Shown: piece after piece, positions 1-47,903 of the stretch
Layout of the letters: every line of letters begins with the position of its first letter
Position numbering within the stretch: position 1 is the stretch's first letter
NCBI GenBank assembly: GCA_021737275.1
Contig: JAIPEE010000032.1
Span: 1-47,903, forward strand
Reading direction: 5' to 3'
Source of the DNA: Desulfobacterales bacterium
Lineage (GTDB): Bacteria > Desulfobacterota > Desulfobacteria > Desulfobacterales > JAIPEE01
DNA length: 47,903 nucleotides
Made by a program: the position numbers and the translations under genes
The notes under the pieces: model-generated
The model's database searches: none
The model's input: the letters and a program-made list of their open reading frames with translations, nothing else
What the model was told of the DNA's origin: nothing

Positions 1-137
1 AGTACGCCGAAATTAAATAAAAAATACGCGCCTCGCGCCCGTAGGAAGTACTCTTGGGGTGCATATGGAGCTTTTCACCCTAACTACCGGGCATAAATAC
101 TTAGCCATCCTAGGTTTGAGGTTTTTACGAGTTTATC
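1..137. repeat. MITE-like element, copy A (cut by window start)
   Basis: This is the 3' part of a miniature element whose other copies lie at 9867-10042, 18603-18757 and 42555-42752. It ends with TTTTTACGAGTTTATC, the same terminus as the 18603 copy. Read on the minus strand it carries a 22-bp module (TTTATGCCCGGTAGTTAGGG followed by TG) at the second of the two sites where copies differ, and none at the first. It also holds about 26 bp, found in no other copy here, between CATATGC and GAGGCGCG. The left terminus lies outside the window, so target duplication cannot be tested. It lies downstream of the 3' end of pilY1. Confidence 0.8.
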
Positions 138-175
138 AACATTCGGGTTTCGAAATTGTTTCGAATTTCGATATT

Positions 176-217
176 CGTCTTTCGTGCTTTGTCTTTCGTG
201 CTTCGTCTTTCGTATTT
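176..217. repeat. Three tandem 14-bp repeats
   Basis: The unit CGTCTTTCGTGCTT occurs three times in direct tandem: the second copy starts with T instead of C and the third ends ATTT. It lies between the miniature element and the end of pilY1. No coding frame or known site type is evident. A slippage-prone spacer is the simplest reading. Confidence 0.75.
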
Positions 218-244
218 CTCAACCTTTTCGTGAATGACGACAGA

Positions 245-278
245 GGCTGCCGGGTACCTTTGCAAGCCCCCGACAGCC
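245..278 (-). terminator. Hairpin downstream of pilY1
   Basis: GGCTGCCGGG (245-254) can pair with CCCGACAGCC (269-278) over ten positions, one of them a G-T wobble, with a 14-base loop. It lies 34 bases past the pilY1 stop in the direction of transcription. There is no clear T-tract after it on the minus strand, so it could be a weak or Rho-dependent terminator, or only an mRNA 3'-end stabilising structure. It is the last structured element of the minor-pilin operon. Confidence 0.35.
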
Positions 279-311
279 ATCATCAGTGATAGTATGCTGC
301 TCTATTAGTAA

Positions 312-3300
312 TCAATCACGATACTCCTTCCACTTGGAGCGCCCGGTGGTAAAGTCCTTAACCGGCAAATTGTCCTGATTGATCTCTTTGATCTCACCGG
401 TACTGGTCTGGACAAATGCCTTTGTTCCATCACCATCCTCATCTCCTGACCCGACATGGAGATTCGGGGTGGTAGCCATACCCCTTCCAAGGGTCAGCTT
501 ATTCTTGACATTGCCACTGGGATCAATACCAAAGATATCTTCATACCATGATGTTCCGGTCTTGTAATACACAGCATAGAGGTAGGCGCTGCCTTCTGCC
601 TCGCACACGCCGCTGTTTGGCTGATACGTGGTAAAGGTGACAAGCCCGCCAAGGAGGGTGGCCTGGCCGACATTCTTTTCCCGGTTTTCATAGGGCCAGA
701 AATCCTTGTACCAGCCATCCGTGCAGTTATTTTTATAGTTTTTGTCATTATAATCCGAACCTGAACAAGTGGGCAGTTCCGTACAGTTATTGTTTATGCA
801 CCTGCCTGTTCCAGCGATATACTTCTCCATCTTGTCGAAATAGGGGAGATCCAGTTTACTGCCTGGGGGCAGAATCTCGCCGGAAGCATACCAGGGCATA
901 CAACCATAGCCAGCGATGGGGGCTCGCTCACCGTCAGAGTTCACATCAATTGTTTCTCCACATTCCAGGGCCGCATTTTCTTTATCGGTACCCAGCGGCA
1001 CCAGGATTTCATCTACCTTAACCAACCCTTTTTCTCCGGGATCATTACCGGCAGTATCAAACAACTCCACTTCATGCCATAGCAGCTTCCTCTTTCTGTT
1101 TGCTCCATCATCTACAATTTCCATGGGTTCCTTCAAGCCATAGTAGCTCTGCTGTTGATGATCAGTCTTGTCCTCCGGGGAGAAAAAACGGCCGGTGCCG
1201 AAATAAATCCAGAAGTTATAGCCATCGGTACCCACAGAGGCTGCGGCAGTTACCGGCTGTAATGGATGCCCGGCAATTTGAGGTCTAACCCCATTAGGGT
1301 AAGTACCAAAGTCAACAGTGGTGCTGGAACCAAGGTTAAGCAGTGTATTCACCCTCCAGCTATCTGGTGTCGTAACCGGGTCTCCACCGGCTTTACCGAC
1401 AATGTGCCCACCGGGTTCCATGACCAGCCGATACATATGGCCGCCACCACTCCAGTAAGTTGTGCCATCAGGATAGGTACCGAAGCCCACATTTCCAAAC
1501 CTGTCCACCTCTCCTTCCACGGTACCGAAATAGACCGCATCTGACTTATACTCTTGGTAGCTGGGGTTAATATCATAATCAACGGTTATCATATCAGAGA
1601 CAAATGATCTGATTTGAGCCCCTGACGGGGCATAGGTTCCACCAGGATTACCAGCCGTGGGAACACCGGCAGGAATGCGCAGCGGGGTACCATTAGTCAG
1701 CCACTTAAGAGGCAAGACACTGATTTTGGAGCCCTGGTCACTCATGCCCTTCATGGCATCACTGCTGCTGGAATTGGCATCATGGGGCCCGCTTCCCAGG
1801 ATCAGATACCACTCATTGGTATCATCACTGGTATCAACCGGATCCACACCGTTATCTTTAATGATAGCCATTGTCGGAATCACTGAAGAGTAACCGAGAT
1901 CGACAGTGCCGGTACCGGTTTTTTGAGTCAACTCACCAAGAAGTACAGGCGGTTCCTCTGGATTGGTGATATCGAGGATGAAATAGGAGGAGATGAACTC
2001 TCTGGTATCTGTCGCATCACCAGAAAGTTCACTTGCCAGTATTGGTGAACCGCCATAGCGCATACCGCCAACCAGAATGGTTCCCCAGCCGTTGGTATGG
2101 ACATCGTCAGGTGGAAAAATCTGCACATCAAAAATCCTCGGCCGTTGATCGACGAAATATTTGTGGATATAATTCGGGTCAGTGAGACACTTGAGATGTG
2201 GGTGCAGATTATAAGGGACATAGGCCCACATTTCCTTGCCCAGAGGAGGCCCATTATCATTATAACCGTTGGCTAAATTACGATCATAGCCAAGGTAGAA
2301 TTTGTTATTCACATCATTGTAAAAGCCACCATTAACCGCATGGAGCATGCCGTCATTGGCACCAAAATAGACCATGTGGCGGCGTTCTTTCCACCTACTG
2401 AGAAACTCGGCATAGGAATAATCATTGTAGATGAGATGGTAGCCTTCAGCCGGGGCGGCCACGGTCATGGGGGTTGAATGGATAATATCCCCCAGGCGCC
2501 AGGTTGTAGAGTACGTATTGGCAGGGATGTCAGGATCATTCAGTAAGGACTGCCTGCTGCGCATTGCGGCATCAAGCTGCCCATTTCCATTGGTATCCTC
2601 ATCGGCATCAAGGCTACCGTTACCATTAACATCCTCAGCCTCAAGATCTTTTCCACGCATCCACCTGATAATCTTATCCACTTCTTTGGTGTTTGCGACA
2701 TCAAAATCCGACGGGTTAAGAGCAGGCCCACCGTCTGCATCGGCCTCAAAATCAACGGTTTCGCCAATATCAACCACGCCGTCATTATTACTATCCTTCC
2801 AGGTAAAAATATACCTGTGTCGATCGATGGCTGCGGTGAAATCAGCGGAACTGACGGCAGACCTGTTTGTCGCAGTCTGCAGAACGTCAGCGGCAGCAGG
2901 AATAACCGGATAGTCGGACAACCACTGGCTGGCAGACCAGAGGAAGTGCACTTGCTCCAGGTCAGTGACGTTGTTGCATCCAGCAGTATACCCTGCTCCC
3001 GTTGTTTCTATAGGAAAAACAGAGGTGTTCCAGCATGCCCGTGTTTTTTCCTCTCCGGGTGTATTGTCAAAGAAGATAATGACCCGCTTGTCGTGGCCAT
3101 CAATTACCCCATTATTATTCAAATCTTCATACTTGGTGTCAAAATGGCCATCATCATCCAGATCTTCACCGGGGAGATCAAAAACACCATTTCCGTTCAA
3201 GTCCTCGGTGAGGTCAAGTTCACCGTCATTATCACCGGCCTCATCCTCGCCAGGGTCCATGACACCATTACAATTAGTATCCTCACCGCAATCAAGATGA

Positions 3301-6300
3301 TTATCACCGTCAAGATCCTCTGATGGCTCCAGCTGACGGTTGCCATCGGTATCCTCGTACATAAAGCCGTTTTCATCGAGAAAGAGTCCGTGGACATCAC
3401 CTGCCCAGGCTACTTTTGTTTCATTCACTCCCGTTCCTCTGACCATTTCCGGCCAGAAGATGGCCTGATAGATAGCGCCTTCACCACCACGGGCCGAGGA
3501 AATAACAGAAGCAGCGGAACCGGCAGAAGACCTGTTCCTGAGCTCGTTGATGACAAGGAGTAATTGAGCTTCAAGTGCCGCAGGATTTTCTCCTCTCAAT
3601 GCTGTTTCAAAACCGCCTCCATTGGCAGCAGCACTGTCCATTAAAAGAGCCGGATTACATTCAGCAGGGTCACCAACTGCTGTTGAAACATTACGCAGTG
3701 CGCCGGCAGTGACAATATAAGTGGTTAGATTTTTCTTGGGTTTCAGACCAAAAGGAGCGTCCGCTTCGGGCAGGCCCGCGTTACCGGCAGGATAGACGGT
3801 AAACTCATTATGTTCATCGTAAGCAAAATAGACAAGATCATCCATATAGGTACTGCCCAGGAGGCCGCCTGTACACTGGTCTGCCACGAGATCATCCGCT
3901 GTCCCCTCACCATCATCAATAGGAACAGTATTAAAATTGCCGGCAAAAGTGGCATCTCCCCGTGCAAAGGCTTCGACCTTCGGATTAATATCAGCGGTTG
4001 AAGCACCCTCGCTGATGATCAGGATAGAGTTCGCCTGGCAGTGGTTGACAACCGGGTCAATAAAAAAGTCCCAACTCAACACAGCATCATACAGGGGTCC
4101 GCTCAGACCCAAAATGTTTGCTTCAGCCTTTAACGTCGACACACCTCCGGCAAGGGTCTGATAGAGTTTTCCACCATGGCTGACAATATCGTTGTCATTA
4201 TATACTGTACCATCACTCCAGGCTCCCCGGTAGGAAGCGACTGCGGTCCAGTTTACTCCGTTATCAGTGAGCAAGGCCCCCCCATCGGAGTAGCCGCCCT
4301 TGAGAGTCCGATAAAGTGATCCCCCTTCCAAGAGATAGGAATCCGGTCCATAGTAATAGTTGTTCTGCCACCCGGCGGTGACATCGCTGTCGGTCTGAAA
4401 ATCCCCTATATTGAGGCGCACATCAGTGTTTTGGGTGTAGTAGCCAAGGGCATTATAAACGGCCTCGGCAACCGGTGTCCATGATGTGGCACGGACATCA
4501 TTGACCGCATCAACCAGCTCAGCAACATGCAGCCTGCCGGTCTCAGTCGTCTGGCTGCCAAGTCTGATCCGGGAGATAACCTGTGCTCCGTCACGGTTGG
4601 TTCCGGGACAGTATTTCTCCATCATGGTTGTTGTGGTACCGACCGCACATTCCGTCTCTGCCCCGACACCGTTAAATGCCATGGCGCCGATACGTAGATC
4701 GGAGGCAGTGTTCTGTAAGATCCCGACAGGAGGGGTTGTTCGCAATCGCAATGCGGTCCCCTTCATCACGTTCATGGGGACATCAACTCCAAGCTGGTTA
4801 AGCATACCGGAATCAATCAGCAGGGCCGGGATATTCCCGTAATCACCGGAAGTGGATGTCTCCTGATCGGTGGGATCAATAACCTCTGGAATATTCAAAT
4901 CGTTGCAGTAGTCTTCCATGGCCTTTTGTGTACAATAGGCTCCCTCGTCGGATACCACCAGAGCACCGATTTTCTGCGGTGTATTAAAAGGCAGCGTTGC
5001 CGGCAGGAGCGCCGTATCATCTGCCGTGAACCCCGGGACCCCGTCAAGGTCATTAGAAAATTCGGCACCAGTTCCACCACCACCTGCACTGTAGATTGCA
5101 TCCGTGGGGTCACACTGCTCCCCAGAAAGGGAGTCAACTTCAAAATCTTTCCATTTTGCTGTATTTTTACATCCTTTGCTTATGTCCAAAGCGTCTTTCC
5201 ACTCAAAACAAACCTGCGTGTAGGCTTCGCCACTGTCGTTTTTCAGCAGGTGTACAGTACCTCCAGGAGCTGTATAAGAATACTCGCACGGATCGCCGAC
5301 ACATTTTGTCAGGTCTTTTGAGCGGGGATCACAGGTTGCCCCGGCCGCTGATGAGCCGAGAGACCAGCATCGCCCGACATAGCCGACCCGGTCGACATTA
5401 TAGAGACGATTATTATCAAAAATTCCGTAACAGTGATAGGCATTGGACCAGTTGGCAATATCGCTGGGATCCATTGCCTGGTAAACCTCATAACAGTCGG
5501 CAAGGGCTTGAGTGACGAGATTCGAATTTTCAAGATCGCTTATATTCTGCCAGCAATCCTGCATGGCATGATTCAAGGCATTACGGGGATCAGCCGCTGA
5601 GTTAGTGGCCCCAAGACAGGTGTCAATCTCATTCTGCGCACCATTTATCCCATGGGTAAGGATCTTATCAACGGCGGCCTGGCAGGCGCCCGCACTATAT
5701 CCGGTGGCGGAAACGGCCAACACTTCAATTCTTGTGGTATCATCCACCCCGTCAATCCTGTCTTTTTTGAAGGGGTCCCCATCCGTTCGTGGCCCACGCA
5801 CTGCGAGGGTCAGAAAGCCCGCCCCCCCATCCAGTGCAACCTGCTTGACAAAGCGCGAACCTGAACAGCCCCGGTTTTCAGAAACTATCCGTTCGGCACC
5901 CGCATAATATTTGCCGCCGGTGAGAATACTCTTCTGGATATCGAACTTGGATGCCGTGAGCCAGTTGAGAAAATTGCCACTGACACCAAAGGCAGTGGTC
6001 CGGGTCGGCTTCACTCCTAATGGATCTGTGTAGAGAGTAATACAAATACCATCGCTGGTATACTTGGTATTTCCCGCCGCAGCTGCCGCCGTGGTACATG
6101 CTGCCTGGGCATCGGTCGCCGAGACTTCTTCATAATACCCCTCATCTATGCGAAGCCAGTTGGCTGCAAAATCCGTTTCATAGAGAGTGTCTCCGCTAGA
6201 TGTGTGACCAAGCAGGGCCTCAAAGATCATGCCCTCATAGGTGACAATATCACCAACGACATAAGCCGTCCCGGTCTGCCATCCAAAGGGATCGATCTCC

Positions 6301-7079
6301 ATCCAGGCCACACCTTTATCGGTCCATGGCTTGGTTCCACTTGCAGTGCCGCCACTCATAGCTTGATAATGGACATCTTCCCACTGGACCAAGTCTCCTG
6401 CGGAATAGACCGTTCCATTCACCCAGGTTTTAACGATTTGCCAGTCCGAAATACCGGTATCAGTATCCAAGTCATCCCCGGCAGCAGTGCCGCCACCAGC
6501 GGTATAGTATGAGTAGCCATCGATGGGGTTGTAGATAAAACTTTTTGGATGGAACACTTTACCAGCCTTCCAGATAGGGCGGGTTATGGGATTCCATTCA
6601 ACCTGTTCGTCGTCATAGATATTTGCACCGGATGAGGCAACGCCGGTAACGGTTAAGGCCTCGTATACCAGACCATTGGCGTATACCTTATCGCCGACAC
6701 TGTAGACCTTCTGCTCCCATAACGGCTGGACATCCACCCATTTGTACCAGGCTTCGATGAGTGATGGGGGGGTGTTGCCATCCTCCTTATAGGACTGAAA
6801 AGAACCGGCATACATGGTGTACGGATCGGTATTCAAATCAAGCGGGACATAGTTGTCGTCAAAACAGTTCGTGGCAGCATTGACATAGGCTGTATCCAGC
6901 ATACTTCCTGAATTGTCAAGCAGCATCAGCAGGTTGGACTTAACCCCAAAGGCAAGAAATGGTGGTTCAGAGTTTCCCCTGCTGCAGACATCGCTGGCAA
7001 TTGCCATGCCTGGCAACGTGGTTAAAATCACACCCATCAGCAAAATGTTCAGGAAAGAATAGTGCATATAATTTTTCAT
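312..7079 (-). CDS. pilY1: PilY1-type pilus tip/adhesin protein with inserted binding modules
   Basis: Large type IV pilus tip protein, about 2,255 residues, roughly twice the length of Pseudomonas PilY1. The chosen ATG at 7079 follows GGTGGGTG and opens a typical signal peptide (hydrophobic core, then MAIAS); the frame stays open upstream to a TTG at 7184 without a good ribosome site. A von Willebrand A domain begins with the metal site DNSGSM at about residues 55-60. Within it are three repeats of a W...Y..GD.V...G..Y.A pattern (about 120-164, 217-262, 266-311), and two related ones near 905-985, resembling CBM5/12 chitin-binding modules. Two acidic DxNxDG clusters (about 1240-1335 and 1430-1505) look like dockerin/EF-hand calcium loops. 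The C-terminal PilY1 propeller includes YFGANDGMLHAVNGG near 1570. Last gene of the minor-pilin operon. Confidence 0.93.
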   Translation of the reverse strand: MKNYMHYSFLNILLMGVILTTLPGMAIASDVCSRGNSEPPFLAFGVKSNLLMLLDNSGSMLDTAYVNAATNCFDDNYVPLDLNTDPYTMYAGSFQSYKEDGNTPPSLIEAWYKWVDVQPLWEQKVYSVGDKVYANGLVYEALTVTGVASSGANIYDDEQVEWNPITRPIWKAGKVFHPKSFIYNPIDGYSYYTAGGGTAAGDDLDTDTGISDWQIVKTWVNGTVYSAGDLVQWEDVHYQAMSGGTASGTKPWTDKGVAWMEIDPFGWQTGTAYVVGDIVTYEGMIFEALLGHTSSGDTLYETDFAANWLRIDEGYYEEVSATDAQAACTTAAAAAGNTKYTSDGICITLYTDPLGVKPTRTTAFGVSGNFLNWLTASKFDIQKSILTGGKYYAGAERIVSENRGCSGSRFVKQVALDGGAGFLTLAVRGPRTDGDPFKKDRIDGVDDTTRIEVLAVSATGYSAGACQAAVDKILTHGINGAQNEIDTCLGATNSAADPRNALNHAMQDCWQNISDLENSNLVTQALADCYEVYQAMDPSDIANWSNAYHCYGIFDNNRLYNVDRVGYVGRCWSLGSSAAGATCDPRSKDLTKCVGDPCEYSYTAPGGTVHLLKNDSGEAYTQVCFEWKDALDISKGCKNTAKWKDFEVDSLSGEQCDPTDAIYSAGGGGTGAEFSNDLDGVPGFTADDTALLPATLPFNTPQKIGALVVSDEGAYCTQKAMEDYCNDLNIPEVIDPTDQETSTSGDYGNIPALLIDSGMLNQLGVDVPMNVMKGTALRLRTTPPVGILQNTASDLRIGAMAFNGVGAETECAVGTTTTMMEKYCPGTNRDGAQVISRIRLGSQTTETGRLHVAELVDAVNDVRATSWTPVAEAVYNALGYYTQNTDVRLNIGDFQTDSDVTAGWQNNYYYGPDSYLLEGGSLYRTLKGGYSDGGALLTDNGVNWTAVASYRGAWSDGTVYNDNDIVSHGGKLYQTLAGGVSTLKAEANILGLSGPLYDAVLSWDFFIDPVVNHCQANSILIISEGASTADINPKVEAFARGDATFAGNFNTVPIDDGEGTADDLVADQCTGGLLGSTYMDDLVYFAYDEHNEFTVYPAGNAGLPEADAPFGLKPKKNLTTYIVTAGALRNVSTAVGDPAECNPALLMDSAAANGGGFETALRGENPAALEAQLLLVINELRNRSSAGSAASVISSARGGEGAIYQAIFWPEMVRGTGVNETKVAWAGDVHGLFLDENGFMYEDTDGNRQLEPSEDLDGDNHLDCGEDTNCNGVMDPGEDEAGDNDGELDLTEDLNGNGVFDLPGEDLDDDGHFDTKYEDLNNNGVIDGHDKRVIIFFDNTPGEEKTRACWNTSVFPIETTGAGYTAGCNNVTDLEQVHFLWSASQWLSDYPVIPAAADVLQTATNRSAVSSADFTAAIDRHRYIFTWKDSNNDGVVDIGETVDFEADADGGPALNPSDFDVANTKEVDKIIRWMRGKDLEAEDVNGNGSLDADEDTNGNGQLDAAMRSRQSLLNDPDIPANTYSTTWRLGDIIHSTPMTVAAPAEGYHLIYNDYSYAEFLSRWKERRHMVYFGANDGMLHAVNGGFYNDVNNKFYLGYDRNLANGYNDNGPPLGKEMWAYVPYNLHPHLKCLTDPNYIHKYFVDQRPRIFDVQIFPPDDVHTNGWGTILVGGMRYGGSPILASELSGDATDTREFISSYFILDITNPEEPPVLLGELTQKTGTGTVDLGYSSVIPTMAIIKDNGVDPVDTSDDTNEWYLILGSGPHDANSSSSDAMKGMSDQGSKISVLPLKWLTNGTPLRIPAGVPTAGNPGGTYAPSGAQIRSFVSDMITVDYDINPSYQEYKSDAVYFGTVEGEVDRFGNVGFGTYPDGTTYWSGGGHMYRLVMEPGGHIVGKAGGDPVTTPDSWRVNTLLNLGSSTTVDFGTYPNGVRPQIAGHPLQPVTAAASVGTDGYNFWIYFGTGRFFSPEDKTDHQQQSYYGLKEPMEIVDDGANRKRKLLWHEVELFDTAGNDPGEKGLVKVDEILVPLGTDKENAALECGETIDVNSDGERAPIAGYGCMPWYASGEILPPGSKLDLPYFDKMEKYIAGTGRCINNNCTELPTCSGSDYNDKNYKNNCTDGWYKDFWPYENREKNVGQATLLGGLVTFTTYQPNSGVCEAEGSAYLYAVYYKTGTSWYEDIFGIDPSGNVKNKLTLGRGMATTPNLHVGSGDEDGDGTKAFVQTSTGEIKEINQDNLPVKDFTTGRSKWKEYRD

Positions 7080-7180
7080 ATCACCCACCTTTGTAAGATT
7101 TCCAACCCCATTGATCCTTTGCTTGTTGCTCATATTTTTATCGTTCATTGCGTTACTGATTATAATATTTTTTTTGTCAA

Positions 7181-7807
7181 TCAATCGTAGTTGCAGCCAC
7201 CCTCAGTACCAACCAGATGCCGCCAGCCGAAAAGGATAATGGATTCACTATTTGATAATCCATTAAACTGGGAGTAGATGTTGACTATCTTTCCAACCCC
7301 GCCCTGTCCGGCTGCCTTTCCCTTTCCTTCATAACCGGCTGCCATCTGCAGGGCGCCACCGGGCAGCATTTGTGTTTCACCGCCCACATAGAGATGACCC
7401 ACGTCTATCCCGGAGGCGATGTTGGCGATGGGAAATGCGACGTCGGCTGTAGCGATATTGCCAATATCTGTCGGAGCCTCATTATCCTGCAAAAGAAGGT
7501 TACCATTCCTCTCATATACCCGCACAAGGGTGCCGCTAAGATCGGCTGCATTCTCAGGATCATTGTTTTTATTAAACCCTGTTGGACAATTAAAGGACTG
7601 TTCCACAATTTCAGTACCAAGAACGGCCCCGGCCTCTGCCTCGTAAAAGGTTTTTTTATGGATCTTATCATTCCCGGCAATCTGGAGTTCGATGGAGGTG
7701 TTTGTCGTGGTCGCTATGCCGATAATCGTGAGAACCAGCATGATCAAAAGGGAAGTGATAAGGATAAATCCCTTTTCATTTTCCATATGTTTTGGTTGTA
7801 TTTCCAT
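7181..7807 (-). CDS. pilX: Minor pilin PilX
   Basis: Minor pilin, 208 residues. The short leader ends ENEKG before FILITSLLIMLVLTIIGIA, the class III signal and hydrophobic helix of a type IV pilin. GNDKIHKKTFYEAEAG fits the PilX N-terminal family, in which the Phe-Tyr-Glu-Ala-Glu stretch is conserved. In Pseudomonas, PilX primes pilus assembly with PilV, PilW and FimU and carries PilY1. The ATG at 7807 follows GCGGAAC, directly after the pilV stop (13-base gap). An internal ATG seven codons later lacks a ribosome site. About 100 bases separate it from the chosen pilY1 start. Confidence 0.88.
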   Translation of the reverse strand: MEIQPKHMENEKGFILITSLLIMLVLTIIGIATTTNTSIELQIAGNDKIHKKTFYEAEAGAVLGTEIVEQSFNCPTGFNKNNDPENAADLSGTLVRVYERNGNLLLQDNEAPTDIGNIATADVAFPIANIASGIDVGHLYVGGETQMLPGGALQMAAGYEGKGKAAGQGGVGKIVNIYSQFNGLSNSESIILFGWRHLVGTEGGCNYD

Positions 7808-7820
7808 TATATTGTTCCGC

Positions 7821-8258
7821 TTACAGGTATTTTGCTTTGAGGTAATTCATGGTCATAGTTTTTGTTATCCCTGCTTCTGTTCTCTGGACAATGACTCGAA
7901 TTGATTTCGTATCCGGCATCACAAGGTCATCGGCAATGTTCCAGTAAATGGTGTAAAATCCATCTGCTGACACTATTGGACCACCATCTGCTGTGCCACC
8001 GGTTTCATCAAGGCCTGCTACCCCGTTAGGGGCAGTATCGTCTTCAAGAAGAGCGTTGTCATACTCCCAGGCAAAAATCTGTTCCAACTGGTCTGCACTC
8101 CAGTCCGAGGCAACAGTCAGGTGACTGGCCTGGCTATTACCTTTAATCGCGGTTACCTGCATGGTGGTGACAGCTGCTATCCCTATGGCCAGGATCACAA
8201 CAGCCACGAGAACTTCTATCAGAGTAAAACCCTGCTGAGTCAATACGTCTTTCTTCAT
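7821..8258 (-). CDS. pilV: Minor pilin PilV
   Basis: Type IV pilus minor pilin of about 145 residues. The prepilin site QQG/FTLIEVLVAVVILAIGI is followed by AAVTTMQVTAIKGNSQA and SDWSADQLEQI, typical of PilV, where the region after the helix is better conserved than the C terminus. The ATG at 8258 lies just after the pilW stop and follows GTGGGAA; a longer start at 8276 would overlap pilW by 14 bases and give six extra leader residues. Acts in the inner-membrane priming complex with FimT, PilW, PilX and PilY1. Confidence 0.86.
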   Translation of the reverse strand: MKKDVLTQQGFTLIEVLVAVVILAIGIAAVTTMQVTAIKGNSQASHLTVASDWSADQLEQIFAWEYDNALLEDDTAPNGVAGLDETGGTADGGPIVSADGFYTIYWNIADDLVMPDTKSIRVIVQRTEAGITKTMTMNYLKAKYL

Positions 8259-8262
8259 AGTC

Positions 8263-9030
8263 TTAAATTCCCACATTTCTGCATTCCACTCTCATGATCT
8301 GCATTCTCCTTCTGAAATTGTCATTTACTACCCAACCTTCAGCAGGTGTCACTCCATATGCTGCACCGGGTGTCCCGCCATACTCTGCAAGTTGTGAAGC
8401 TGGAGTATATGTTTGATTGTTTGTAACATTTCTATCTGGGTTATCAGCCCGCGCCAGAACAGAAATCACAACGGTCCGTACCTGACTCTCAACGGTTGTC
8501 AGGACACCATCCTGATCAAGATAAAAGAACTCCAGTTGCTCAATATTTTCTATTGCCTGCTGATGACCAGTGGCAACCTTACGACCGGTCCCTGCATCTG
8601 TGGTGATTGGAATATCTGTCGTCGTATTGTCAGCTGACACCGTTCTTCCCAGTGTCATTGGACCTGTAGCAGTTAACTTGTACAAATCATAAGCAATACG
8701 TTCCCCGGCATCATCAACATCCCCGTCCTCATTAAGATCAACAGTGAAAGACAAGAGATCCGGTTCAGCATTGACTATTTTAGCCTCACCTGATCCATAC
8801 TCTTCAAAGCCTGCCATGCGAATATCCCTGGTCAGCAAATGCAAGGCCGCACGAATATTTTGCTGCATGGCTGTTACGTCAAGCTGCGCACTATAATGCC
8901 GCTGCTGGTACACATATGTTGTGGAGATAGCCGTCAACACTATGCCGGAAATTGCCATGGCAATCATCAGTTCGACTAACGTGAAGCCGTTGCACTTTTG
9001 GTTTGAGAAGATTCCTTTTTGGGTCCACAT
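8263..9030 (-). CDS. pilW: Minor pilin PilW
   Basis: Type IV pilus minor pilin, 255 residues. Leader ending KCNG, then FTLVELMIAMAISGIVLTAI. The motif YVYQQRHYSAQLDVTAMQQN followed by IRAALHLLTRDIRMAGFE is the hallmark of PilW (and of GspJ-like pseudopilins). The long variable C-terminal half is consistent with a PilW globular domain. Encoded between the fimT-like gene (12-base gap) and pilV. The order W-V here is swapped relative to the V-W order of Pseudomonas aeruginosa. Confidence 0.88.
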   Translation of the reverse strand: MWTQKGIFSNQKCNGFTLVELMIAMAISGIVLTAISTTYVYQQRHYSAQLDVTAMQQNIRAALHLLTRDIRMAGFEEYGSGEAKIVNAEPDLLSFTVDLNEDGDVDDAGERIAYDLYKLTATGPMTLGRTVSADNTTTDIPITTDAGTGRKVATGHQQAIENIEQLEFFYLDQDGVLTTVESQVRTVVISVLARADNPDRNVTNNQTYTPASQLAEYGGTPGAAYGVTPAEGWVVNDNFRRRMQIMRVECRNVGI

Positions 9031-9042
9031 ATTTTTGCTCTA

Positions 9043-9555
9043 TTATTGAATTGTTACGTTCCCGGCTATGCTCTGATTTATAACATATTGCTTTGTTACT
9101 TCCAGATGCTTCAACCTGACTGTCCATTCAGGAGGCGTAGGAGGTACACCCAATGACAAGCCACGGGAGTCAAAGCCACTGGTTCCATTTGCAAAATCAG
9201 AAAAATAGATACAAACCCCACTGTCCATCACTTTATTTACAATCACATCTCCATCCTCGTCTGTAAACGTATAGCTGGTAGGGGTCAAACAATCTGGCAC
9301 AACAGTAAAACTGAATGTGACATCATTGTTGGTTTTGGCCGCATGCAGCTTTGCCTTTTGAAAATTGGCGTAGAGTTCATGGGTGGCTGCCTTCAGGTTG
9401 GCACTGGGAACCCATCGCATAAGTAATGGAAAAGCAATTGCACTGAAAATCGCTACAATAATTACAGTCATCACCATCTCAACCAAGGTAAACCCTTTAC
9501 TCTCAGGTCGATAGTGATGTGGCTGGCTTGATCTTTTCTTTGTTGTGTTTACCAT
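9043..9555 (-). CDS. fimT: GspH/FimT-family minor pilin
   Basis: First gene of the minor-pilin operon, 170 residues. Leader RPESKG, then FTLVEMVMTVIIVAIFSAIA and FPLLMRWVPSANLKAATHEL. The following LYANFQKAKLHAAKTNNDVT is the conserved GspH/FimT region (helix, then the start of the beta-sandwich). FimT/FimU-type pilins connect the minor-pilin tip complex to the main shaft; some FimT proteins bind DNA for uptake, which cannot be judged here. Which of FimT or FimU is the better name is not decidable by eye. Confidence 0.85.
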   Translation of the reverse strand: MVNTTKKRSSQPHHYRPESKGFTLVEMVMTVIIVAIFSAIAFPLLMRWVPSANLKAATHELYANFQKAKLHAAKTNNDVTFSFTVVPDCLTPTSYTFTDEDGDVIVNKVMDSGVCIYFSDFANGTSGFDSRGLSLGVPPTPPEWTVRLKHLEVTKQYVINQSIAGNVTIQ

Positions 9556-9615
9556 CTGACTTTAATCGACTCCATGAGTTTTTCTGAAAAAAGAGCTCTC
9601 TCCACTTTGTAACCA

Positions 9616-9631
9616 TGCATCTTTCACACCA
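9616..9631 (-). promoter_or_regulatory. Possible sigma-54 promoter of the minor-pilin operon
   Basis: On the minus strand the sequence TGGTGTGAAAGATGCA has GG and GC separated by exactly ten bases, the invariant core of a sigma-54 promoter (consensus TGGCAC-N5-TTGCA). The -24 half is only partly matched. It lies about 60 bases before the fimT-like start codon. The two short-pilin genes on the other strand also have sigma-54 sites, which makes a shared RpoN regulon plausible. Confidence 0.4.
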
Positions 9632-9758
9632 GATAATGAAAAAAGACCCCCACAACACTTTTACACACTAATATTATAGCGTTACGCAACATACACGATC
9701 TATGAAATAAAAAGAAAGAACCCTATTTTGTTAATAATGTTCATAGTTGGACCACTTG

Positions 9759-9779
9759 ATTGTAAATATTTTTTACAAT
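9759..9779. promoter_or_regulatory. Inverted repeat in the divergent intergenic region
   Basis: ATTGTAAA (9759-9766) and TTTACAAT (9772-9779) are perfect 8-base arms around a 5-base spacer. The site lies between the minor-pilin operon (minus) and the small secreted-protein gene (plus), about 40 bases upstream of the latter's predicted -35. It could be an operator for a dimeric regulator. The rest of 9556-9866 is AT-rich and shows no gene. Confidence 0.35.
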
Positions 9780-9819
9780 AACCTTACGAAGAGTATTCAC
9801 TGCCAAGTCTCTTCTTAAC

Positions 9820-9848
9820 TTGACTCATTATTATGATATCTCTATTAT
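9820..9848 (+). promoter_or_regulatory. Sigma-70 type promoter upstream of small secreted-protein gene
   Basis: TTGACT (9820-9825) and TATTAT (9843-9848) are separated by exactly 17 bases, a good vegetative promoter. The expected transcription start is near 9855, about a dozen bases before the miniature element at 9867. That element would therefore form most of the 5' leader of the gene at 10077. Confidence 0.5.
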
Positions 9849-9866
9849 ATAAATGATGTCAACTTT

Positions 9867-10042
9867 GATAAACTCGTATTTATGCCCGTAGTTTGGGTGA
9901 AAACTTCGATTTCCGATGGATAAGTAAAAAGCTTCATATTGGAGGCGTGCAATTTTTCTATCATTTCGGCGTACATACGGTACGTCGTAATGATAGAAAA
10001 ATTGTAACAACGAACAAGATGAAGAATTTTTACGACGCCATC
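9867..10042 (+). repeat. MITE-like element, copy D (176 bp)
   Basis: Complete miniature element with ends GATAAACTCGTA and TACGACGCCATC. It carries the 21-bp module TTTATGCCCGTAGTTTGGGTG at the first variable site and none at the second; its length is exactly the 155-bp copy plus 21. The central arms TTTTTCTATCATTTCGGCGT and ACGTCGTAATGATAGAAAAA form a long hairpin whose sequence differs from the other copies on both arms at once. Flanking bases CAACTTT and AAAGTTG are inverted rather than directly repeated, so no clean target duplication is seen. Confidence 0.85.
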
Positions 10043-10076
10043 AAAGTTGTTTTTCTTCAAAATGAAGGGGCTTAAT

Positions 10077-10412
10077 ATGTTATCACTACTCAGACAGGCA
10101 GGAATAATTTTATCTACGATACTCTTTCTCTCCTCTCAGGCGTATGCAATTAACTATCCCACCCTCAGCAATCAGGACCTTTACGAGTTGAAAGGGGCAA
10201 TCAAAAACGCACCTGAAGCAGAACAGAAATCATATCAGAAAGAATGGCAACTTCGACTTACCAAAATGACCGAAGAAGAGAGAAAACATTACACTTCAGA
10301 GACTGAAGCGGATAAAGTTCCCCAGGCACCAATCAAGCAGGGAAGAGGCTACGACAGCCAGGGGCAGGGAGTGATTATTTATGGTGGTCCGCCATCAGGC
10401 CCAGGGAATTAA
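10077..10412 (+). CDS. Small secreted protein of unknown function
   Basis: I do not recognise the family. About 111 residues. The ATG at 10077 follows GAAGGGG; a longer frame upstream runs into the miniature element. Residues 1-25 are a signal peptide (LLRQAGIILSTILFLSSQAYA). The mature part is highly charged and probably helical (LYELKGAIKNAPEAEQKSYQ, LTKMTEEERKHY) and ends in a Gly/Pro-rich tail (GGPPSGPGN). It lies alone between the minor-pilin operon and the pilins, so a periplasmic or envelope role linked to pili is possible but unproven. Confidence 0.7.
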   Translation: MLSLLRQAGIILSTILFLSSQAYAINYPTLSNQDLYELKGAIKNAPEAEQKSYQKEWQLRLTKMTEEERKHYTSETEADKVPQAPIKQGRGYDSQGQGVIIYGGPPSGPGN

Positions 10413-10531
10413 GACCCACCCTCGTATCAACCCAATTACAATTAGTGACCGCATATCATACAGTTTCCACTGTTGAGGCCCACAGCCCTGCCTTTTTTCT
10501 TGGCACGCCCTCTGGAGTAGAGCCAAAGACT

Positions 10532-10601
10532 GACAACAAAAGACACTCCCACAGGTTTCATTCTTTTTTAACCTTATGAAATATTTGATCAAGAGCAGAC
10601 A
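10532..10601 (+). promoter_or_regulatory. GACA/TGTC boxes upstream of orphan pilin
   Basis: GACA (TGTC on the other strand) occurs at 10532, 10542 and 10598, i.e. 132, 122 and 66 bases before the sigma-54 site at 10664. Pseudomonas PilR binds repeated TGTC-core sites upstream of pilA. The first two are one helical turn apart. Four-base motifs are common, so this is suggestive only. Confidence 0.25.
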
Positions 10602-10663
10602 ATAAAAAGATAAGCACAGGAAACAAAACAACAAAAGTAAACAACTACGCAGGACATCCTTTT

Positions 10664-10679
10664 TGGCATATATTTTGCT
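10664..10679 (+). promoter_or_regulatory. Sigma-54 promoter of orphan short pilin
   Basis: TGGCATATATTTTGCT matches the consensus TGGCAC-N5-TTGCW except at one base, with the required ten bases between GG and GC. It lies about 75 bases before the pilin ATG. The intergenic stretch 10413-10663 otherwise shows no gene. Confidence 0.7.
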
Positions 10680-10752
10680 AGCCAAAGCGGTATACTTCTT
10701 TTTTTTAACTTATCCCAGGAAAAATATCATTCTAAGAAATATTGTGAAACTA

Positions 10753-10965
10753 ATGCAGAAAAAGAGAAACGAAAATGGTTTCACTCTGGTCGAACTGATG
10801 ATCGTTGTTGCTATCATCGGTATACTGGCTGCTATTGCTATTCCACAGCTGAGTTTATATCGTTCAAAGGCCTTCAATTCTACTGCTGTTAGTGATGTTA
10901 AGGTTTTCAAAACATGCCTAGAAAGCTACTACTCTGAAAACCAGGCATACATCAAGAACAATTAA
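10753..10965 (+). CDS. Short type IVa pilin, PilA-N-like (orphan copy)
   Basis: 70-residue prepilin. Leader MQKKRNENG, cleavage before Phe, then FTLVELMIVVAIIGILAAIA and IPQLSLYRSKAFNSTAVSDV. The mature chain is 61 residues, the length of Geobacter PilA-N. Aromatic positions 27 and 57 (Tyr), 32 and 43 (Phe) and 50-51 (Tyr-Tyr) partly match that protein; residue 24 is Leu instead of Phe and Cys is at 46. The ATG at 10753 lacks a strong ribosome site; GTG at 10744 is an alternative. Unlike the pilin at 11602, no PilA-C partner follows. Under its own sigma-54 promoter. Confidence 0.85.
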   Translation: MQKKRNENGFTLVELMIVVAIIGILAAIAIPQLSLYRSKAFNSTAVSDVKVFKTCLESYYSENQAYIKNN

Positions 10966-11371
10966 TACACTCATACAATTACAATAACAAAGAGACCATT
11001 CACGAATAAAACTTCCCGTTGCTTTTCTCCATTCCCCCTTTTTAATTCCGTTCATAGAGCAACTGTTTCCTGTAATCGACCGGAGACTTGGCTGAACGTC
11101 GAAAACTGCTTCAGAAAAAGTGCCACAAGCTTATGAATGAAAGATTCATCCAATTCAAACACCCATAACGTTACCATTACCATTGCCTTTATTTCGGCGA
11201 CATTTTACTCCCGAGCAGATTGAACCACCACAGCTCTTAAGAGCCAACATCAATGACGATAACCTTGCAGTACCTCTAAACAAATGATAGCCCAGATTTT
11301 TTCAGGTGTTCTGTTACAATATTGCGTATTAACAAATCTACAAATCCCTAATCTTTAAAAAAAGAGATTCA

Positions 11372-11400
11372 CGCGGTGACAATTTTTGTCACCGCGTTTT
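11372..11400 (+). terminator. Strong hairpin with short T-tract between the pilins
   Basis: CGCGGTGACAA (11372-11382) and TTGTCACCGCG (11386-11396) are perfect 11-base arms around a 3-base loop, followed by TTTT. It has the shape of a Rho-independent terminator that would isolate the orphan pilin transcript from the pilA-N/pilA-C operon. It also embeds two of the TGTC boxes, so it may instead or additionally be part of an activator-binding region. Confidence 0.6.
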
Positions 11401-11431
11401 GGCAAACTGACAAAAGCCGACAAAAAATGTC
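11378..11431 (+). promoter_or_regulatory. Cluster of five TGTC/GACA boxes, possible PilR sites
   Basis: GACA or TGTC cores occur at 11378, 11387, 11409, 11419 and 11428, with spacings of 9, 22, 10 and 9 bases, so close to one helical turn. They lie about 100-155 bases upstream of the sigma-54 promoter at 11533, a usual distance for an enhancer-binding protein. Pseudomonas PilR recognises tandem TGTC-core sites before pilA. Assignment to PilR is by analogy; no pilR gene is in the window. Confidence 0.45.
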
Positions 11432-11532
11432 ACTTCCCCCAAAACTATACTTCTTAAAAATATAAGGCAACAACGAGTTAACCATCTATAAAACAGCGCA
11501 AATAAGAAAAATAAAGACACCGATAACATTAT

Positions 11533-11548
11533 TGGCACAGACTATGCA
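11533..11548 (+). promoter_or_regulatory. Sigma-54 promoter of pilA-N/pilA-C
   Basis: TGGCACAGACTATGCA matches TGGCAC-R-N4-TTGCW with one change (A for T at the start of the -12 half) and correct ten-base GG-GC spacing. It lies 54 bases before the pilA-N start codon, which is preceded by GGAGGAG at 11591-11597. Confidence 0.75.
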
Positions 11549-11601
11549 AAGAAGTGTTTGAAGACATACTTTTTTTATCAACTTTTTACTGGAGGAGTAT
11601 C

Positions 11602-11838
11602 ATGTTAAAAAAAATCAGGAAATCACTACAAAACAAGGACAACGAAAAAGGTTTTACCTTGATTGAGCTGATGATTGTTGTTGCCATCATCGGGATATTA
11701 GCTGCTATTGCCATCCCACAGTTTGCTTCATTCCGTGTAAAAGCTTTCAACTCTGCAGCGTCTTCTGATGTGAAAAACATCAAGACATCGTTGGAAAGTT
11801 TTTATTCTGATCATCAATCTTATATCGAAAACGCATAA
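11602..11838 (+). CDS. pilA: Short type IVa major pilin PilA-N
   Basis: 78-residue prepilin started at the ATG after GGAGGAG. Leader ends NDNEKG; the mature chain begins FTLIELMIVVAIIGILAAIA, continues IPQFASFRVKAFNSAASSDV and is 61 residues. Length, helix sequence and aromatics (Phe1, Phe24, Phe27, Phe32, Phe50, Tyr51, Tyr57) closely parallel Geobacter sulfurreducens PilA-N. In that family a single short helix is completed by a separate PilA-C protein, encoded here 28 bases downstream. Glu5 of the mature protein, needed for assembly, is present. Conductive-pilus claims for such proteins are disputed; sequence alone cannot settle function. Confidence 0.92.
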   Translation: MLKKIRKSLQNKDNEKGFTLIELMIVVAIIGILAAIAIPQFASFRVKAFNSAASSDVKNIKTSLESFYSDHQSYIENA

Positions 11839-11866
11839 TATTCCCTCAACGACAAAAGGTGGCCAC

Positions 11867-12268
11867 ATGAAAAAACTAATTATTATCACATTATTAACGT
11901 TTGTATTTTCTCCATTAACTCAAGCTTTTGCAGGTTCTGTTGCGGAAGTATTAGCACCCGGTGTAGGGGCAAAAATTGGATTTAACGCATCAACCAACGT
12001 TGATCTCCTTTACGGTAACGAGAGTTTTGTTGCTCCAGCATCACCACAAGCCTACGTCGTAATGGCCAAACACATTGCTGGAAACAAGGTGATAGCCACG
12101 ACATCCATGTCGAATTTAGTCCAAAGTAACACAGTAGAGGACTGCAAAGGTTTGGACACTCTTGCGTGTATAGGTCTTGCTGACCTAACCGCTACATTGC
12201 TCAATGCTGATGACAACGGAAATGACAATATAGATGGACTTATTACTGCTGGCTGGGAAGAATTATAA
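11867..12268 (+). CDS. PilA-C-like secreted partner of the short pilin
   Basis: 133 residues, ATG after AAGGTGG. An N-terminal Sec signal (KKLIIITLLTFVFSPLTQAF, cleavage about AFA/GS) is followed by a Gly/Asn/Ala-rich, probably beta-rich domain: GVGAKIGFNASTNVDLLYGN, then AYVVMAKHIAGNKVIATTSM. Two cysteines (EDCKGLDTLACIG) could form a disulfide. Position directly after pilA-N, size and signal peptide match Geobacter PilA-C (also called Spc), which forms the globular half of a two-chain pilin. The assignment rests mainly on context plus this pattern. Confidence 0.75.
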   Translation: MKKLIIITLLTFVFSPLTQAFAGSVAEVLAPGVGAKIGFNASTNVDLLYGNESFVAPASPQAYVVMAKHIAGNKVIATTSMSNLVQSNTVEDCKGLDTLACIGLADLTATLLNADDNGNDNIDGLITAGWEEL

Positions 12269-12322
12269 TTCCAGGTCAAATCGGATTGTTCAGATTACAA
12301 ACGAGAAATTTTCTCTTCTATA

Positions 12323-13132
12323 GTGTCTAGCTCGTTAGTATACATAGCCCTTACAACTGCCAGAGGAGGCCTGCGAAATCGCCTCTTCCTGGCAGTTTTT
12401 TTTATGGGTTGCCTTATGTTAATCGGGCTCCAATTCTTTGCCGGTCTTTCCATGCGCCAACCTTACCAGGTGTCCATGGCATACAACCTTGCGGCAATCA
12501 ATGTTATGGGGGTACTCTTAACACTTTTTCTCGGGGTTAATCTTATTTGTCGTGATGTTGACTCCAGAGTCATTCAACCCACTCTTGCCCAACCCATCAA
12601 ACGTAGCATATACATTCTAGGCCAGTTTCTGGGGCTTTTCTGCCTGATTTTTATAATTATAAGTTGCCTGGGCATCTGTGGAGCGGTTGGTCTCTACCTT
12701 GTTGAATACTTCCATCCCAATATGGGATCGTTTAGCTGGTTAAAATATCTGTGGGCTGTCAGTTCACAGATCCTTGGATTGTCTCTTTTAGGGGCGTTAA
12801 CAATCTTCTTCACATCTTTTGCCAGCTCATCAATCCTCCCTTTTTTGCTCAGTTGTGGAATATATGCCATTGGCTTGACCGTCAAGGCTACAAAAGAGTT
12901 CCTTGAGACGCCATATGGCCAGCAAAACTTCACCCCAGTGGTAAAAAAGACTATTGCTGTGGCCTATTACACCATGCCCAATTTTTCTTTTTTCAGCATA
13001 AACCAACAGGCTGTTTACAATCTCCCCATCCAGCCATATCAGATATTTTTCATTATCATTTACTGGTTTCTTTACTGTTCCACTTTACTCTGTGCGGCAA
13101 GCCTTCTTTTTAACCGTCGCGACATCATATGA
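12323..13132 (+). CDS. ABC-2 type permease of pilus-linked ABC system
   Basis: 269 residues with about six membrane helices (for example FLAVFFMGCLMLIGLQFFAG; GVLLTLFLGVNLICRDVDSR; QILGLSLLGALTIFFTSFAS). The NLICRDVDSRVIQPTLAQPI loop is typical of NatB/ABC2-membrane permeases. It starts at GTG without an obvious ribosome site, 54 bases after the PilA-C-like gene. ATGA overlap with the next gene shows coupling. By position after a pilin and beside an ATPase and a TPR-like protein it parallels Myxococcus PilI of the PilGHI system required for pilus formation; direct orthology is not proven. Confidence 0.8.
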   Translation: MSSSLVYIALTTARGGLRNRLFLAVFFMGCLMLIGLQFFAGLSMRQPYQVSMAYNLAAINVMGVLLTLFLGVNLICRDVDSRVIQPTLAQPIKRSIYILGQFLGLFCLIFIIISCLGICGAVGLYLVEYFHPNMGSFSWLKYLWAVSSQILGLSLLGALTIFFTSFASSSILPFLLSCGIYAIGLTVKATKEFLETPYGQQNFTPVVKKTIAVAYYTMPNFSFFSINQQAVYNLPIQPYQIFFIIIYWFLYCSTLLCAASLLFNRRDII

Positions 13133-13965
13133 ATCGATCCTTTGGTACTTTTCTTCTTATTATCCTGTCTTTTGTTCCTTTCTGGTATTTTTTCAACCAG
13201 TTCCAGTCCCGTAAGCCCCTTCCGGTTCTACCACCTCAATCCCTCCCTGCTCCAGCACTGAAAATTGTATCAGGAGGGCACAATGAGGTAGCCGCCCAAA
13301 ATCTGTATTTTAAAACTATGTTTTACAATGAACTGCGAGCAGAAGAAGGAAACCACCAAATTGATCACGAAACCACAGTGAATCTGCTTGATATCACCAA
13401 TCAGCTCGACCCATACAATGCAGACTGCTATTACTATGGACAGGCCCTGCTGGCCGAGCAACCCGACTTTGTCCGTCCATTGAACACAATCCTCCTTCGC
13501 AGCATGAAAAACCGCTCATGGGATCATTACCCACCCTGGTTTTTAGGAAGCAACTATTACTACACTCTGCAGGACAAAAAAATGGCCGGTATATACTTTT
13601 CCGAAGCAGCAAAACGAAGGCCGGACATAGCATTTTTCGCCACTTTTGCCGCACGGTCTCTCCATGAAGGAGCTGAGACCGAGATGGCCGTCAAGGTTCT
13701 TCGTGAAATGTTACATGATGCGAAATCGCCCCTGGTTGCAGAACCAATAAAAAACAGATTGCTTGCCTTTGAAACCGTTCTCTTTCTCCGTCAGGCGCTT
13801 GAGCGCTATAGCAAACAGTTCAAAAAACCTGCACAAAGGCTTGAGGATTTAGTGAATGATCACATCCTCAAGGATATCCCTCCAGACCCATATGGGGGCC
13901 ATTTCTATCTTGACAAAGACGGAGCCGTCCAGACCACCAGTAACTATGCTATGAAACAAAAATGA
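13129..13965 (+). CDS. Membrane-anchored TPR-like protein (PilG-like position)
   Basis: 278 residues. N-terminal signal anchor (GTFLLIILSFVPFWYFFNQF), then a mainly helical region with repeat character: LDPYNADCYYYGQALLAEQP, WFLGSNYYYTLQDKKMAGIY, FATFAARSLHEGAETEMAVK. The C terminus holds IPPDPYGGHFYLDKDG, a short motif also seen at the ends of GspG pseudopilins and of some TPR proteins. Overlaps both neighbours by ATGA, so it is made together with the permease and the ATPase. It probably presents a periplasmic scaffold to the ABC system; the exact role is unknown. Confidence 0.65.
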   Translation: MNRSFGTFLLIILSFVPFWYFFNQFQSRKPLPVLPPQSLPAPALKIVSGGHNEVAAQNLYFKTMFYNELRAEEGNHQIDHETTVNLLDITNQLDPYNADCYYYGQALLAEQPDFVRPLNTILLRSMKNRSWDHYPPWFLGSNYYYTLQDKKMAGIYFSEAAKRRPDIAFFATFAARSLHEGAETEMAVKVLREMLHDAKSPLVAEPIKNRLLAFETVLFLRQALERYSKQFKKPAQRLEDLVNDHILKDIPPDPYGGHFYLDKDGAVQTTSNYAMKQK

Positions 13966-14906
13966 ACCCAATAATAGATATACAAACACTCGGAAAAACC
14001 TTTCGCGGAAAAAAGAGAGACACATCCGTTGTAGCAATAAAGGATCTGAGCCTTCAGGTCAAACCCGGAAAGATCTTTGGCTTCGTGGGACCAAATGGTG
14101 CCGGGAAGAGTACTACTATCAAAATACTCCTTGGTTTCATCAAAGCAGATCATGGCACAGCAACCCTATGCAATATGCCGGTAAAATCAGAACAATGCCG
14201 TAACCGTGTTGGCTATCTTCCAGAAAATCCTGTTTTCCATGACTTCTTGACAACCAAGGAAGTATTGGAAACAACTGCAGTACTTCGGGGGGTCGCAAAA
14301 CAGCATATTACAAAGGAGGTAACGGATTTACTTGAAAAAGTAGAACTCCGAGAGAGCTCCAATCGACCAATCCGCGGCTTTTCCAAAGGAATGACTCAAA
14401 GACTTGGAATTGCCAACGCCCTCGTTGGAGATCCTGACCTGCTCATCCTTGACGAACCCATGTCAGGACTAGACCCTCTTGGCCGCAATCTTGTCCGCGA
14501 ATTAATGCTTGAGCAACGTGAGAAGGGAAAAACTATCTTTTTCAGCTCTCATATCCTTCATGATGTTGAAACCATATGCGATGAGGTGGGAATTTTGTTA
14601 CAGGGAGAGCTCAAATTTCAAGGAAAACTTGCTACAATTACCAACCAACAGGCAGGCAGCTTTGTCTTACAATTTAAATCTGAAAAGAAATACCCTGATC
14701 TGGCGATCTTTTTAGAAAAACATCAACTCTCACTCAACAGCATCACTGCAGATATTTTTGAGCTCACCGTTCCACAAAAGGCTCTCTCCGAAATATTAAC
14801 ATCTTTAATCGACCTGCAGTGTCAGATTGTCAACCTGCAACAGCATCACCCCTCCCTTGAGAACTTCTTCATGAAGCTGGTAAATGATAATGAAAAGATC
14901 ATCTAA
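13962..14906 (+). CDS. ABC transporter ATPase (PilH-like position)
   Basis: 314 residues. Walker A GPNGAGKST (about 43-51), Q-loop region YLPENP, signature FSKGMTQR, Walker B LLILDEP followed by the D-loop SGLD, and switch His in SSHILHD. The C-terminal 90 residues form a regulatory tail typical of the NatA/CcmA class. It energises the permease encoded two genes upstream. Its last 8 bases overlap the convergent STT3 gene. The set resembles Myxococcus PilH with PilG/PilI; the transported molecule is unknown. Confidence 0.9.
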   Translation: MNPIIDIQTLGKTFRGKKRDTSVVAIKDLSLQVKPGKIFGFVGPNGAGKSTTIKILLGFIKADHGTATLCNMPVKSEQCRNRVGYLPENPVFHDFLTTKEVLETTAVLRGVAKQHITKEVTDLLEKVELRESSNRPIRGFSKGMTQRLGIANALVGDPDLLILDEPMSGLDPLGRNLVRELMLEQREKGKTIFFSSHILHDVETICDEVGILLQGELKFQGKLATITNQQAGSFVLQFKSEKKYPDLAIFLEKHQLSLNSITADIFELTVPQKALSEILTSLIDLQCQIVNLQQHHPSLENFFMKLVNDNEKII

Positions 14907-17016
14907 CCTGCCAGACCTGTGCATTAAAGTTATCCAGAAAAAAAGGTGTGAAATATCCATTTTCATGATCAGAACGAATAAAAAGACGATTAAAAATAGA
15001 ATTCCACAAAATTTCATCCATTAAAACTGCAGTTCTCAGTTTTCTCTGCACAAACATGATATCTTCTCCATCAGAAAATGTTCGCCTTGTGGTTTCAGTA
15101 CCATCCTGGTCATAGATTTCAGATAACTGCTGCGTATATTCACCCCTAGATAATTGCCCCGATTGAAAATCAACATGCTTACCCCATATCGTACGGAAAT
15201 CATTTTCTCCTAACAAAATATCGGTAAACAAGCTGTAACTTGTATGTATCCCTTCCTGTTTACCAATATCCCAAGTACCATACCAATACCACCAATATGC
15301 AGACGGCAGCATTCGCCGATGTAAAAAGAGAAAAACAGGATCCTGATTACTAGGAAAGAAAAATGCAAACCAGTCTATAGGGTCCAGGCCCTTTCCTTGA
15401 TTATGACTGACCGGTAACTGTTTGCACAAATCAGTTACACTTAACGGCTCTGCAGACAAAATTTCTCTTATTTTTTCTAGCGCATCACTTTCACTAAGCC
15501 CGGTGCGTCTCCGAAACTCCCCAATTCCTGTCTGTCCTCTTACTACAAAAAACTTCATGAAATTGGCAGCAAGCCTTGGATCATCCTGGGCCAACGGCCA
15601 ATAAAGAAAATGGGACAACCTACCGGAATGGATAGCCCCATCACTGATTGTGGCCCTTTGAGCCCAGTAATTAATAAGATATCCTTTTCCCCAGGTTGAC
15701 CAGATCACAGCATTATCAGGGGTGTTCTTTTTTACCTGCACCAGCGCATGAACATCATTACGTTTAATAAAAGGCCAGGTAGTGATATTATAGGTGGAAT
15801 GAAAATGGTAGGAAACAGTCAGCAGAAAAAAGATCAATACTGCTAATAATCGAAATGACCTTTTCCCTGAGTTCCAGAACTCTGCGAGAAAAAACCCAAG
15901 TCCTAACGCTAGAACAGGCACCAGAAAGACCAGGAAACGACTGGCATAAAATATCCCCAGGAAACCAATTAAAGCAGGTACAGCAAGAATAATACAATCT
16001 CTTCTACGCTTAATAAGTAAGCCCAGCAGACCACTCAAAGATAAAATAAAGATATAAACAGTATTCGTCGTATGTTTTATAATTTTCTGAAAATCAAACT
16101 GTTGCTGCTCTGATATACTTGTACCAATATTTGGATATGTGGAATCTGCCACTTTAGAAATATAAGTAAACTTGGAGTACATTTGATTGAAAATCTCAAC
16201 ATAAAACGCAAGCCCCTTACTCACTAACAGATAAATGGCTATGCCAGACAGAACTGCATAAAAAACATACCCTTCCTTACGGGATGGTCGATAATAACAC
16301 CCTAGCACCATGAACAAATACGTACACGACATCACCAAGACAACAGCAGGGGCCTGATCCCACCACATATACAAAGTAAAAGTCGATAACAGCGCACAGA
16401 AAAAATGTAACATCCTCTGACTGAGACGCTTTGATATCGCGAACCCATAGTAAAACAGGCCAATACAAAGCACCAGGGTTACATTCAAACAATCTGTATC
16501 GAAAAAACCGATCCTGCTTCTCAAGACATAACTATAGGCAAGAACGGTAAAAACAGCCGCCGAACATCCCATAAATCTGCCATTGAAGGTTTTTCCAAAA
16601 AAATATACTGGAAAGATAATCATGGTTCCGAGGAAAACCGGCAGCATCGCACCAACCCAGTTCAATGACAACCCGGTCAATCGTACAATACTGGCCGCCA
16701 ACCATGAGAAAAGTGGAGGAATGGAAGGACGCAACGGATGATCTGGAACACCTCGCATTTCATTAACAGTGTTATAGGTGCCATCCAACAAATCCTGACT
16801 TAACGAAAGATAATAATACCCATCAACAGAGGTAAGCAGCGGCTCACCGCTATAAAATGCACGATCTGGCTGCTCCAGCCAATTTGGCAGATAATCTAAC
16901 CTTACAGTGACTGCCAGGCAAAAAATTGCAATGAGCAGAATTGACGGCCAAAGATTAGAAAAAGAAATAGTATTAAAACAATTGGTTTTTATCTTTATGG
17001 AACTTTTTTCTGCCAT
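14899..17016 (-). CDS. STT3/PglB-type oligosaccharyltransferase with divergent WWD motif
   Basis: 705 residues, about a dozen membrane helices then a soluble C-terminal domain, the architecture and size of STT3/PglB. The first acidic motif is at Asp65 (SVDGYYYL), the DXD-like FFDTD at 171-175, and SISEQ at 299-303 equals the TIxE/SVSE loop. Arg359 in YASRFLVFLVPVLA fits the conserved RF motif. The sequon-reading WWDYG motif is replaced by WSTWG (438-442). It should move a lipid-linked glycan to a periplasmic protein, perhaps pilin, given the adjacent pilus genes. The altered motif suggests changed acceptor choice; an O-linked or other transfer cannot be excluded. Confidence 0.85.
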   Translation of the reverse strand: MAEKSSIKIKTNCFNTISFSNLWPSILLIAIFCLAVTVRLDYLPNWLEQPDRAFYSGEPLLTSVDGYYYLSLSQDLLDGTYNTVNEMRGVPDHPLRPSIPPLFSWLAASIVRLTGLSLNWVGAMLPVFLGTMIIFPVYFFGKTFNGRFMGCSAAVFTVLAYSYVLRSRIGFFDTDCLNVTLVLCIGLFYYGFAISKRLSQRMLHFFCALLSTFTLYMWWDQAPAVVLVMSCTYLFMVLGCYYRPSRKEGYVFYAVLSGIAIYLLVSKGLAFYVEIFNQMYSKFTYISKVADSTYPNIGTSISEQQQFDFQKIIKHTTNTVYIFILSLSGLLGLLIKRRRDCIILAVPALIGFLGIFYASRFLVFLVPVLALGLGFFLAEFWNSGKRSFRLLAVLIFFLLTVSYHFHSTYNITTWPFIKRNDVHALVQVKKNTPDNAVIWSTWGKGYLINYWAQRATISDGAIHSGRLSHFLYWPLAQDDPRLAANFMKFFVVRGQTGIGEFRRRTGLSESDALEKIREILSAEPLSVTDLCKQLPVSHNQGKGLDPIDWFAFFFPSNQDPVFLFLHRRMLPSAYWWYWYGTWDIGKQEGIHTSYSLFTDILLGENDFRTIWGKHVDFQSGQLSRGEYTQQLSEIYDQDGTETTRRTFSDGEDIMFVQRKLRTAVLMDEILWNSIFNRLFIRSDHENGYFTPFFLDNFNAQVWQVR

Positions 17017-17318
17017 ATACCATGCTCAAAAGAATATTTATGTGAAGATCATCCCGCAAGGGAGACGTAATCAATGAAGTAAATCTCCAAGGGCCGGGGA
17101 CACCAATTACTGGCGTATGATTTTTACCTTCTTGGGTTATTTTTTTTTAGGCAAAGGATAATCAAAATCCACTTTACATGGCAATACCCTTAATATCTAG
17201 GAATTAATCGCGATGAAACTGGCTTTCCTGCGTCCTAATATCATTCCAATATCATTCTCTTGACACTGCCTCAAAAAAGTGCTTTTATGTACTATATAAT
17301 AGAACGACAAGGGGATAA
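17017..17318. other. Intergenic region with possible promoters
   Basis: This divergent gap lies between the STT3 gene and the regulator. TTGACA at 17260-17265 has TTTTAT 17 bases downstream (17283-17288); a better -10, TATAAT, lies at 17295-17300 but at 29-base spacing from it. Either could start the regulator transcript, whose ATG at 17319 follows AGGGG. No gene or RNA is recognised in the rest. Confidence 0.4.
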
Positions 17319-17882
17319 ATGAACTCACTATTTTCAGGACTCATAACTTCCAAGACTCGCATTAAGATCTTAATGCGCCTCTTCCTCAATCCAGACAGGA
17401 ACGCTTACCTGCGTGAACTTGCTGACGAATTCCATGCATCTCCCAGTCATATCAAAGAAGAACTAGACCAACTCAAAAATGCAGACCTGCTGATAAGTAG
17501 AAAAAATGGACGCCAAGTGTTATTTTCCGCTAACCAAAAGCATCCTGTTTTCCATGAGCTCCACTCTATGGTTCAGAAGGCTTTGGGAATGGATCGCATC
17601 CTAGAATCAATGATTGAAAGGATCGGTAATCTTGAAAAGGCACTACTCATTGATGATTATGCAGAAGGCAAAGATACCGGCATCATAGATCTGATATTAA
17701 TAGGGAACATAGACAAAGACAACCTGCAGGACCTTACCAACAAGACTGAAAAATATATTGATCGTAAAATAAGAACATTGTCATTAACTGCTGATGAGTT
17801 TAAAAAATTGGCACCCAATCTTGATCAACGGCCTCAGTTTGTACTTTGGCAGCGCGAGCCAAAACTGCACTATGAAACTTAA
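17319..17882 (+). CDS. Winged-helix regulator with nucleotidyltransferase-like domain
   Basis: 187 residues. Residues 1-75 form a winged helix: SKTRIKILMRLFLNPDRNAY, LRELADEFHASPSHIKEELD, then LLISRKNGRQVLFSANQKHP. Residues 105-170 resemble a minimal nucleotidyltransferase fold (TGIIDLILIGNID, then a helix, IDRKIRTLSLTADEF), but the catalytic Gly-Ser and the paired Asp residues are degenerate, so activity is doubtful. Such proteins often head polysaccharide loci in deltaproteobacteria and related phyla, and a regulatory role over the downstream locus is likely. Stop overlaps the next gene's start by 11 bases. Confidence 0.75.
   Translation: MNSLFSGLITSKTRIKILMRLFLNPDRNAYLRELADEFHASPSHIKEELDQLKNADLLISRKNGRQVLFSANQKHPVFHELHSMVQKALGMDRILESMIERIGNLEKALLIDDYAEGKDTGIIDLILIGNIDKDNLQDLTNKTEKYIDRKIRTLSLTADEFKKLAPNLDQRPQFVLWQREPKLHYET
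17635..17783 (+). repeat. Near-identical 149-bp direct repeat, copy 1
   Basis: Matches 19621-19769 with four differences in 149 bases, while the sequence on either side is clearly diverged. Both copies encode the same part of the nucleotidyltransferase-like domain in the same frame, 1,986 bases apart. Three of the differences are silent and one changes Ile to Val. A recent gene-conversion tract between the two regulator copies is the simplest explanation. Confidence 0.85.
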
Positions 17883-18602
17883 TCATCTCCTACAGTCACA
17901 GGAAGGAAAACGTCTTGAATTCAAACGAGACATCTCCTCTCCTGTAAATATCATGAAAACCTTGATTGCCTTTGCCAATACTGCAGGTGGTATCATGCTT
18001 ATTGGTGTTGAGGATAACCACACTGTCATTGGCGTACCCGGCAATCCTCTGGATGAAGAAGAACGACTTAGCAATATGATCGCCGACGCCATAGCTCCCC
18101 GCCTAATTCCCAACATTGAACTGATTCCAAGCAATGATCTCACTTTACTCGCAGTTGAAGTATTTCCCAGCCAATTACGTCCGCACTATCTGAAACAAAA
18201 AGGTGAACAACAAGGTGTATTTATCCGTTTAGGTTCCACCAACCGCCAAGCCGATGTACCTTTGGTTGAAGAGCTGAAAAGAACCGTAGCAGGCAAAGGT
18301 TTTGATGAACTCCCCTTAATGGAAGCTGATGCAGCTGATATTGATTTCCAGTTGCTGACAGAGGCATTCAAAACAGTTCGCAGACTGGCAAAAAATGACA
18401 TGGAAAAGCTGAGACTACTTACCCGTGTACAAGGAAAACTGGTGCCAACAGTTGGCGGAATGCTCTTATTTGGTAAGCGACGAGATCATTTTTTCCCGGA
18501 TGCATGGATACAGTGCGGCCGCTTTATTGGCACAGAAAAAGTTGACATTTTTGATCATATCGATATCAATGTTCCCTTACCCATGGCGGTTAATGAAATT
18601 AT

Positions 18603-18757
18603 GATGGCGTCGTAAAAACTCTCCATCTGCTTCGTTGCTGCATTTTTTATTTAATTTCGGCGTACTAAGGTACGTCGAAATTAAATAAAAAATACGCGCC
18701 TCGCATATGGAGCTTTTTACTTAGCCATCCTAGGTTTGAGGTTTTTACGAGTTTATC
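18603..18757 (-). repeat. MITE-like element, copy B (155 bp, shortest form)
   Basis: Complete element with ends GATGGCGTCGTAAAAAC and GTTTTTACGAGTTTATC, flanked by the direct repeat AAATTAT (18596-18602 and 18758-18764). It lacks the 21/22-bp module at both variable sites. Inner arms TTTTTTATTTAATTTCGGCG and CGTCGAAATTAAATAAAAAA form a hairpin with a single wobble. Orientation is opposite to the copies at 9867 and 42555. The insertion disrupts the ATPase gene. Confidence 0.92.
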
Positions 18758-19245
18758 AAATTATGCTTTTTCTGAAAAAACACGCCATGCGGGGTGCCGA
18801 TTTTTCAGAAATAAGACGAAAAGACGTCTGGAGTATCCCCCTGAATATTCTTCGTGAAGCCATTATTAATGCTATTGTTCACGCCGACTACTCGCAGCGA
18901 GGTGCACCAATCAGGATAGTATTTCTTGATGATCGCATTGAAATTGAGAATCCTGGTATACTCTTACCCGGACTAACAATTGAAGACATGAAACAGGGGA
19001 TGTCTAAAATCAGGAATCATGTCATTGCCCGCCTGTTTCGAGAGCTTGATCTTATTGAACAGTGGGGAACCGGAGTCCGCAGAATATTCGAAGGAGCAAA
19101 ACAACTTCGGCTGCCCGAACCTGAAATTACTGAAATCGGTATGCGTGTACGCATGACAATCTACCTTGCCGATACTATACAGCTTGAGCAAATCAAACAT
19201 CTTGGGGATCAAGAAGCCCACGAGTTTGCCGCCCCAGACAATGAG

Positions 19246-19290
19246 GGAGTAAATGCGGGAGTAAATGCGGGAGTAAATGAGGGAGTAAAT
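19246..19290 (+). repeat. 12-bp tandem repeats inside the ATPase gene
   Basis: GGAGTAAATGCG or GGAGTAAATGAG occurs 3.75 times in a row, coding for a Gly-Val-Asn-Ala/Glu linker between the ATPase-like part and the C-terminal winged helix. The unit is a multiple of three, so changes in copy number alter linker length without frameshift. Confidence 0.85.
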
Positions 19291-19466
19291 AATTTATTTG
19301 CTCTTATAAAAGCAAACCCCGGAAAAAGAGCCCCTTTCTTTTCACAGCGACTAGGTACTTCAGTGAAAAATATCGAACGTTGGCTTAAACAACTAAAGGA
19401 TAGAGAAGAAATTGAATTTCGTGGGGCACCAAAAACAGGTGGCTATTTTGTACGACAGGACAACAA

Positions 19467-19880
19467 ATGAGCACCATAGCCCTGTATTTACCAAAAAGAA
19501 TCCCCGTTTCCTCTGCCCACCAAAAACACCATGTCTTCAATGAACTCCACTCCATGGTCAAAAAAGCTCTTGGTATGGATAGTATTCTGGAATCGATGAT
19601 AAAACGACTCGGCAATTTGGAAAAGGCACTACTCATTGATGATTATGCAGAAGGCAAAGATACCGGCATCATAGATCTGGTATTAATAGGGAACATAGAC
19701 AAAGACAACCTACAGGACCTTACCAACAAGACTGAAAAATATATTGACCGTAAAATCAGAACATTGTCACTAACCACTGATGAATATAACCGCCTGTCAA
19801 CAAACCTTGAAAAACGTCCGCACTTTGTACTCTGGAAACAGTCAGAAAACAGTGGTGACACAACAAGCAGTCGTACTTGA
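19467..19880 (+). CDS. Truncated second copy of the nucleotidyltransferase-like regulator
   Basis: 137 residues. From about residue 17 it parallels the regulator at 17319 (QKHHVFNELHSMVKKALGMD; DDYAEGKDTGIIDLVLIGNI), but the winged-helix part is missing and replaced by 16 unrelated residues (STIALYLPKRIPVSS). It starts by ATGA overlap with the broken ATPase gene. Without a DNA-binding domain it cannot act as the full-length protein does; it could dimerise with it or simply be a decaying duplicate. Confidence 0.65.
   Translation: MSTIALYLPKRIPVSSAHQKHHVFNELHSMVKKALGMDSILESMIKRLGNLEKALLIDDYAEGKDTGIIDLVLIGNIDKDNLQDLTNKTEKYIDRKIRTLSLTTDEYNRLSTNLEKRPHFVLWKQSENSGDTTSSRT
19621..19769 (+). repeat. 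Near-identical 149-bp direct repeat, copy 2
   Basis: Second copy of the tract at 17635-17783, 145 of 149 bases identical. Downstream of it the two genes diverge quickly. Confidence 0.85.
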
Positions 19881-20114
19881 AGGTCTTGCATGCCCACTAT
19901 CAATCTGTCTAAAACCATGACAACAGATCTAACGACAAAAAGACAACCGACTGCTTGTCCCGCATCCCCCTACAGCATGGGCTTTTTGAATTTATGCCTC
20001 AATAGTTACAAATTTAAGAGAAAAGAGACTGAAGGGCCTCATAACTGTTTGGTTAAAATCAAAAGTGAAAGTGATGTGACAATTGAATCACTTCATAGAA
20101 GGATCAGTTGAGCG

Positions 20115-20192
20115 ATGGCTATCAAGAAGAGAGTAGAGACGATTGTTGGAAATTCTCTTTCCAAATTATTAACTTCAAGTAGAACAGCGTAG
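20115..20192 (+). CDS. Possible 25-residue leader ORF before wzm
   Basis: ATG at 20115 opens MAIKKRVETIVGNSLSKLLT plus five residues and stops one base before the wzm start. wzm itself has no visible ribosome site, so translation may be coupled to this short frame. The only support is position; there is no known family. The rest of the gap 19881-20114 holds a 73-codon frame that I do not consider convincing. Confidence 0.25.
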   Translation: MAIKKRVETIVGNSLSKLLTSSRTA

Positions 20193-20193
20193 C

Positions 20194-21057
20194 ATGGAAC
20201 AGAAAATAGCTAGACAGCTTGAATCCTGGGACATGATAATCAAGCCAAAGACCGGATGGTTCGACATTGACCTGACGGAGTTATGGAACTATCGTGACCT
20301 CATCGGGATGTTTGTCAAGCGCGACTTCGTCACCTTTTACAAGCAAACTATCCTCGGTCCACTCTGGTATATCATTCAACCACTCATGACCACAGTGGTG
20401 TTCACAATAATTTTTGGTAATTTTGCGAAGATTCCAACCGACGATCTCCCCCCTTTTCTTTTCTACCTTTCCGGCAACGTTGTCTGGGGATATTTTGCCA
20501 ACACCCTTAGACAGACTTCTGACACATTTAACACCAATGCCTCGATCTTCGGCAAGGTCTATTTCCCGCGTTTGACCGTACCGGCCGCTGTATCCATCGT
20601 GAACTTTGCTCAATTCTTTATTCAGTTGGTTCTCTTTATAGGCTTTTATTTTTATTATATGCTGCAAGGAACCCCAATTACACCTACTATCTGGATACTG
20701 GCCGTGCCCCTATTGCTCCTCCAAATGGCACTACTCACCTTTGGGATAGGTATTCTCCTATCGTCAATGACGACAAAATATAAAGACTTAAAATTTGCCA
20801 TGGGATTTGTCATTCAGCTCTGGATGTATGCAACACCTATAGTCTATCCGCTGTCCCAGGTTCCGGAGAAATTCCGAACACTTTATGTCCTTAACCCTAT
20901 GGTCTCCATCGTGGAAAGCTTTCGCTACGCCTTTCTCGGTTCTGGTGCCATCCAATGGAGCTATGTTGGCATAAGTTGGTTGGTTACAATGTTTTTTTTA
21001 TTCACCGGTATAGTCCTGTTCAGTCGCATAGAGAAAACTTTCATGGATACAGTATAA
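20194..21057 (+). CDS. wzm: Polysaccharide ABC exporter permease Wzm
   Basis: 287 residues, ABC-2 permease with about six helices. ELWNYRDLIGMFVKRDFVTF then YKQTILGPLWYIIQPLMTTV is the characteristic N-terminal motif of Wzm/KpsM exporters. It later reads TPIVYPLSQVPEKFRTLYVL and NPMVSIVESFRYAFLG, also conserved. With Wzt it moves a finished lipid-linked polysaccharide across the inner membrane. First gene of the polysaccharide locus; GC content is still like the flanks. Confidence 0.93.
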   Translation: MEQKIARQLESWDMIIKPKTGWFDIDLTELWNYRDLIGMFVKRDFVTFYKQTILGPLWYIIQPLMTTVVFTIIFGNFAKIPTDDLPPFLFYLSGNVVWGYFANTLRQTSDTFNTNASIFGKVYFPRLTVPAAVSIVNFAQFFIQLVLFIGFYFYYMLQGTPITPTIWILAVPLLLLQMALLTFGIGILLSSMTTKYKDLKFAMGFVIQLWMYATPIVYPLSQVPEKFRTLYVLNPMVSIVESFRYAFLGSGAIQWSYVGISWLVTMFFLFTGIVLFSRIEKTFMDTV

Positions 21058-21087
21058 AACAGTACAATCAACTAATATTCATTACAA

Positions 21088-22395
21088 ATGACGACTGCAA
21101 TAAAGATAGAAAACCTTTGGAAAGAGTACCGTCTTGGTGTCATTGGCCACGGCACGCTAACGCATGACCTTCAGTCTTGGTGGGCCAAGGTACGTGGGAA
21201 AGAAGACCCCAATGCCAAGATAACACCCATGTTTGCCGGACAGGAAAAACAGATTGATGGAGATCGGTTTTGGGCACTGCGAGATATAAATTTCGAAGTA
21301 GAACAAAGTGAAATTCTAGGTATTATTGGTAAGAATGGCGCTGGAAAATCAACGCTATTAAAAATATTATCGCGTGTAACTGCTCCTACTAGAGGGAATA
21401 TCAACATTAAAGGTCGCATTGCCAGTTTGCTGGAAGTGGGTACTGGTTTTCACCCAGAACTAACCGGTCGTGAAAATGTATTCATGAATGGTGCCATTCT
21501 TGGTATGTCTAAACAGGAAATCAAAAGTAAACTTGATGAAATTATAGGTTTTTCTGGTGTTGAATCATTTGTAGATACACCTGTGAAGCGTTATTCTTCA
21601 GGGATGTATGTTCGTTTAGCTTTTGCTGTTGCAGCACACTTAGAACCAGAAATCCTTGTGGTAGATGAAGTGTTGGCCGTTGGAGATGCCGAGTTCCAGA
21701 AAAAAGCAATTGGCAAAATGGAAGAGGTTTCTAAAGACAGGGGAAGAACGGTACTTTTTGTAAGTCATAATATGAGATCTATTCAAAATTTATGCAATAG
21801 AGTTTGTATCATTAACAATGGTTCAGTTATGTTTAAAGGAGATACAGATACCGGTATAAAAGAATACTTAAAAATAACATACAACAGAACAAGATATAGT
21901 TTTAAAGATATTAAAAGGCCTCTTGGCGTAGGAAAGAAAGTAAGAATAACTGATATTAAGATAGGTAATACTAACAAAGATGAATATAACTGTTTACCTT
22001 TTGGATCAACGTTAATATTTAAAATAAAATGTACTAACTTATCAAAAAATATGATTGAGGGACTGCAACTAGTTCTAGGTATAAACAATCTAATGGAAGA
22101 ACGTATTGCAACTTTAACATCTCCATACAATTTTGATATTAAAAAAGGGGAGACAATACACATAAAAATATCCACAGATGCCATCTTGTTAAATCCAGCA
22201 CAATACAGTTTATCTGTGAACATAACTGAAACTATCCGATTTGGAGGAGGAAAATCATTAGACAAGCTTGACAAAGTAAGTATTTTCGAAATAACAAACC
22301 TTGTTGAGAAACAAAATAGCAAATTTAAAGATACTGTAATATATGGAACCTTGACCTTGTCAGACTTTCTTTTTTCCATAAATTATAACAAATAG
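21088..22395 (+). CDS. wzt: Polysaccharide ABC exporter ATPase Wzt with C-terminal domain
   Basis: 435 residues. Walker A GKNGAGKST near residue 92, the Wzt/TagH-type GRIASLLEVGTGFHPELTGR, signature YSSGMYVRLAFA, Walker B ILVVDEVLAVGD and switch SHN. Residues from about 265 on form an immunoglobulin-like carbohydrate-binding domain, which in O-antigen systems recognises the modified chain end before export. The DNA becomes markedly AT-rich from about 21780, within this gene, suggesting the C-terminal domain travelled with the strain-specific glycan genes. Confidence 0.92.
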   Translation: MTTAIKIENLWKEYRLGVIGHGTLTHDLQSWWAKVRGKEDPNAKITPMFAGQEKQIDGDRFWALRDINFEVEQSEILGIIGKNGAGKSTLLKILSRVTAPTRGNINIKGRIASLLEVGTGFHPELTGRENVFMNGAILGMSKQEIKSKLDEIIGFSGVESFVDTPVKRYSSGMYVRLAFAVAAHLEPEILVVDEVLAVGDAEFQKKAIGKMEEVSKDRGRTVLFVSHNMRSIQNLCNRVCIINNGSVMFKGDTDTGIKEYLKITYNRTRYSFKDIKRPLGVGKKVRITDIKIGNTNKDEYNCLPFGSTLIFKIKCTNLSKNMIEGLQLVLGINNLMEERIATLTSPYNFDIKKGETIHIKISTDAILLNPAQYSLSVNITETIRFGGGKSLDKLDKVSIFEITNLVEKQNSKFKDTVIYGTLTLSDFLFSINYNK

Positions 22396-22402
22396 ATACA
22401 CT

Positions 22403-23095
22403 ATGATAAATTTTTTTAAAAAAAAATCACCACAGAAAAAAATAGAAAGATCTTTTGGATTTCATAATATCGGTTTTCATGGAGATAGTCATTTACTCAG
22501 CGTGGTAGACTATATCGTTGATAATTACCAAATAGAATATTTTATTGAAACAGGAACAAATGTAGGCAGTACACTTGCATATTTTGCCAAGACTTATCCA
22601 GATATAAAATGCCTTTCATGTGAGCCCGATAAGACGACATATGAACACGCATTACAAAATACTGCAGGCTTAAAGAATGTGATGGTATACAACCTGCTAT
22701 CGCAAAATTTCATAAAAGAAGTGAAACAATTAAACTCAAATATTTTCAACAAAACGACACTTGTTTGGCTGGATGCTCACAGTTATGGTTTCGAATGGCC
22801 ATTAAAAGAAGAGGTCTCTTTTTTCACTGAAAATTTTCCTTCGCTTTTTTTAATGATTGATGACTTTAAAATTCCAGACATTACTGAGTTTTCTTATGAT
22901 AGCTACAAAGACCAGCTATGTGCTCACGAATACATAAAAGATGACATTAAAAATACGACATATGAATTGATTTACCCAAACTATACAGAAAAAACATCAT
23001 TTCACCATCCACTTGTGGGCTGGGGATTGTATAGCTTTGGGAATGAGATTGTATTTCCTGATAACTTAGCAGACAAAGTAAAAAAAGCATTTTAG
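22403..23095 (+). CDS. SAM-dependent methyltransferase-like protein
   Basis: 230 residues. YFIETGTNVGSTLAYFAKTY is a SAM-binding motif I with preceding acidic residue; SCEPD is the ribose-binding acidic loop and LVWLDAHSYG and LMIDDFKIPD follow, a pattern of small class I methyltransferases of polysaccharide clusters. The C-terminal region is specific. The likely acceptor is a sugar hydroxyl of the exported glycan. Seven bases after wzt. Confidence 0.65.
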   Translation: MINFFKKKSPQKKIERSFGFHNIGFHGDSHLLSVVDYIVDNYQIEYFIETGTNVGSTLAYFAKTYPDIKCLSCEPDKTTYEHALQNTAGLKNVMVYNLLSQNFIKEVKQLNSNIFNKTTLVWLDAHSYGFEWPLKEEVSFFTENFPSLFLMIDDFKIPDITEFSYDSYKDQLCAHEYIKDDIKNTTYELIYPNYTEKTSFHHPLVGWGLYSFGNEIVFPDNLADKVKKAF

Positions 23096-23100
23096 AGATT

Positions 23101-23398
23101 ATGATAAAGAGATTTCTTAAAAAACATCTTTATTCGAGGAGAATTGAGAATAGCAGAGATGTTACCGGAAAAATGGCTGTCAGAGACAGGTTTATGGACC
23201 TGAAAAATAAAATCGTTAACAACTGAGATTGAGTTTATAGAACTATACGACAATCAGCCTTCATTTGGAGATATTGATGTTTTTTTAAGGAACAAGGGTT
23301 TCTATCTGTTTAATCCCTATGAACTTTACACACAAGAAGATGGCCAATTAACTGCAGGAGATGCAGTATATTTAAACTCCGCATTTTTCAAAAACTGA
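23101..23398 (+). pseudogene. Remnant of an FkbM-family methyltransferase
   Basis: An intact-looking start (MIKRFLKKHLYSRRIENSRD...) stops after 41 codons at 23224. Immediately after, in another frame, 23228-23398 encodes IEFIELYDNQPSFGDIDVFL then RNKGFYLFNPYEL and GDAVYLNSAFFKN, which matches the C-terminal end of FkbM methyltransferases (plus the Asp-Ala-hydrophobic ending). The catalytic middle, roughly 120 codons, is missing. A deletion with frameshift is inferred. Confidence 0.7.
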
Positions 23399-23416
23399 AA
23401 AACCTGTAAAAGCACC

Positions 23417-24124
23417 ATGATAAAAAATATTTTTACGAAGAACAAACCTGAAAAGACTGATGATTCCGTTAATTACGAAGTTGAAATCAGGGAGAAATTC
23501 ACCTCAGATCCGACCTTTCCTTTTTTGGTAAGTTTTCCTAGAACTGGAAGCCATTGGCTTAGAATGCTTATGGAATTATATTTTGAAAAACCGGCTCTAT
23601 CGAGGGCTTTTGTTTTTAAGAACATTATTGATTTTACATGCTACCACAGACACGACAATAACCTTTCAATAGAGCGTGAAAACGTTATATATCTTTATCG
23701 TGCACCCGTGCCAACAGTATATTCACAGCTGAATTACTATAACGAGGATATAAATGATACGAAAAAAATAAAATATTGGACAGAGGAATATGTCAAGCAC
23801 CTTGAAAAATGGCTTATAATAGAAACGTTTACAAAAAAGAAAACAATTATTTCCTACGAAGGTTTAAAGAACAATATATTTGTTGAATTTAAGAAAATAA
23901 CGGATCACTTCGGTACACTACTAGATACCGAAAAGCTGGATAATGCTTCTGTTGCTGCATCAAAAGAAGCCCTTAAAATTAAAACGCAACATGACAAAAA
24001 GGTTGTAACCATTTCAAAAAACTATGAAACACAACGTAATGATTTTAAAAGGAATCATAAAGATTTTATTATGTCAATTATAAAAGATGAAAATATCACA
24101 CTATATAACTTAATATATTCATAA
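23417..24124 (+). CDS. Sulfotransferase
   Basis: 235 residues. FLVSFPRTGSHWLRMLM (about 37-53) is the PAPS 5'-phosphosulfate loop, with catalytic-type residues following; VIYLYRAPVPTVYSQLNYY fits the 3'-phosphate motif. The rest is AT-rich and locus-specific. Expected to transfer sulfate from PAPS to a sugar of the surface polysaccharide. Starts 18 bases after the FkbM remnant. Confidence 0.75.
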   Translation: MIKNIFTKNKPEKTDDSVNYEVEIREKFTSDPTFPFLVSFPRTGSHWLRMLMELYFEKPALSRAFVFKNIIDFTCYHRHDNNLSIERENVIYLYRAPVPTVYSQLNYYNEDINDTKKIKYWTEEYVKHLEKWLIIETFTKKKTIISYEGLKNNIFVEFKKITDHFGTLLDTEKLDNASVAASKEALKIKTQHDKKVVTISKNYETQRNDFKRNHKDFIMSIIKDENITLYNLIYS

Positions 24125-24127
24125 AAC

Positions 24128-25105
24128 ATGCTTGTTCGAATCCATAAAGATTGGACTTTTCCTAATATCCTAAGGCAGACACCAAAGGGAAAAGGCTTTT
24201 GGAACAATATTCAATTTACAACGGATGAAGTTAACAATTGCGATTTGCTACTCGTTTTAAACCGTCCTGCAGAAAATATTTTAATAAAATGTTTCCCAGG
24301 CAACATATGGCTCATGAGCCAAGAGTCTCCAATTGACTTCTACACATGGCATACAAAATCTTTCAAATATTTTAGTAAAGTTTTTTCATTCTGGGACAAG
24401 TCATATTCCCCTAATATTATTCATACACAAACATCACTTCCATGGCATATTGATAAGAATTTTGATGAACTTCTTATTCTTTCAGAGAATAAGAATAATA
24501 TAAAACAAAACAAAACATCATGGGTGACAAGCAATGCAGCAAGCAAACAAGGCCATCGGTTAAGAATACAATTTAAAAATTATCTTGAAAAATCAAACTT
24601 TTCATTCGACCTTTTCGGTAGAGGTTTTAGGCCAATCGAAGACAAATTTGATGGGATTTATCCTTATAAATACAGCATTGCCATAGAAAACTACTCTTGT
24701 AATGATTACTGGACAGAAAAAATTGCGGACTGTTTTTTGTCTTGGACAATGCCCATCTACTATGGTTGTACAAATATCACAGAATATTTCCCCAAAGAGT
24801 CAATGATACTCATTGATCCAACAAAACCAGAAGAAGCAATAAAAAAAATACATACTGCTATAAACAATAACTCATGGGAAGAGAACCTCCCTTACATAAG
24901 AAAAGCAAGAGAACTTATATTAAATGAATATCAATTATTCCCATCAGTTGAAAAGAAAATACAGGAATTTGCCAATGTAAGCAAAAAAAAGTGCTGGTAT
25001 TATATTCCAGCCAACACCCCCTATAAACACAATAAGTTATCCAGTATTTTAGAAAATAAAAAACTTACTTCAAAAAAAATATTTAACAATATAACAAATA
25101 GATGA
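24128..25105 (+). CDS. GT10-like (fucosyltransferase family) glycosyltransferase
   Basis: 325 residues. The segment KYSIAIENYSCNDYWTEKIA, then DCFLSWTMPIYYGCTNITEY and FPKESMILID carries the GT10 donor-site pattern (EN...DY.TEK, P..YG, FP..S.I). Family members transfer fucose or related 6-deoxy sugars from a GDP donor. The N-terminal acceptor domain is divergent. Overlaps the next gene by ATGA. Confidence 0.78.
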   Translation: MLVRIHKDWTFPNILRQTPKGKGFWNNIQFTTDEVNNCDLLLVLNRPAENILIKCFPGNIWLMSQESPIDFYTWHTKSFKYFSKVFSFWDKSYSPNIIHTQTSLPWHIDKNFDELLILSENKNNIKQNKTSWVTSNAASKQGHRLRIQFKNYLEKSNFSFDLFGRGFRPIEDKFDGIYPYKYSIAIENYSCNDYWTEKIADCFLSWTMPIYYGCTNITEYFPKESMILIDPTKPEEAIKKIHTAINNNSWEENLPYIRKARELILNEYQLFPSVEKKIQEFANVSKKKCWYYIPANTPYKHNKLSSILENKKLTSKKIFNNITNR

Positions 25106-26259
25106 ACAAATTAACTATTGTTTTTGGATATAAGGATCGTGGCATACATCGGATAAAGAGATGTTTTGAATCGCTAAAAGCACAAACTCTCAATGATTTT
25201 AATGTTGTTTTGATCGATTACGGTAGTGACGAGTATTATTCTGCTAAAATACAAGCCCTTTGTTCCCAATATCCATTTATAAACTATAGATTCAACAACA
25301 CTCGTGGAATGCCTTGGAACAGATCTCATGCTTTAAATTCTGGAATAAAAATTGCCACAGGCAAGTATATACTTTTGGGCGATATAGATTTAATTTACTC
25401 ATCCAATTTTATAACGTCTTTTTATAAAAAACTAAATTCTGATATCCAATTTTATAAACCTGTTTATTGGCTACCTGAATTTTTTGAAGACTGGAGTAAT
25501 TTGAATCAACATTTAACTACTTTTCCCCATAGCGGATTCTCTGGTAAAGGTGGCGTACATATAATAAAGAAAGATATATTATTAAAAATTAAAGGGTTCG
25601 ATGAGTTTTATTGCTTTTGGGGAGTGGAAGACAGAGATCTTAATGCAAGGACAGAAGCGCTTGGAATAAAAACTGAATGGCTCTCCTTAGAAGATGCCCC
25701 CGTATATCATCAATGGCATCCCTTTGTATCAAACACTAGAAAAGATTTTTTTCCTGACAAGTGGTGGGATGACATGAATATTTATTATGCTCTTAATATT
25801 AATAATGTAAAACGAAACGCTTCCGGATGGGGATACATATATGAAACGGAAGACAGGGTTTCACTTCGCAACTTAAAGAAAAGCAACTTTAAGAAAATAA
25901 TTGAAATACCAGAAGAAGGCAATTCTTATACAAAAGCACATATCATAACTAAAATTATTAATAATTTCAAAAGACTTTCGGAAAGTGAATCTATTTTAAT
26001 TAAGATTCCCAGCATACAAACAGAGAAAAATGAAGATTTCAAGTTGAGAGTAGTTAAAACAATACTATCTAAAATTTCAGCAAATATTACTGTTTACAAT
26101 AAAGTCAAACTAAATAGATTAGAAAACAGTCAATATTATTTTATTCCACGAAATGACGTCATGTATTTGATCTGGAGTTTGATAAGAAAACACAATATCG
26201 TAAGAGATTATTATATCGTCGAAGACAATTTAAATTTTCAGATTGTAATCAGCAAATAA
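25102..26259 (+). CDS. GT2-type glycosyltransferase, galactosyltransferase-like
   Basis: 385 residues. N-terminal GT-A fold: LTIVFGYKDRGIHRIKRCFE, VVLIDYGSDE, GDIDLIY as the metal-binding DXD, then KGFDEFYCFWGVEDRDLNAR, the C-terminal motif of Glyco_transf_7C/galactosyltransferases. The last 120 residues are a separate, unrecognised region (residues after about 270). Starts by ATGA overlap with the GT10-like gene. Confidence 0.8.
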   Translation: MNKLTIVFGYKDRGIHRIKRCFESLKAQTLNDFNVVLIDYGSDEYYSAKIQALCSQYPFINYRFNNTRGMPWNRSHALNSGIKIATGKYILLGDIDLIYSSNFITSFYKKLNSDIQFYKPVYWLPEFFEDWSNLNQHLTTFPHSGFSGKGGVHIIKKDILLKIKGFDEFYCFWGVEDRDLNARTEALGIKTEWLSLEDAPVYHQWHPFVSNTRKDFFPDKWWDDMNIYYALNINNVKRNASGWGYIYETEDRVSLRNLKKSNFKKIIEIPEEGNSYTKAHIITKIINNFKRLSESESILIKIPSIQTEKNEDFKLRVVKTILSKISANITVYNKVKLNRLENSQYYFIPRNDVMYLIWSLIRKHNIVRDYYIVEDNLNFQIVISK

Positions 26260-26376
26260 ATGAACCTTACCTTAGCAGCCACTCCCGAGAGATACTCCCC
26301 CAGAAACTCGAATTTCATATCGGCAGATGCTTTTGAGTGCCGGCCATTGTTTGAAGACTTGAGGATACCGGTTTAA
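26260..26376 (+). CDS. Small 38-residue ORF or gene remnant
   Basis: The ATG directly abuts the TAA of the upstream GT2 gene and the ORF's TAA shares a base with the ATG of the next gene (TAATG). It encodes MNLTLAATPERYSPRNSNFI followed by SADAFECRPLFEDLRIPV. I do not recognise it. It is less AT-rich than its neighbours and ends abruptly, so it may be the N terminus of a replaced gene that still couples translation. Confidence 0.45.
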   Translation: MNLTLAATPERYSPRNSNFISADAFECRPLFEDLRIPV

Positions 26377-27323
26377 TGCAGGTAACCAAAGAATTATACG
26401 CACCTATAGTCCTATTTGTTTACAATAGACCTGATCATGTTCAGACAACCGTCAAGTCCTTGCAACAGAATCGCATTGCTTCCAACAGTGACTTGTTCAT
26501 ATACGCTGATGGCCCTAAAGGTGAAATTTCAAAAGACAAAGTCGCTGAAGTAAGAAATTACATAAATACCATTACTGGCTTTAAAAAAATTACAATTGTT
26601 GAACAGAAAAAAAATAAGGGCCTTGCCAATTCCATTATCCAAGGAGTAACAGAAATCGTTAATCGGTATGACAGAGTCATAGTTCTGGAAGACGATTTAG
26701 AAACATCACCTGATTTTTTAAGATACATGAACAAGGCTTTGAATGAGTATGAAGATGAACCACAGGTAATGCAGATCTCTGGCCACATGTTCAACGTCTT
26801 ACTAGATTCTGATTCTGATGCCGTTTTTCTGCCTTTCACAAACTCAATAGGCTGGGCAATCTGGAAGCGATCATGGGATTTCTTTGATCCGTTAATATCC
26901 GGGTATGAAAAAATTAGAGACAACAAGGAGTTAAAGTATCGATTTAACCTTGATGGGACATATAATTATTTTCAGATGCTTGAGAAGCAGTTGGATGGCA
27001 AAATTGATTCGTGGGCTATTCGCTGGTATGTGAATGTTTTTTTAAATAATGGGTTGGTATTATATCCCGCACAATCATTGATTAAACATATAGGATTTGA
27101 TGAAAGAGGTACGCATGCTAAAAATGATAACAGTGTGTATGCTCAATTCTGTTCAAGGTTGCCTAATAGCAACATTCATTTTCCTCCAGTGAAGATAGAT
27201 TTTCTGGCATACGATCTTGTGAAGGCTTGTCTTGCTTCAAGATATACGAATGACAGAGAAGTGGGGCCCTTTTCTGTGGTAAGAGCATTACTCGAGAAAA
27301 CTCTTCACTTTTTTAGATCATAA
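26376..27323 (+). CDS. GT-A glycosyltransferase
   Basis: 315 residues. APIVLFVYNRPDHVQTTVKS, IYADGPKG, then VIVLEDDLETSPDFLRYMNK with the acidic LEDD donor motif. Middle: SIGWAIWKRSWDFFDP and IDSWAIRWYVNVFLNNGLVL, ending KHIGFDERGTHA. The same pattern is in the protein at 35008, a clear paralog in the locus. Distantly like the GT2/GT13 group; sugar specificity unknown. Overlaps the acyltransferase gene by TAATG. Confidence 0.82.
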   Translation: MQVTKELYAPIVLFVYNRPDHVQTTVKSLQQNRIASNSDLFIYADGPKGEISKDKVAEVRNYINTITGFKKITIVEQKKNKGLANSIIQGVTEIVNRYDRVIVLEDDLETSPDFLRYMNKALNEYEDEPQVMQISGHMFNVLLDSDSDAVFLPFTNSIGWAIWKRSWDFFDPLISGYEKIRDNKELKYRFNLDGTYNYFQMLEKQLDGKIDSWAIRWYVNVFLNNGLVLYPAQSLIKHIGFDERGTHAKNDNSVYAQFCSRLPNSNIHFPPVKIDFLAYDLVKACLASRYTNDREVGPFSVVRALLEKTLHFFRS

Positions 27324-27898
27324 TGACACATTTTTTCAGTAAAATATTAAAATCAAACTTTTTAAGTAAACCTCCCCAATTGGTAAAACTTATAGTTGGG
27401 GAGAATACTCATTTTAATATTTCACAGGTTAGACAGCGAGAATATTGTAGAGTGACAATTGGTGTACATTCAATGATAAATGGGAAAATTATTTTTGAAT
27501 GTGAGGATGCATCAGTGCAAGTAGGGGATAACACTTTCATTGGTGGTTCAAAGTTGATCTGTTCAAAGAAAATAACAATAGGAAATGATGTTCTTATTGC
27601 TTGGGGATGCACAATAGTAGACCACAACTCTCATGCTATTAAGTTCTCTTTAAGAAAAAATGATGTCTCTGAATGGATGTCAGGAAGAAAGGAATGGACG
27701 CATGTTGACCAAAAGGAGGTCATGATTTGTGATAAATCTTGGATTGGATTTGATTCCATTATACTCAAGGGCGTTACCGTAGGCGAAGGTTCCATTGTTG
27801 GTGCCGGCTCAGTCGTAACAAAAGACGTCCCACCATGGACGATTGTCGGTGGTAACCCTGCTAAAACCATCCGGGAAATTCCTGAAAATGAGAGATAA
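27323..27898 (+). CDS. Hexapeptide-repeat acyltransferase
   Basis: 191 residues. Left-handed beta-helix repeats: VGDNTFIGGSKLICSKKITI, GNDVLIAWGCTIVDHNSH, then GFDSIILKGVTVGEGSIVGA and the closing PWTIVGGNPAKTIRE motif of the WcaF/CysE/LacA acetyltransferase class. WcaF-like loop with His (DHNSH) near the active site. It should O- or N-acetylate a sugar of the glycan. Overlaps the following methyltransferase by 8 bases. Confidence 0.85.
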   Translation: MTHFFSKILKSNFLSKPPQLVKLIVGENTHFNISQVRQREYCRVTIGVHSMINGKIIFECEDASVQVGDNTFIGGSKLICSKKITIGNDVLIAWGCTIVDHNSHAIKFSLRKNDVSEWMSGRKEWTHVDQKEVMICDKSWIGFDSIILKGVTVGEGSIVGAGSVVTKDVPPWTIVGGNPAKTIREIPENER

Positions 27899-28703
27899 AG
27901 TTCTTTCGTGGGAAGAGGCTGTTTTATGGTTAAGAGGCCAGCCGGAAAAGCAGGAACTTGTTCGAGCCTGTTTTTATGATGATCCACCTGAAAAAAGTGC
28001 GGAAAGGTTTTATCTATCGACCGAATGGAAAGCTGTACAGAGATTATTAACTTCTATACCTTGTGGCAGCGTACTTGACATTGGTGCCGGAAGAGGGATT
28101 TCTTCCTATGCTTTTGCCCAAGATGGGTGGAATGTGACTGCGCTTGAGCCAGACTCCAGCGATGTGGTAGGTACCGGGGCCATCCGGCAAATAAACCGGC
28201 CCGAGTTGAATATTACTATTGAAGAGAAACGCGGGGAGCAGCTTCCTTTTGCCGACAAAACATTTGATCTTGTTTACGGACGAGCAGTGCTCCATCATGC
28301 CGATGCCTTACCAGCCTTTTGCTGTGAAGCGGCACGAGTGTTGAAATCTGGGGGATGGTTTCTTTTCACCCGAGAGCATGTCCTCTCCAATTCTGCAGAT
28401 TTGAACAAATTCCTTGAAAATCATGCATTGCATCATCTGTATCAAGGAGAGTACGCATATAAACTTTCTGAATATCTGCAGGCTATTCATGATACAGGTA
28501 TGAAGTGTCTTAAAGTATTAGCCCCCTATAGCTCTGATATAAATCTTTTCCCTTCCTCTCAACAAGAACTCTTTGGCAGGATCAAGAAAGCAAAACACTT
28601 CCCTTTGCCCAACTTCTTTATCAAGACTGTAATATTACCAAAAATGAACAAGAAAAATAATACACCGGGTAGACTTTACACCTTTTTTGGAAAAAAACTA
28701 TGA
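27891..28703 (+). CDS. Class I SAM-dependent methyltransferase
   Basis: 270 residues from the ATG at 27891; the frame stays open upstream inside the acyltransferase gene, but without a better start. Motif I VLDIGAGRGISSYAFAQDG, ALEPD, then AVLHHADALPAFCCEAARVL and LKSGGWFLFTREHV form a standard Methyltransf_11 core at about 62-165. Acceptor unknown; probably a sugar or sugar nucleotide. Four-base overlap with the epimerase gene. Confidence 0.8.
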   Translation, partial: RDKVLSWEEAVLWLRGQPEKQELVRACFYDDPPEKSAERFYLSTEWKAVQRLLTSIPCGSVLDIGAGRGISSYAFAQDGWNVTALEPDSSDVVGTGAIRQINRPELNITIEEKRGEQLPFADKTFDLVYGRAVLHHADALPAFCCEAARVLKSGGWFLFTREHVLSNSADLNKFLENHALHHLYQGEYAYKLSEYLQAIHDTGMKCLKVLAPYSSDINLFPSSQQELFGRIKKAKHFPLPNFFIKTVILPKMNKKNNTPGRLYTFFGKKL

Positions 28704-29629
28704 AGAGAATTCTCGTTACCGGTGCTTATGGTTTTCTGGGGCGTCACACAGCATCCCTGTTTAAGCAAAAGGGCTGTACAGTTGTCGGGATAGGTCACGG
28801 CCACTGGGGTTTTGAAAATCCAGAAGACTTTGGTATTGACGAATGGATAGAAGCTGACATAGATCAGGTTGGCCTGTCTCATATCACTGGCCACATTGAT
28901 TGTGTCATCCATTGTGCCGGAGGAAGTTCTGTTGGGGCCTCAATAAAGCACCCATTTCGAGAGTTGCAGCGGACTGTGGAGTCGACGGTGAATGTTTTGG
29001 AATTTCTCCGCACTAAACATCCCTGTGCGAAGCTTATATATCCTTCCAGTGCTGCGGTGTATGGGAATCAGCCTGATGTCCCTCTTCCTGAGGATTATAA
29101 AATCGTACCGTTTTCTCCTTATGGTTTTTATAAAAAAATTGTGGAAGACCTTTGTGAGTCCTATGCTCGGAACTTTGGCATCTCATCGGTAATTATTCGT
29201 TTTTTTTCAGTCTATGGCGCTGGCTTGCAAAAACAACTCCTCTGGGATGGTTGTAACAAGTTATCTTCTGGAAAGGAGGCTGTGAGTTTTTATGGTACAG
29301 GTAATGAAACTCGTGATTGGCTTCATGTCAAGGATGCCGCTAAGCTTATTTACCTGCTCTCAAACTCTCCGAGAAAATTTGAAATTGTCAATGGCGGGAG
29401 TGGAATACGAATTGCTATAAAAGAAATATTGTCCCTGTTGTCGATTGAACTTCAAACCAGTACTAACATGCAGATGGGGAATGAGAACAGACCCGGAGAT
29501 CCCAAACACTACTGGGCAGACATATCCAAGGCTCAGAAGCTTGGTTGGGAACCTCATTTCAAAATTGAAGATGGACTGCGTGAATATGTACAGTGGTTTA
29601 CATTGCATAAACAGGGTCTTTTAAAATGA
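28700..29629 (+). CDS. NAD-dependent sugar epimerase/dehydratase
   Basis: 309 residues, extended short-chain dehydrogenase. Nucleotide motif GAYGFLGRH at 8-16, active-site Ser in YPSSAAVYGN, catalytic YGFYKK, and RFFSVYG as in GalE/RmlB/WbpK-like proteins; TRDWLHVKDAA and the RPGDPKHYWADISKAQKLGW C-terminal motif complete the fold. It makes or interconverts a nucleotide sugar for the glycan; the exact reaction is not decidable. ATGA overlaps on both sides. Confidence 0.88.
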   Translation: MKRILVTGAYGFLGRHTASLFKQKGCTVVGIGHGHWGFENPEDFGIDEWIEADIDQVGLSHITGHIDCVIHCAGGSSVGASIKHPFRELQRTVESTVNVLEFLRTKHPCAKLIYPSSAAVYGNQPDVPLPEDYKIVPFSPYGFYKKIVEDLCESYARNFGISSVIIRFFSVYGAGLQKQLLWDGCNKLSSGKEAVSFYGTGNETRDWLHVKDAAKLIYLLSNSPRKFEIVNGGSGIRIAIKEILSLLSIELQTSTNMQMGNENRPGDPKHYWADISKAQKLGWEPHFKIEDGLREYVQWFTLHKQGLLK

Positions 29630-30861
29630 CAAAAGCACAAATCAATCCAAATTGTCGCTTGCGAATAGCTTTTGCCCATATCCCAGGTAATCGCTGGTCT
29701 GCCGGCCAATATTATCTGAAAAACCTATTTTTCGCACTACGGTCACTTGACACCGCCATCCAGCCTGAAATTCTTCTTTTTGTTCCGAACAATATCACAC
29801 CTGAAGAATACAACGAACTTGCCCCTTATGTTGACGAAGTTTTGCAGCAACCTGCAATTGAAAGAAAAACATTTTTCGTGGAACTGTTCATCAAGATACA
29901 GAAATTAATTGGTCTTATCACAGGAAAGGAACATCCAGTTAGTGCTCTTCTTAAAAAGAATAAGGTCGATGTTTTTTTTACCCTCGGCCCACCACCGTCA
30001 AGGTTTTCCTTACCGTTTCTTTCCTGGATTCCAGATTTTCAACATCTTCATTATCCCGATTTTTTTTCAGAACAAGAACTTCAGAATCGTAACACATCTT
30101 TTGAACGATCTGCAAGAGATGCCACACTGGTAATTTTAAGTAGTCACAGTGCATTAGATGATTACGTGAAATTCACTCCCTGGGCAAAAGAAAAGGCACG
30201 AATCCTGTCTTTTGTTGCACAGATTCCTGCTGAGGTATGTATGGAAAACCCAGAATTCCTCTGTAAAAAGTACAACATACCTAAGCGTTTCATACTATTA
30301 TCCAATCAATTCTGGAAACATAAAAATCATGAAACTGTTATTTATGCGTTGCAAAGAGCGTTAAAAAAGGATCCTGAGTTGACGATTATTTGCACAGGCA
30401 ACACAACCGAATCTCGTGACTCCGAGTATTTTAAACATTTATTACGTTCTATAGCACATGCTGGAGTGCAGGAGCGGATGGTTGTTTTAGGCTTAATTCC
30501 ACGTCAAGATTTATTTTGTTTGATGCATCAGGCCATGGCGGTTTTACAACCATCCTTTTTTGAGGGGTGGAATACGACTATTGAAGAAGTAAAATCTTTA
30601 GGAAAACAGCTTATTGCCTCGGATATACCCGTTCATCGAGAACAGAATGCACCGGGTACCATGTATTTCAAACCCACAGATGCGCAGTCGCTGGCGATAT
30701 TACTAGTAGACGTTTTCACACATGGGAGTCCTGGACTTAACGCAGATATGGCAGCGATTGCAAAAAAATCTTTGGCTAGCCGCACTAAGCATTATGGAAA
30801 TACATTTTTGGGGATTGCTCAGGAAGCTACTAAAATAGGACAAAGAGCCAATACTCTTTAA
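29626..30861 (+). CDS. GT4-family glycosyltransferase
   Basis: 411 residues, GT-B fold. N-terminal domain with IAFAHIPGNRWSAGQYYLKN; linker PKRFILLSNQFWKHKNHETV (the GT4 start of the donor domain), and LQPSFFEGWNTTIEEVKSLG with the E-x7-E donor-phosphate motif, then QLIASDIPVHREQ. Nucleotide-sugar dependent retaining transferase. Starts by ATGA overlap with the epimerase gene. Confidence 0.88.
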   Translation: MTKAQINPNCRLRIAFAHIPGNRWSAGQYYLKNLFFALRSLDTAIQPEILLFVPNNITPEEYNELAPYVDEVLQQPAIERKTFFVELFIKIQKLIGLITGKEHPVSALLKKNKVDVFFTLGPPPSRFSLPFLSWIPDFQHLHYPDFFSEQELQNRNTSFERSARDATLVILSSHSALDDYVKFTPWAKEKARILSFVAQIPAEVCMENPEFLCKKYNIPKRFILLSNQFWKHKNHETVIYALQRALKKDPELTIICTGNTTESRDSEYFKHLLRSIAHAGVQERMVVLGLIPRQDLFCLMHQAMAVLQPSFFEGWNTTIEEVKSLGKQLIASDIPVHREQNAPGTMYFKPTDAQSLAILLVDVFTHGSPGLNADMAAIAKKSLASRTKHYGNTFLGIAQEATKIGQRANTL

Positions 30862-30920
30862 ACCATGGTCAATATTTTGCCACTAAGAACATTTTTTCCT
30901 TTACCATAGTTCGCACACCA

Positions 30921-31820
30921 ATGAAATTTACTATAATTACCCCTTCCTACAATAGTCAAAGATTTATTCGAGAAACTATCGAAAGTGTCATTAATCAAAA
31001 GGGGAATTTTACAATTGAATATTTCATTCTAGACAAATGCTCAACTGACCAGACAAAACAAATTGTTTCAGAATACATAAATTCAATAAATACTGGCAAG
31101 TTAAAACTGAAATGCAATAAAGTGAAAATTGAATTTATTTCAGACAAAGACTCGAGCATGTACGATGCAATCCAAAAAGGTTTTACTCGTGCATCTGGTG
31201 ATATCTATGCTTGGATTAACTCAGATGACATTTATCTTCCGGGTGCTTTTGATATTGTTCAGAAAACCTTCTCAAAGTACCAGCATATTTTATGGCTTAA
31301 AGGCATAACCGCATATATTAATGAAAATTCCAATATCTTCGCTGTAGGAAAATGTAATCTTTATCTTCAAAACTGGATTACCAATGGCGTATATGGCCCT
31401 GTCAAACATTTTATTCAGCAAGACAGTGTATTCTGGCGGGCAGAACTATGGAATTTATCAGGAGGACTAGATCCTTCCTATTCAGCAGCTGGTGATTTTG
31501 TATTGTGGCGAAAATTTGCCAAGTATGCACCTCTTTGGTCGCTCAATTGTCTTGTCAGTTGTTTCAGGAAAGTAGTTGGCCAGAAGAGTGAAGATATAAA
31601 AACTTACTGGCAAGAAGTTAAGGACTACAATCAAATCAAGCTGGAAAACAAATCAGTGAAAAGATACTTTTTGCTAGAGAACATTATCCCCCGCTGTCTC
31701 TGCCCGTTCTGTTTTAGATTGTTTTTTGGTAAACAGCAATACCATCTAGTAACATTAGAAGACAACCTGGAACCTTGTCTTAGAGAAGGTAACTACTACA
31801 AGCTAAGAAAAACTTTATGA
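30921..31820 (+). CDS. GT2 glycosyltransferase
   Basis: 299 residues. FTIITPSYNSQRFIRETIES; ILDKCSTDQT; SMYDAIQKGFTRASGDIYAW then INSDD as the DXD site; and GGLDPSYSAAGDFVLWRKFA near the acceptor base position. This is the WcaE-like subgroup of GT2 often found in surface polysaccharide loci. The C-terminal 70 residues contain a Cys-rich bit (RCLCPFCFRLFF). Overlaps the next gene by ATGA. Confidence 0.85.
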   Translation: MKFTIITPSYNSQRFIRETIESVINQKGNFTIEYFILDKCSTDQTKQIVSEYINSINTGKLKLKCNKVKIEFISDKDSSMYDAIQKGFTRASGDIYAWINSDDIYLPGAFDIVQKTFSKYQHILWLKGITAYINENSNIFAVGKCNLYLQNWITNGVYGPVKHFIQQDSVFWRAELWNLSGGLDPSYSAAGDFVLWRKFAKYAPLWSLNCLVSCFRKVVGQKSEDIKTYWQEVKDYNQIKLENKSVKRYFLLENIIPRCLCPFCFRLFFGKQQYHLVTLEDNLEPCLREGNYYKLRKTL

Positions 31821-32767
31821 GTTACCTTTGCCCTATTTGTTCATATCCAAATATACCAATCAAACAAAATTTTTATGATGATCGTTACGGGTATCCTGGA
31901 CAATTCGAGACGGTTTGTTGTCAAAACTGTGGACACACATCCATCCCATGTGATTTTTCCACGAAACAGCTAACCGATCTGTATTCAACGTATTACCCGC
32001 GTTCTTCATTTGATATTAGCCAATATAAACCTCATCAAAAGGTAAAGGGACTCAGATCATGGTTTGACGGTACAAAGAGGTCTGCTTTTCGTTGGGTTCC
32101 CCGCAATGTCCGGGTTCTTGACATTGGCTGCGGGTTTGGTGAGTCACTGGGCTATCATACCATGCGAGGCTGTGAAGTTTATGGGGTCGAAGCAGATGAA
32201 AACATACAACGTGTGGCAGATAAATTCGGCTACAAAGTGCATGTCGGTTTATTTGACCCTGAATTATACGAGCCGGCTTTTTTTGACTATGTGACAATGG
32301 ATCAAGTTATAGAACATGTGACTGACCCTTTGGAAACATTGTATGGTGTTTCCAAAGTCCTTAAACAAGGTGGTACAGTTATATTAAGCACCCCAAATGC
32401 CAATGGATGGGGGGCTAAGATTTTCGGGAGGAGATGGATTAACTGGCATCCACCGTATCATCTGCAGTTTTTTTCTGAAAAATCTATGAAAATCGGCGCA
32501 GAGAAAGCAGGACTAGAGATAAAGAAAACGCTTACTATCACAAGTTCCGAATGGCTATCCTATCAATGGATCCATCTTGTTCTATTTCCAAAAATCAGTG
32601 AACCCTCTATCTTTTGGTCAAACAAAAGACCTCGAACATTATGGGAAAAAATATGGCTTGCAATCTGTCGCATCATCCATAAGACCAAACTCAATCATCT
32701 AGTTACCCGGTTTTTTGACGCCTTAGGAGTTGGTGACAATTATTTATTCTTTTTGGAAAAGAAATGA
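31817..32767 (+). CDS. Methyltransferase with N-terminal zinc-ribbon-like motif
   Basis: 316 residues. CPIC (5-8) and CQNCGH (34-39) look like a small zinc knuckle; then VLDIGCGFGESLGYHTMRGC, VYGVEADE and DQVIEHVTDPLETLYGVSKV, the Methyltransf_23 core at about 98-205. Related proteins modify sugars or O-antigen ends. The region after 205 (NWHPPYHLQFFSEKSM) also fits that group. Overlaps the following GT gene by ATGA. Confidence 0.84.
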   Translation: MSYLCPICSYPNIPIKQNFYDDRYGYPGQFETVCCQNCGHTSIPCDFSTKQLTDLYSTYYPRSSFDISQYKPHQKVKGLRSWFDGTKRSAFRWVPRNVRVLDIGCGFGESLGYHTMRGCEVYGVEADENIQRVADKFGYKVHVGLFDPELYEPAFFDYVTMDQVIEHVTDPLETLYGVSKVLKQGGTVILSTPNANGWGAKIFGRRWINWHPPYHLQFFSEKSMKIGAEKAGLEIKKTLTITSSEWLSYQWIHLVLFPKISEPSIFWSNKRPRTLWEKIWLAICRIIHKTKLNHLVTRFFDALGVGDNYLFFLEKK

Positions 32768-34236
32768 ATGATTTGATATATATCTTACTACCTGTCCATA
32801 ATAGGCGTGTTATTACCCAGCGTTTTATCGAATGTCTGCAACAGCAAAGCTATTCTAATTATCATCTAGTCTTAATTGACGACGGCTCAACTGATGAGAC
32901 AGAACAGATGGTTCATGAACTGGTAGACAGCCTTACTGTCATTAGGGGTACTGGTAACTGGTGGTGGGCCGGTTGTTTACAGCAAGGATTCAATTTCTTA
33001 AAGAAAAAAGGCATCTCTCATGATTCCAACATTCTCATAATTAATGATGATGTCACTTTTGGTAAAGAATTTCTTGCAAAAGGGATTTCTATATTAGAGG
33101 AAAACATGCAGACACTTCTTTTGGCACAATTTCAAGAAGAAGATGCTTCACCTCCCAAAGAAACAGGATTTCATATAGATTTAAAGAAATTTTCTTTTTC
33201 CAAAGCATCTTCTCCCGAAGAAATAAACTGCCTGTCAACTAGAGGTCTTTTTTTGAAATGGAGAGATTTTGTAGACATAGGGGGATTTCATCCGACAATT
33301 CTTCCACACTACTGGTCAGACTACGAATTTACCATCAGGGCACATAAAATAGGTTACAGATGCTTCACATCATCTGATGTGACGTTATCCCCCAACCTCC
33401 AGGAGACTGGTAGGTCAGATCTTAATTACTCTAACTATTTACAGCTTTTAAAATCATTATTCTCAATAAAGACGATAGCAAACCCTATATATCAGATCAC
33501 TTTCATTTGTCTTGTATGCCCAGCAAAATGGTTACCAAAAAATCTTTTTAAGATACTCTTTTCAACCTTGCTGATTAATATCAGGTACCCGATCGGCAAA
33601 TTGAAAAAACTGTTCACTCGCTTCACAATTAAAAGGAACATAAAAAAATATAAAGATGGTTATAAAATAATTATTGGAGCAGGAAAAACACATTATCCAG
33701 GGTGGATAAGTACAGAATACCCTGCATTGGATATCTCAGATCCTAATTCAATGGGCATATATTTTGATCGAAAATCCGTGAAAGCAATTTTGTCGGAACA
33801 CGTATTTGAGCATTTAACCCTTCAACAGGCTGAATCTGCATTAACTATTTGCAAAGAATATCTTCTCCCAGGAGGTTATTTAAGAATTGCTGTCCCAGAT
33901 GGTTTTCATCCCGATAAAACCTATATAAATTATACTAAACCCGGTGGATTTGGCGGTGGATCTGGTGACCATAAAGTTTTGTACAATTACAAATCACTGA
34001 AAACACTTATCGAAAAAGTCGGCTTAAAAGCTAAATTACTGGAATGGTATGATCAGGAAGGGAAATTCCATTCTGTTGATTGGCAACCGGAAACTGGTTT
34101 TATTAAGAGATCGTCTAGATTTGACGAGAGAAACAAAAACAAAAAGCTAGCATATACCTCTTTGATTATCGATGCTTATAACCAGCCTGGTTACATTCAG
34201 TCCACAAGGGAATCAACAACGCACAATGGTGCATAA
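32764..34236 (+). CDS. GT2-methyltransferase-like fusion protein
   Basis: 490 residues with two domains. Residues 1-250: GT2 (YILLPVHNRRVITQRFIECL; LIDDGSTDETEQ; GNWWWAGCLQQGFN; IINDDVTF as DXD; GGFHPTILPHYWSDYEFTIR). Residues 300-440: GYKIIIGAGKTHYPGWISTE, LSEHVFEHLTLQQAESAL, LLPGGYLRIAVPDGFHPD, like the predicted methyltransferases of COG4627, although motif I is weak. A bifunctional enzyme that adds and then methylates a residue is a reasonable reading, untested. Confidence 0.78.
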   Translation: MNDLIYILLPVHNRRVITQRFIECLQQQSYSNYHLVLIDDGSTDETEQMVHELVDSLTVIRGTGNWWWAGCLQQGFNFLKKKGISHDSNILIINDDVTFGKEFLAKGISILEENMQTLLLAQFQEEDASPPKETGFHIDLKKFSFSKASSPEEINCLSTRGLFLKWRDFVDIGGFHPTILPHYWSDYEFTIRAHKIGYRCFTSSDVTLSPNLQETGRSDLNYSNYLQLLKSLFSIKTIANPIYQITFICLVCPAKWLPKNLFKILFSTLLINIRYPIGKLKKLFTRFTIKRNIKKYKDGYKIIIGAGKTHYPGWISTEYPALDISDPNSMGIYFDRKSVKAILSEHVFEHLTLQQAESALTICKEYLLPGGYLRIAVPDGFHPDKTYINYTKPGGFGGGSGDHKVLYNYKSLKTLIEKVGLKAKLLEWYDQEGKFHSVDWQPETGFIKRSSRFDERNKNKKLAYTSLIIDAYNQPGYIQSTRESTTHNGA

Positions 34237-34327
34237 AGTAAACATTATTAGTTGTATTATGTTCAAGGAAACATAGTCTGTGATATAAATTCAAACCAAC
34301 TTATCAACAATCAATAGATATAAAACT

Positions 34328-35011
34328 ATGTCAATAAAGTTACTGCACTATGGTTTACAACGAAGCGGCACCAATTTCCTTGAAACACTTCTCAAAAGTA
34401 GATATCGAGTTCATTTTTTGAATAGCAATCAAGACAGAACTGCCCCAATTCAAAAACACTTTCGACTATACGATGAGAAAGATATCGTCCCAGAGCCTCA
34501 GTATCGAAATGAACTCTACTTATCTACCTTTGAGACCTTTGAAAGAGCTCTAGAGATCGTGCCTGAATATTATTTAGTCCTCTCTAAAGATCCATATAGT
34601 TGGCTAATAAGTTACAAAAATTGGGCCCACAAGTGTAATTGGCCTAACGTCTCCCATCACTATATTATAGAATACAATCTATTCTATGCGAAGTGGCTAG
34701 AATTTTCACAACAAACTAAAAAGATACTATTTATTAGGTACATTGACTTATTACATGACGTTAATAGAGAATTGAGTATTCTAGAGGCGGAGATGGGGCT
34801 CCGCAACAAGCTCCTACATAAATTCATAGCAAAAAATATTCATGAAATTCCCCAGTCCGGAAAATTCACCGAGGATAACCGCAATTATTATTTGAGTGAA
34901 AAATATTTGGATAGCTATAAGAAAAAAGATCTGCAGGAAATTAACGAACTCCTCGACCCAAGAGTAATTTCCCTACTTGGCTATGAAAAACAATCTAATG
35001 TATTGTCATGA
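34328..35011 (+). CDS. Sulfotransferase-like protein
   Basis: 227 residues. LHYGLQRSGTNFLETLLKSR (5-24) holds the PAPS phosphosulfate loop, LVLSKDPYSWLISYKNW (83-99) the 3'-phosphate-binding Ser. The rest resembles small P-loop sulfotransferases seen in surface glycan loci. The second sulfotransferase of the locus; the two proteins are only distantly alike. Overlaps the next gene by ATGA. About 90 AT-rich bases upstream hold no gene. Confidence 0.72.
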   Translation: MSIKLLHYGLQRSGTNFLETLLKSRYRVHFLNSNQDRTAPIQKHFRLYDEKDIVPEPQYRNELYLSTFETFERALEIVPEYYLVLSKDPYSWLISYKNWAHKCNWPNVSHHYIIEYNLFYAKWLEFSQQTKKILFIRYIDLLHDVNRELSILEAEMGLRNKLLHKFIAKNIHEIPQSGKFTEDNRNYYLSEKYLDSYKKKDLQEINELLDPRVISLLGYEKQSNVLS

Positions 35012-35925
35012 AACCTGAACCTGCTCCGATCGTCCTATTCACATACAATCGTATCTGGCATACACAACAGACTGTGAAAGCTCTCCAGAAAAACGAACTT
35101 GCTGAACAAAGCAAGCTCATTATATACTCTGATGGTTCAAAAGATGCCGCCGATTGGAAGGGTGTTCAGAAGGTACGGAATTATCTTAAATCCATTGACG
35201 GGTTTAAATCTATTAGGATTGTCGAGCAGTCATCAAACAGGGGGCTTGCTACTTCCATCATTGAAGGCGTCACAGACGTAGTCAATAAATACGGTAAGGT
35301 TATTGTGTTAGAAGATGATATAGTTACTTCACCTTTCTTCCTCAAATATATGAACGATGCTCTTAAATATTATTACAACGAAGAGCAGGTCATGCATATT
35401 TCCGGGTACATGTTTCCCGTAAATTCGGCTGGTCTGAAGCAAACTTTTTTTTTCCGCTCAACCTCATGCTGGGGTTGGGCAACGTGGAAAAGGGCTTGGG
35501 ACTATTTTGAAAAGAACACCGACAAACTTTATTGTCAGTTCTCAAAAAATGACATTCATGTCTTCAACTTGGATGGATACCACAATTTCTGGAGACAAGT
35601 CGTTGACAATAAAAAGAAAAAAATTAATACCTGGGCAATATTCTGGTATGCCTCTGTTTTCAAGCAGCAAGGTCTATCCTTACACCCTTCCGTGTCAATG
35701 GTAAAAAACATCGGCCATGACCGATCAGGTGCCCACTGCAGAATTTCTGATATGTTTGATGGGCCGTTGGCAGATGCTCCCGTTATATATTTTGAATCGA
35801 ATATTACTGAATCTCGACTAGCTCTGAAAAGAATGCAACAATTTTATAAAAAAACCATAAGAAATCTTTTCCCTCGTTTCTTCGCCACAGTAAAATCGAT
35901 AACACGGCTGACACAGGTATCCTGA
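35008..35925 (+). CDS. GT-A glycosyltransferase, paralog of the one at 26376
   Basis: 305 residues. APIVLFTYNRIWHTQQTVKA; IYSDGSKD; VIVLEDDIVTSPFFLKYMND; CWGWATWKRAWDYFEK; INTWAIFWYASVFKQQGLSL; KNIGHDRSGAH. It matches the protein at 26376 motif by motif along the whole chain, indicating an old duplication within or before assembly of the locus. Probably adds a related sugar or the same sugar in another linkage. Confidence 0.82.
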   Translation: MKPEPAPIVLFTYNRIWHTQQTVKALQKNELAEQSKLIIYSDGSKDAADWKGVQKVRNYLKSIDGFKSIRIVEQSSNRGLATSIIEGVTDVVNKYGKVIVLEDDIVTSPFFLKYMNDALKYYYNEEQVMHISGYMFPVNSAGLKQTFFFRSTSCWGWATWKRAWDYFEKNTDKLYCQFSKNDIHVFNLDGYHNFWRQVVDNKKKKINTWAIFWYASVFKQQGLSLHPSVSMVKNIGHDRSGAHCRISDMFDGPLADAPVIYFESNITESRLALKRMQQFYKKTIRNLFPRFFATVKSITRLTQVS

Positions 35926-36001
35926 TCGAGGATTTTTTTTTACATTTGTCATCTTTAACCACAATTCCATATAGTAACCATTCTGATGTCCTGGATATAA
36001 A

Positions 36002-36865
36002 GTGATCAATAAATCTCCCTGGAAAGGCAATATATGGGGTCTCACCATTCCTATCGACAAACTAACACCAGCTGATCGAGACTATCTTCACTTATGGTCT
36101 AACCGCAAGATTCCACCGATTGATGAGATATGGAAAGAAATGGATACCATTTGGGACTCACTGGAACTTGACAACAGCGTATCTCTTAATGAACAAAAAA
36201 TTGATACTTTTTACTCACACCCAGTATGGATGTTAAATGGGCTTTTTACCGAATATGATCCAGAATCAAGCAATCATCGAGAAGCAATTGCTAATAAAAT
36301 ATCGACTCTTGCAATTTCCAAGATAGCAGATTTCGGAGGTGGTTTTGGAGCATTAGCGAGGCAGTTACTCAAAATATCACCTAAAATAGAAGTAGATATT
36401 ATTGAATCTTACCCTTCAGTTCTTGGCAAGCAGCTAATCTCAAATATTCCCCAAAGCCGATTTATCCCAAGACCTACGGGTAAATATGATTGTGCAATTG
36501 CACAGGATGTACTTGAGCATATAGAAGATCCTATCGGGCTTGTTTATGAAATAGCACAAGCAACTATAGAGAATGGTTATTTACTATTTGCTAATTGTTT
36601 CAAGCCGGTCATTAAATGTCACCTTCCTGCAACATTTCACCTTCGCCATACATTTAACTGGGTTGTTGAGCCGCTGGGCCTTAATTATTGTGGGAATGTA
36701 GAAGGGGCAGAACATGTACATATATTTCAAATGAAGCATGAAAATAGTAATTTGCAAGCATGTAGAAAGAGAGAAACTCTGTCAAAAAAAATTGACCCCT
36801 GGTTTAATCTAGCATGTGCATTTATCCGTAAACTAAAGCATGTTGGCGTGGGCAAAAAAATATGA
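36002..36865 (+). CDS. SAM-dependent methyltransferase
   Basis: 287 residues from a GTG start (the frame has no ATG upstream). KIADFGGGFGALARQLLKIS is motif I near 107-120; IIESYP, then CAIAQDVLEHIEDPIGLVYE is motif II region, LLFANCFKPVIKCHLPAT follows. Likely acts on a sugar of the glycan. About 75 bases separate it from the preceding GT; overlaps the next GT4 by ATGA. Confidence 0.75.
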   Translation: MINKSPWKGNIWGLTIPIDKLTPADRDYLHLWSNRKIPPIDEIWKEMDTIWDSLELDNSVSLNEQKIDTFYSHPVWMLNGLFTEYDPESSNHREAIANKISTLAISKIADFGGGFGALARQLLKISPKIEVDIIESYPSVLGKQLISNIPQSRFIPRPTGKYDCAIAQDVLEHIEDPIGLVYEIAQATIENGYLLFANCFKPVIKCHLPATFHLRHTFNWVVEPLGLNYCGNVEGAEHVHIFQMKHENSNLQACRKRETLSKKIDPWFNLACAFIRKLKHVGVGKKI

Positions 36866-38130
36866 AGATTACCCATATCAGCCACTCAGATCTTTCCGGC
36901 GGCGCTGCTCGGGCTGCATTCCGATTGCATCGTGCGTTACAAATGAGCGGCCATTCTTCTCGTATGCTGGTGCAAAAAAAGGTATCTGATGACCTATTGG
37001 TTTCAGGCCCGAAAAACTATCTTGAGAAATTCATATCGCTGGCCGAAATATTTCTGGGGGAACAATACACCCGTTTACAGCATACAGAAAACACTGCACC
37101 CCATACACCTTCCTGTGGATTTCCTTTTGGAGCACATTCTTTTTTAAAAGAAATCAGTCAATCAGATGTTGCCCACCTTCACTGGTTTCGTGAAACCCCA
37201 ACCCTTGCCACTATCGGTCGCATTACAGAACCCGTTATCTGGACACTTCACGACATGTGGGCTTTTTGTGGTGCAGAACATTACACATCAGACAATGATA
37301 GTGCCCGTTGGCGGAATGGATATACAAAGAATAATCGCTCAGGAAATGACAAAGGATTTGATATTGATCGTTGGACATGGTGTCGAAAAAAAAAGCATTG
37401 GCAGCACCCCTTACATATTATAACGCCAAGCAACTGGCTTGCAGAGTGCGCGTCTCAAAGTGCTCTCATGCATAGCTGGCCTATTCATGTAATCCCAAAC
37501 GCCCTTAACATAGATGTTTTCAAACCACTGAACAAATCTTATGCCAGGAATGTATTCAACCTACCACAAGACACTAACTTAATACTGTTTGGTGCTCTCA
37601 AAGGAGGAAACGACCCAAGAAAGGGATTCAGCCTACTGCTATCGTCCCTAAAGAAATTATTCCCATCAAAATCGCAAAAACATATTTGTGTAATTTTTGG
37701 AGAAAGTAAACCAGAAAATCCTCCCAATATTAACGTACCTCTGCACTGGACTGGTCCACTAACTGATGAGCATTCCTTGGCATTACTTTACAATGCCGCA
37801 GATGTCATGGTTGTGCCATCAAGACAGGAAAATCTCCCTCAAACCGGTACTGAAGCCCAGGCTTGCGGCTGCCCCGTGGTTGCATTTAACACTACAGGAT
37901 TGCCTGATGTTGTCGCACATAAAGAAAGTGGCTACCTTGCACATCCTTTTGATCCAAACGACTTGGCCCATGGAATACAATGGGTACTAAACGATAAAGA
38001 AAGATATAACAAATTGTCTGATACAGCACGTACAAGGGCAGTAACACTGTGGGCACCAAGTGTTGTGGTTCCTCAATATATCGATATCTACCAACAGGCT
38101 ATTGAACAGCAAAAAAGAATATCAAACTAA
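36862..38130 (+). CDS. GT4 glycosyltransferase, WcaC-like
   Basis: 422 residues. ITHISHSDLSGGAARAAFRL is the typical start of colanic-acid WcaC-type GT4 enzymes; VIWTLHDMWAFCGAEHY, then HIITPSNWLAECA and VIPNALNIDVFKPL at the domain boundary. Donor motif VVPSRQENLPQTGTEAQACG then CPVVAFNTTGLPDVV with E-x7-E. Retaining GT-B enzyme acting on a lipid-linked glycan at the inner membrane. Confidence 0.9.
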   Translation: MKITHISHSDLSGGAARAAFRLHRALQMSGHSSRMLVQKKVSDDLLVSGPKNYLEKFISLAEIFLGEQYTRLQHTENTAPHTPSCGFPFGAHSFLKEISQSDVAHLHWFRETPTLATIGRITEPVIWTLHDMWAFCGAEHYTSDNDSARWRNGYTKNNRSGNDKGFDIDRWTWCRKKKHWQHPLHIITPSNWLAECASQSALMHSWPIHVIPNALNIDVFKPLNKSYARNVFNLPQDTNLILFGALKGGNDPRKGFSLLLSSLKKLFPSKSQKHICVIFGESKPENPPNINVPLHWTGPLTDEHSLALLYNAADVMVVPSRQENLPQTGTEAQACGCPVVAFNTTGLPDVVAHKESGYLAHPFDPNDLAHGIQWVLNDKERYNKLSDTARTRAVTLWAPSVVVPQYIDIYQQAIEQQKRISN

Positions 38131-38134
38131 CCTT

Positions 38135-38920
38135 ATGGCACCCAAGATTTCCATCATCACTATCTCACTCAACTCTGAGCGCTACATTGAACAAACCATC
38201 ACCAGCGTTACAACCCAGTCATACAAAAACATTGAATATATCATTGTTGATGGTGGCTCAACTGACGGCACTTTGAATATCATTACAAAGCACGAATCCA
38301 AAATTGACCGCTGGATTACAGAATCAGACGACGGCATCGCAGATGCCATGAATAAAGGCATCTGTCTCGCCACTGGTGACTATATTATTTTTCTCCACTC
38401 AGATGATTATTTCACAGATATACACTCGTTATCCAATGCTGTTCTATTTCTTTCGAAGGAGTGGGATATCTTCCTTTTTAATATTTTCCTATCCAAGAAC
38501 GGAAAGAAAAAACTGTACCAGCCTAGAGGCTTCAACTGGTGGATGAATTTTAAAACAGGCATTTTTCATCAAAGTGCGATCTGCTCCAAAGAACTATTCC
38601 TCAAAATTGGTGTCTTTGATACTTCATATCACATAGCAATGGACTATGACTTTTTTCTGAGGGCATACCGGGCGAAAATGAAAACAAAAAAGATTACTCA
38701 CCCTCTTTCGGTAATGCGTTTATGTGGAGTTAGCTCAAAGATCGATAGGCCTAGTCTTAAGGAACGACTAGGTGAAGAACGCCGCATCCATTTCAATTGC
38801 ACAGCAAGTGCAATGAGGTTCTTATATCAGCTATATTGGCTCCTCTACCCGATTTACAAATATTCAAAATCCGAGAAAGAATTATTAGAGATACACTCCA
38901 AAACTGATTCACCCGACTGA
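38135..38920 (+). CDS. GT2 glycosyltransferase, WcaE-like
   Basis: 261 residues from the ATG at 38135, four bases after the previous stop; the frame is open further upstream inside the GT4 gene, but the GT2 fold begins here (KISIITISLNSERYIEQTIT). IIVDGGSTDGTLNII, DGIADAMNKGICLATGDYII, LHSDDYF (DXD) and YHIAMDYDFFLRAYRAK complete the GT2 core. Last gene of the rightward locus; convergent with the methyltransferase gene 13 bases on. Confidence 0.88.
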   Translation: MAPKISIITISLNSERYIEQTITSVTTQSYKNIEYIIVDGGSTDGTLNIITKHESKIDRWITESDDGIADAMNKGICLATGDYIIFLHSDDYFTDIHSLSNAVLFLSKEWDIFLFNIFLSKNGKKKLYQPRGFNWWMNFKTGIFHQSAICSKELFLKIGVFDTSYHIAMDYDFFLRAYRAKMKTKKITHPLSVMRLCGVSSKIDRPSLKERLGEERRIHFNCTASAMRFLYQLYWLLYPIYKYSKSEKELLEIHSKTDSPD

Positions 38921-38933
38921 TTATTTCAAGAAA

Positions 38934-39848
38934 TCAATCTAAGATGTGTGGGTTCTCCGGGAGAGAGACAATATCGTAACCTTCTTTTTTCAGCTCTTGT
39001 AAAACTTTCTCCGAGCTCTGCCCTTTAAGAATAACTGCTGCCAGGAGCCCATAATTTATAAGTCCAAATCTGCTAAATAAATTTTTTAACGCAATCAATC
39101 GTCGTGTTTTCTTTTGCAAGGGTCCCTTATCTGAAAAGTTTTCATATTCCACACCGGCTAGATAGACATCATTAATCCCTTTAAATGCTAGAAACTTGTA
39201 ATTTAATCCTATTGCAACTTTCTCTAGTTCCCTTCTAGAAATACTATATATATAATTACCGGATTCCTCAAAACGATCTTTAACAGCCTTTCTTCTGAGT
39301 AAAAACTTAACACCATTTTTTATTTTCCTGAAGAAAATCTCACAAAATCTGTCTGTTATGAAAGCATCATTGGGCTCGATCAACAAAACACCTTTTCGTG
39401 CTACCCGAAGCATTTCATAAAGAGCAAGCATAGGCCGTGGAAAATGATGGTACGAGTCTTTGCAGAGAACATAATCGAAAACAGCGTCTTTGAATGATAA
39501 CAATTCGGCATTTTCTACCTTGTAGTCAGATATATAGCCAATTTTTTTTGCCTCTTTCAAGAGGACCTCTGAGATATCTGTTGCAAGGACATCCCCCCCT
39601 CTGGTCGCAATATACTTCGCGTCCTTACCGAATCTGCCATCGCCTACTGTTAACCACTTCGCATCAGGTTCTGCTGTCAATATTGGCTCGAGAGTTTGAT
39701 AGATGCGTTGATGGCGCCAAGCGTCGACAGTACCTTTTGTAAGCCAGGTTTTTGCATGTTCTGCTTTTACACCCCCTTGGCCATATGCCTGGAAATGATC
39801 TGCATGTTGCTTATAGCTTTTCACTTGAAAAGTGTCTACAGAATTCAT
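38934..39848 (-). CDS. SAM-dependent methyltransferase
   Basis: 304 residues; ATG preceded by GGAG. KWLTVGDGRFGKDAKYIATR is an unusual motif I (GDGRFG), then VLATDISEVLLKEAKKIG, VLCKDSYHHFPRPMLALYEM and LLIEPNDAFI. Methyltransf_11/25-type core at about 55-180, unknown C-terminal part. It follows the methyltransferase at 39870 by 21 bases on the minus strand and is probably cotranscribed with it. Confidence 0.78.
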   Translation of the reverse strand: MNSVDTFQVKSYKQHADHFQAYGQGGVKAEHAKTWLTKGTVDAWRHQRIYQTLEPILTAEPDAKWLTVGDGRFGKDAKYIATRGGDVLATDISEVLLKEAKKIGYISDYKVENAELLSFKDAVFDYVLCKDSYHHFPRPMLALYEMLRVARKGVLLIEPNDAFITDRFCEIFFRKIKNGVKFLLRRKAVKDRFEESGNYIYSISRRELEKVAIGLNYKFLAFKGINDVYLAGVEYENFSDKGPLQKKTRRLIALKNLFSRFGLINYGLLAAVILKGQSSEKVLQELKKEGYDIVSLPENPHILD

Positions 39849-39869
39849 TATTGTTATCTCCGTGTAATT

Positions 39870-40649
39870 CTAGGGATATGAAGGAATTTCACCTTTTGAT
39901 TCTTCTTTGCTGACGGCAAAAACCATCTGATGGCAGTGATAGGGGTCTATCCTCTCAAGAATTGGCTGAATAAAATTGGGAAAGGGATATAACCCAAAAC
40001 CATACCCTCTAATTCCCACAAAGCCGAGTTGATGAAGATATGAATGAAGAACTCTATAGCTAAAAACAACGAGATGCCTATGTACGGGCGTATCACTTTC
40101 AAGGTCTGAACATTGATTATTGCTAACATAAAATGGAGTCTCATTCCTCTGGAGAACTTCCGAGTCCGGGTGTGGCCCAGAGGACGGCATTTTGCCACCA
40201 AGCAAAAGCATCATTGTGAAAAAAGTACTTATATTAGGTGTCAAAATAACAAGACTACCTCCCGGAGCCAGAACTCGTTTCGCTTCTCTCATCCATTGAC
40301 AACCGTTCAGCAGATGTTCGAGAACCGAAAGAGCAAAAACAGTCTGAAAGCTATTGTCATCATACGGAAGCGGTTTGTTCAAATCTCCCTGGATGACATT
40401 AAGCTTTTTATTTTGAGCCCTTTTTACTGACTCCAAGTCCCATTCAATACCTCTATAGTTGCCTTTCTTGAGTTTCATCCGCTCGTGGAGGACCCAGAAA
40501 TGATGTCCTCCAGAGGCACCACAATCTAAGCAACTCCCGCCATCCTTTTGGGATAATACAATTTCACGATAGGCTCGCTCATAGGCCTCCCCCATGGTGC
40601 GCCGATATAATCCTCGGAAATACGTAGTCAAAGGTGCAAAATTTTTCAT
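39870..40649 (-). CDS. SAM-dependent methyltransferase (operon displaced by IS)
   Basis: 259 residues. SCLDCGASGGHHFWVLHERM is motif I, GIEWD the acidic loop, VFALSVLEHLLNGCQWMREA and LAPGGSLVILTPNISTFFTM complete a Methyltransf_11 core. The start ATG lies six bases from the 6-bp target duplication of the IS. Removing the IS and the adjacent miniature element places this start about 35 bases after the stop of the GT4 gene at 42779, so it was probably in one operon with it. Confidence 0.8.
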   Translation of the reverse strand: MKNFAPLTTYFRGLYRRTMGEAYERAYREIVLSQKDGGSCLDCGASGGHHFWVLHERMKLKKGNYRGIEWDLESVKRAQNKKLNVIQGDLNKPLPYDDNSFQTVFALSVLEHLLNGCQWMREAKRVLAPGGSLVILTPNISTFFTMMLLLGGKMPSSGPHPDSEVLQRNETPFYVSNNQCSDLESDTPVHRHLVVFSYRVLHSYLHQLGFVGIRGYGFGLYPFPNFIQPILERIDPYHCHQMVFAVSKEESKGEIPSYP

Positions 40650-40661
40650 TAGGTTAATTTT

Positions 40662-42548
40662 GATAACTTCGTAAAAACTATTTTCAGCACAACATCTTAA
40701 TTTTACGTAATAAAACCGAAATTACTCGTTGCCGAAAAACTTATTTTATGTTAATATTATCTCGTAATTTCAAATAAATACGAGGGAATAAATGTTTCAT
40801 GTAAAAAACCACAAACAGCTTAACATTTTCGATCCCTGGGGCCATCTGGGGCCTAAGAGACGAAAACTTCTCGCTCAGTCATGGTCGGGGCTATTCCAGG
40901 AGAAAATTCTCACCGAAATGCCGGTGGAGACCCTGCGCAGCCACTACCACGAATGGAATGGTCGTCCCACCAAGGAACTCTATTCCATGATGGGACTGAT
41001 GGTTCTCCAACAGATGCATGATTTCACCGACGACCAAGCTGTGGAACAGTTTTGTTTTAACATCCAGTGGCACTATGCCCTCAATATTACCAACGCCTCT
41101 GATGCGGCCTCCTACATCAGTCATAAATCTCTCTGGACCATGCGTGACTTCATGTCCACAGATGAGACATATAATGAAATATTTGATAACGCACTGCAAA
41201 CATTAGCCAAGCTCTTCAAGGCCGACCTGTCCAAGCAGCGCATGGACTCCGTGCATGTGAAATCCAATATGCGCAATCTCGGCCGTATCGGGCTGTTCGC
41301 AAGAACCATCAAAAAATTCCTGGTCAACCTGAAACGTCAGTATCGTAGTCTCTTTGATCAACTTGACGATAGCCTGACGAGGCGTTATCTCGGCAAAAAA
41401 GAAGGATCTCTTTTCGCCATGGTCAAGCCTTCAGAGTCAAGCAGGACTCTTGATCAACTCGCTGAGGATGTATTTATCCTGACCCAACATTTTGGTTCAA
41501 AAACATCCATCCACGACATGAGCAGCTTTAAGCTGCTGGTTCGGCTTTTCAAGGAACAGTGCATCGTCGCAGACGATACAACAGGTTCCGCCGAACCAAA
41601 GGCCGTCGCCCGACCAAATAAAGATGTGCCTTCCGATTCTCTGCAAAATCCCTCTGATCCGGATGCCGGTTACAGCAGCCATAAAGGACAGGGTTATCAA
41701 GTGCAGGTCGTTGAGAATTACACTGAAGGTGACGATAAACAGCTTTCCCTGATTACCCATGTTGCCGTTGAATCAGCGGACCGGCACGATGCCGGCAGCC
41801 TGCTGCCTGCCTTGGCAAAACTTAAGCAGCGCGAGATGGCTCCGGAGCAGATCCTCGCTGATTCGCTCTATGGCAGCGACAGCAATTGCGAGCAAGCACA
41901 AAAGGAGCATGACGTTACCGTGATTGCCCCGGCTATGCCCGGCAATCAGAAGAAAATGCACCTTGCTGATTTTACCATCAACGACCAGGGCTGGATTACT
42001 TCCTGTCCTCAAGGTTCTGCCCCGATCAGGGTGAAAAAAATATCAACTGGCTTCAGTGCATCCTTTACACCAAGTGTTTGCTCCAAATGCCCTCTGTTTA
42101 AACAATGCCCCGTCTGCAAAGGGAAGAAGGCCTATTACATCCGTTATAAACACAAAGATATTCGCCTTGCCCACCGCAGACGCATTGAGTCCACAGCCTC
42201 ATTCAAGGACAAATACAGATTCAGGGCTGGAGTCGAGGCGACCATGTCTGAATTCGACCGGCGAACGGGTGTCAAGCACCTTCGGGTACGCGGCATGAAA
42301 GCTGTATGTTTTGCCGCGGTGATGAAGGCCATAGGTGTCAACATTTTCAGGGCCAGTCGGCACAGAAAGTGGCAAATCGACCCATTGATACCACAATGTG
42401 GTGCTTTTTTGACCGTCTTGGCTGTCTGCTGCCTTATCAAAGAGCAATTCAAGCGACGTTTACAAAAACACATCGCATTTTATATAAACTTTCAGCCGAA
42501 TCGGTTGAATCGGTTGAAAATGGCTTTTTAGCTTTTTACGATGCCATC
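40662..42548 (+). mobile_element. IS1182-like insertion sequence
   Basis: 1,887 bp, flanked by direct repeats AATTTT (40656-40661 and 42549-42554). Left end GATAACTTCGTAAAAAC; right end, read inward, GATGGCATCGTAAAAAG: 13-14 of the outer 16 bases match. It carries one transposase gene. The termini match those of the four miniature elements (GATGGCGTCGTAAAAAC and GATAAACTCGTA). It lies in tandem with one such element and splits a minus-strand glycan operon. The family call rests on the transposase. Confidence 0.85.
40792..42531 (+). CDS. DDE transposase, IS1182-like
   Basis: 579 residues, ATG after GAGGGA. N-terminal DUF772-type domain (HYHEWNGRPTKELYSMMGLM; FNIQWHYALNIT). Candidate catalytic residues: Asp in MDSVHVKSNM, Asp in ILADSLYGSDSN, and Glu in EATMSEFDRRTGVKHLRVRG. 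A cysteine cluster (CSKCPLFKQCPVCKGKK) lies between. Full length for the family and without frameshift, so probably active. GC content is higher than the surrounding glycan genes. Confidence 0.9.
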   Translation: MFHVKNHKQLNIFDPWGHLGPKRRKLLAQSWSGLFQEKILTEMPVETLRSHYHEWNGRPTKELYSMMGLMVLQQMHDFTDDQAVEQFCFNIQWHYALNITNASDAASYISHKSLWTMRDFMSTDETYNEIFDNALQTLAKLFKADLSKQRMDSVHVKSNMRNLGRIGLFARTIKKFLVNLKRQYRSLFDQLDDSLTRRYLGKKEGSLFAMVKPSESSRTLDQLAEDVFILTQHFGSKTSIHDMSSFKLLVRLFKEQCIVADDTTGSAEPKAVARPNKDVPSDSLQNPSDPDAGYSSHKGQGYQVQVVENYTEGDDKQLSLITHVAVESADRHDAGSLLPALAKLKQREMAPEQILADSLYGSDSNCEQAQKEHDVTVIAPAMPGNQKKMHLADFTINDQGWITSCPQGSAPIRVKKISTGFSASFTPSVCSKCPLFKQCPVCKGKKAYYIRYKHKDIRLAHRRRIESTASFKDKYRFRAGVEATMSEFDRRTGVKHLRVRGMKAVCFAAVMKAIGVNIFRASRHRKWQIDPLIPQCGAFLTVLAVCCLIKEQFKRRLQKHIAFYINFQPNRLNRLKMAF

Positions 42549-42554
42549 AATTTT

Positions 42555-42752
42555 GATAAACTCGTATTTATGCCCGTAGTTTGGGTGAAAACCTCAAATC
42601 TAGGATGGCTAAGTATTTATGCCCGGTAGTTAGGGTGAAAAGCTCCATATGCGAGGCGCGTATTTTTTATTTAATTTCGGCGTACTAAGGTACATCGAAA
42701 TTAAATAAAAAATGCAGCAACGAAGCAGATGGAGAGTTTTTACGACGCCATC
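42555..42752 (+). repeat. MITE-like element, copy C (198 bp, longest complete form)
   Basis: Complete element with AATTTT on both sides (42549-42554, shared with the IS, and 42753-42758). It carries modules at both variable sites: TTTATGCCCGTAGTTTGGGTG (21) and TTTATGCCCGGTAGTTAGGG plus TG (22). Its length is exactly the 155-bp copy plus 43. The central hairpin arms are as in copy B except for single changes. The same orientation as the copy at 9867. Confidence 0.92.
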
Positions 42753-42778
42753 AATTTTAACAAATAAAGGAAACGAAC

Positions 42779-43903
42779 CTAACTTGGGTTACAATGTACA
42801 ATTTCATAAAATAACCTTTCAAGATCCCTAGCTAAATCAGCCCATGTTGAGATTTTAATGCAATGCGAACTCGGGTATGTCAATTGTTTTCGAATAGCTT
42901 GAACTGAATCCTGAGAATTCCCTGGTTCGTAAAGACACTCAGGGATTTCACTAAATAACTCTGACATAGTACCGATGTTAGCAGCTACGACAGGTATTGC
43001 ACATGCCAACATCTCATAAGCTTTTTGTGGAAAACAATAACGCCCAAAAGATGAATCTCGGTTGCATATGACCCCTACATCCAACGCATTAAATAAGACT
43101 GGCACTTGCTCGTGTTCAACCTCCCCCAAGTAGTGAATATTCACATCCTCAGGTATATTTGTGTCAGTCTCTATAGGGCCGGCCAAAACAAGATGTATTG
43201 AGGGATCATTAGTAGCTAACTCCTTAAAGCTATCAAACAACACATCAATACCACGACTGGTACCAAGCGAACCAGCAGTACCAACTAGTGTCTTTCCCAT
43301 AGGAAGGCCTAATTCTTTTCGACACTCTTGTCGATCCATGGGATGAAAAAGCTTAGATGGGATACCATTGGGGATGACACTAATTAATCCTTTGGGACAG
43401 TAAAATTTCTCAATATAATCAAGCAAGTTACTGCTAACACAAACTACACCTGCAGCTTTACGCACTGCCCTTTTAAAAAGTGGCAATATCCCTGGTATGT
43501 TGGTCAATTTAAAACTTTCATAGTTGTCGTAAAGATCAACAACACAAGGGATATTATTTTTTTTCGCAACTCTAACACCATTTATCACATGTGGTGCATC
43601 AGAACATGCATAAATGATATCTGGCTTTAACTCATCACAAAGATCCTGTAATTTATCCAGATAACGAATTAACCCTGGTATAATAAACTTTCCGAGATTA
43701 AATGAATACCAATCTACCAATGTATCGTCATTTCCCATCCCCAGTATATGTCCCTCATTTTTTTGACGATAACTAAGAGATAGCCCACTAACTTCATGCC
43801 CAAGCCTGGCAAGTTCCTTGGGAATCTCATATAAACGGCCATAAAGATCATCAATCAAATCTTTATTTGTATATTGACGTTTTGATAAAACAAGAATACG
43901 CAC
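42779..43903 (-). CDS. GT4 glycosyltransferase
   Basis: 374 residues, GTG start without a strong ribosome site. GT-B fold: RLYEIPKELARLGHEVSGLS near the N terminus, CVVDLYDNYESFKLTNIPGI, then VIPNGIPSKLFHPMDRQECR, VGTAGSLGTSRGIDVLF at the donor domain and YCFPQKAYEMLACAIPVVAA with a donor-site motif. Similar to WbpJ/WbuB-type enzymes that act on lipid-linked glycans. Originally followed by the methyltransferases at 40649 and 39848, before the IS insertion. Confidence 0.87.
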   Translation of the reverse strand: MRILVLSKRQYTNKDLIDDLYGRLYEIPKELARLGHEVSGLSLSYRQKNEGHILGMGNDDTLVDWYSFNLGKFIIPGLIRYLDKLQDLCDELKPDIIYACSDAPHVINGVRVAKKNNIPCVVDLYDNYESFKLTNIPGILPLFKRAVRKAAGVVCVSSNLLDYIEKFYCPKGLISVIPNGIPSKLFHPMDRQECRKELGLPMGKTLVGTAGSLGTSRGIDVLFDSFKELATNDPSIHLVLAGPIETDTNIPEDVNIHYLGEVEHEQVPVLFNALDVGVICNRDSSFGRYCFPQKAYEMLACAIPVVAANIGTMSELFSEIPECLYEPGNSQDSVQAIRKQLTYPSSHCIKISTWADLARDLERLFYEIVHCNPS

Positions 43904-44022
43904 TTAGATACACATATAGAAGGCTAGATCTTAGTAGATTCTCTACACTTTTTTGCCATAAAATAATCGGTTTATTTTTATGCAGATTGTATTATTCGAT
44001 GTTTTATCCATTCTGTCACTTG

Positions 44023-45099
44023 TTACGAATAAACAATAGCAGATTCAATAACAATATCAGAAGGACTATGTTTTACAAAAATAGGTTGTCGCCGATGCTG
44101 TCTATAATTTTGAACAAACTCATTAATGATTTCATTTTCATAACAACTGAGCACAACGTTCTCTCCTAATCCTTCCTTTCGCTCAGTTGTCTTTCTCATG
44201 AGAAGACAAGGTATACCCATATATGTAGCTTCTTCTTGTAGGCTACCACCATCAGTAACCACGAACTCGGTTTTTTCCAACAGAGATAGAAAGTCGGAAT
44301 GATGGTATCTCTGCTTACATTCAATATTTATATTTTCTGTAACTCTCTCAAAAAGATTAAAACGCCTCAACTGTTTTTCTGTTGGTGGATGCAAGATAAA
44401 GAGAAGGGATTGCTTTAAGGCAATACGTTCAAGGTGCTGGATTAGATCTTCAAGCCTCTCTTTTTTGAATATATTCTCGTATCTATGCAGACTAACTAAC
44501 GCAAACGGATGCCCGGGAACATGATCTTGTCTACGATTTTTGTGTAGAGTCATCGCCACAGTATCCGCCATGGTGTTGGCATACATATTTATCTTCTCTC
44601 TTTTAAGTGTTGCAAGATTTTCAACTGCCCATTTACCAGGACAATAAAGAATATGACTTAAACGAAAAGTAAGGAGTCTTGTCAGTTCTTCAGGAAAAGG
44701 ATGAAATAAATTATATGATCGAAGCCCAGATTCGACATGGCCGACCCTAAGACCCGCAAATCTGCCCATCAAAGCACCAAGCAACGTTGAAAACGTATCT
44801 CCATGAACCAGTACAATTCCCTTCTTTTCTTCTCCAAAAATCTCTTGCTTCCGGGTAACTGATTTCCATAATATTCTGTTTATCCATAAGAACATCTTGG
44901 AAAGAGAAACGATATCAGGCCCATCATACAATACTTTATCTGGCCTTTTTATTTTAAAATCATCAAGCATTTCATCCATAGTAGCTCGATGCTGGCCCGT
45001 ATGAATAAAGTTATATGGAATCCCCTTATCCTGGAGACGCGCCATAATCGGTGCCATTTTGATGAGCTGGGCCTTAGTACCTAAAACAATATGAATCAA
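44023..45099 (-). CDS. wecB: UDP-N-acetylglucosamine 2-epimerase-like
   Basis: 358 residues. TTG start preceded by AGGAAG (no in-frame ATG fits). HIVLGTKAQLIKMAPIMARL; FIHTGQH; LVHGDTFSTLLGALMGRFAG; HVESGLRS; PFPEELTRLLTF; TDGGSLQEEATYMGIPCLLM: all WecB/NeuC family signatures. The reaction is UDP-GlcNAc to UDP-ManNAc (or an analogous diNAc sugar), cytoplasmic, feeding the glycan. It lies between GT genes. The first motif is GTKAQ where GTRPE is usual, so a variant substrate is possible. Confidence 0.85.
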   Translation of the reverse strand: MIHIVLGTKAQLIKMAPIMARLQDKGIPYNFIHTGQHRATMDEMLDDFKIKRPDKVLYDGPDIVSLSKMFLWINRILWKSVTRKQEIFGEEKKGIVLVHGDTFSTLLGALMGRFAGLRVGHVESGLRSYNLFHPFPEELTRLLTFRLSHILYCPGKWAVENLATLKREKINMYANTMADTVAMTLHKNRRQDHVPGHPFALVSLHRYENIFKKERLEDLIQHLERIALKQSLLFILHPPTEKQLRRFNLFERVTENINIECKQRYHHSDFLSLLEKTEFVVTDGGSLQEEATYMGIPCLLMRKTTERKEGLGENVVLSCYENEIINEFVQNYRQHRRQPIFVKHSPSDIVIESAIVYS

Positions 45100-45181
45100 T
45101 TAATGCTTCCTATTACGAATTTACAAGAATCGGACAAACAACTCTCGTTTTGCATAAAGCAAAACTTATCTTCACAATAAT

Positions 45182-46057
45182 CTATTTAACTCTGATATAA
45201 CGCATCTGAGAAATTTGTTCAGAAATTAGCCCCATCAAGGAAATAATCAAAGAACTAGTAAATAACAATGCAGACATATTGGTAAATCGACCCATAGTCA
45301 TATAAGTATAACAGTAATAAAATAAACCAATTAGAAAAAGTAATATACTGATTGGAAGGAAAACCCGTAATGGAGAAAACAGAGTAGCAACCTTTGTAAT
45401 AATCAGAATAAACCGGGGGCCATCAACCATGAGTTTGATCTTACTTTTCCCTTTTCTAGCAAGTGTCTGGATAGGAACATATTTCACACTCAGGCCACTA
45501 CGCAAATAAGCCATGGTGAGGGTAGATGGGTAAGAAAAAGTATTAGGCAAGAGGTAGATAAATTGACTTACGACCTCTTTTTTTACCAGACGAAACCCTG
45601 ACGTCAAGTCCTGCACATTAAATTTGGTAACATAAGAGGCGAACCAGTTGTACAGTCTGTTAGCGAGACTTCTGTGGATAGTGACCTTGGAATCTGAGCT
45701 TCTGGCGCCTACTACCATATCATATTTTTCAGCGTATTTCAGTATATTAGCTATATCTTCTGCCTTATGCTGTCCATCTGCATCCATCATGAGTATCCAC
45801 TCACCACTTGCCTTGCGTAAGCCGGTTTTCACTGCGGCACCGTTGCCAATATTATATGGATGAGAATAGACGTTAGCCCCGGCATCCAGAGCCACCTGCT
45901 TTGTATTGTCTGTTGACCCATCATCAACAACCAGGACTTCAAAATCAGGATGAAGCTCTTTTATCCTTAGAATGGTTGCGGCAATACTTTGCTCTTCATT
46001 ATATGCAGGCAATAGTATGGTTACACTGACTAAGGAGTCAGGCTGTTTTTTTTCCAT
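45182..46057 (-). CDS. GT2 glycosyltransferase with C-terminal membrane helices (DPM1-like)
   Basis: 291 residues from the ATG at 46057, preceded by AGGAAG; a longer frame to 46102 lacks a site. SVTILLPAYNEEQSIAATIL; VVDDGSTDNTKQVAL; ILMMDADGQHKAEDIANILK; DLTSGFRLVKKEVVSQFIYL. Two to three C-terminal helices (VFLPISILLFLIGLFYYCYT and LLFTSSLIISLMGLI). Such enzymes transfer a sugar to polyprenyl phosphate at the inner membrane and supply lipid-linked donors for glycan assembly or for STT3-type enzymes. Confidence 0.88.
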   Translation of the reverse strand: MEKKQPDSLVSVTILLPAYNEEQSIAATILRIKELHPDFEVLVVDDGSTDNTKQVALDAGANVYSHPYNIGNGAAVKTGLRKASGEWILMMDADGQHKAEDIANILKYAEKYDMVVGARSSDSKVTIHRSLANRLYNWFASYVTKFNVQDLTSGFRLVKKEVVSQFIYLLPNTFSYPSTLTMAYLRSGLSVKYVPIQTLARKGKSKIKLMVDGPRFILIITKVATLFSPLRVFLPISILLFLIGLFYYCYTYMTMGRFTNMSALLFTSSLIISLMGLISEQISQMRYIRVK

Positions 46058-46126
46058 CAGTATCTTCCTTATGCAGGATACAAATCTGTGCAGCACGCAC
46101 AAAACATATGGGTAACGTAACCTTTC

Positions 46127-47479
46127 TTAAACAGGTTTCGCCCTGGCAATCATCTCCCCAAGCTCATCGGCCATGGTCTGAATCATTTTTTCATCCTCCC
46201 CCTCAACCATCACCCGAATCACGGGTTCTGTTCCGGAGGGGCGCACCAAGATACGACCTTTTTTCCCTAACTTTTTCTCCATTTTGGTGACAGTTTTTTG
46301 GAAATCGGGAACAAGATCAAGATCGATTTTTCCGGCAGTGCGGACATTTTTCAGCACTTGTGGATACGATTCCATTATTTTTACAAGCTCAGACAATGAT
46401 TTTTCCCGTTGTCTCATAATTCCAAGGAGACGGAGGGCCGCCAAGTTGCCGTCGCCGGTGGTGATATAATCAAGAAAGACCAGATGCCCGGACTGCTCCC
46501 CGCCAAAGGAGTAGCCTTTTTTTCGCATCTCCTCCACCACGTAGCGGTCTCCCACCTGGGTACGGACCATCTTGCCGCCCATCTTCTCCATGGCTATTTC
46601 CAGCCCCATATTGGACATGACTGTGGTGACAAGGGTCTTCTTTTTTAACTTCCTCCTTTTCATGAGGTCCCTGGCACAGACAGCCATAATATGATCACCG
46701 CCCACCACCTGCCCTTTTTCATCGCAGACAATCAAGCGGTCTCCGTCACCATCCAGTGCCAACCCGACATCGGCGCCGGTCTCTTTGACCTTGGCAGCCA
46801 TCAGCTCAGGATGCAACGCCCCGCATTTGCAGTTGATATTCTTTCCGTCAGGATTTACGCCAAGGGTTGTCACCTTGGCACCGAGCTCTTCAAACACATG
46901 GGGGGCAACACCATAGGTTGCACCATTGGCGCAATCCAGTACAATGTGCATACCATCAAGGCTCTGCTTTTTCGGGAAGATATTTTTTAAAAATACAATA
47001 TATCTCCCCTTGGCATCATCAATCCGTTTTGCCCTTCCCACTTCCTCTGCAACTGGACGTAATGTTGCCATTTTCTGGGAAAAGATCAGATCTTCAATAT
47101 CAGCCTCAAGCTTATCCGGCAGCTTAAACCCATCATGGGAAAAAATCTTGATCCCGTTATCCTGAAATGGATTATGGGAGGCGGAGATGACGACACCTGC
47201 ATCGGCCCGCATGGATGTTGTAATAAAGGCAATCCCCGGTGTGGGCAGCGGCCCCACCAACAACACATCCACACCCATGGAGCAGATTCCGGCAGCCAGA
47301 GCATTTTCTAACATATAGCCGGACAGCCTGGTGTCCTTGCCAATTACAATACGATGGCGGCCATTTCTGCTCTTTACAATGAAGGCAATGGCGCGCCCAA
47401 CCTGCATGGCGATCTCGGTGGTCATGGGGTAAATATTTGCCACCCCGCGGATCCCGTCTGTTCCAAATAACTTTCTCAT
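46127..47479 (-). CDS. glmM: Phosphoglucosamine mutase GlmM
   Basis: 450 residues. [11 protein letters not shown] at the N terminus, phospho-Ser101 in [16 protein letters not shown], the metal site [11 protein letters not shown] and the phosphate-binding [14 protein letters not shown]: all GlmM signatures, full length. Converts GlcN-6-P to GlcN-1-P on the way to UDP-GlcNAc, hence to peptidoglycan, LPS and the WecB product. It lies after cdaR, a conserved arrangement (cdaA-cdaR-glmM), and marks the core-genome edge of the glycan locus. Confidence 0.95.
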
Positions 47480-47517
47480 TAGTGCCTTACTCTTGAACTT
47501 CTGTTATAAAAAAAAGT

Positions 47518-47630
47518 TGGATTCCCAGAAACAACCTCTGGACAAGCCCGAAAAAAGAACTCGGGAATGACGGAATGGGAACTTACTGTCGCGTACCCCG
47601 TCATGCCCGAACGTTGTTATCGGGCATCCA
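47518..47630. repeat. Palindromic dispersed element between cdaR and glmM
   Basis: TGGATTCCC and TCGGGAATGACGG (47518-47573) are followed by their inverted counterparts CCCCGTCATGCCCGA and CGGGCATCCA (to 47630). The pattern (TGGAT-CCCG ... CGGG-ATGACG) is of a kind seen scattered in many proteobacterial genomes. It may fold into a long hairpin that attenuates readthrough from cdaR. The remaining part of the gap 47480-47746 shows nothing else. Confidence 0.55.
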
Positions 47631-47746
47631 CAATTCTTATCAGTGGCTGATCTTTGTACGTAATCGAAATTCCCTATCCTTGTTTTACATCCTGCAATTC
47701 ATTTACAAGAGAGTGCTTTACGGTCGCTTTGAATCACAGGCATCGA

Positions 47747-47902
47747 CTACTTGCTGTCAACTTTATCCTCAACCTGCTCAACCTGCTCAACCTGTGGCGC
47801 CTCTTCGATCAGAGTCACGACTTGCGGCTCAACACTCAGGATATTGATGGGGTTGTCAAAGGATCTGGCAGGGACAACTTTGACCTGCATCTGCCCGTCC
47901 TT
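47747..47902 (-). CDS. cdaR: C-terminal end of CdaR (YbbR-domain protein), partial
   Basis: Minus-strand frame open from the window end to TAG at 47747, 51 residues: KDGQMQVKVVPARSFDNPIN, ILSVEPQVVTLIEEAPQVEQ, then a repeat-rich acidic tail. The hydrophobic-x-V.P..V.L.IEE pattern is the end of a YbbR repeat. CdaR regulates the diadenylate cyclase CdaA and is commonly encoded directly before glmM, as here. N-terminal part outside the window. Confidence 0.75.
   Translation of the reverse strand, partial: KDGQMQVKVVPARSFDNPINILSVEPQVVTLIEEAPQVEQVEQVEDKVDSK
47768..47794 (-). repeat. Three 9-bp tandem repeats in the cdaR tail
   Basis: CTCAACCTG occurs three times in tandem, coding for Gln-Val-Glu repeats near the end of CdaR. 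In-frame unit; length variation would not disturb the reading frame. Confidence 0.85.
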
Positions 47903-47903
47903 C

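Follow-up and report, generated by a model that had tools for sequence, protein, structure and literature searches.

The window, a stretch of 47,903 nucleotides from a sulfate-reducing bacterium, encodes a PilY1 protein in which two blocks of modules related to CBM5/12 occupy loops of the von Willebrand A (vWA)-like, MIDAS-bearing N-terminal region. We assign a probability of about 0.55 to the reading that this protein is a multivalent pilus-tip adhesin of the glycan-binding type, with putative binding through its CBM5/12-fold modules.

Concerning the gene itself, the initial annotation had placed a PilY1 protein at 312–7079, and this is borne out by the intact open reading frame, by the C-terminal propeller (PF05567, 36.8 bits against a cut-off of 28.1 in the Pfam comparison of the window protein) and by the minor-pilin operon found in profile searches of the window, in which pilX precedes pilY1. 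The ATG at 7079 stands in the context aaaggtggg-tgat-ATG. Residue numbers are those of P0001, which starts at the TTG at 7184 and therefore equals the ATG-based number plus 35.

312–7079, minus strand: pilY1, 2,255 aa, ATG start at 7079, intact open reading frame
1863–2495, minus strand: PilY1 beta-propeller match (P0001 1564–1774; PF05567, E 2.8e-9)
3129–3329, minus strand: acidic D-x-N/D-G repeat tract, probably calcium-binding (P0001 1286–1352)
7181–7807, minus strand: pilX-like minor pilin (PilX_N, E 2.4e-13)
7821–8276, minus strand: pilV-like minor pilin (TIGR02523, E 6.8e-13, 49.3 bits, cut-off 52.2)
8263–9030, minus strand: pilW-like minor pilin (PF16074, E 8e-4, below cut-off, plus N_methyl)
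9043–9555, minus strand: FimT/GspH-like minor pilin (N_methyl, E 1.5e-6)

The proposed placement at the pilus tip is supported by the PilY1 identity, the minor-pilin operon and the published tip models quoted in PMC13190605. The statement that the protein doubles the usual PilY1 length holds against PilY1 of P. aeruginosa (1,161 aa, going by the residue numbers cited in PMC13190605). Against the local norm, a median of 1,623 aa in 16 relatives that are complete, have vWA anchors and lack modules, the ratio is approximately 1.4. The acidic tract is largely lacking in the nearest module-less relatives.

The segments assigned to the vWA-like core of the N-terminal region are as follows.

6900–6938, minus strand: beta-1 and MIDAS motif DNSGSM (P0001 83–95)
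4671–4700, minus strand: RIGAMAFN strand region of the vWA core (P0001 829–838), from profile alignment to vWA domains
4431–4484, minus strand: SWTPVAEA segment with the MIDAS threonine, and helix (P0001 901–918)
3996–4040, minus strand: CQANSILIISEGAST strand of the vWA core (P0001 1049–1063)

The MIDAS residues DxSxS, T and D/E occur in the right order and on the right elements, their motifs align to genuine vWA domains, and D25, S27, S29 and T838 (model numbering) are invariant in all 43 rows of alignment A2. When the cores were cut and joined beforehand, hhalign matched them to vWA with an E-value of 2.1e-4 and a probability of 46% (reversed control, E 0.69), while with the middle insertion retained the alignment shrank to a short stretch at one end (E 6.2e-4, probability 28%). 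The Pfam VWA profile found nothing in the window protein at E<=10 and exceeded its cut-off in none of six relative N-termini, where two sub-threshold fragments (0.084 and 0.19) were seen, and neither Pfam nor NCBIfam made an N-terminal vWA call. A PDB fold search with a 1,130-residue model returned the modules and no vWA domain, a non-return which carries no weight. Pfam lends the vWA identity given in the initial annotation little support, and the assignment depends on motifs, topology and a profile comparison.

Six modules were detected with a family-specific HMM at E <=2e-10 each, whereas shuffling the 95 proteins searched gave no hit better than E 0.013; four lie at P0001 155–346 (site A) and two at 937–1039 (site C).

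6585–6722, minus strand: module 1, site A (P0001 155–200; HMM E 1e-11)
6432–6575, minus strand: module 2, site A (P0001 204–251; HMM E 2e-10)
6294–6431, minus strand: module 3, site A (P0001 252–297; HMM E 1e-17; placed by Pfam at 6315–6428)
6147–6284, minus strand: module 4, site A (P0001 301–346; HMM E 7e-14; Pfam 6177–6281, E 3.3e-9)
4239–4376, minus strand: module 5, site C (P0001 937–982; HMM E 2e-12)
4068–4226, minus strand: module 6, site C (P0001 987–1039; HMM E 7e-11; Pfam 4152–4223, E 8.8e-7)

The repeats previously counted as at least three, probably five, are real but number six, in blocks of four and two. Placing them directly behind the metal site, as the initial annotation did, holds only approximately: the site-A block begins some 60 residues past DNSGS, in a long insertion also present in module-less relatives, and the site-C block has the WTP helix before it and the ILIISEG strand after it.

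The resemblance to CBM5/12 that had been proposed was upheld both by profile and by predicted fold. The window protein matches Pfam CBM_5_12 (PF02839) in four stretches at E 5.5e-19, scoring 68.4 bits as a whole (cut-off 26.2) and 62.3 for modules 3–4 alone, and 27 of 29 module pairs from the window and its relatives match the same profile. The AlphaFold2 module model (pLDDT 90.2) has the small ski-boot fold of CBM5/12 and superimposes on the chitin-binding domain of ChiA1 (1ED7) with a TM-score (TMt) of 0.80 and an rmsd of 2.2 in Foldseek, and with Z 5.9 and rmsd 1.8 over 44 residues in a second comparison; a fold unrelated to CBMs, named at the outset as the refuting outcome, did not emerge from structure prediction. 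Closest among solved structures are 1ED7 and the CBM tandems of Vibrio chitin oligosaccharide deacetylases (sequence E 1.9e-8; Foldseek E 2.3e-6), and module 4, which bears an HTS motif, is the most canonical (E 9.7e-5 to 1ED7). Ranked by Z, a module from a phage tailspike comes first (7eea; Z 8.3, rmsd 1.4, 48 residues), and the fold is also matched by tail fibres and baseplates of phages and by T4 capsid proteins. In CjCBM5 the core contains two conserved aromatics, Y265 and W299 (PMC8449059); across 105 modules the corresponding positions are kept in every filled row (column 9 Y/F, 104/104; column 43 W, 100/100). Sequence and model together thus support a relationship of the modules to CBM5/12.

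Relatives were recovered by an alignment-based search, a single-protein query having returned none, and in the per-genome census, among the loci listed, most frames were judged by length. Modules occur in 36 of 95 related PilY1 ORFs, including those of Desulfobulbaceae and cable bacteria, and all 105 lie at one of three fixed sites. Each of the six window modules finds its best match at the same position in L094 and likewise in L095, and the four site-A modules do so in L097 (the culturable Desulfopila aestuarii) and L131, while three of six modules in L100 lack a positional match. Since module order is conserved between species, the arrays are old and differentiated. Second site-A modules carry an aromatic at column 23 in 16 of 20 cases, window module 2 among them, as against 8 of the 85 others, and an HTS-type histidine marks module 4 in four arrays. 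In most comparisons the modules diverge faster (34–46% identity) than the rest of the protein (40–59%), which fits a changing ligand but equally fits weak constraint. Sites A and B were not found together in any of the 36 carriers; given the few independent events, we do not claim their mutual exclusion as a rule.

The initial annotation suggested binding to chitin-like or other polysaccharide surfaces. In chitin-binding CBM5 domains a surface aromatic pair, Y-W or W-W, is almost fully conserved, according to PMC8449059. By reading, this pair is missing from all six window modules; columns 25 and 26 are aromatic in just two and one of the 105 modules, respectively, and a loose aromatic-pair pattern near that place is matched by five, among them window module 5 through a YYY stretch located elsewhere. 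The genome yielded no GH18 or GH20 and, in a profile search, no other convincing CBM5/12 protein. As the surface pair and GH18/GH20 are both missing, chitin is not supported as the specific target and was down-weighted. That the pilus tip binds chitin itself and attaches to chitinous particles is thus improbable, even though the nearest solved relatives by sequence bind or act on chitin and module 4 retains the HTS stretch aligned with ChiA1, where H681 and W687 play a role. Chitin bound via the known CBM5 surface is probably not the ligand; a polysaccharide of matrix or capsule would be more likely, and putative binding of some non-chitin polysaccharide is plausible.

The main rival explanation holds that the modules are structural. 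As spacers, as shields or as stiff arms they would give the vWA domain its shape or push its metal site outwards, and they would bind no sugar of their own. The missing chitin-contact pair and the matches to tailspike 7eea and other phage structural proteins suit it, as does the cyanophage neck fibre whose terminal carbohydrate-binding module did not bind host cells, according to PMC10966104. A plain spacer would, however, need neither several differentiated modules in fixed order nor the place-specific surface signatures seen across species at column 23 and in module 4, and we regard this explanation as possible but doubtful. Fixed sites within the vWA-like domain and conserved order would also suit protein docking, whether tip-to-tip, tip-to-minor-pilin or tip-to-cytochrome, but characterised members of the CBM5 fold bind sugars (PMC8449059), and such homotypic or partner-protein contacts are considered very unlikely.

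Our estimate for the glycan-binding adhesin draws on the CBM_5_12 score, the closest structures, the fixed sites, positional orthology, place-specific aromatics, the minor-pilin operon and the Myxococcus parallel described below; the absent aromatic pair, the top Z of 7eea, the L100 mismatches and the fast module divergence were counted against it. PilY1 would be the tip adhesin of the cell's type IV pilus, mounted there by PilX, PilV, PilW and FimT, whose genes lie immediately upstream, and would expose a vWA-like front domain with tandem modules in two loops. These differentiated, place-keeping modules may engage an extracellular polysaccharide at many of its repeats simultaneously, giving the tip a strong polyvalent hold on the matrix, on particles or on partner cells, upon which retraction would then pull. 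More tentatively, the Desulfobulbales and neighbouring groups, among them cable bacteria, might have evolved a glycan-reading tip in which fixed-order, position-specialised modules in three PilY1 vWA loops combine polysaccharide capture and force sensing in one folded unit and provide each lineage with a polyvalent code by which it recognises matrix or partners.

With the vWFA-type tip adhesins PilY1 of P. aeruginosa and PilY1.3 of M. xanthus the window protein shares the C-terminal propeller, the N-terminal MIDAS-type vWA and the minor-pilin operon; it differs in its two module blocks, its much greater length and the long insertion that divides its vWA core. In M. xanthus PilY1.1 and PilY1.2 a lectin-type domain, DUF4114, likewise sits at the N-terminal end, where it replaces the vWA domain instead of being nested inside it, and PMC9109919 cites genetic evidence supporting EPS binding by PilY1.1. 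The same source describes vWA and lectin modules grafted onto pilus-tip subunits of Streptococcus sanguinis (PilB and PilC, respectively), those grafts being on minor pilins of a Gram-positive organism and without CBM5/12. ChiA1 (1ED7) and the Vibrio deacetylases (3wx7, 4nz1) share fold, core Y and W and sequence relationship with the window modules, and the deacetylases also the tandem arrangement, whereas the window modules lack the CBM5 surface pair, have a second half of the form GGTS-G...DDTGVxW and are nested in an adhesin rather than joined to an enzyme. The CBM-like modules of phages Pam1 (7eea), 7-7-1 (9rkv) and Milano (8fqc) have the same fold but belong to phage fibres.

To our knowledge, type IV pilus tip ligands are known mainly for a few pathogens, and the putatively adhesive PilY1 modules belong to a kind amenable to direct ligand screening. 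Such modules are found again in cable bacteria and in sulfate reducers of sediments, where they bear on the question of how cells attach and make contact with partners, and the shared arrangement suggests that their pili may grip polysaccharides. A survey from 2026, which covers 15 PilY1/PilC proteins already studied, identifies vWFA and DUF4114 as the sole conserved N-terminal domains (PMC13190605), and no title or abstract in the literature searched, which lies outside subscription journals and preprints, reports CBM modules in PilY1; CBM5/12 modules within its vWA-like domain therefore look undescribed in that literature.

As to origin, GC3 of the module blocks (0.54) is close to that of the neighbouring gene parts (0.53 and 0.56), so that there is no sign of recent acquisition of the module DNA. 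The window pilY1 groups in the tree with genes of Desulfobulbaceae, its genome belonging to another order of the same phylum; this placement might point to a horizontal origin of the whole gene, against which speaks its GC3 of 0.51, near that of glmM in the same window (0.57).

Features of the window that are discussed in the text:
312-7079, minus strand: complete PilY1 protein, with an ATG start at 7079
3129-3329: D-x-N/D-x-G repeat tract directly N-terminal of the PilY1 propeller
10663-12268: pair of short N-methyl pilins, mature length about 61 residues, ending near 10965 and 11838
14899-17016: STT3-type oligosaccharyltransferase (PF02516, E 5.5e-15), found with ABC genes beyond the short pilins
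20194-47479: large surface-polysaccharide cluster near the pilus genes, with ABC export and many glycosyltransferases, broken by a transposase at 40792-42531

The pilY1 start codon is preceded by the purine-rich aaaggtggg and its position is shared by PilY1 relatives, while pilX-, pilV-, pilW- and FimT-like minor pilin genes lie immediately upstream on the same strand. The PilY1 propeller family has one match in the whole host genome (4.26 Mb, 104 contigs, 96% complete), in which a strong dsrA match indicates that the host is probably a sulfate reducer.

Pfam identified CBM_5_12 in four stretches of this protein (E 5.5e-19), and an iterated module HMM, seeded with modules of the window protein and three relatives, detected six modules, each with an E value of at most 2e-10, the best match among shuffled copies of the same proteins being 0.013. 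The repeats proposed in the initial annotation (at least three, probably five) are thus real, although they number six. No second convincing CBM5/12 match was found in the genome, the sole other place being a 44-aa frame (E 0.28). The proposed CBM5/12 relationship was borne out by structure prediction, as an AlphaFold2 model of modules 3-4 (29 aligned pairs as input; pLDDT 90) retrieved tandem CBMs of Vibrio chitin oligosaccharide deacetylases as the top Foldseek match (E 2.3e-6) and covered the 45-residue ChiA1 chitin-binding domain (TM 0.80). VIA-align Z scores were 8.3 for a tailspike module from cyanophage Pam1, about 7 for the Vibrio deacetylases and 5.9 for 1ED7; values near 7 to 8 may be background according to the tool's own note, but the top rows were nearly all of one domain type, in agreement with the sequence matches. 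The site-C pair (modules 5-6) alone weakly matched the solved structure 2RTS in sequence (E 0.32).

Module-less relatives possess uninterrupted protein at residues about 140-345 and 934-1040, and the module blocks are therefore clean insertions. On sequence grounds the N-terminal domain receiving them resembles a vWA domain: all 43 of 43 alignment rows share DxSxS and the WTP threonine. A profile built on 11 genuine vWA domains of related genomes pairs in sequence with beta-1/DxSxS, then the RIGAMAF strand, the WTP segment and finally the ILIISEG strand (E 2.1e-4, probability 46%; reversed control E 0.69); these 11 are what remained of 30 candidate loci after a selection that demanded the motif and misread loci on the minus strand. 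Pfam made no vWA call, and the 1,130-residue N-terminal model was fair (pLDDT 80.8, pTM 0.82). The repeat tract, for the most part lacking in the closest relatives without modules and enlarged in the related locus L100 (17 motifs in 120 aa), is possibly a calcium-stiffened linker.

A named-genome scan retained 80 of 334 loci encoding a relative, mostly from Desulfobulbaceae and Desulfobacterales. The resulting 89 PilY1 ORFs, the window and five further ORFs formed a set of 95, in which L038 and L108 represent a single gene, so that its module-less protein enters the count twice. Modules, 105 in total, occur in 36 of these 95; usable vWA anchors were present in 53 ORFs, of which 36 carry modules, at only three sites.

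Module sites in the 36 PilY1 ORFs
Site A alone: 18
Site B alone: 9
Sites A and C: 7
Sites B and C: 1
Site C alone: 1

For a further PilY1, from Candidatus Electrothrix aarhusensis (L166), three modules lie in an ORF of their own adjoining the PilY1 ORF; modules are thus present in each of the three records that the analysis covered under a cable-bacterium name (L122, L130, L166). The split into two ORFs (L166:6989-13235; 643 and 1,164 aa) stems from a fault in the assembly or from disruption of the gene itself. The module profile matched in 46/257 genomes of the order of genome G554 and 14/389 of the window's order, these being profile matches whose frames were mostly judged by length, and at least one of the 14 (G293) is non-PilY1. 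The G293 protein (L084:2185-4743) is a CxxCH-rich, multihaem cytochrome-like protein with CBM5/12-like modules (PF02839, E 2.1e-4 and 4.0e-4; four by eye), a case of CBM modules borne by a protein predicted to transfer electrons. Four loci of the same order (L090, L091, L092, L093) encode surface-type proteins with a CBM5/12-like module, most with collagen-like GxxGxx stretches.

On a tree of the C-terminal part of 52 PilY1 ORFs, module states were clustered (12 changes versus 28 after shuffling), with modules gained, moved or lost on several occasions. The window protein groups with L094 and L095 (SH-aLRT 97), both of which have positional counterparts of all six modules; L097 and L131 each match the site-A modules (4/4), and L100 just 3/6. 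GC3 gave no sign of foreign origin of the module blocks.

PilY1 is a known kind of protein; the new part, judging by literature titles and abstracts, is the CBM5/12 modules, for which no report in PilY1 was found at that level. Across the 15 studied PilY1/PilC proteins surveyed in a 2026 paper (PMC13190605), vWFA and DUF4114 are the only N-terminal domains recognised, and in the published models quoted there the N-terminal domain of PilY1 occupies the extreme end of the pilus, above PilX, PilV, PilW and FimU. If these models apply, up to six outward-facing modules would be displayed per tip, and polyvalent capture of polysaccharide followed by pilus retraction is the best reading of their function. 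The main rival is that the modules are spacers. The core Y and W of CBM5/12 are conserved, while the two exposed aromatics typical of CBM5 that bind chitin (PMC8449059) are missing. With this pair absent and no GH18 or GH20 match in the genome, the chitin-like target initially suggested is not supported; the lack of these enzymes fits adhesion better than chitin feeding. Place-specific residues offer leads to candidate binding sites, short of proof: column 23 of the module alignment is aromatic in 16/20 second site-A modules versus 8/85 others, column 36 in 11/19 last site-A modules, and the HTS histidine occurs in 5/105 modules, four of them fourth site-A modules, all counts being inflated by relatedness of the sequences. 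The polysaccharide met by a tip adhesin could be the product of the nearby surface-polysaccharide cluster. In syntrophic sulfate reducers, PilY1 adhesion was proposed from expression data in a paper whose main text contains no carbohydrate or CBM terms (PMC10553843).

Among the neighbouring genes, the two short pilins resemble Geobacter-type PilA-N, and the 133-aa secreted protein that follows them may be a PilA-C partner.

Follow-up and report, generated by a model that had tools for sequence, protein, structure and literature searches.

Miniature elements share ends and target type with an IS1182-like insertion sequence subgroup in Desulfobacterota

Short elements without a transposase gene recur in a contig that also holds a complete insertion sequence (IS), and one of them lies directly beside this IS. 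Which transposase moves them? We addressed this question in the window, a stretch of 47,903 nucleotides that is the entire contig C90 of assembly G000, and in other genomes that carry related elements. Our results indicate that the short elements, all below 500 bp, are probably miniature elements (MITEs) whose ends are recognised by transposases of an IS1182-like subgroup, like that of the resident IS, a reading to which we assign a probability of roughly 0.8.

The resident IS (40662..42548, forward strand) is complete, measures 1887 bp and starts with GATAACTTCGTAAAAA (40662-40677), its right end reading inward as GATGGCATCGTAAAAA (42548-42533). It contains one ORF between imperfect inverted ends and thus fits the IS1182 family, whose members are about 1.3-2 kb long, with a single ORF and inverted ends. 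This ORF (40792..42531, forward strand) is an intact frame for a DDE transposase of 579 aa with profile matches to NF033551, PF13751, PF01609 and PF05598. PF05598 (DUF772), PF01609 (DDE_Tnp_1) and PF13751 all score above their gathering thresholds. The IS1182 profile NF033551 yields 152.3 bits, under the curated cut-off of 270, which relatives in four other genomes (G009, G013, G025 and G054) also fail to reach, and because of this score we speak of an IS1182-like subgroup and not of a full family member. In an alignment of the transposase with four relatives of 45-48% identity, D152, D357 and E482 are unchanged within conserved blocks, and we infer that they form the catalytic triad.

A scan of named genomes yielded 80 loci with relatives of the IS. 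The nearest belongs to an uncultured Desulfocapsa (71%), followed by relatives in a Candidatus Thiosymbion MAG contig (68%), Desulfocapsa GMC10 MAGs (61-67%), Desulfobulbaceae UBA2276 (66%) and Desulfobulbus alkaliphilus (65%). Ends of the type GATGGnCTCGTAAAAAgtc are kept on both sides at about 50 of these loci, where most elements are 1.87-1.93 kb long, and the length and ends of the resident IS agree with theirs. On plasmids, the transposase search returned only relatives below 60% identity, the best at 35%. A different IS1182-like IS, with ends AGTATCYGCTGAATTTC, is abundant in genome G048, where 18 copies of its 462-aa protein are listed on contig C1.

Four MITE copies are present in the window. 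The copy at 42555..42752 (forward strand, 198 bp) carries two hairpin insertions of 21-22 bp and adjoins the right end of the IS, that at 9867..10042 (forward strand, 176 bp) carries one insertion of 21 bp, and that at 18603..18757 (reverse strand, 155 bp) has the canonical length. The fourth (1..137, reverse strand) is a left part truncated by the contig end, and the same 137 bp also terminate contig C53. Across the assembly, contigs C9, C53, C70 and C90 harbour five complete MITEs (window 42555, 9867 and 18603, C70:4348 and C9:5102), three cut ones and several degenerate ones. Sizes range from 155 to 203 bp in this assembly, while 74 copies from many genomes are mostly 145-161 bp long. Over shared columns, six copies within contigs are 93-100% identical, which suggests a recent spread; those at 9867 and C9:5102 are more divergent (77-82%). 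The MITE at 18603 lies within and disrupts a gene with SLFN_AlbA_2 and HATPase_c_4 domains (17794..19470, forward strand) and is flanked by the target duplication AAATTAT (18596-18602 and 18758-18764). Joining its flanks, minus one AAATTAT, restores a single frame of 504 aa that is free of internal stops. A further element of 63 bp on C53 (L066 8697-8759) has a hairpin insertion and two MITE-type ends in opposed orientation, and is possibly a minimal MITE derivative.

The sequence-only reading had pointed out that these copies and the IS have the same ends, and its coordinates and matches proved correct, save for the left ends at 9867 and 42555. The MITE left end is GATAAACTCGTAAAAA (at 137 and 18757, both on the reverse strand) and differs from that of the IS at two of 16 bases; the right end is GATGGCGTCGTAAAAA (at 18603, and on the reverse strand at 10042 and 42752), with the single difference in the outer 16 bases that had been claimed. 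The match is polar, left with left and right with right, and the identity is confined to the outer 16-17 bp. At 9867 and 42555, the left-end match holds through base 12, beyond which a 21-bp hairpin, TTTATGCCCGTAGTTTGGGTG, splits the end between GTA and AAAA. The end pattern occurs eight times in the window against 1.54 expected, a number reached in none of 100 shuffles, and for a similar pattern the 4.26-Mb assembly contains 12 exact matches, compared to none for the reversed control. Eleven of these 12 matches fall in C9, C53, C70 and the window. G000 encodes one transposase of the resident type only. The weaker IS1182-like matches in this assembly (C7, C30, C32 and C63) were rejected as MITE partners by their non-matching ends, and a search of G000 for other paired elements with these ends found none. 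A literature search for the IS and MITE end sequences yielded no relevant paper.

Both kinds of element also have the same target signature. Exact target duplications of at least 6 bp flank 28 of the 47 IS copies with both flanks available (shuffled pairs: mean 1.8, maximum 6 in 2000) and 50 of the 74 MITE copies (shuffles: mean 1.4, maximum 7). Of the MITE duplications, 37 are 6 bp, 12 are 7 bp and one is 8 bp long. The target type A(A)NN(T)T is common to both sets, and the right flank begins with A at every IS (47/47) and every MITE (74/74).

The two elements are moreover found in tandem. In the window, AATTTT lies to the left of the IS (40656..40661), between the IS right end and the MITE left end (42549..42554) and to the right of the MITE (42753..42758), so that IS and MITE have one target copy between them. 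Comparable arrangements exist at other loci, among them AAATCTT-MITE-AAATCTT-IS (L169) and IS-AAATTT-MITE (L176), and in genome G142 two MITEs stand in tandem with AGCGTT common to both. At L148, the nearest relative of the IS stands directly beside a MITE that misses approximately its first 11 bp. Leaving out this locus and the window junction, where the MITE end carries an insertion, we counted related ends at target distance on five of 95 IS sides, whereas the background rate predicts 0.29. In nearly every junction observed, the left end of the MITE is the one attached. These tandems likely arise when an existing target duplication is reused as a new target.

Taken together, these observations are consistent with a scheme in which a transposase of the subgroup would bind the outer 16 bp or so of an element (GATrrnnTCGTAAAAA) and then excise or copy it. 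Insertion would follow at a target rich in A+T and of the type A(A)NN(T)T, with duplication of 6-7 bp, and neighbouring target duplications could be reused to form IS/MITE tandems with one common target copy, as at 40656-42758. Binding, catalysis and target reuse are deduced here from sequence comparison, as is the mover, which would be some transposase of the subgroup and perhaps another copy than the resident one.

The distribution of the MITEs complicates this picture. Among 194 sampled genomes of the order to which the Desulfocapsa relative belongs, 74 contain the MITE and 20 a transposase match: both occur in 10, the MITE alone in 64, the transposase alone in 10 and neither in 110. The MITE is thus present in 10 of 20 genomes with the transposase and in 64 of 174 without it (Fisher p=0.33; p=0.22 for strong matches only). 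Desulfocapsa MAGs have 33-48 MITE matches, and candidate MITEs are very numerous in some genomes that are devoid of a transposase match, such as G233 with 431 first-look candidates, only 4 of which were scored. No match to the MITE was obtained on plasmids and phages. The sequence-only reading had named miniature copies in genomes lacking such a transposase as evidence against itself. They are indeed the majority where the resident transposase is meant (64 of 74), but the objection does not extend to the type of ends and target. Loss of the IS after the MITEs had spread, or gaps in draft assemblies, could explain these genomes. The MITE family is older and wider than the resident transposase and is mostly found without it.

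The internal structure of the MITE sets it apart from the IS as well. Its interior of about 120 bp has no visible resemblance to the resident IS, and the MITE is therefore no simple deletion derivative of it. Comparison of 31 copies from two orders, in which the interior is alignable, revealed a constant layout: the outer left end is followed after about 12 bp by an inner end-like repeat (GATGGCTAAGTAAAAA) that lacks TCG, then by a stem, a hairpin around GGCGTAC...GTACG and finally the right end. The outer left end is evidently the functional one, because the duplications lie outside it. In the consensus fold, 94.2% of cells are paired and 14 of 33 pairs are changed on both sides; the covariation score is 0.263, compared with 0.129 for shuffled alignments and no more than 0.095 when the structure is slid. 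This supports a conserved, covarying hairpin, which may be kept up by selection or by palindrome maintenance.

Additional modules were observed within this layout. In the window, the hairpin insertions lie in the left end of the MITEs at 42555 (TTTATGCCCGTAGTTTGGGTG, 42567..42587, forward strand) and 9867 (21 bp, 9879..9899, forward strand) and, with 22 bp, in the inner end-like repeat of the former (TTTATGCCCGGTAGTTAGGGTG, 42616..42637, forward strand). Such hairpins of 21-22 bp (TTTATnCCC...GGGTG) precisely separate GTA from AAAA, be it in the left, the inner or the right end-like repeat. Further sites are window 76-97, L065 6022, and L067 3855 and 4388, and insertions of this kind were met solely in contigs of G000. 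A second module, ACCCCAAGAGTACTTCCTACGGGC, sits within the MITE stem, and a similar one, ACCACAAGGGCATTTCCTGCGGGC, in a MITE from another order; the sites of this observation are L067 4424, L066 17608, window ~37-61 (reverse strand) and L109 1623. An Rfam search of the window gave no match.

How else could the shared ends be explained? Coincidence is scarcely conceivable: brief as the common stretch is, both ends agree in a polar manner, as does the target signature, and the same ends recur at some 50 IS loci besides the 12 matches in the assembly. It is also unlikely that the MITEs are immobile today and kept as structured repeats, for example as terminators or as nucleoid or regulatory sites, their ends being relics. 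The compensatory changes in the hairpin and an interior that is alignable over two orders fit such a role. However, recombination or replication upkeep of palindromes also yields paired changes, and exact target duplications at many copies, the disrupted gene and the group of nearly identical copies in this contig set all argue for mobility.

We also regard it as quite improbable that a different, unseen transposase with convergent or ancestral ends mainly moves the MITEs, and that the IS ends are alike by descent only. The 64 MITE-bearing genomes without a detectable homologue agree with this possibility, as do five Desulfobacterales genomes (G015, G022, G033, G036 and G048) that have MITE ends and no transposase match. 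In G142, with contigs of up to 950 kb, MITEs with intact target duplications likewise stand without a transposase match. Yet a search through 1.58 Mb of this genome for an alternative autonomous element, recognisable by paired ends and target duplication, found none. The abundant IS of G048 was rejected as a partner, its ends being quite unlike those of the resident IS and the MITEs. The identical target signature and the shared-target tandems with the resident IS subgroup speak against a separate mover as well, and multi-copy IS are frequently dropped from MAG assemblies. Recognition by IS1182-like subgroup transposases remains our preferred reading, against which stand the non-significant co-occurrence of MITE and transposase, the MITEs of G142, the interior that is unlike the IS and the restriction of the match to the outer 16-17 bp.

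A broader reading is tentative, and we consider it possible with the odds against it. The MITEs could form an ancient, order-wide lineage of their own design, combining a functional outer left end, a further end-like repeat located 28 bp inwards and the covarying hairpin, whose anchors are the inner repeat and the right end. Such a lineage would have outlived its original partner and been amplified by passing IS1182-like transposases, and its double left end would favour insertion next to related ends. If true, amplification may have reached hundreds of copies in some genomes.

The sequence-only reading had gone further and held that the MITEs are moved by this very transposase. Shared ends, target type and duplication length, the shared-target tandems and the presence of a lone such transposase in the assembly favour this claim, while the many MITE genomes without a match, an interior not derived from the IS and a probable misbinning of the contig weaken it. 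It is plausible that the resident transposase itself was their mover. As to the origin of the window, its phosphomannomutase (46127-47479) shares 87% identity with that of Desulfocapsa MAGs and at most 56% with those of the same-order genomes searched, and a second phosphomannomutase of the assembly, on C50, is 49% identical to the window copy. For a protein on C53, identity reaches 88% with Desulfocapsa and no more than 72-73% within the assembly's order, and C9, C53, C70 and C90 are modestly closer to each other in tetranucleotide use than to the rest. The window is thus probably a misbinned, Desulfocapsa-like contig, and C9, C53 and C70 are probably misbinned too; G000 would then not be the true host genome, which weakens the assembly-wide argument on mobilisation. 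The window also encodes a 2290-aa protein with CBM_5_12 and PilY1-type domains (312-7184, reverse strand), adjoined by small ORFs on the same strand.

Pairing of MITEs with an IS1182-family IS is already known from Methanosarcina acetivorans, where ISMac2 has MITEs of 160 and 169 bp, and new MITEs resemble their partner chiefly in the inverted repeats (PMC3852290). The elements described here are likewise short and paired with an IS of this type. They differ from those of the archaeal host, which have inverted repeats of 25-26 bp and direct repeats of 4 or 0, in their 16-bp ends, A...T duplications of 6-7 bp and occurrence in Desulfobacterota orders. By description, they also resemble Chunjie, a bacterial MITE of Geobacter uraniireducens that is of comparable size (178-235 bp), is present in many copies and has conserved terminal and direct repeats (reviewed in PMC10969869). 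The present MITE family is best read as new, and its double left end and covarying hairpin are an unusual conserved architecture. Our analysis defines ends and target for a divergent subgroup of IS1182-like elements in Desulfobacterota, to which it connects a MITE family found in more than one third of the sampled genomes from the order of the closest relative. Such repeats disrupt genes and are a probable cause of breaks in assemblies.

IS1272, an IS1182 relative, presumably belongs to the same broad transposase group as the resident IS. In Staphylococcus aureus, it is reported to replace target inverted repeats without target duplication, and a tandem duplication of its 25-bp left end has been reported (PMC5678879). 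The latter recalls the double left end of the MITE. Unlike IS1272, the present subgroup mostly duplicates 6-7 bp, and this contrast, together with the shared-target tandems, means that target choice in this group of transposases can be put to the test. Insertion into palindromes as a general rule, an idea prompted by two loci, was discarded, since inverted flanks are rare (three of 122 elements against 1.55 expected) and not significantly above chance. The two loci remain anecdotes: the MITE at 9867 has inverted flanks (CAACTTT / AAAGTTG) in place of a direct target duplication, and in an Omnitrophota MAG (L207, ~5187-6806) an IS of the subgroup sits centrally in a perfect 14-bp inverted repeat, reminiscent of the repeat-replacing mode of IS1272.
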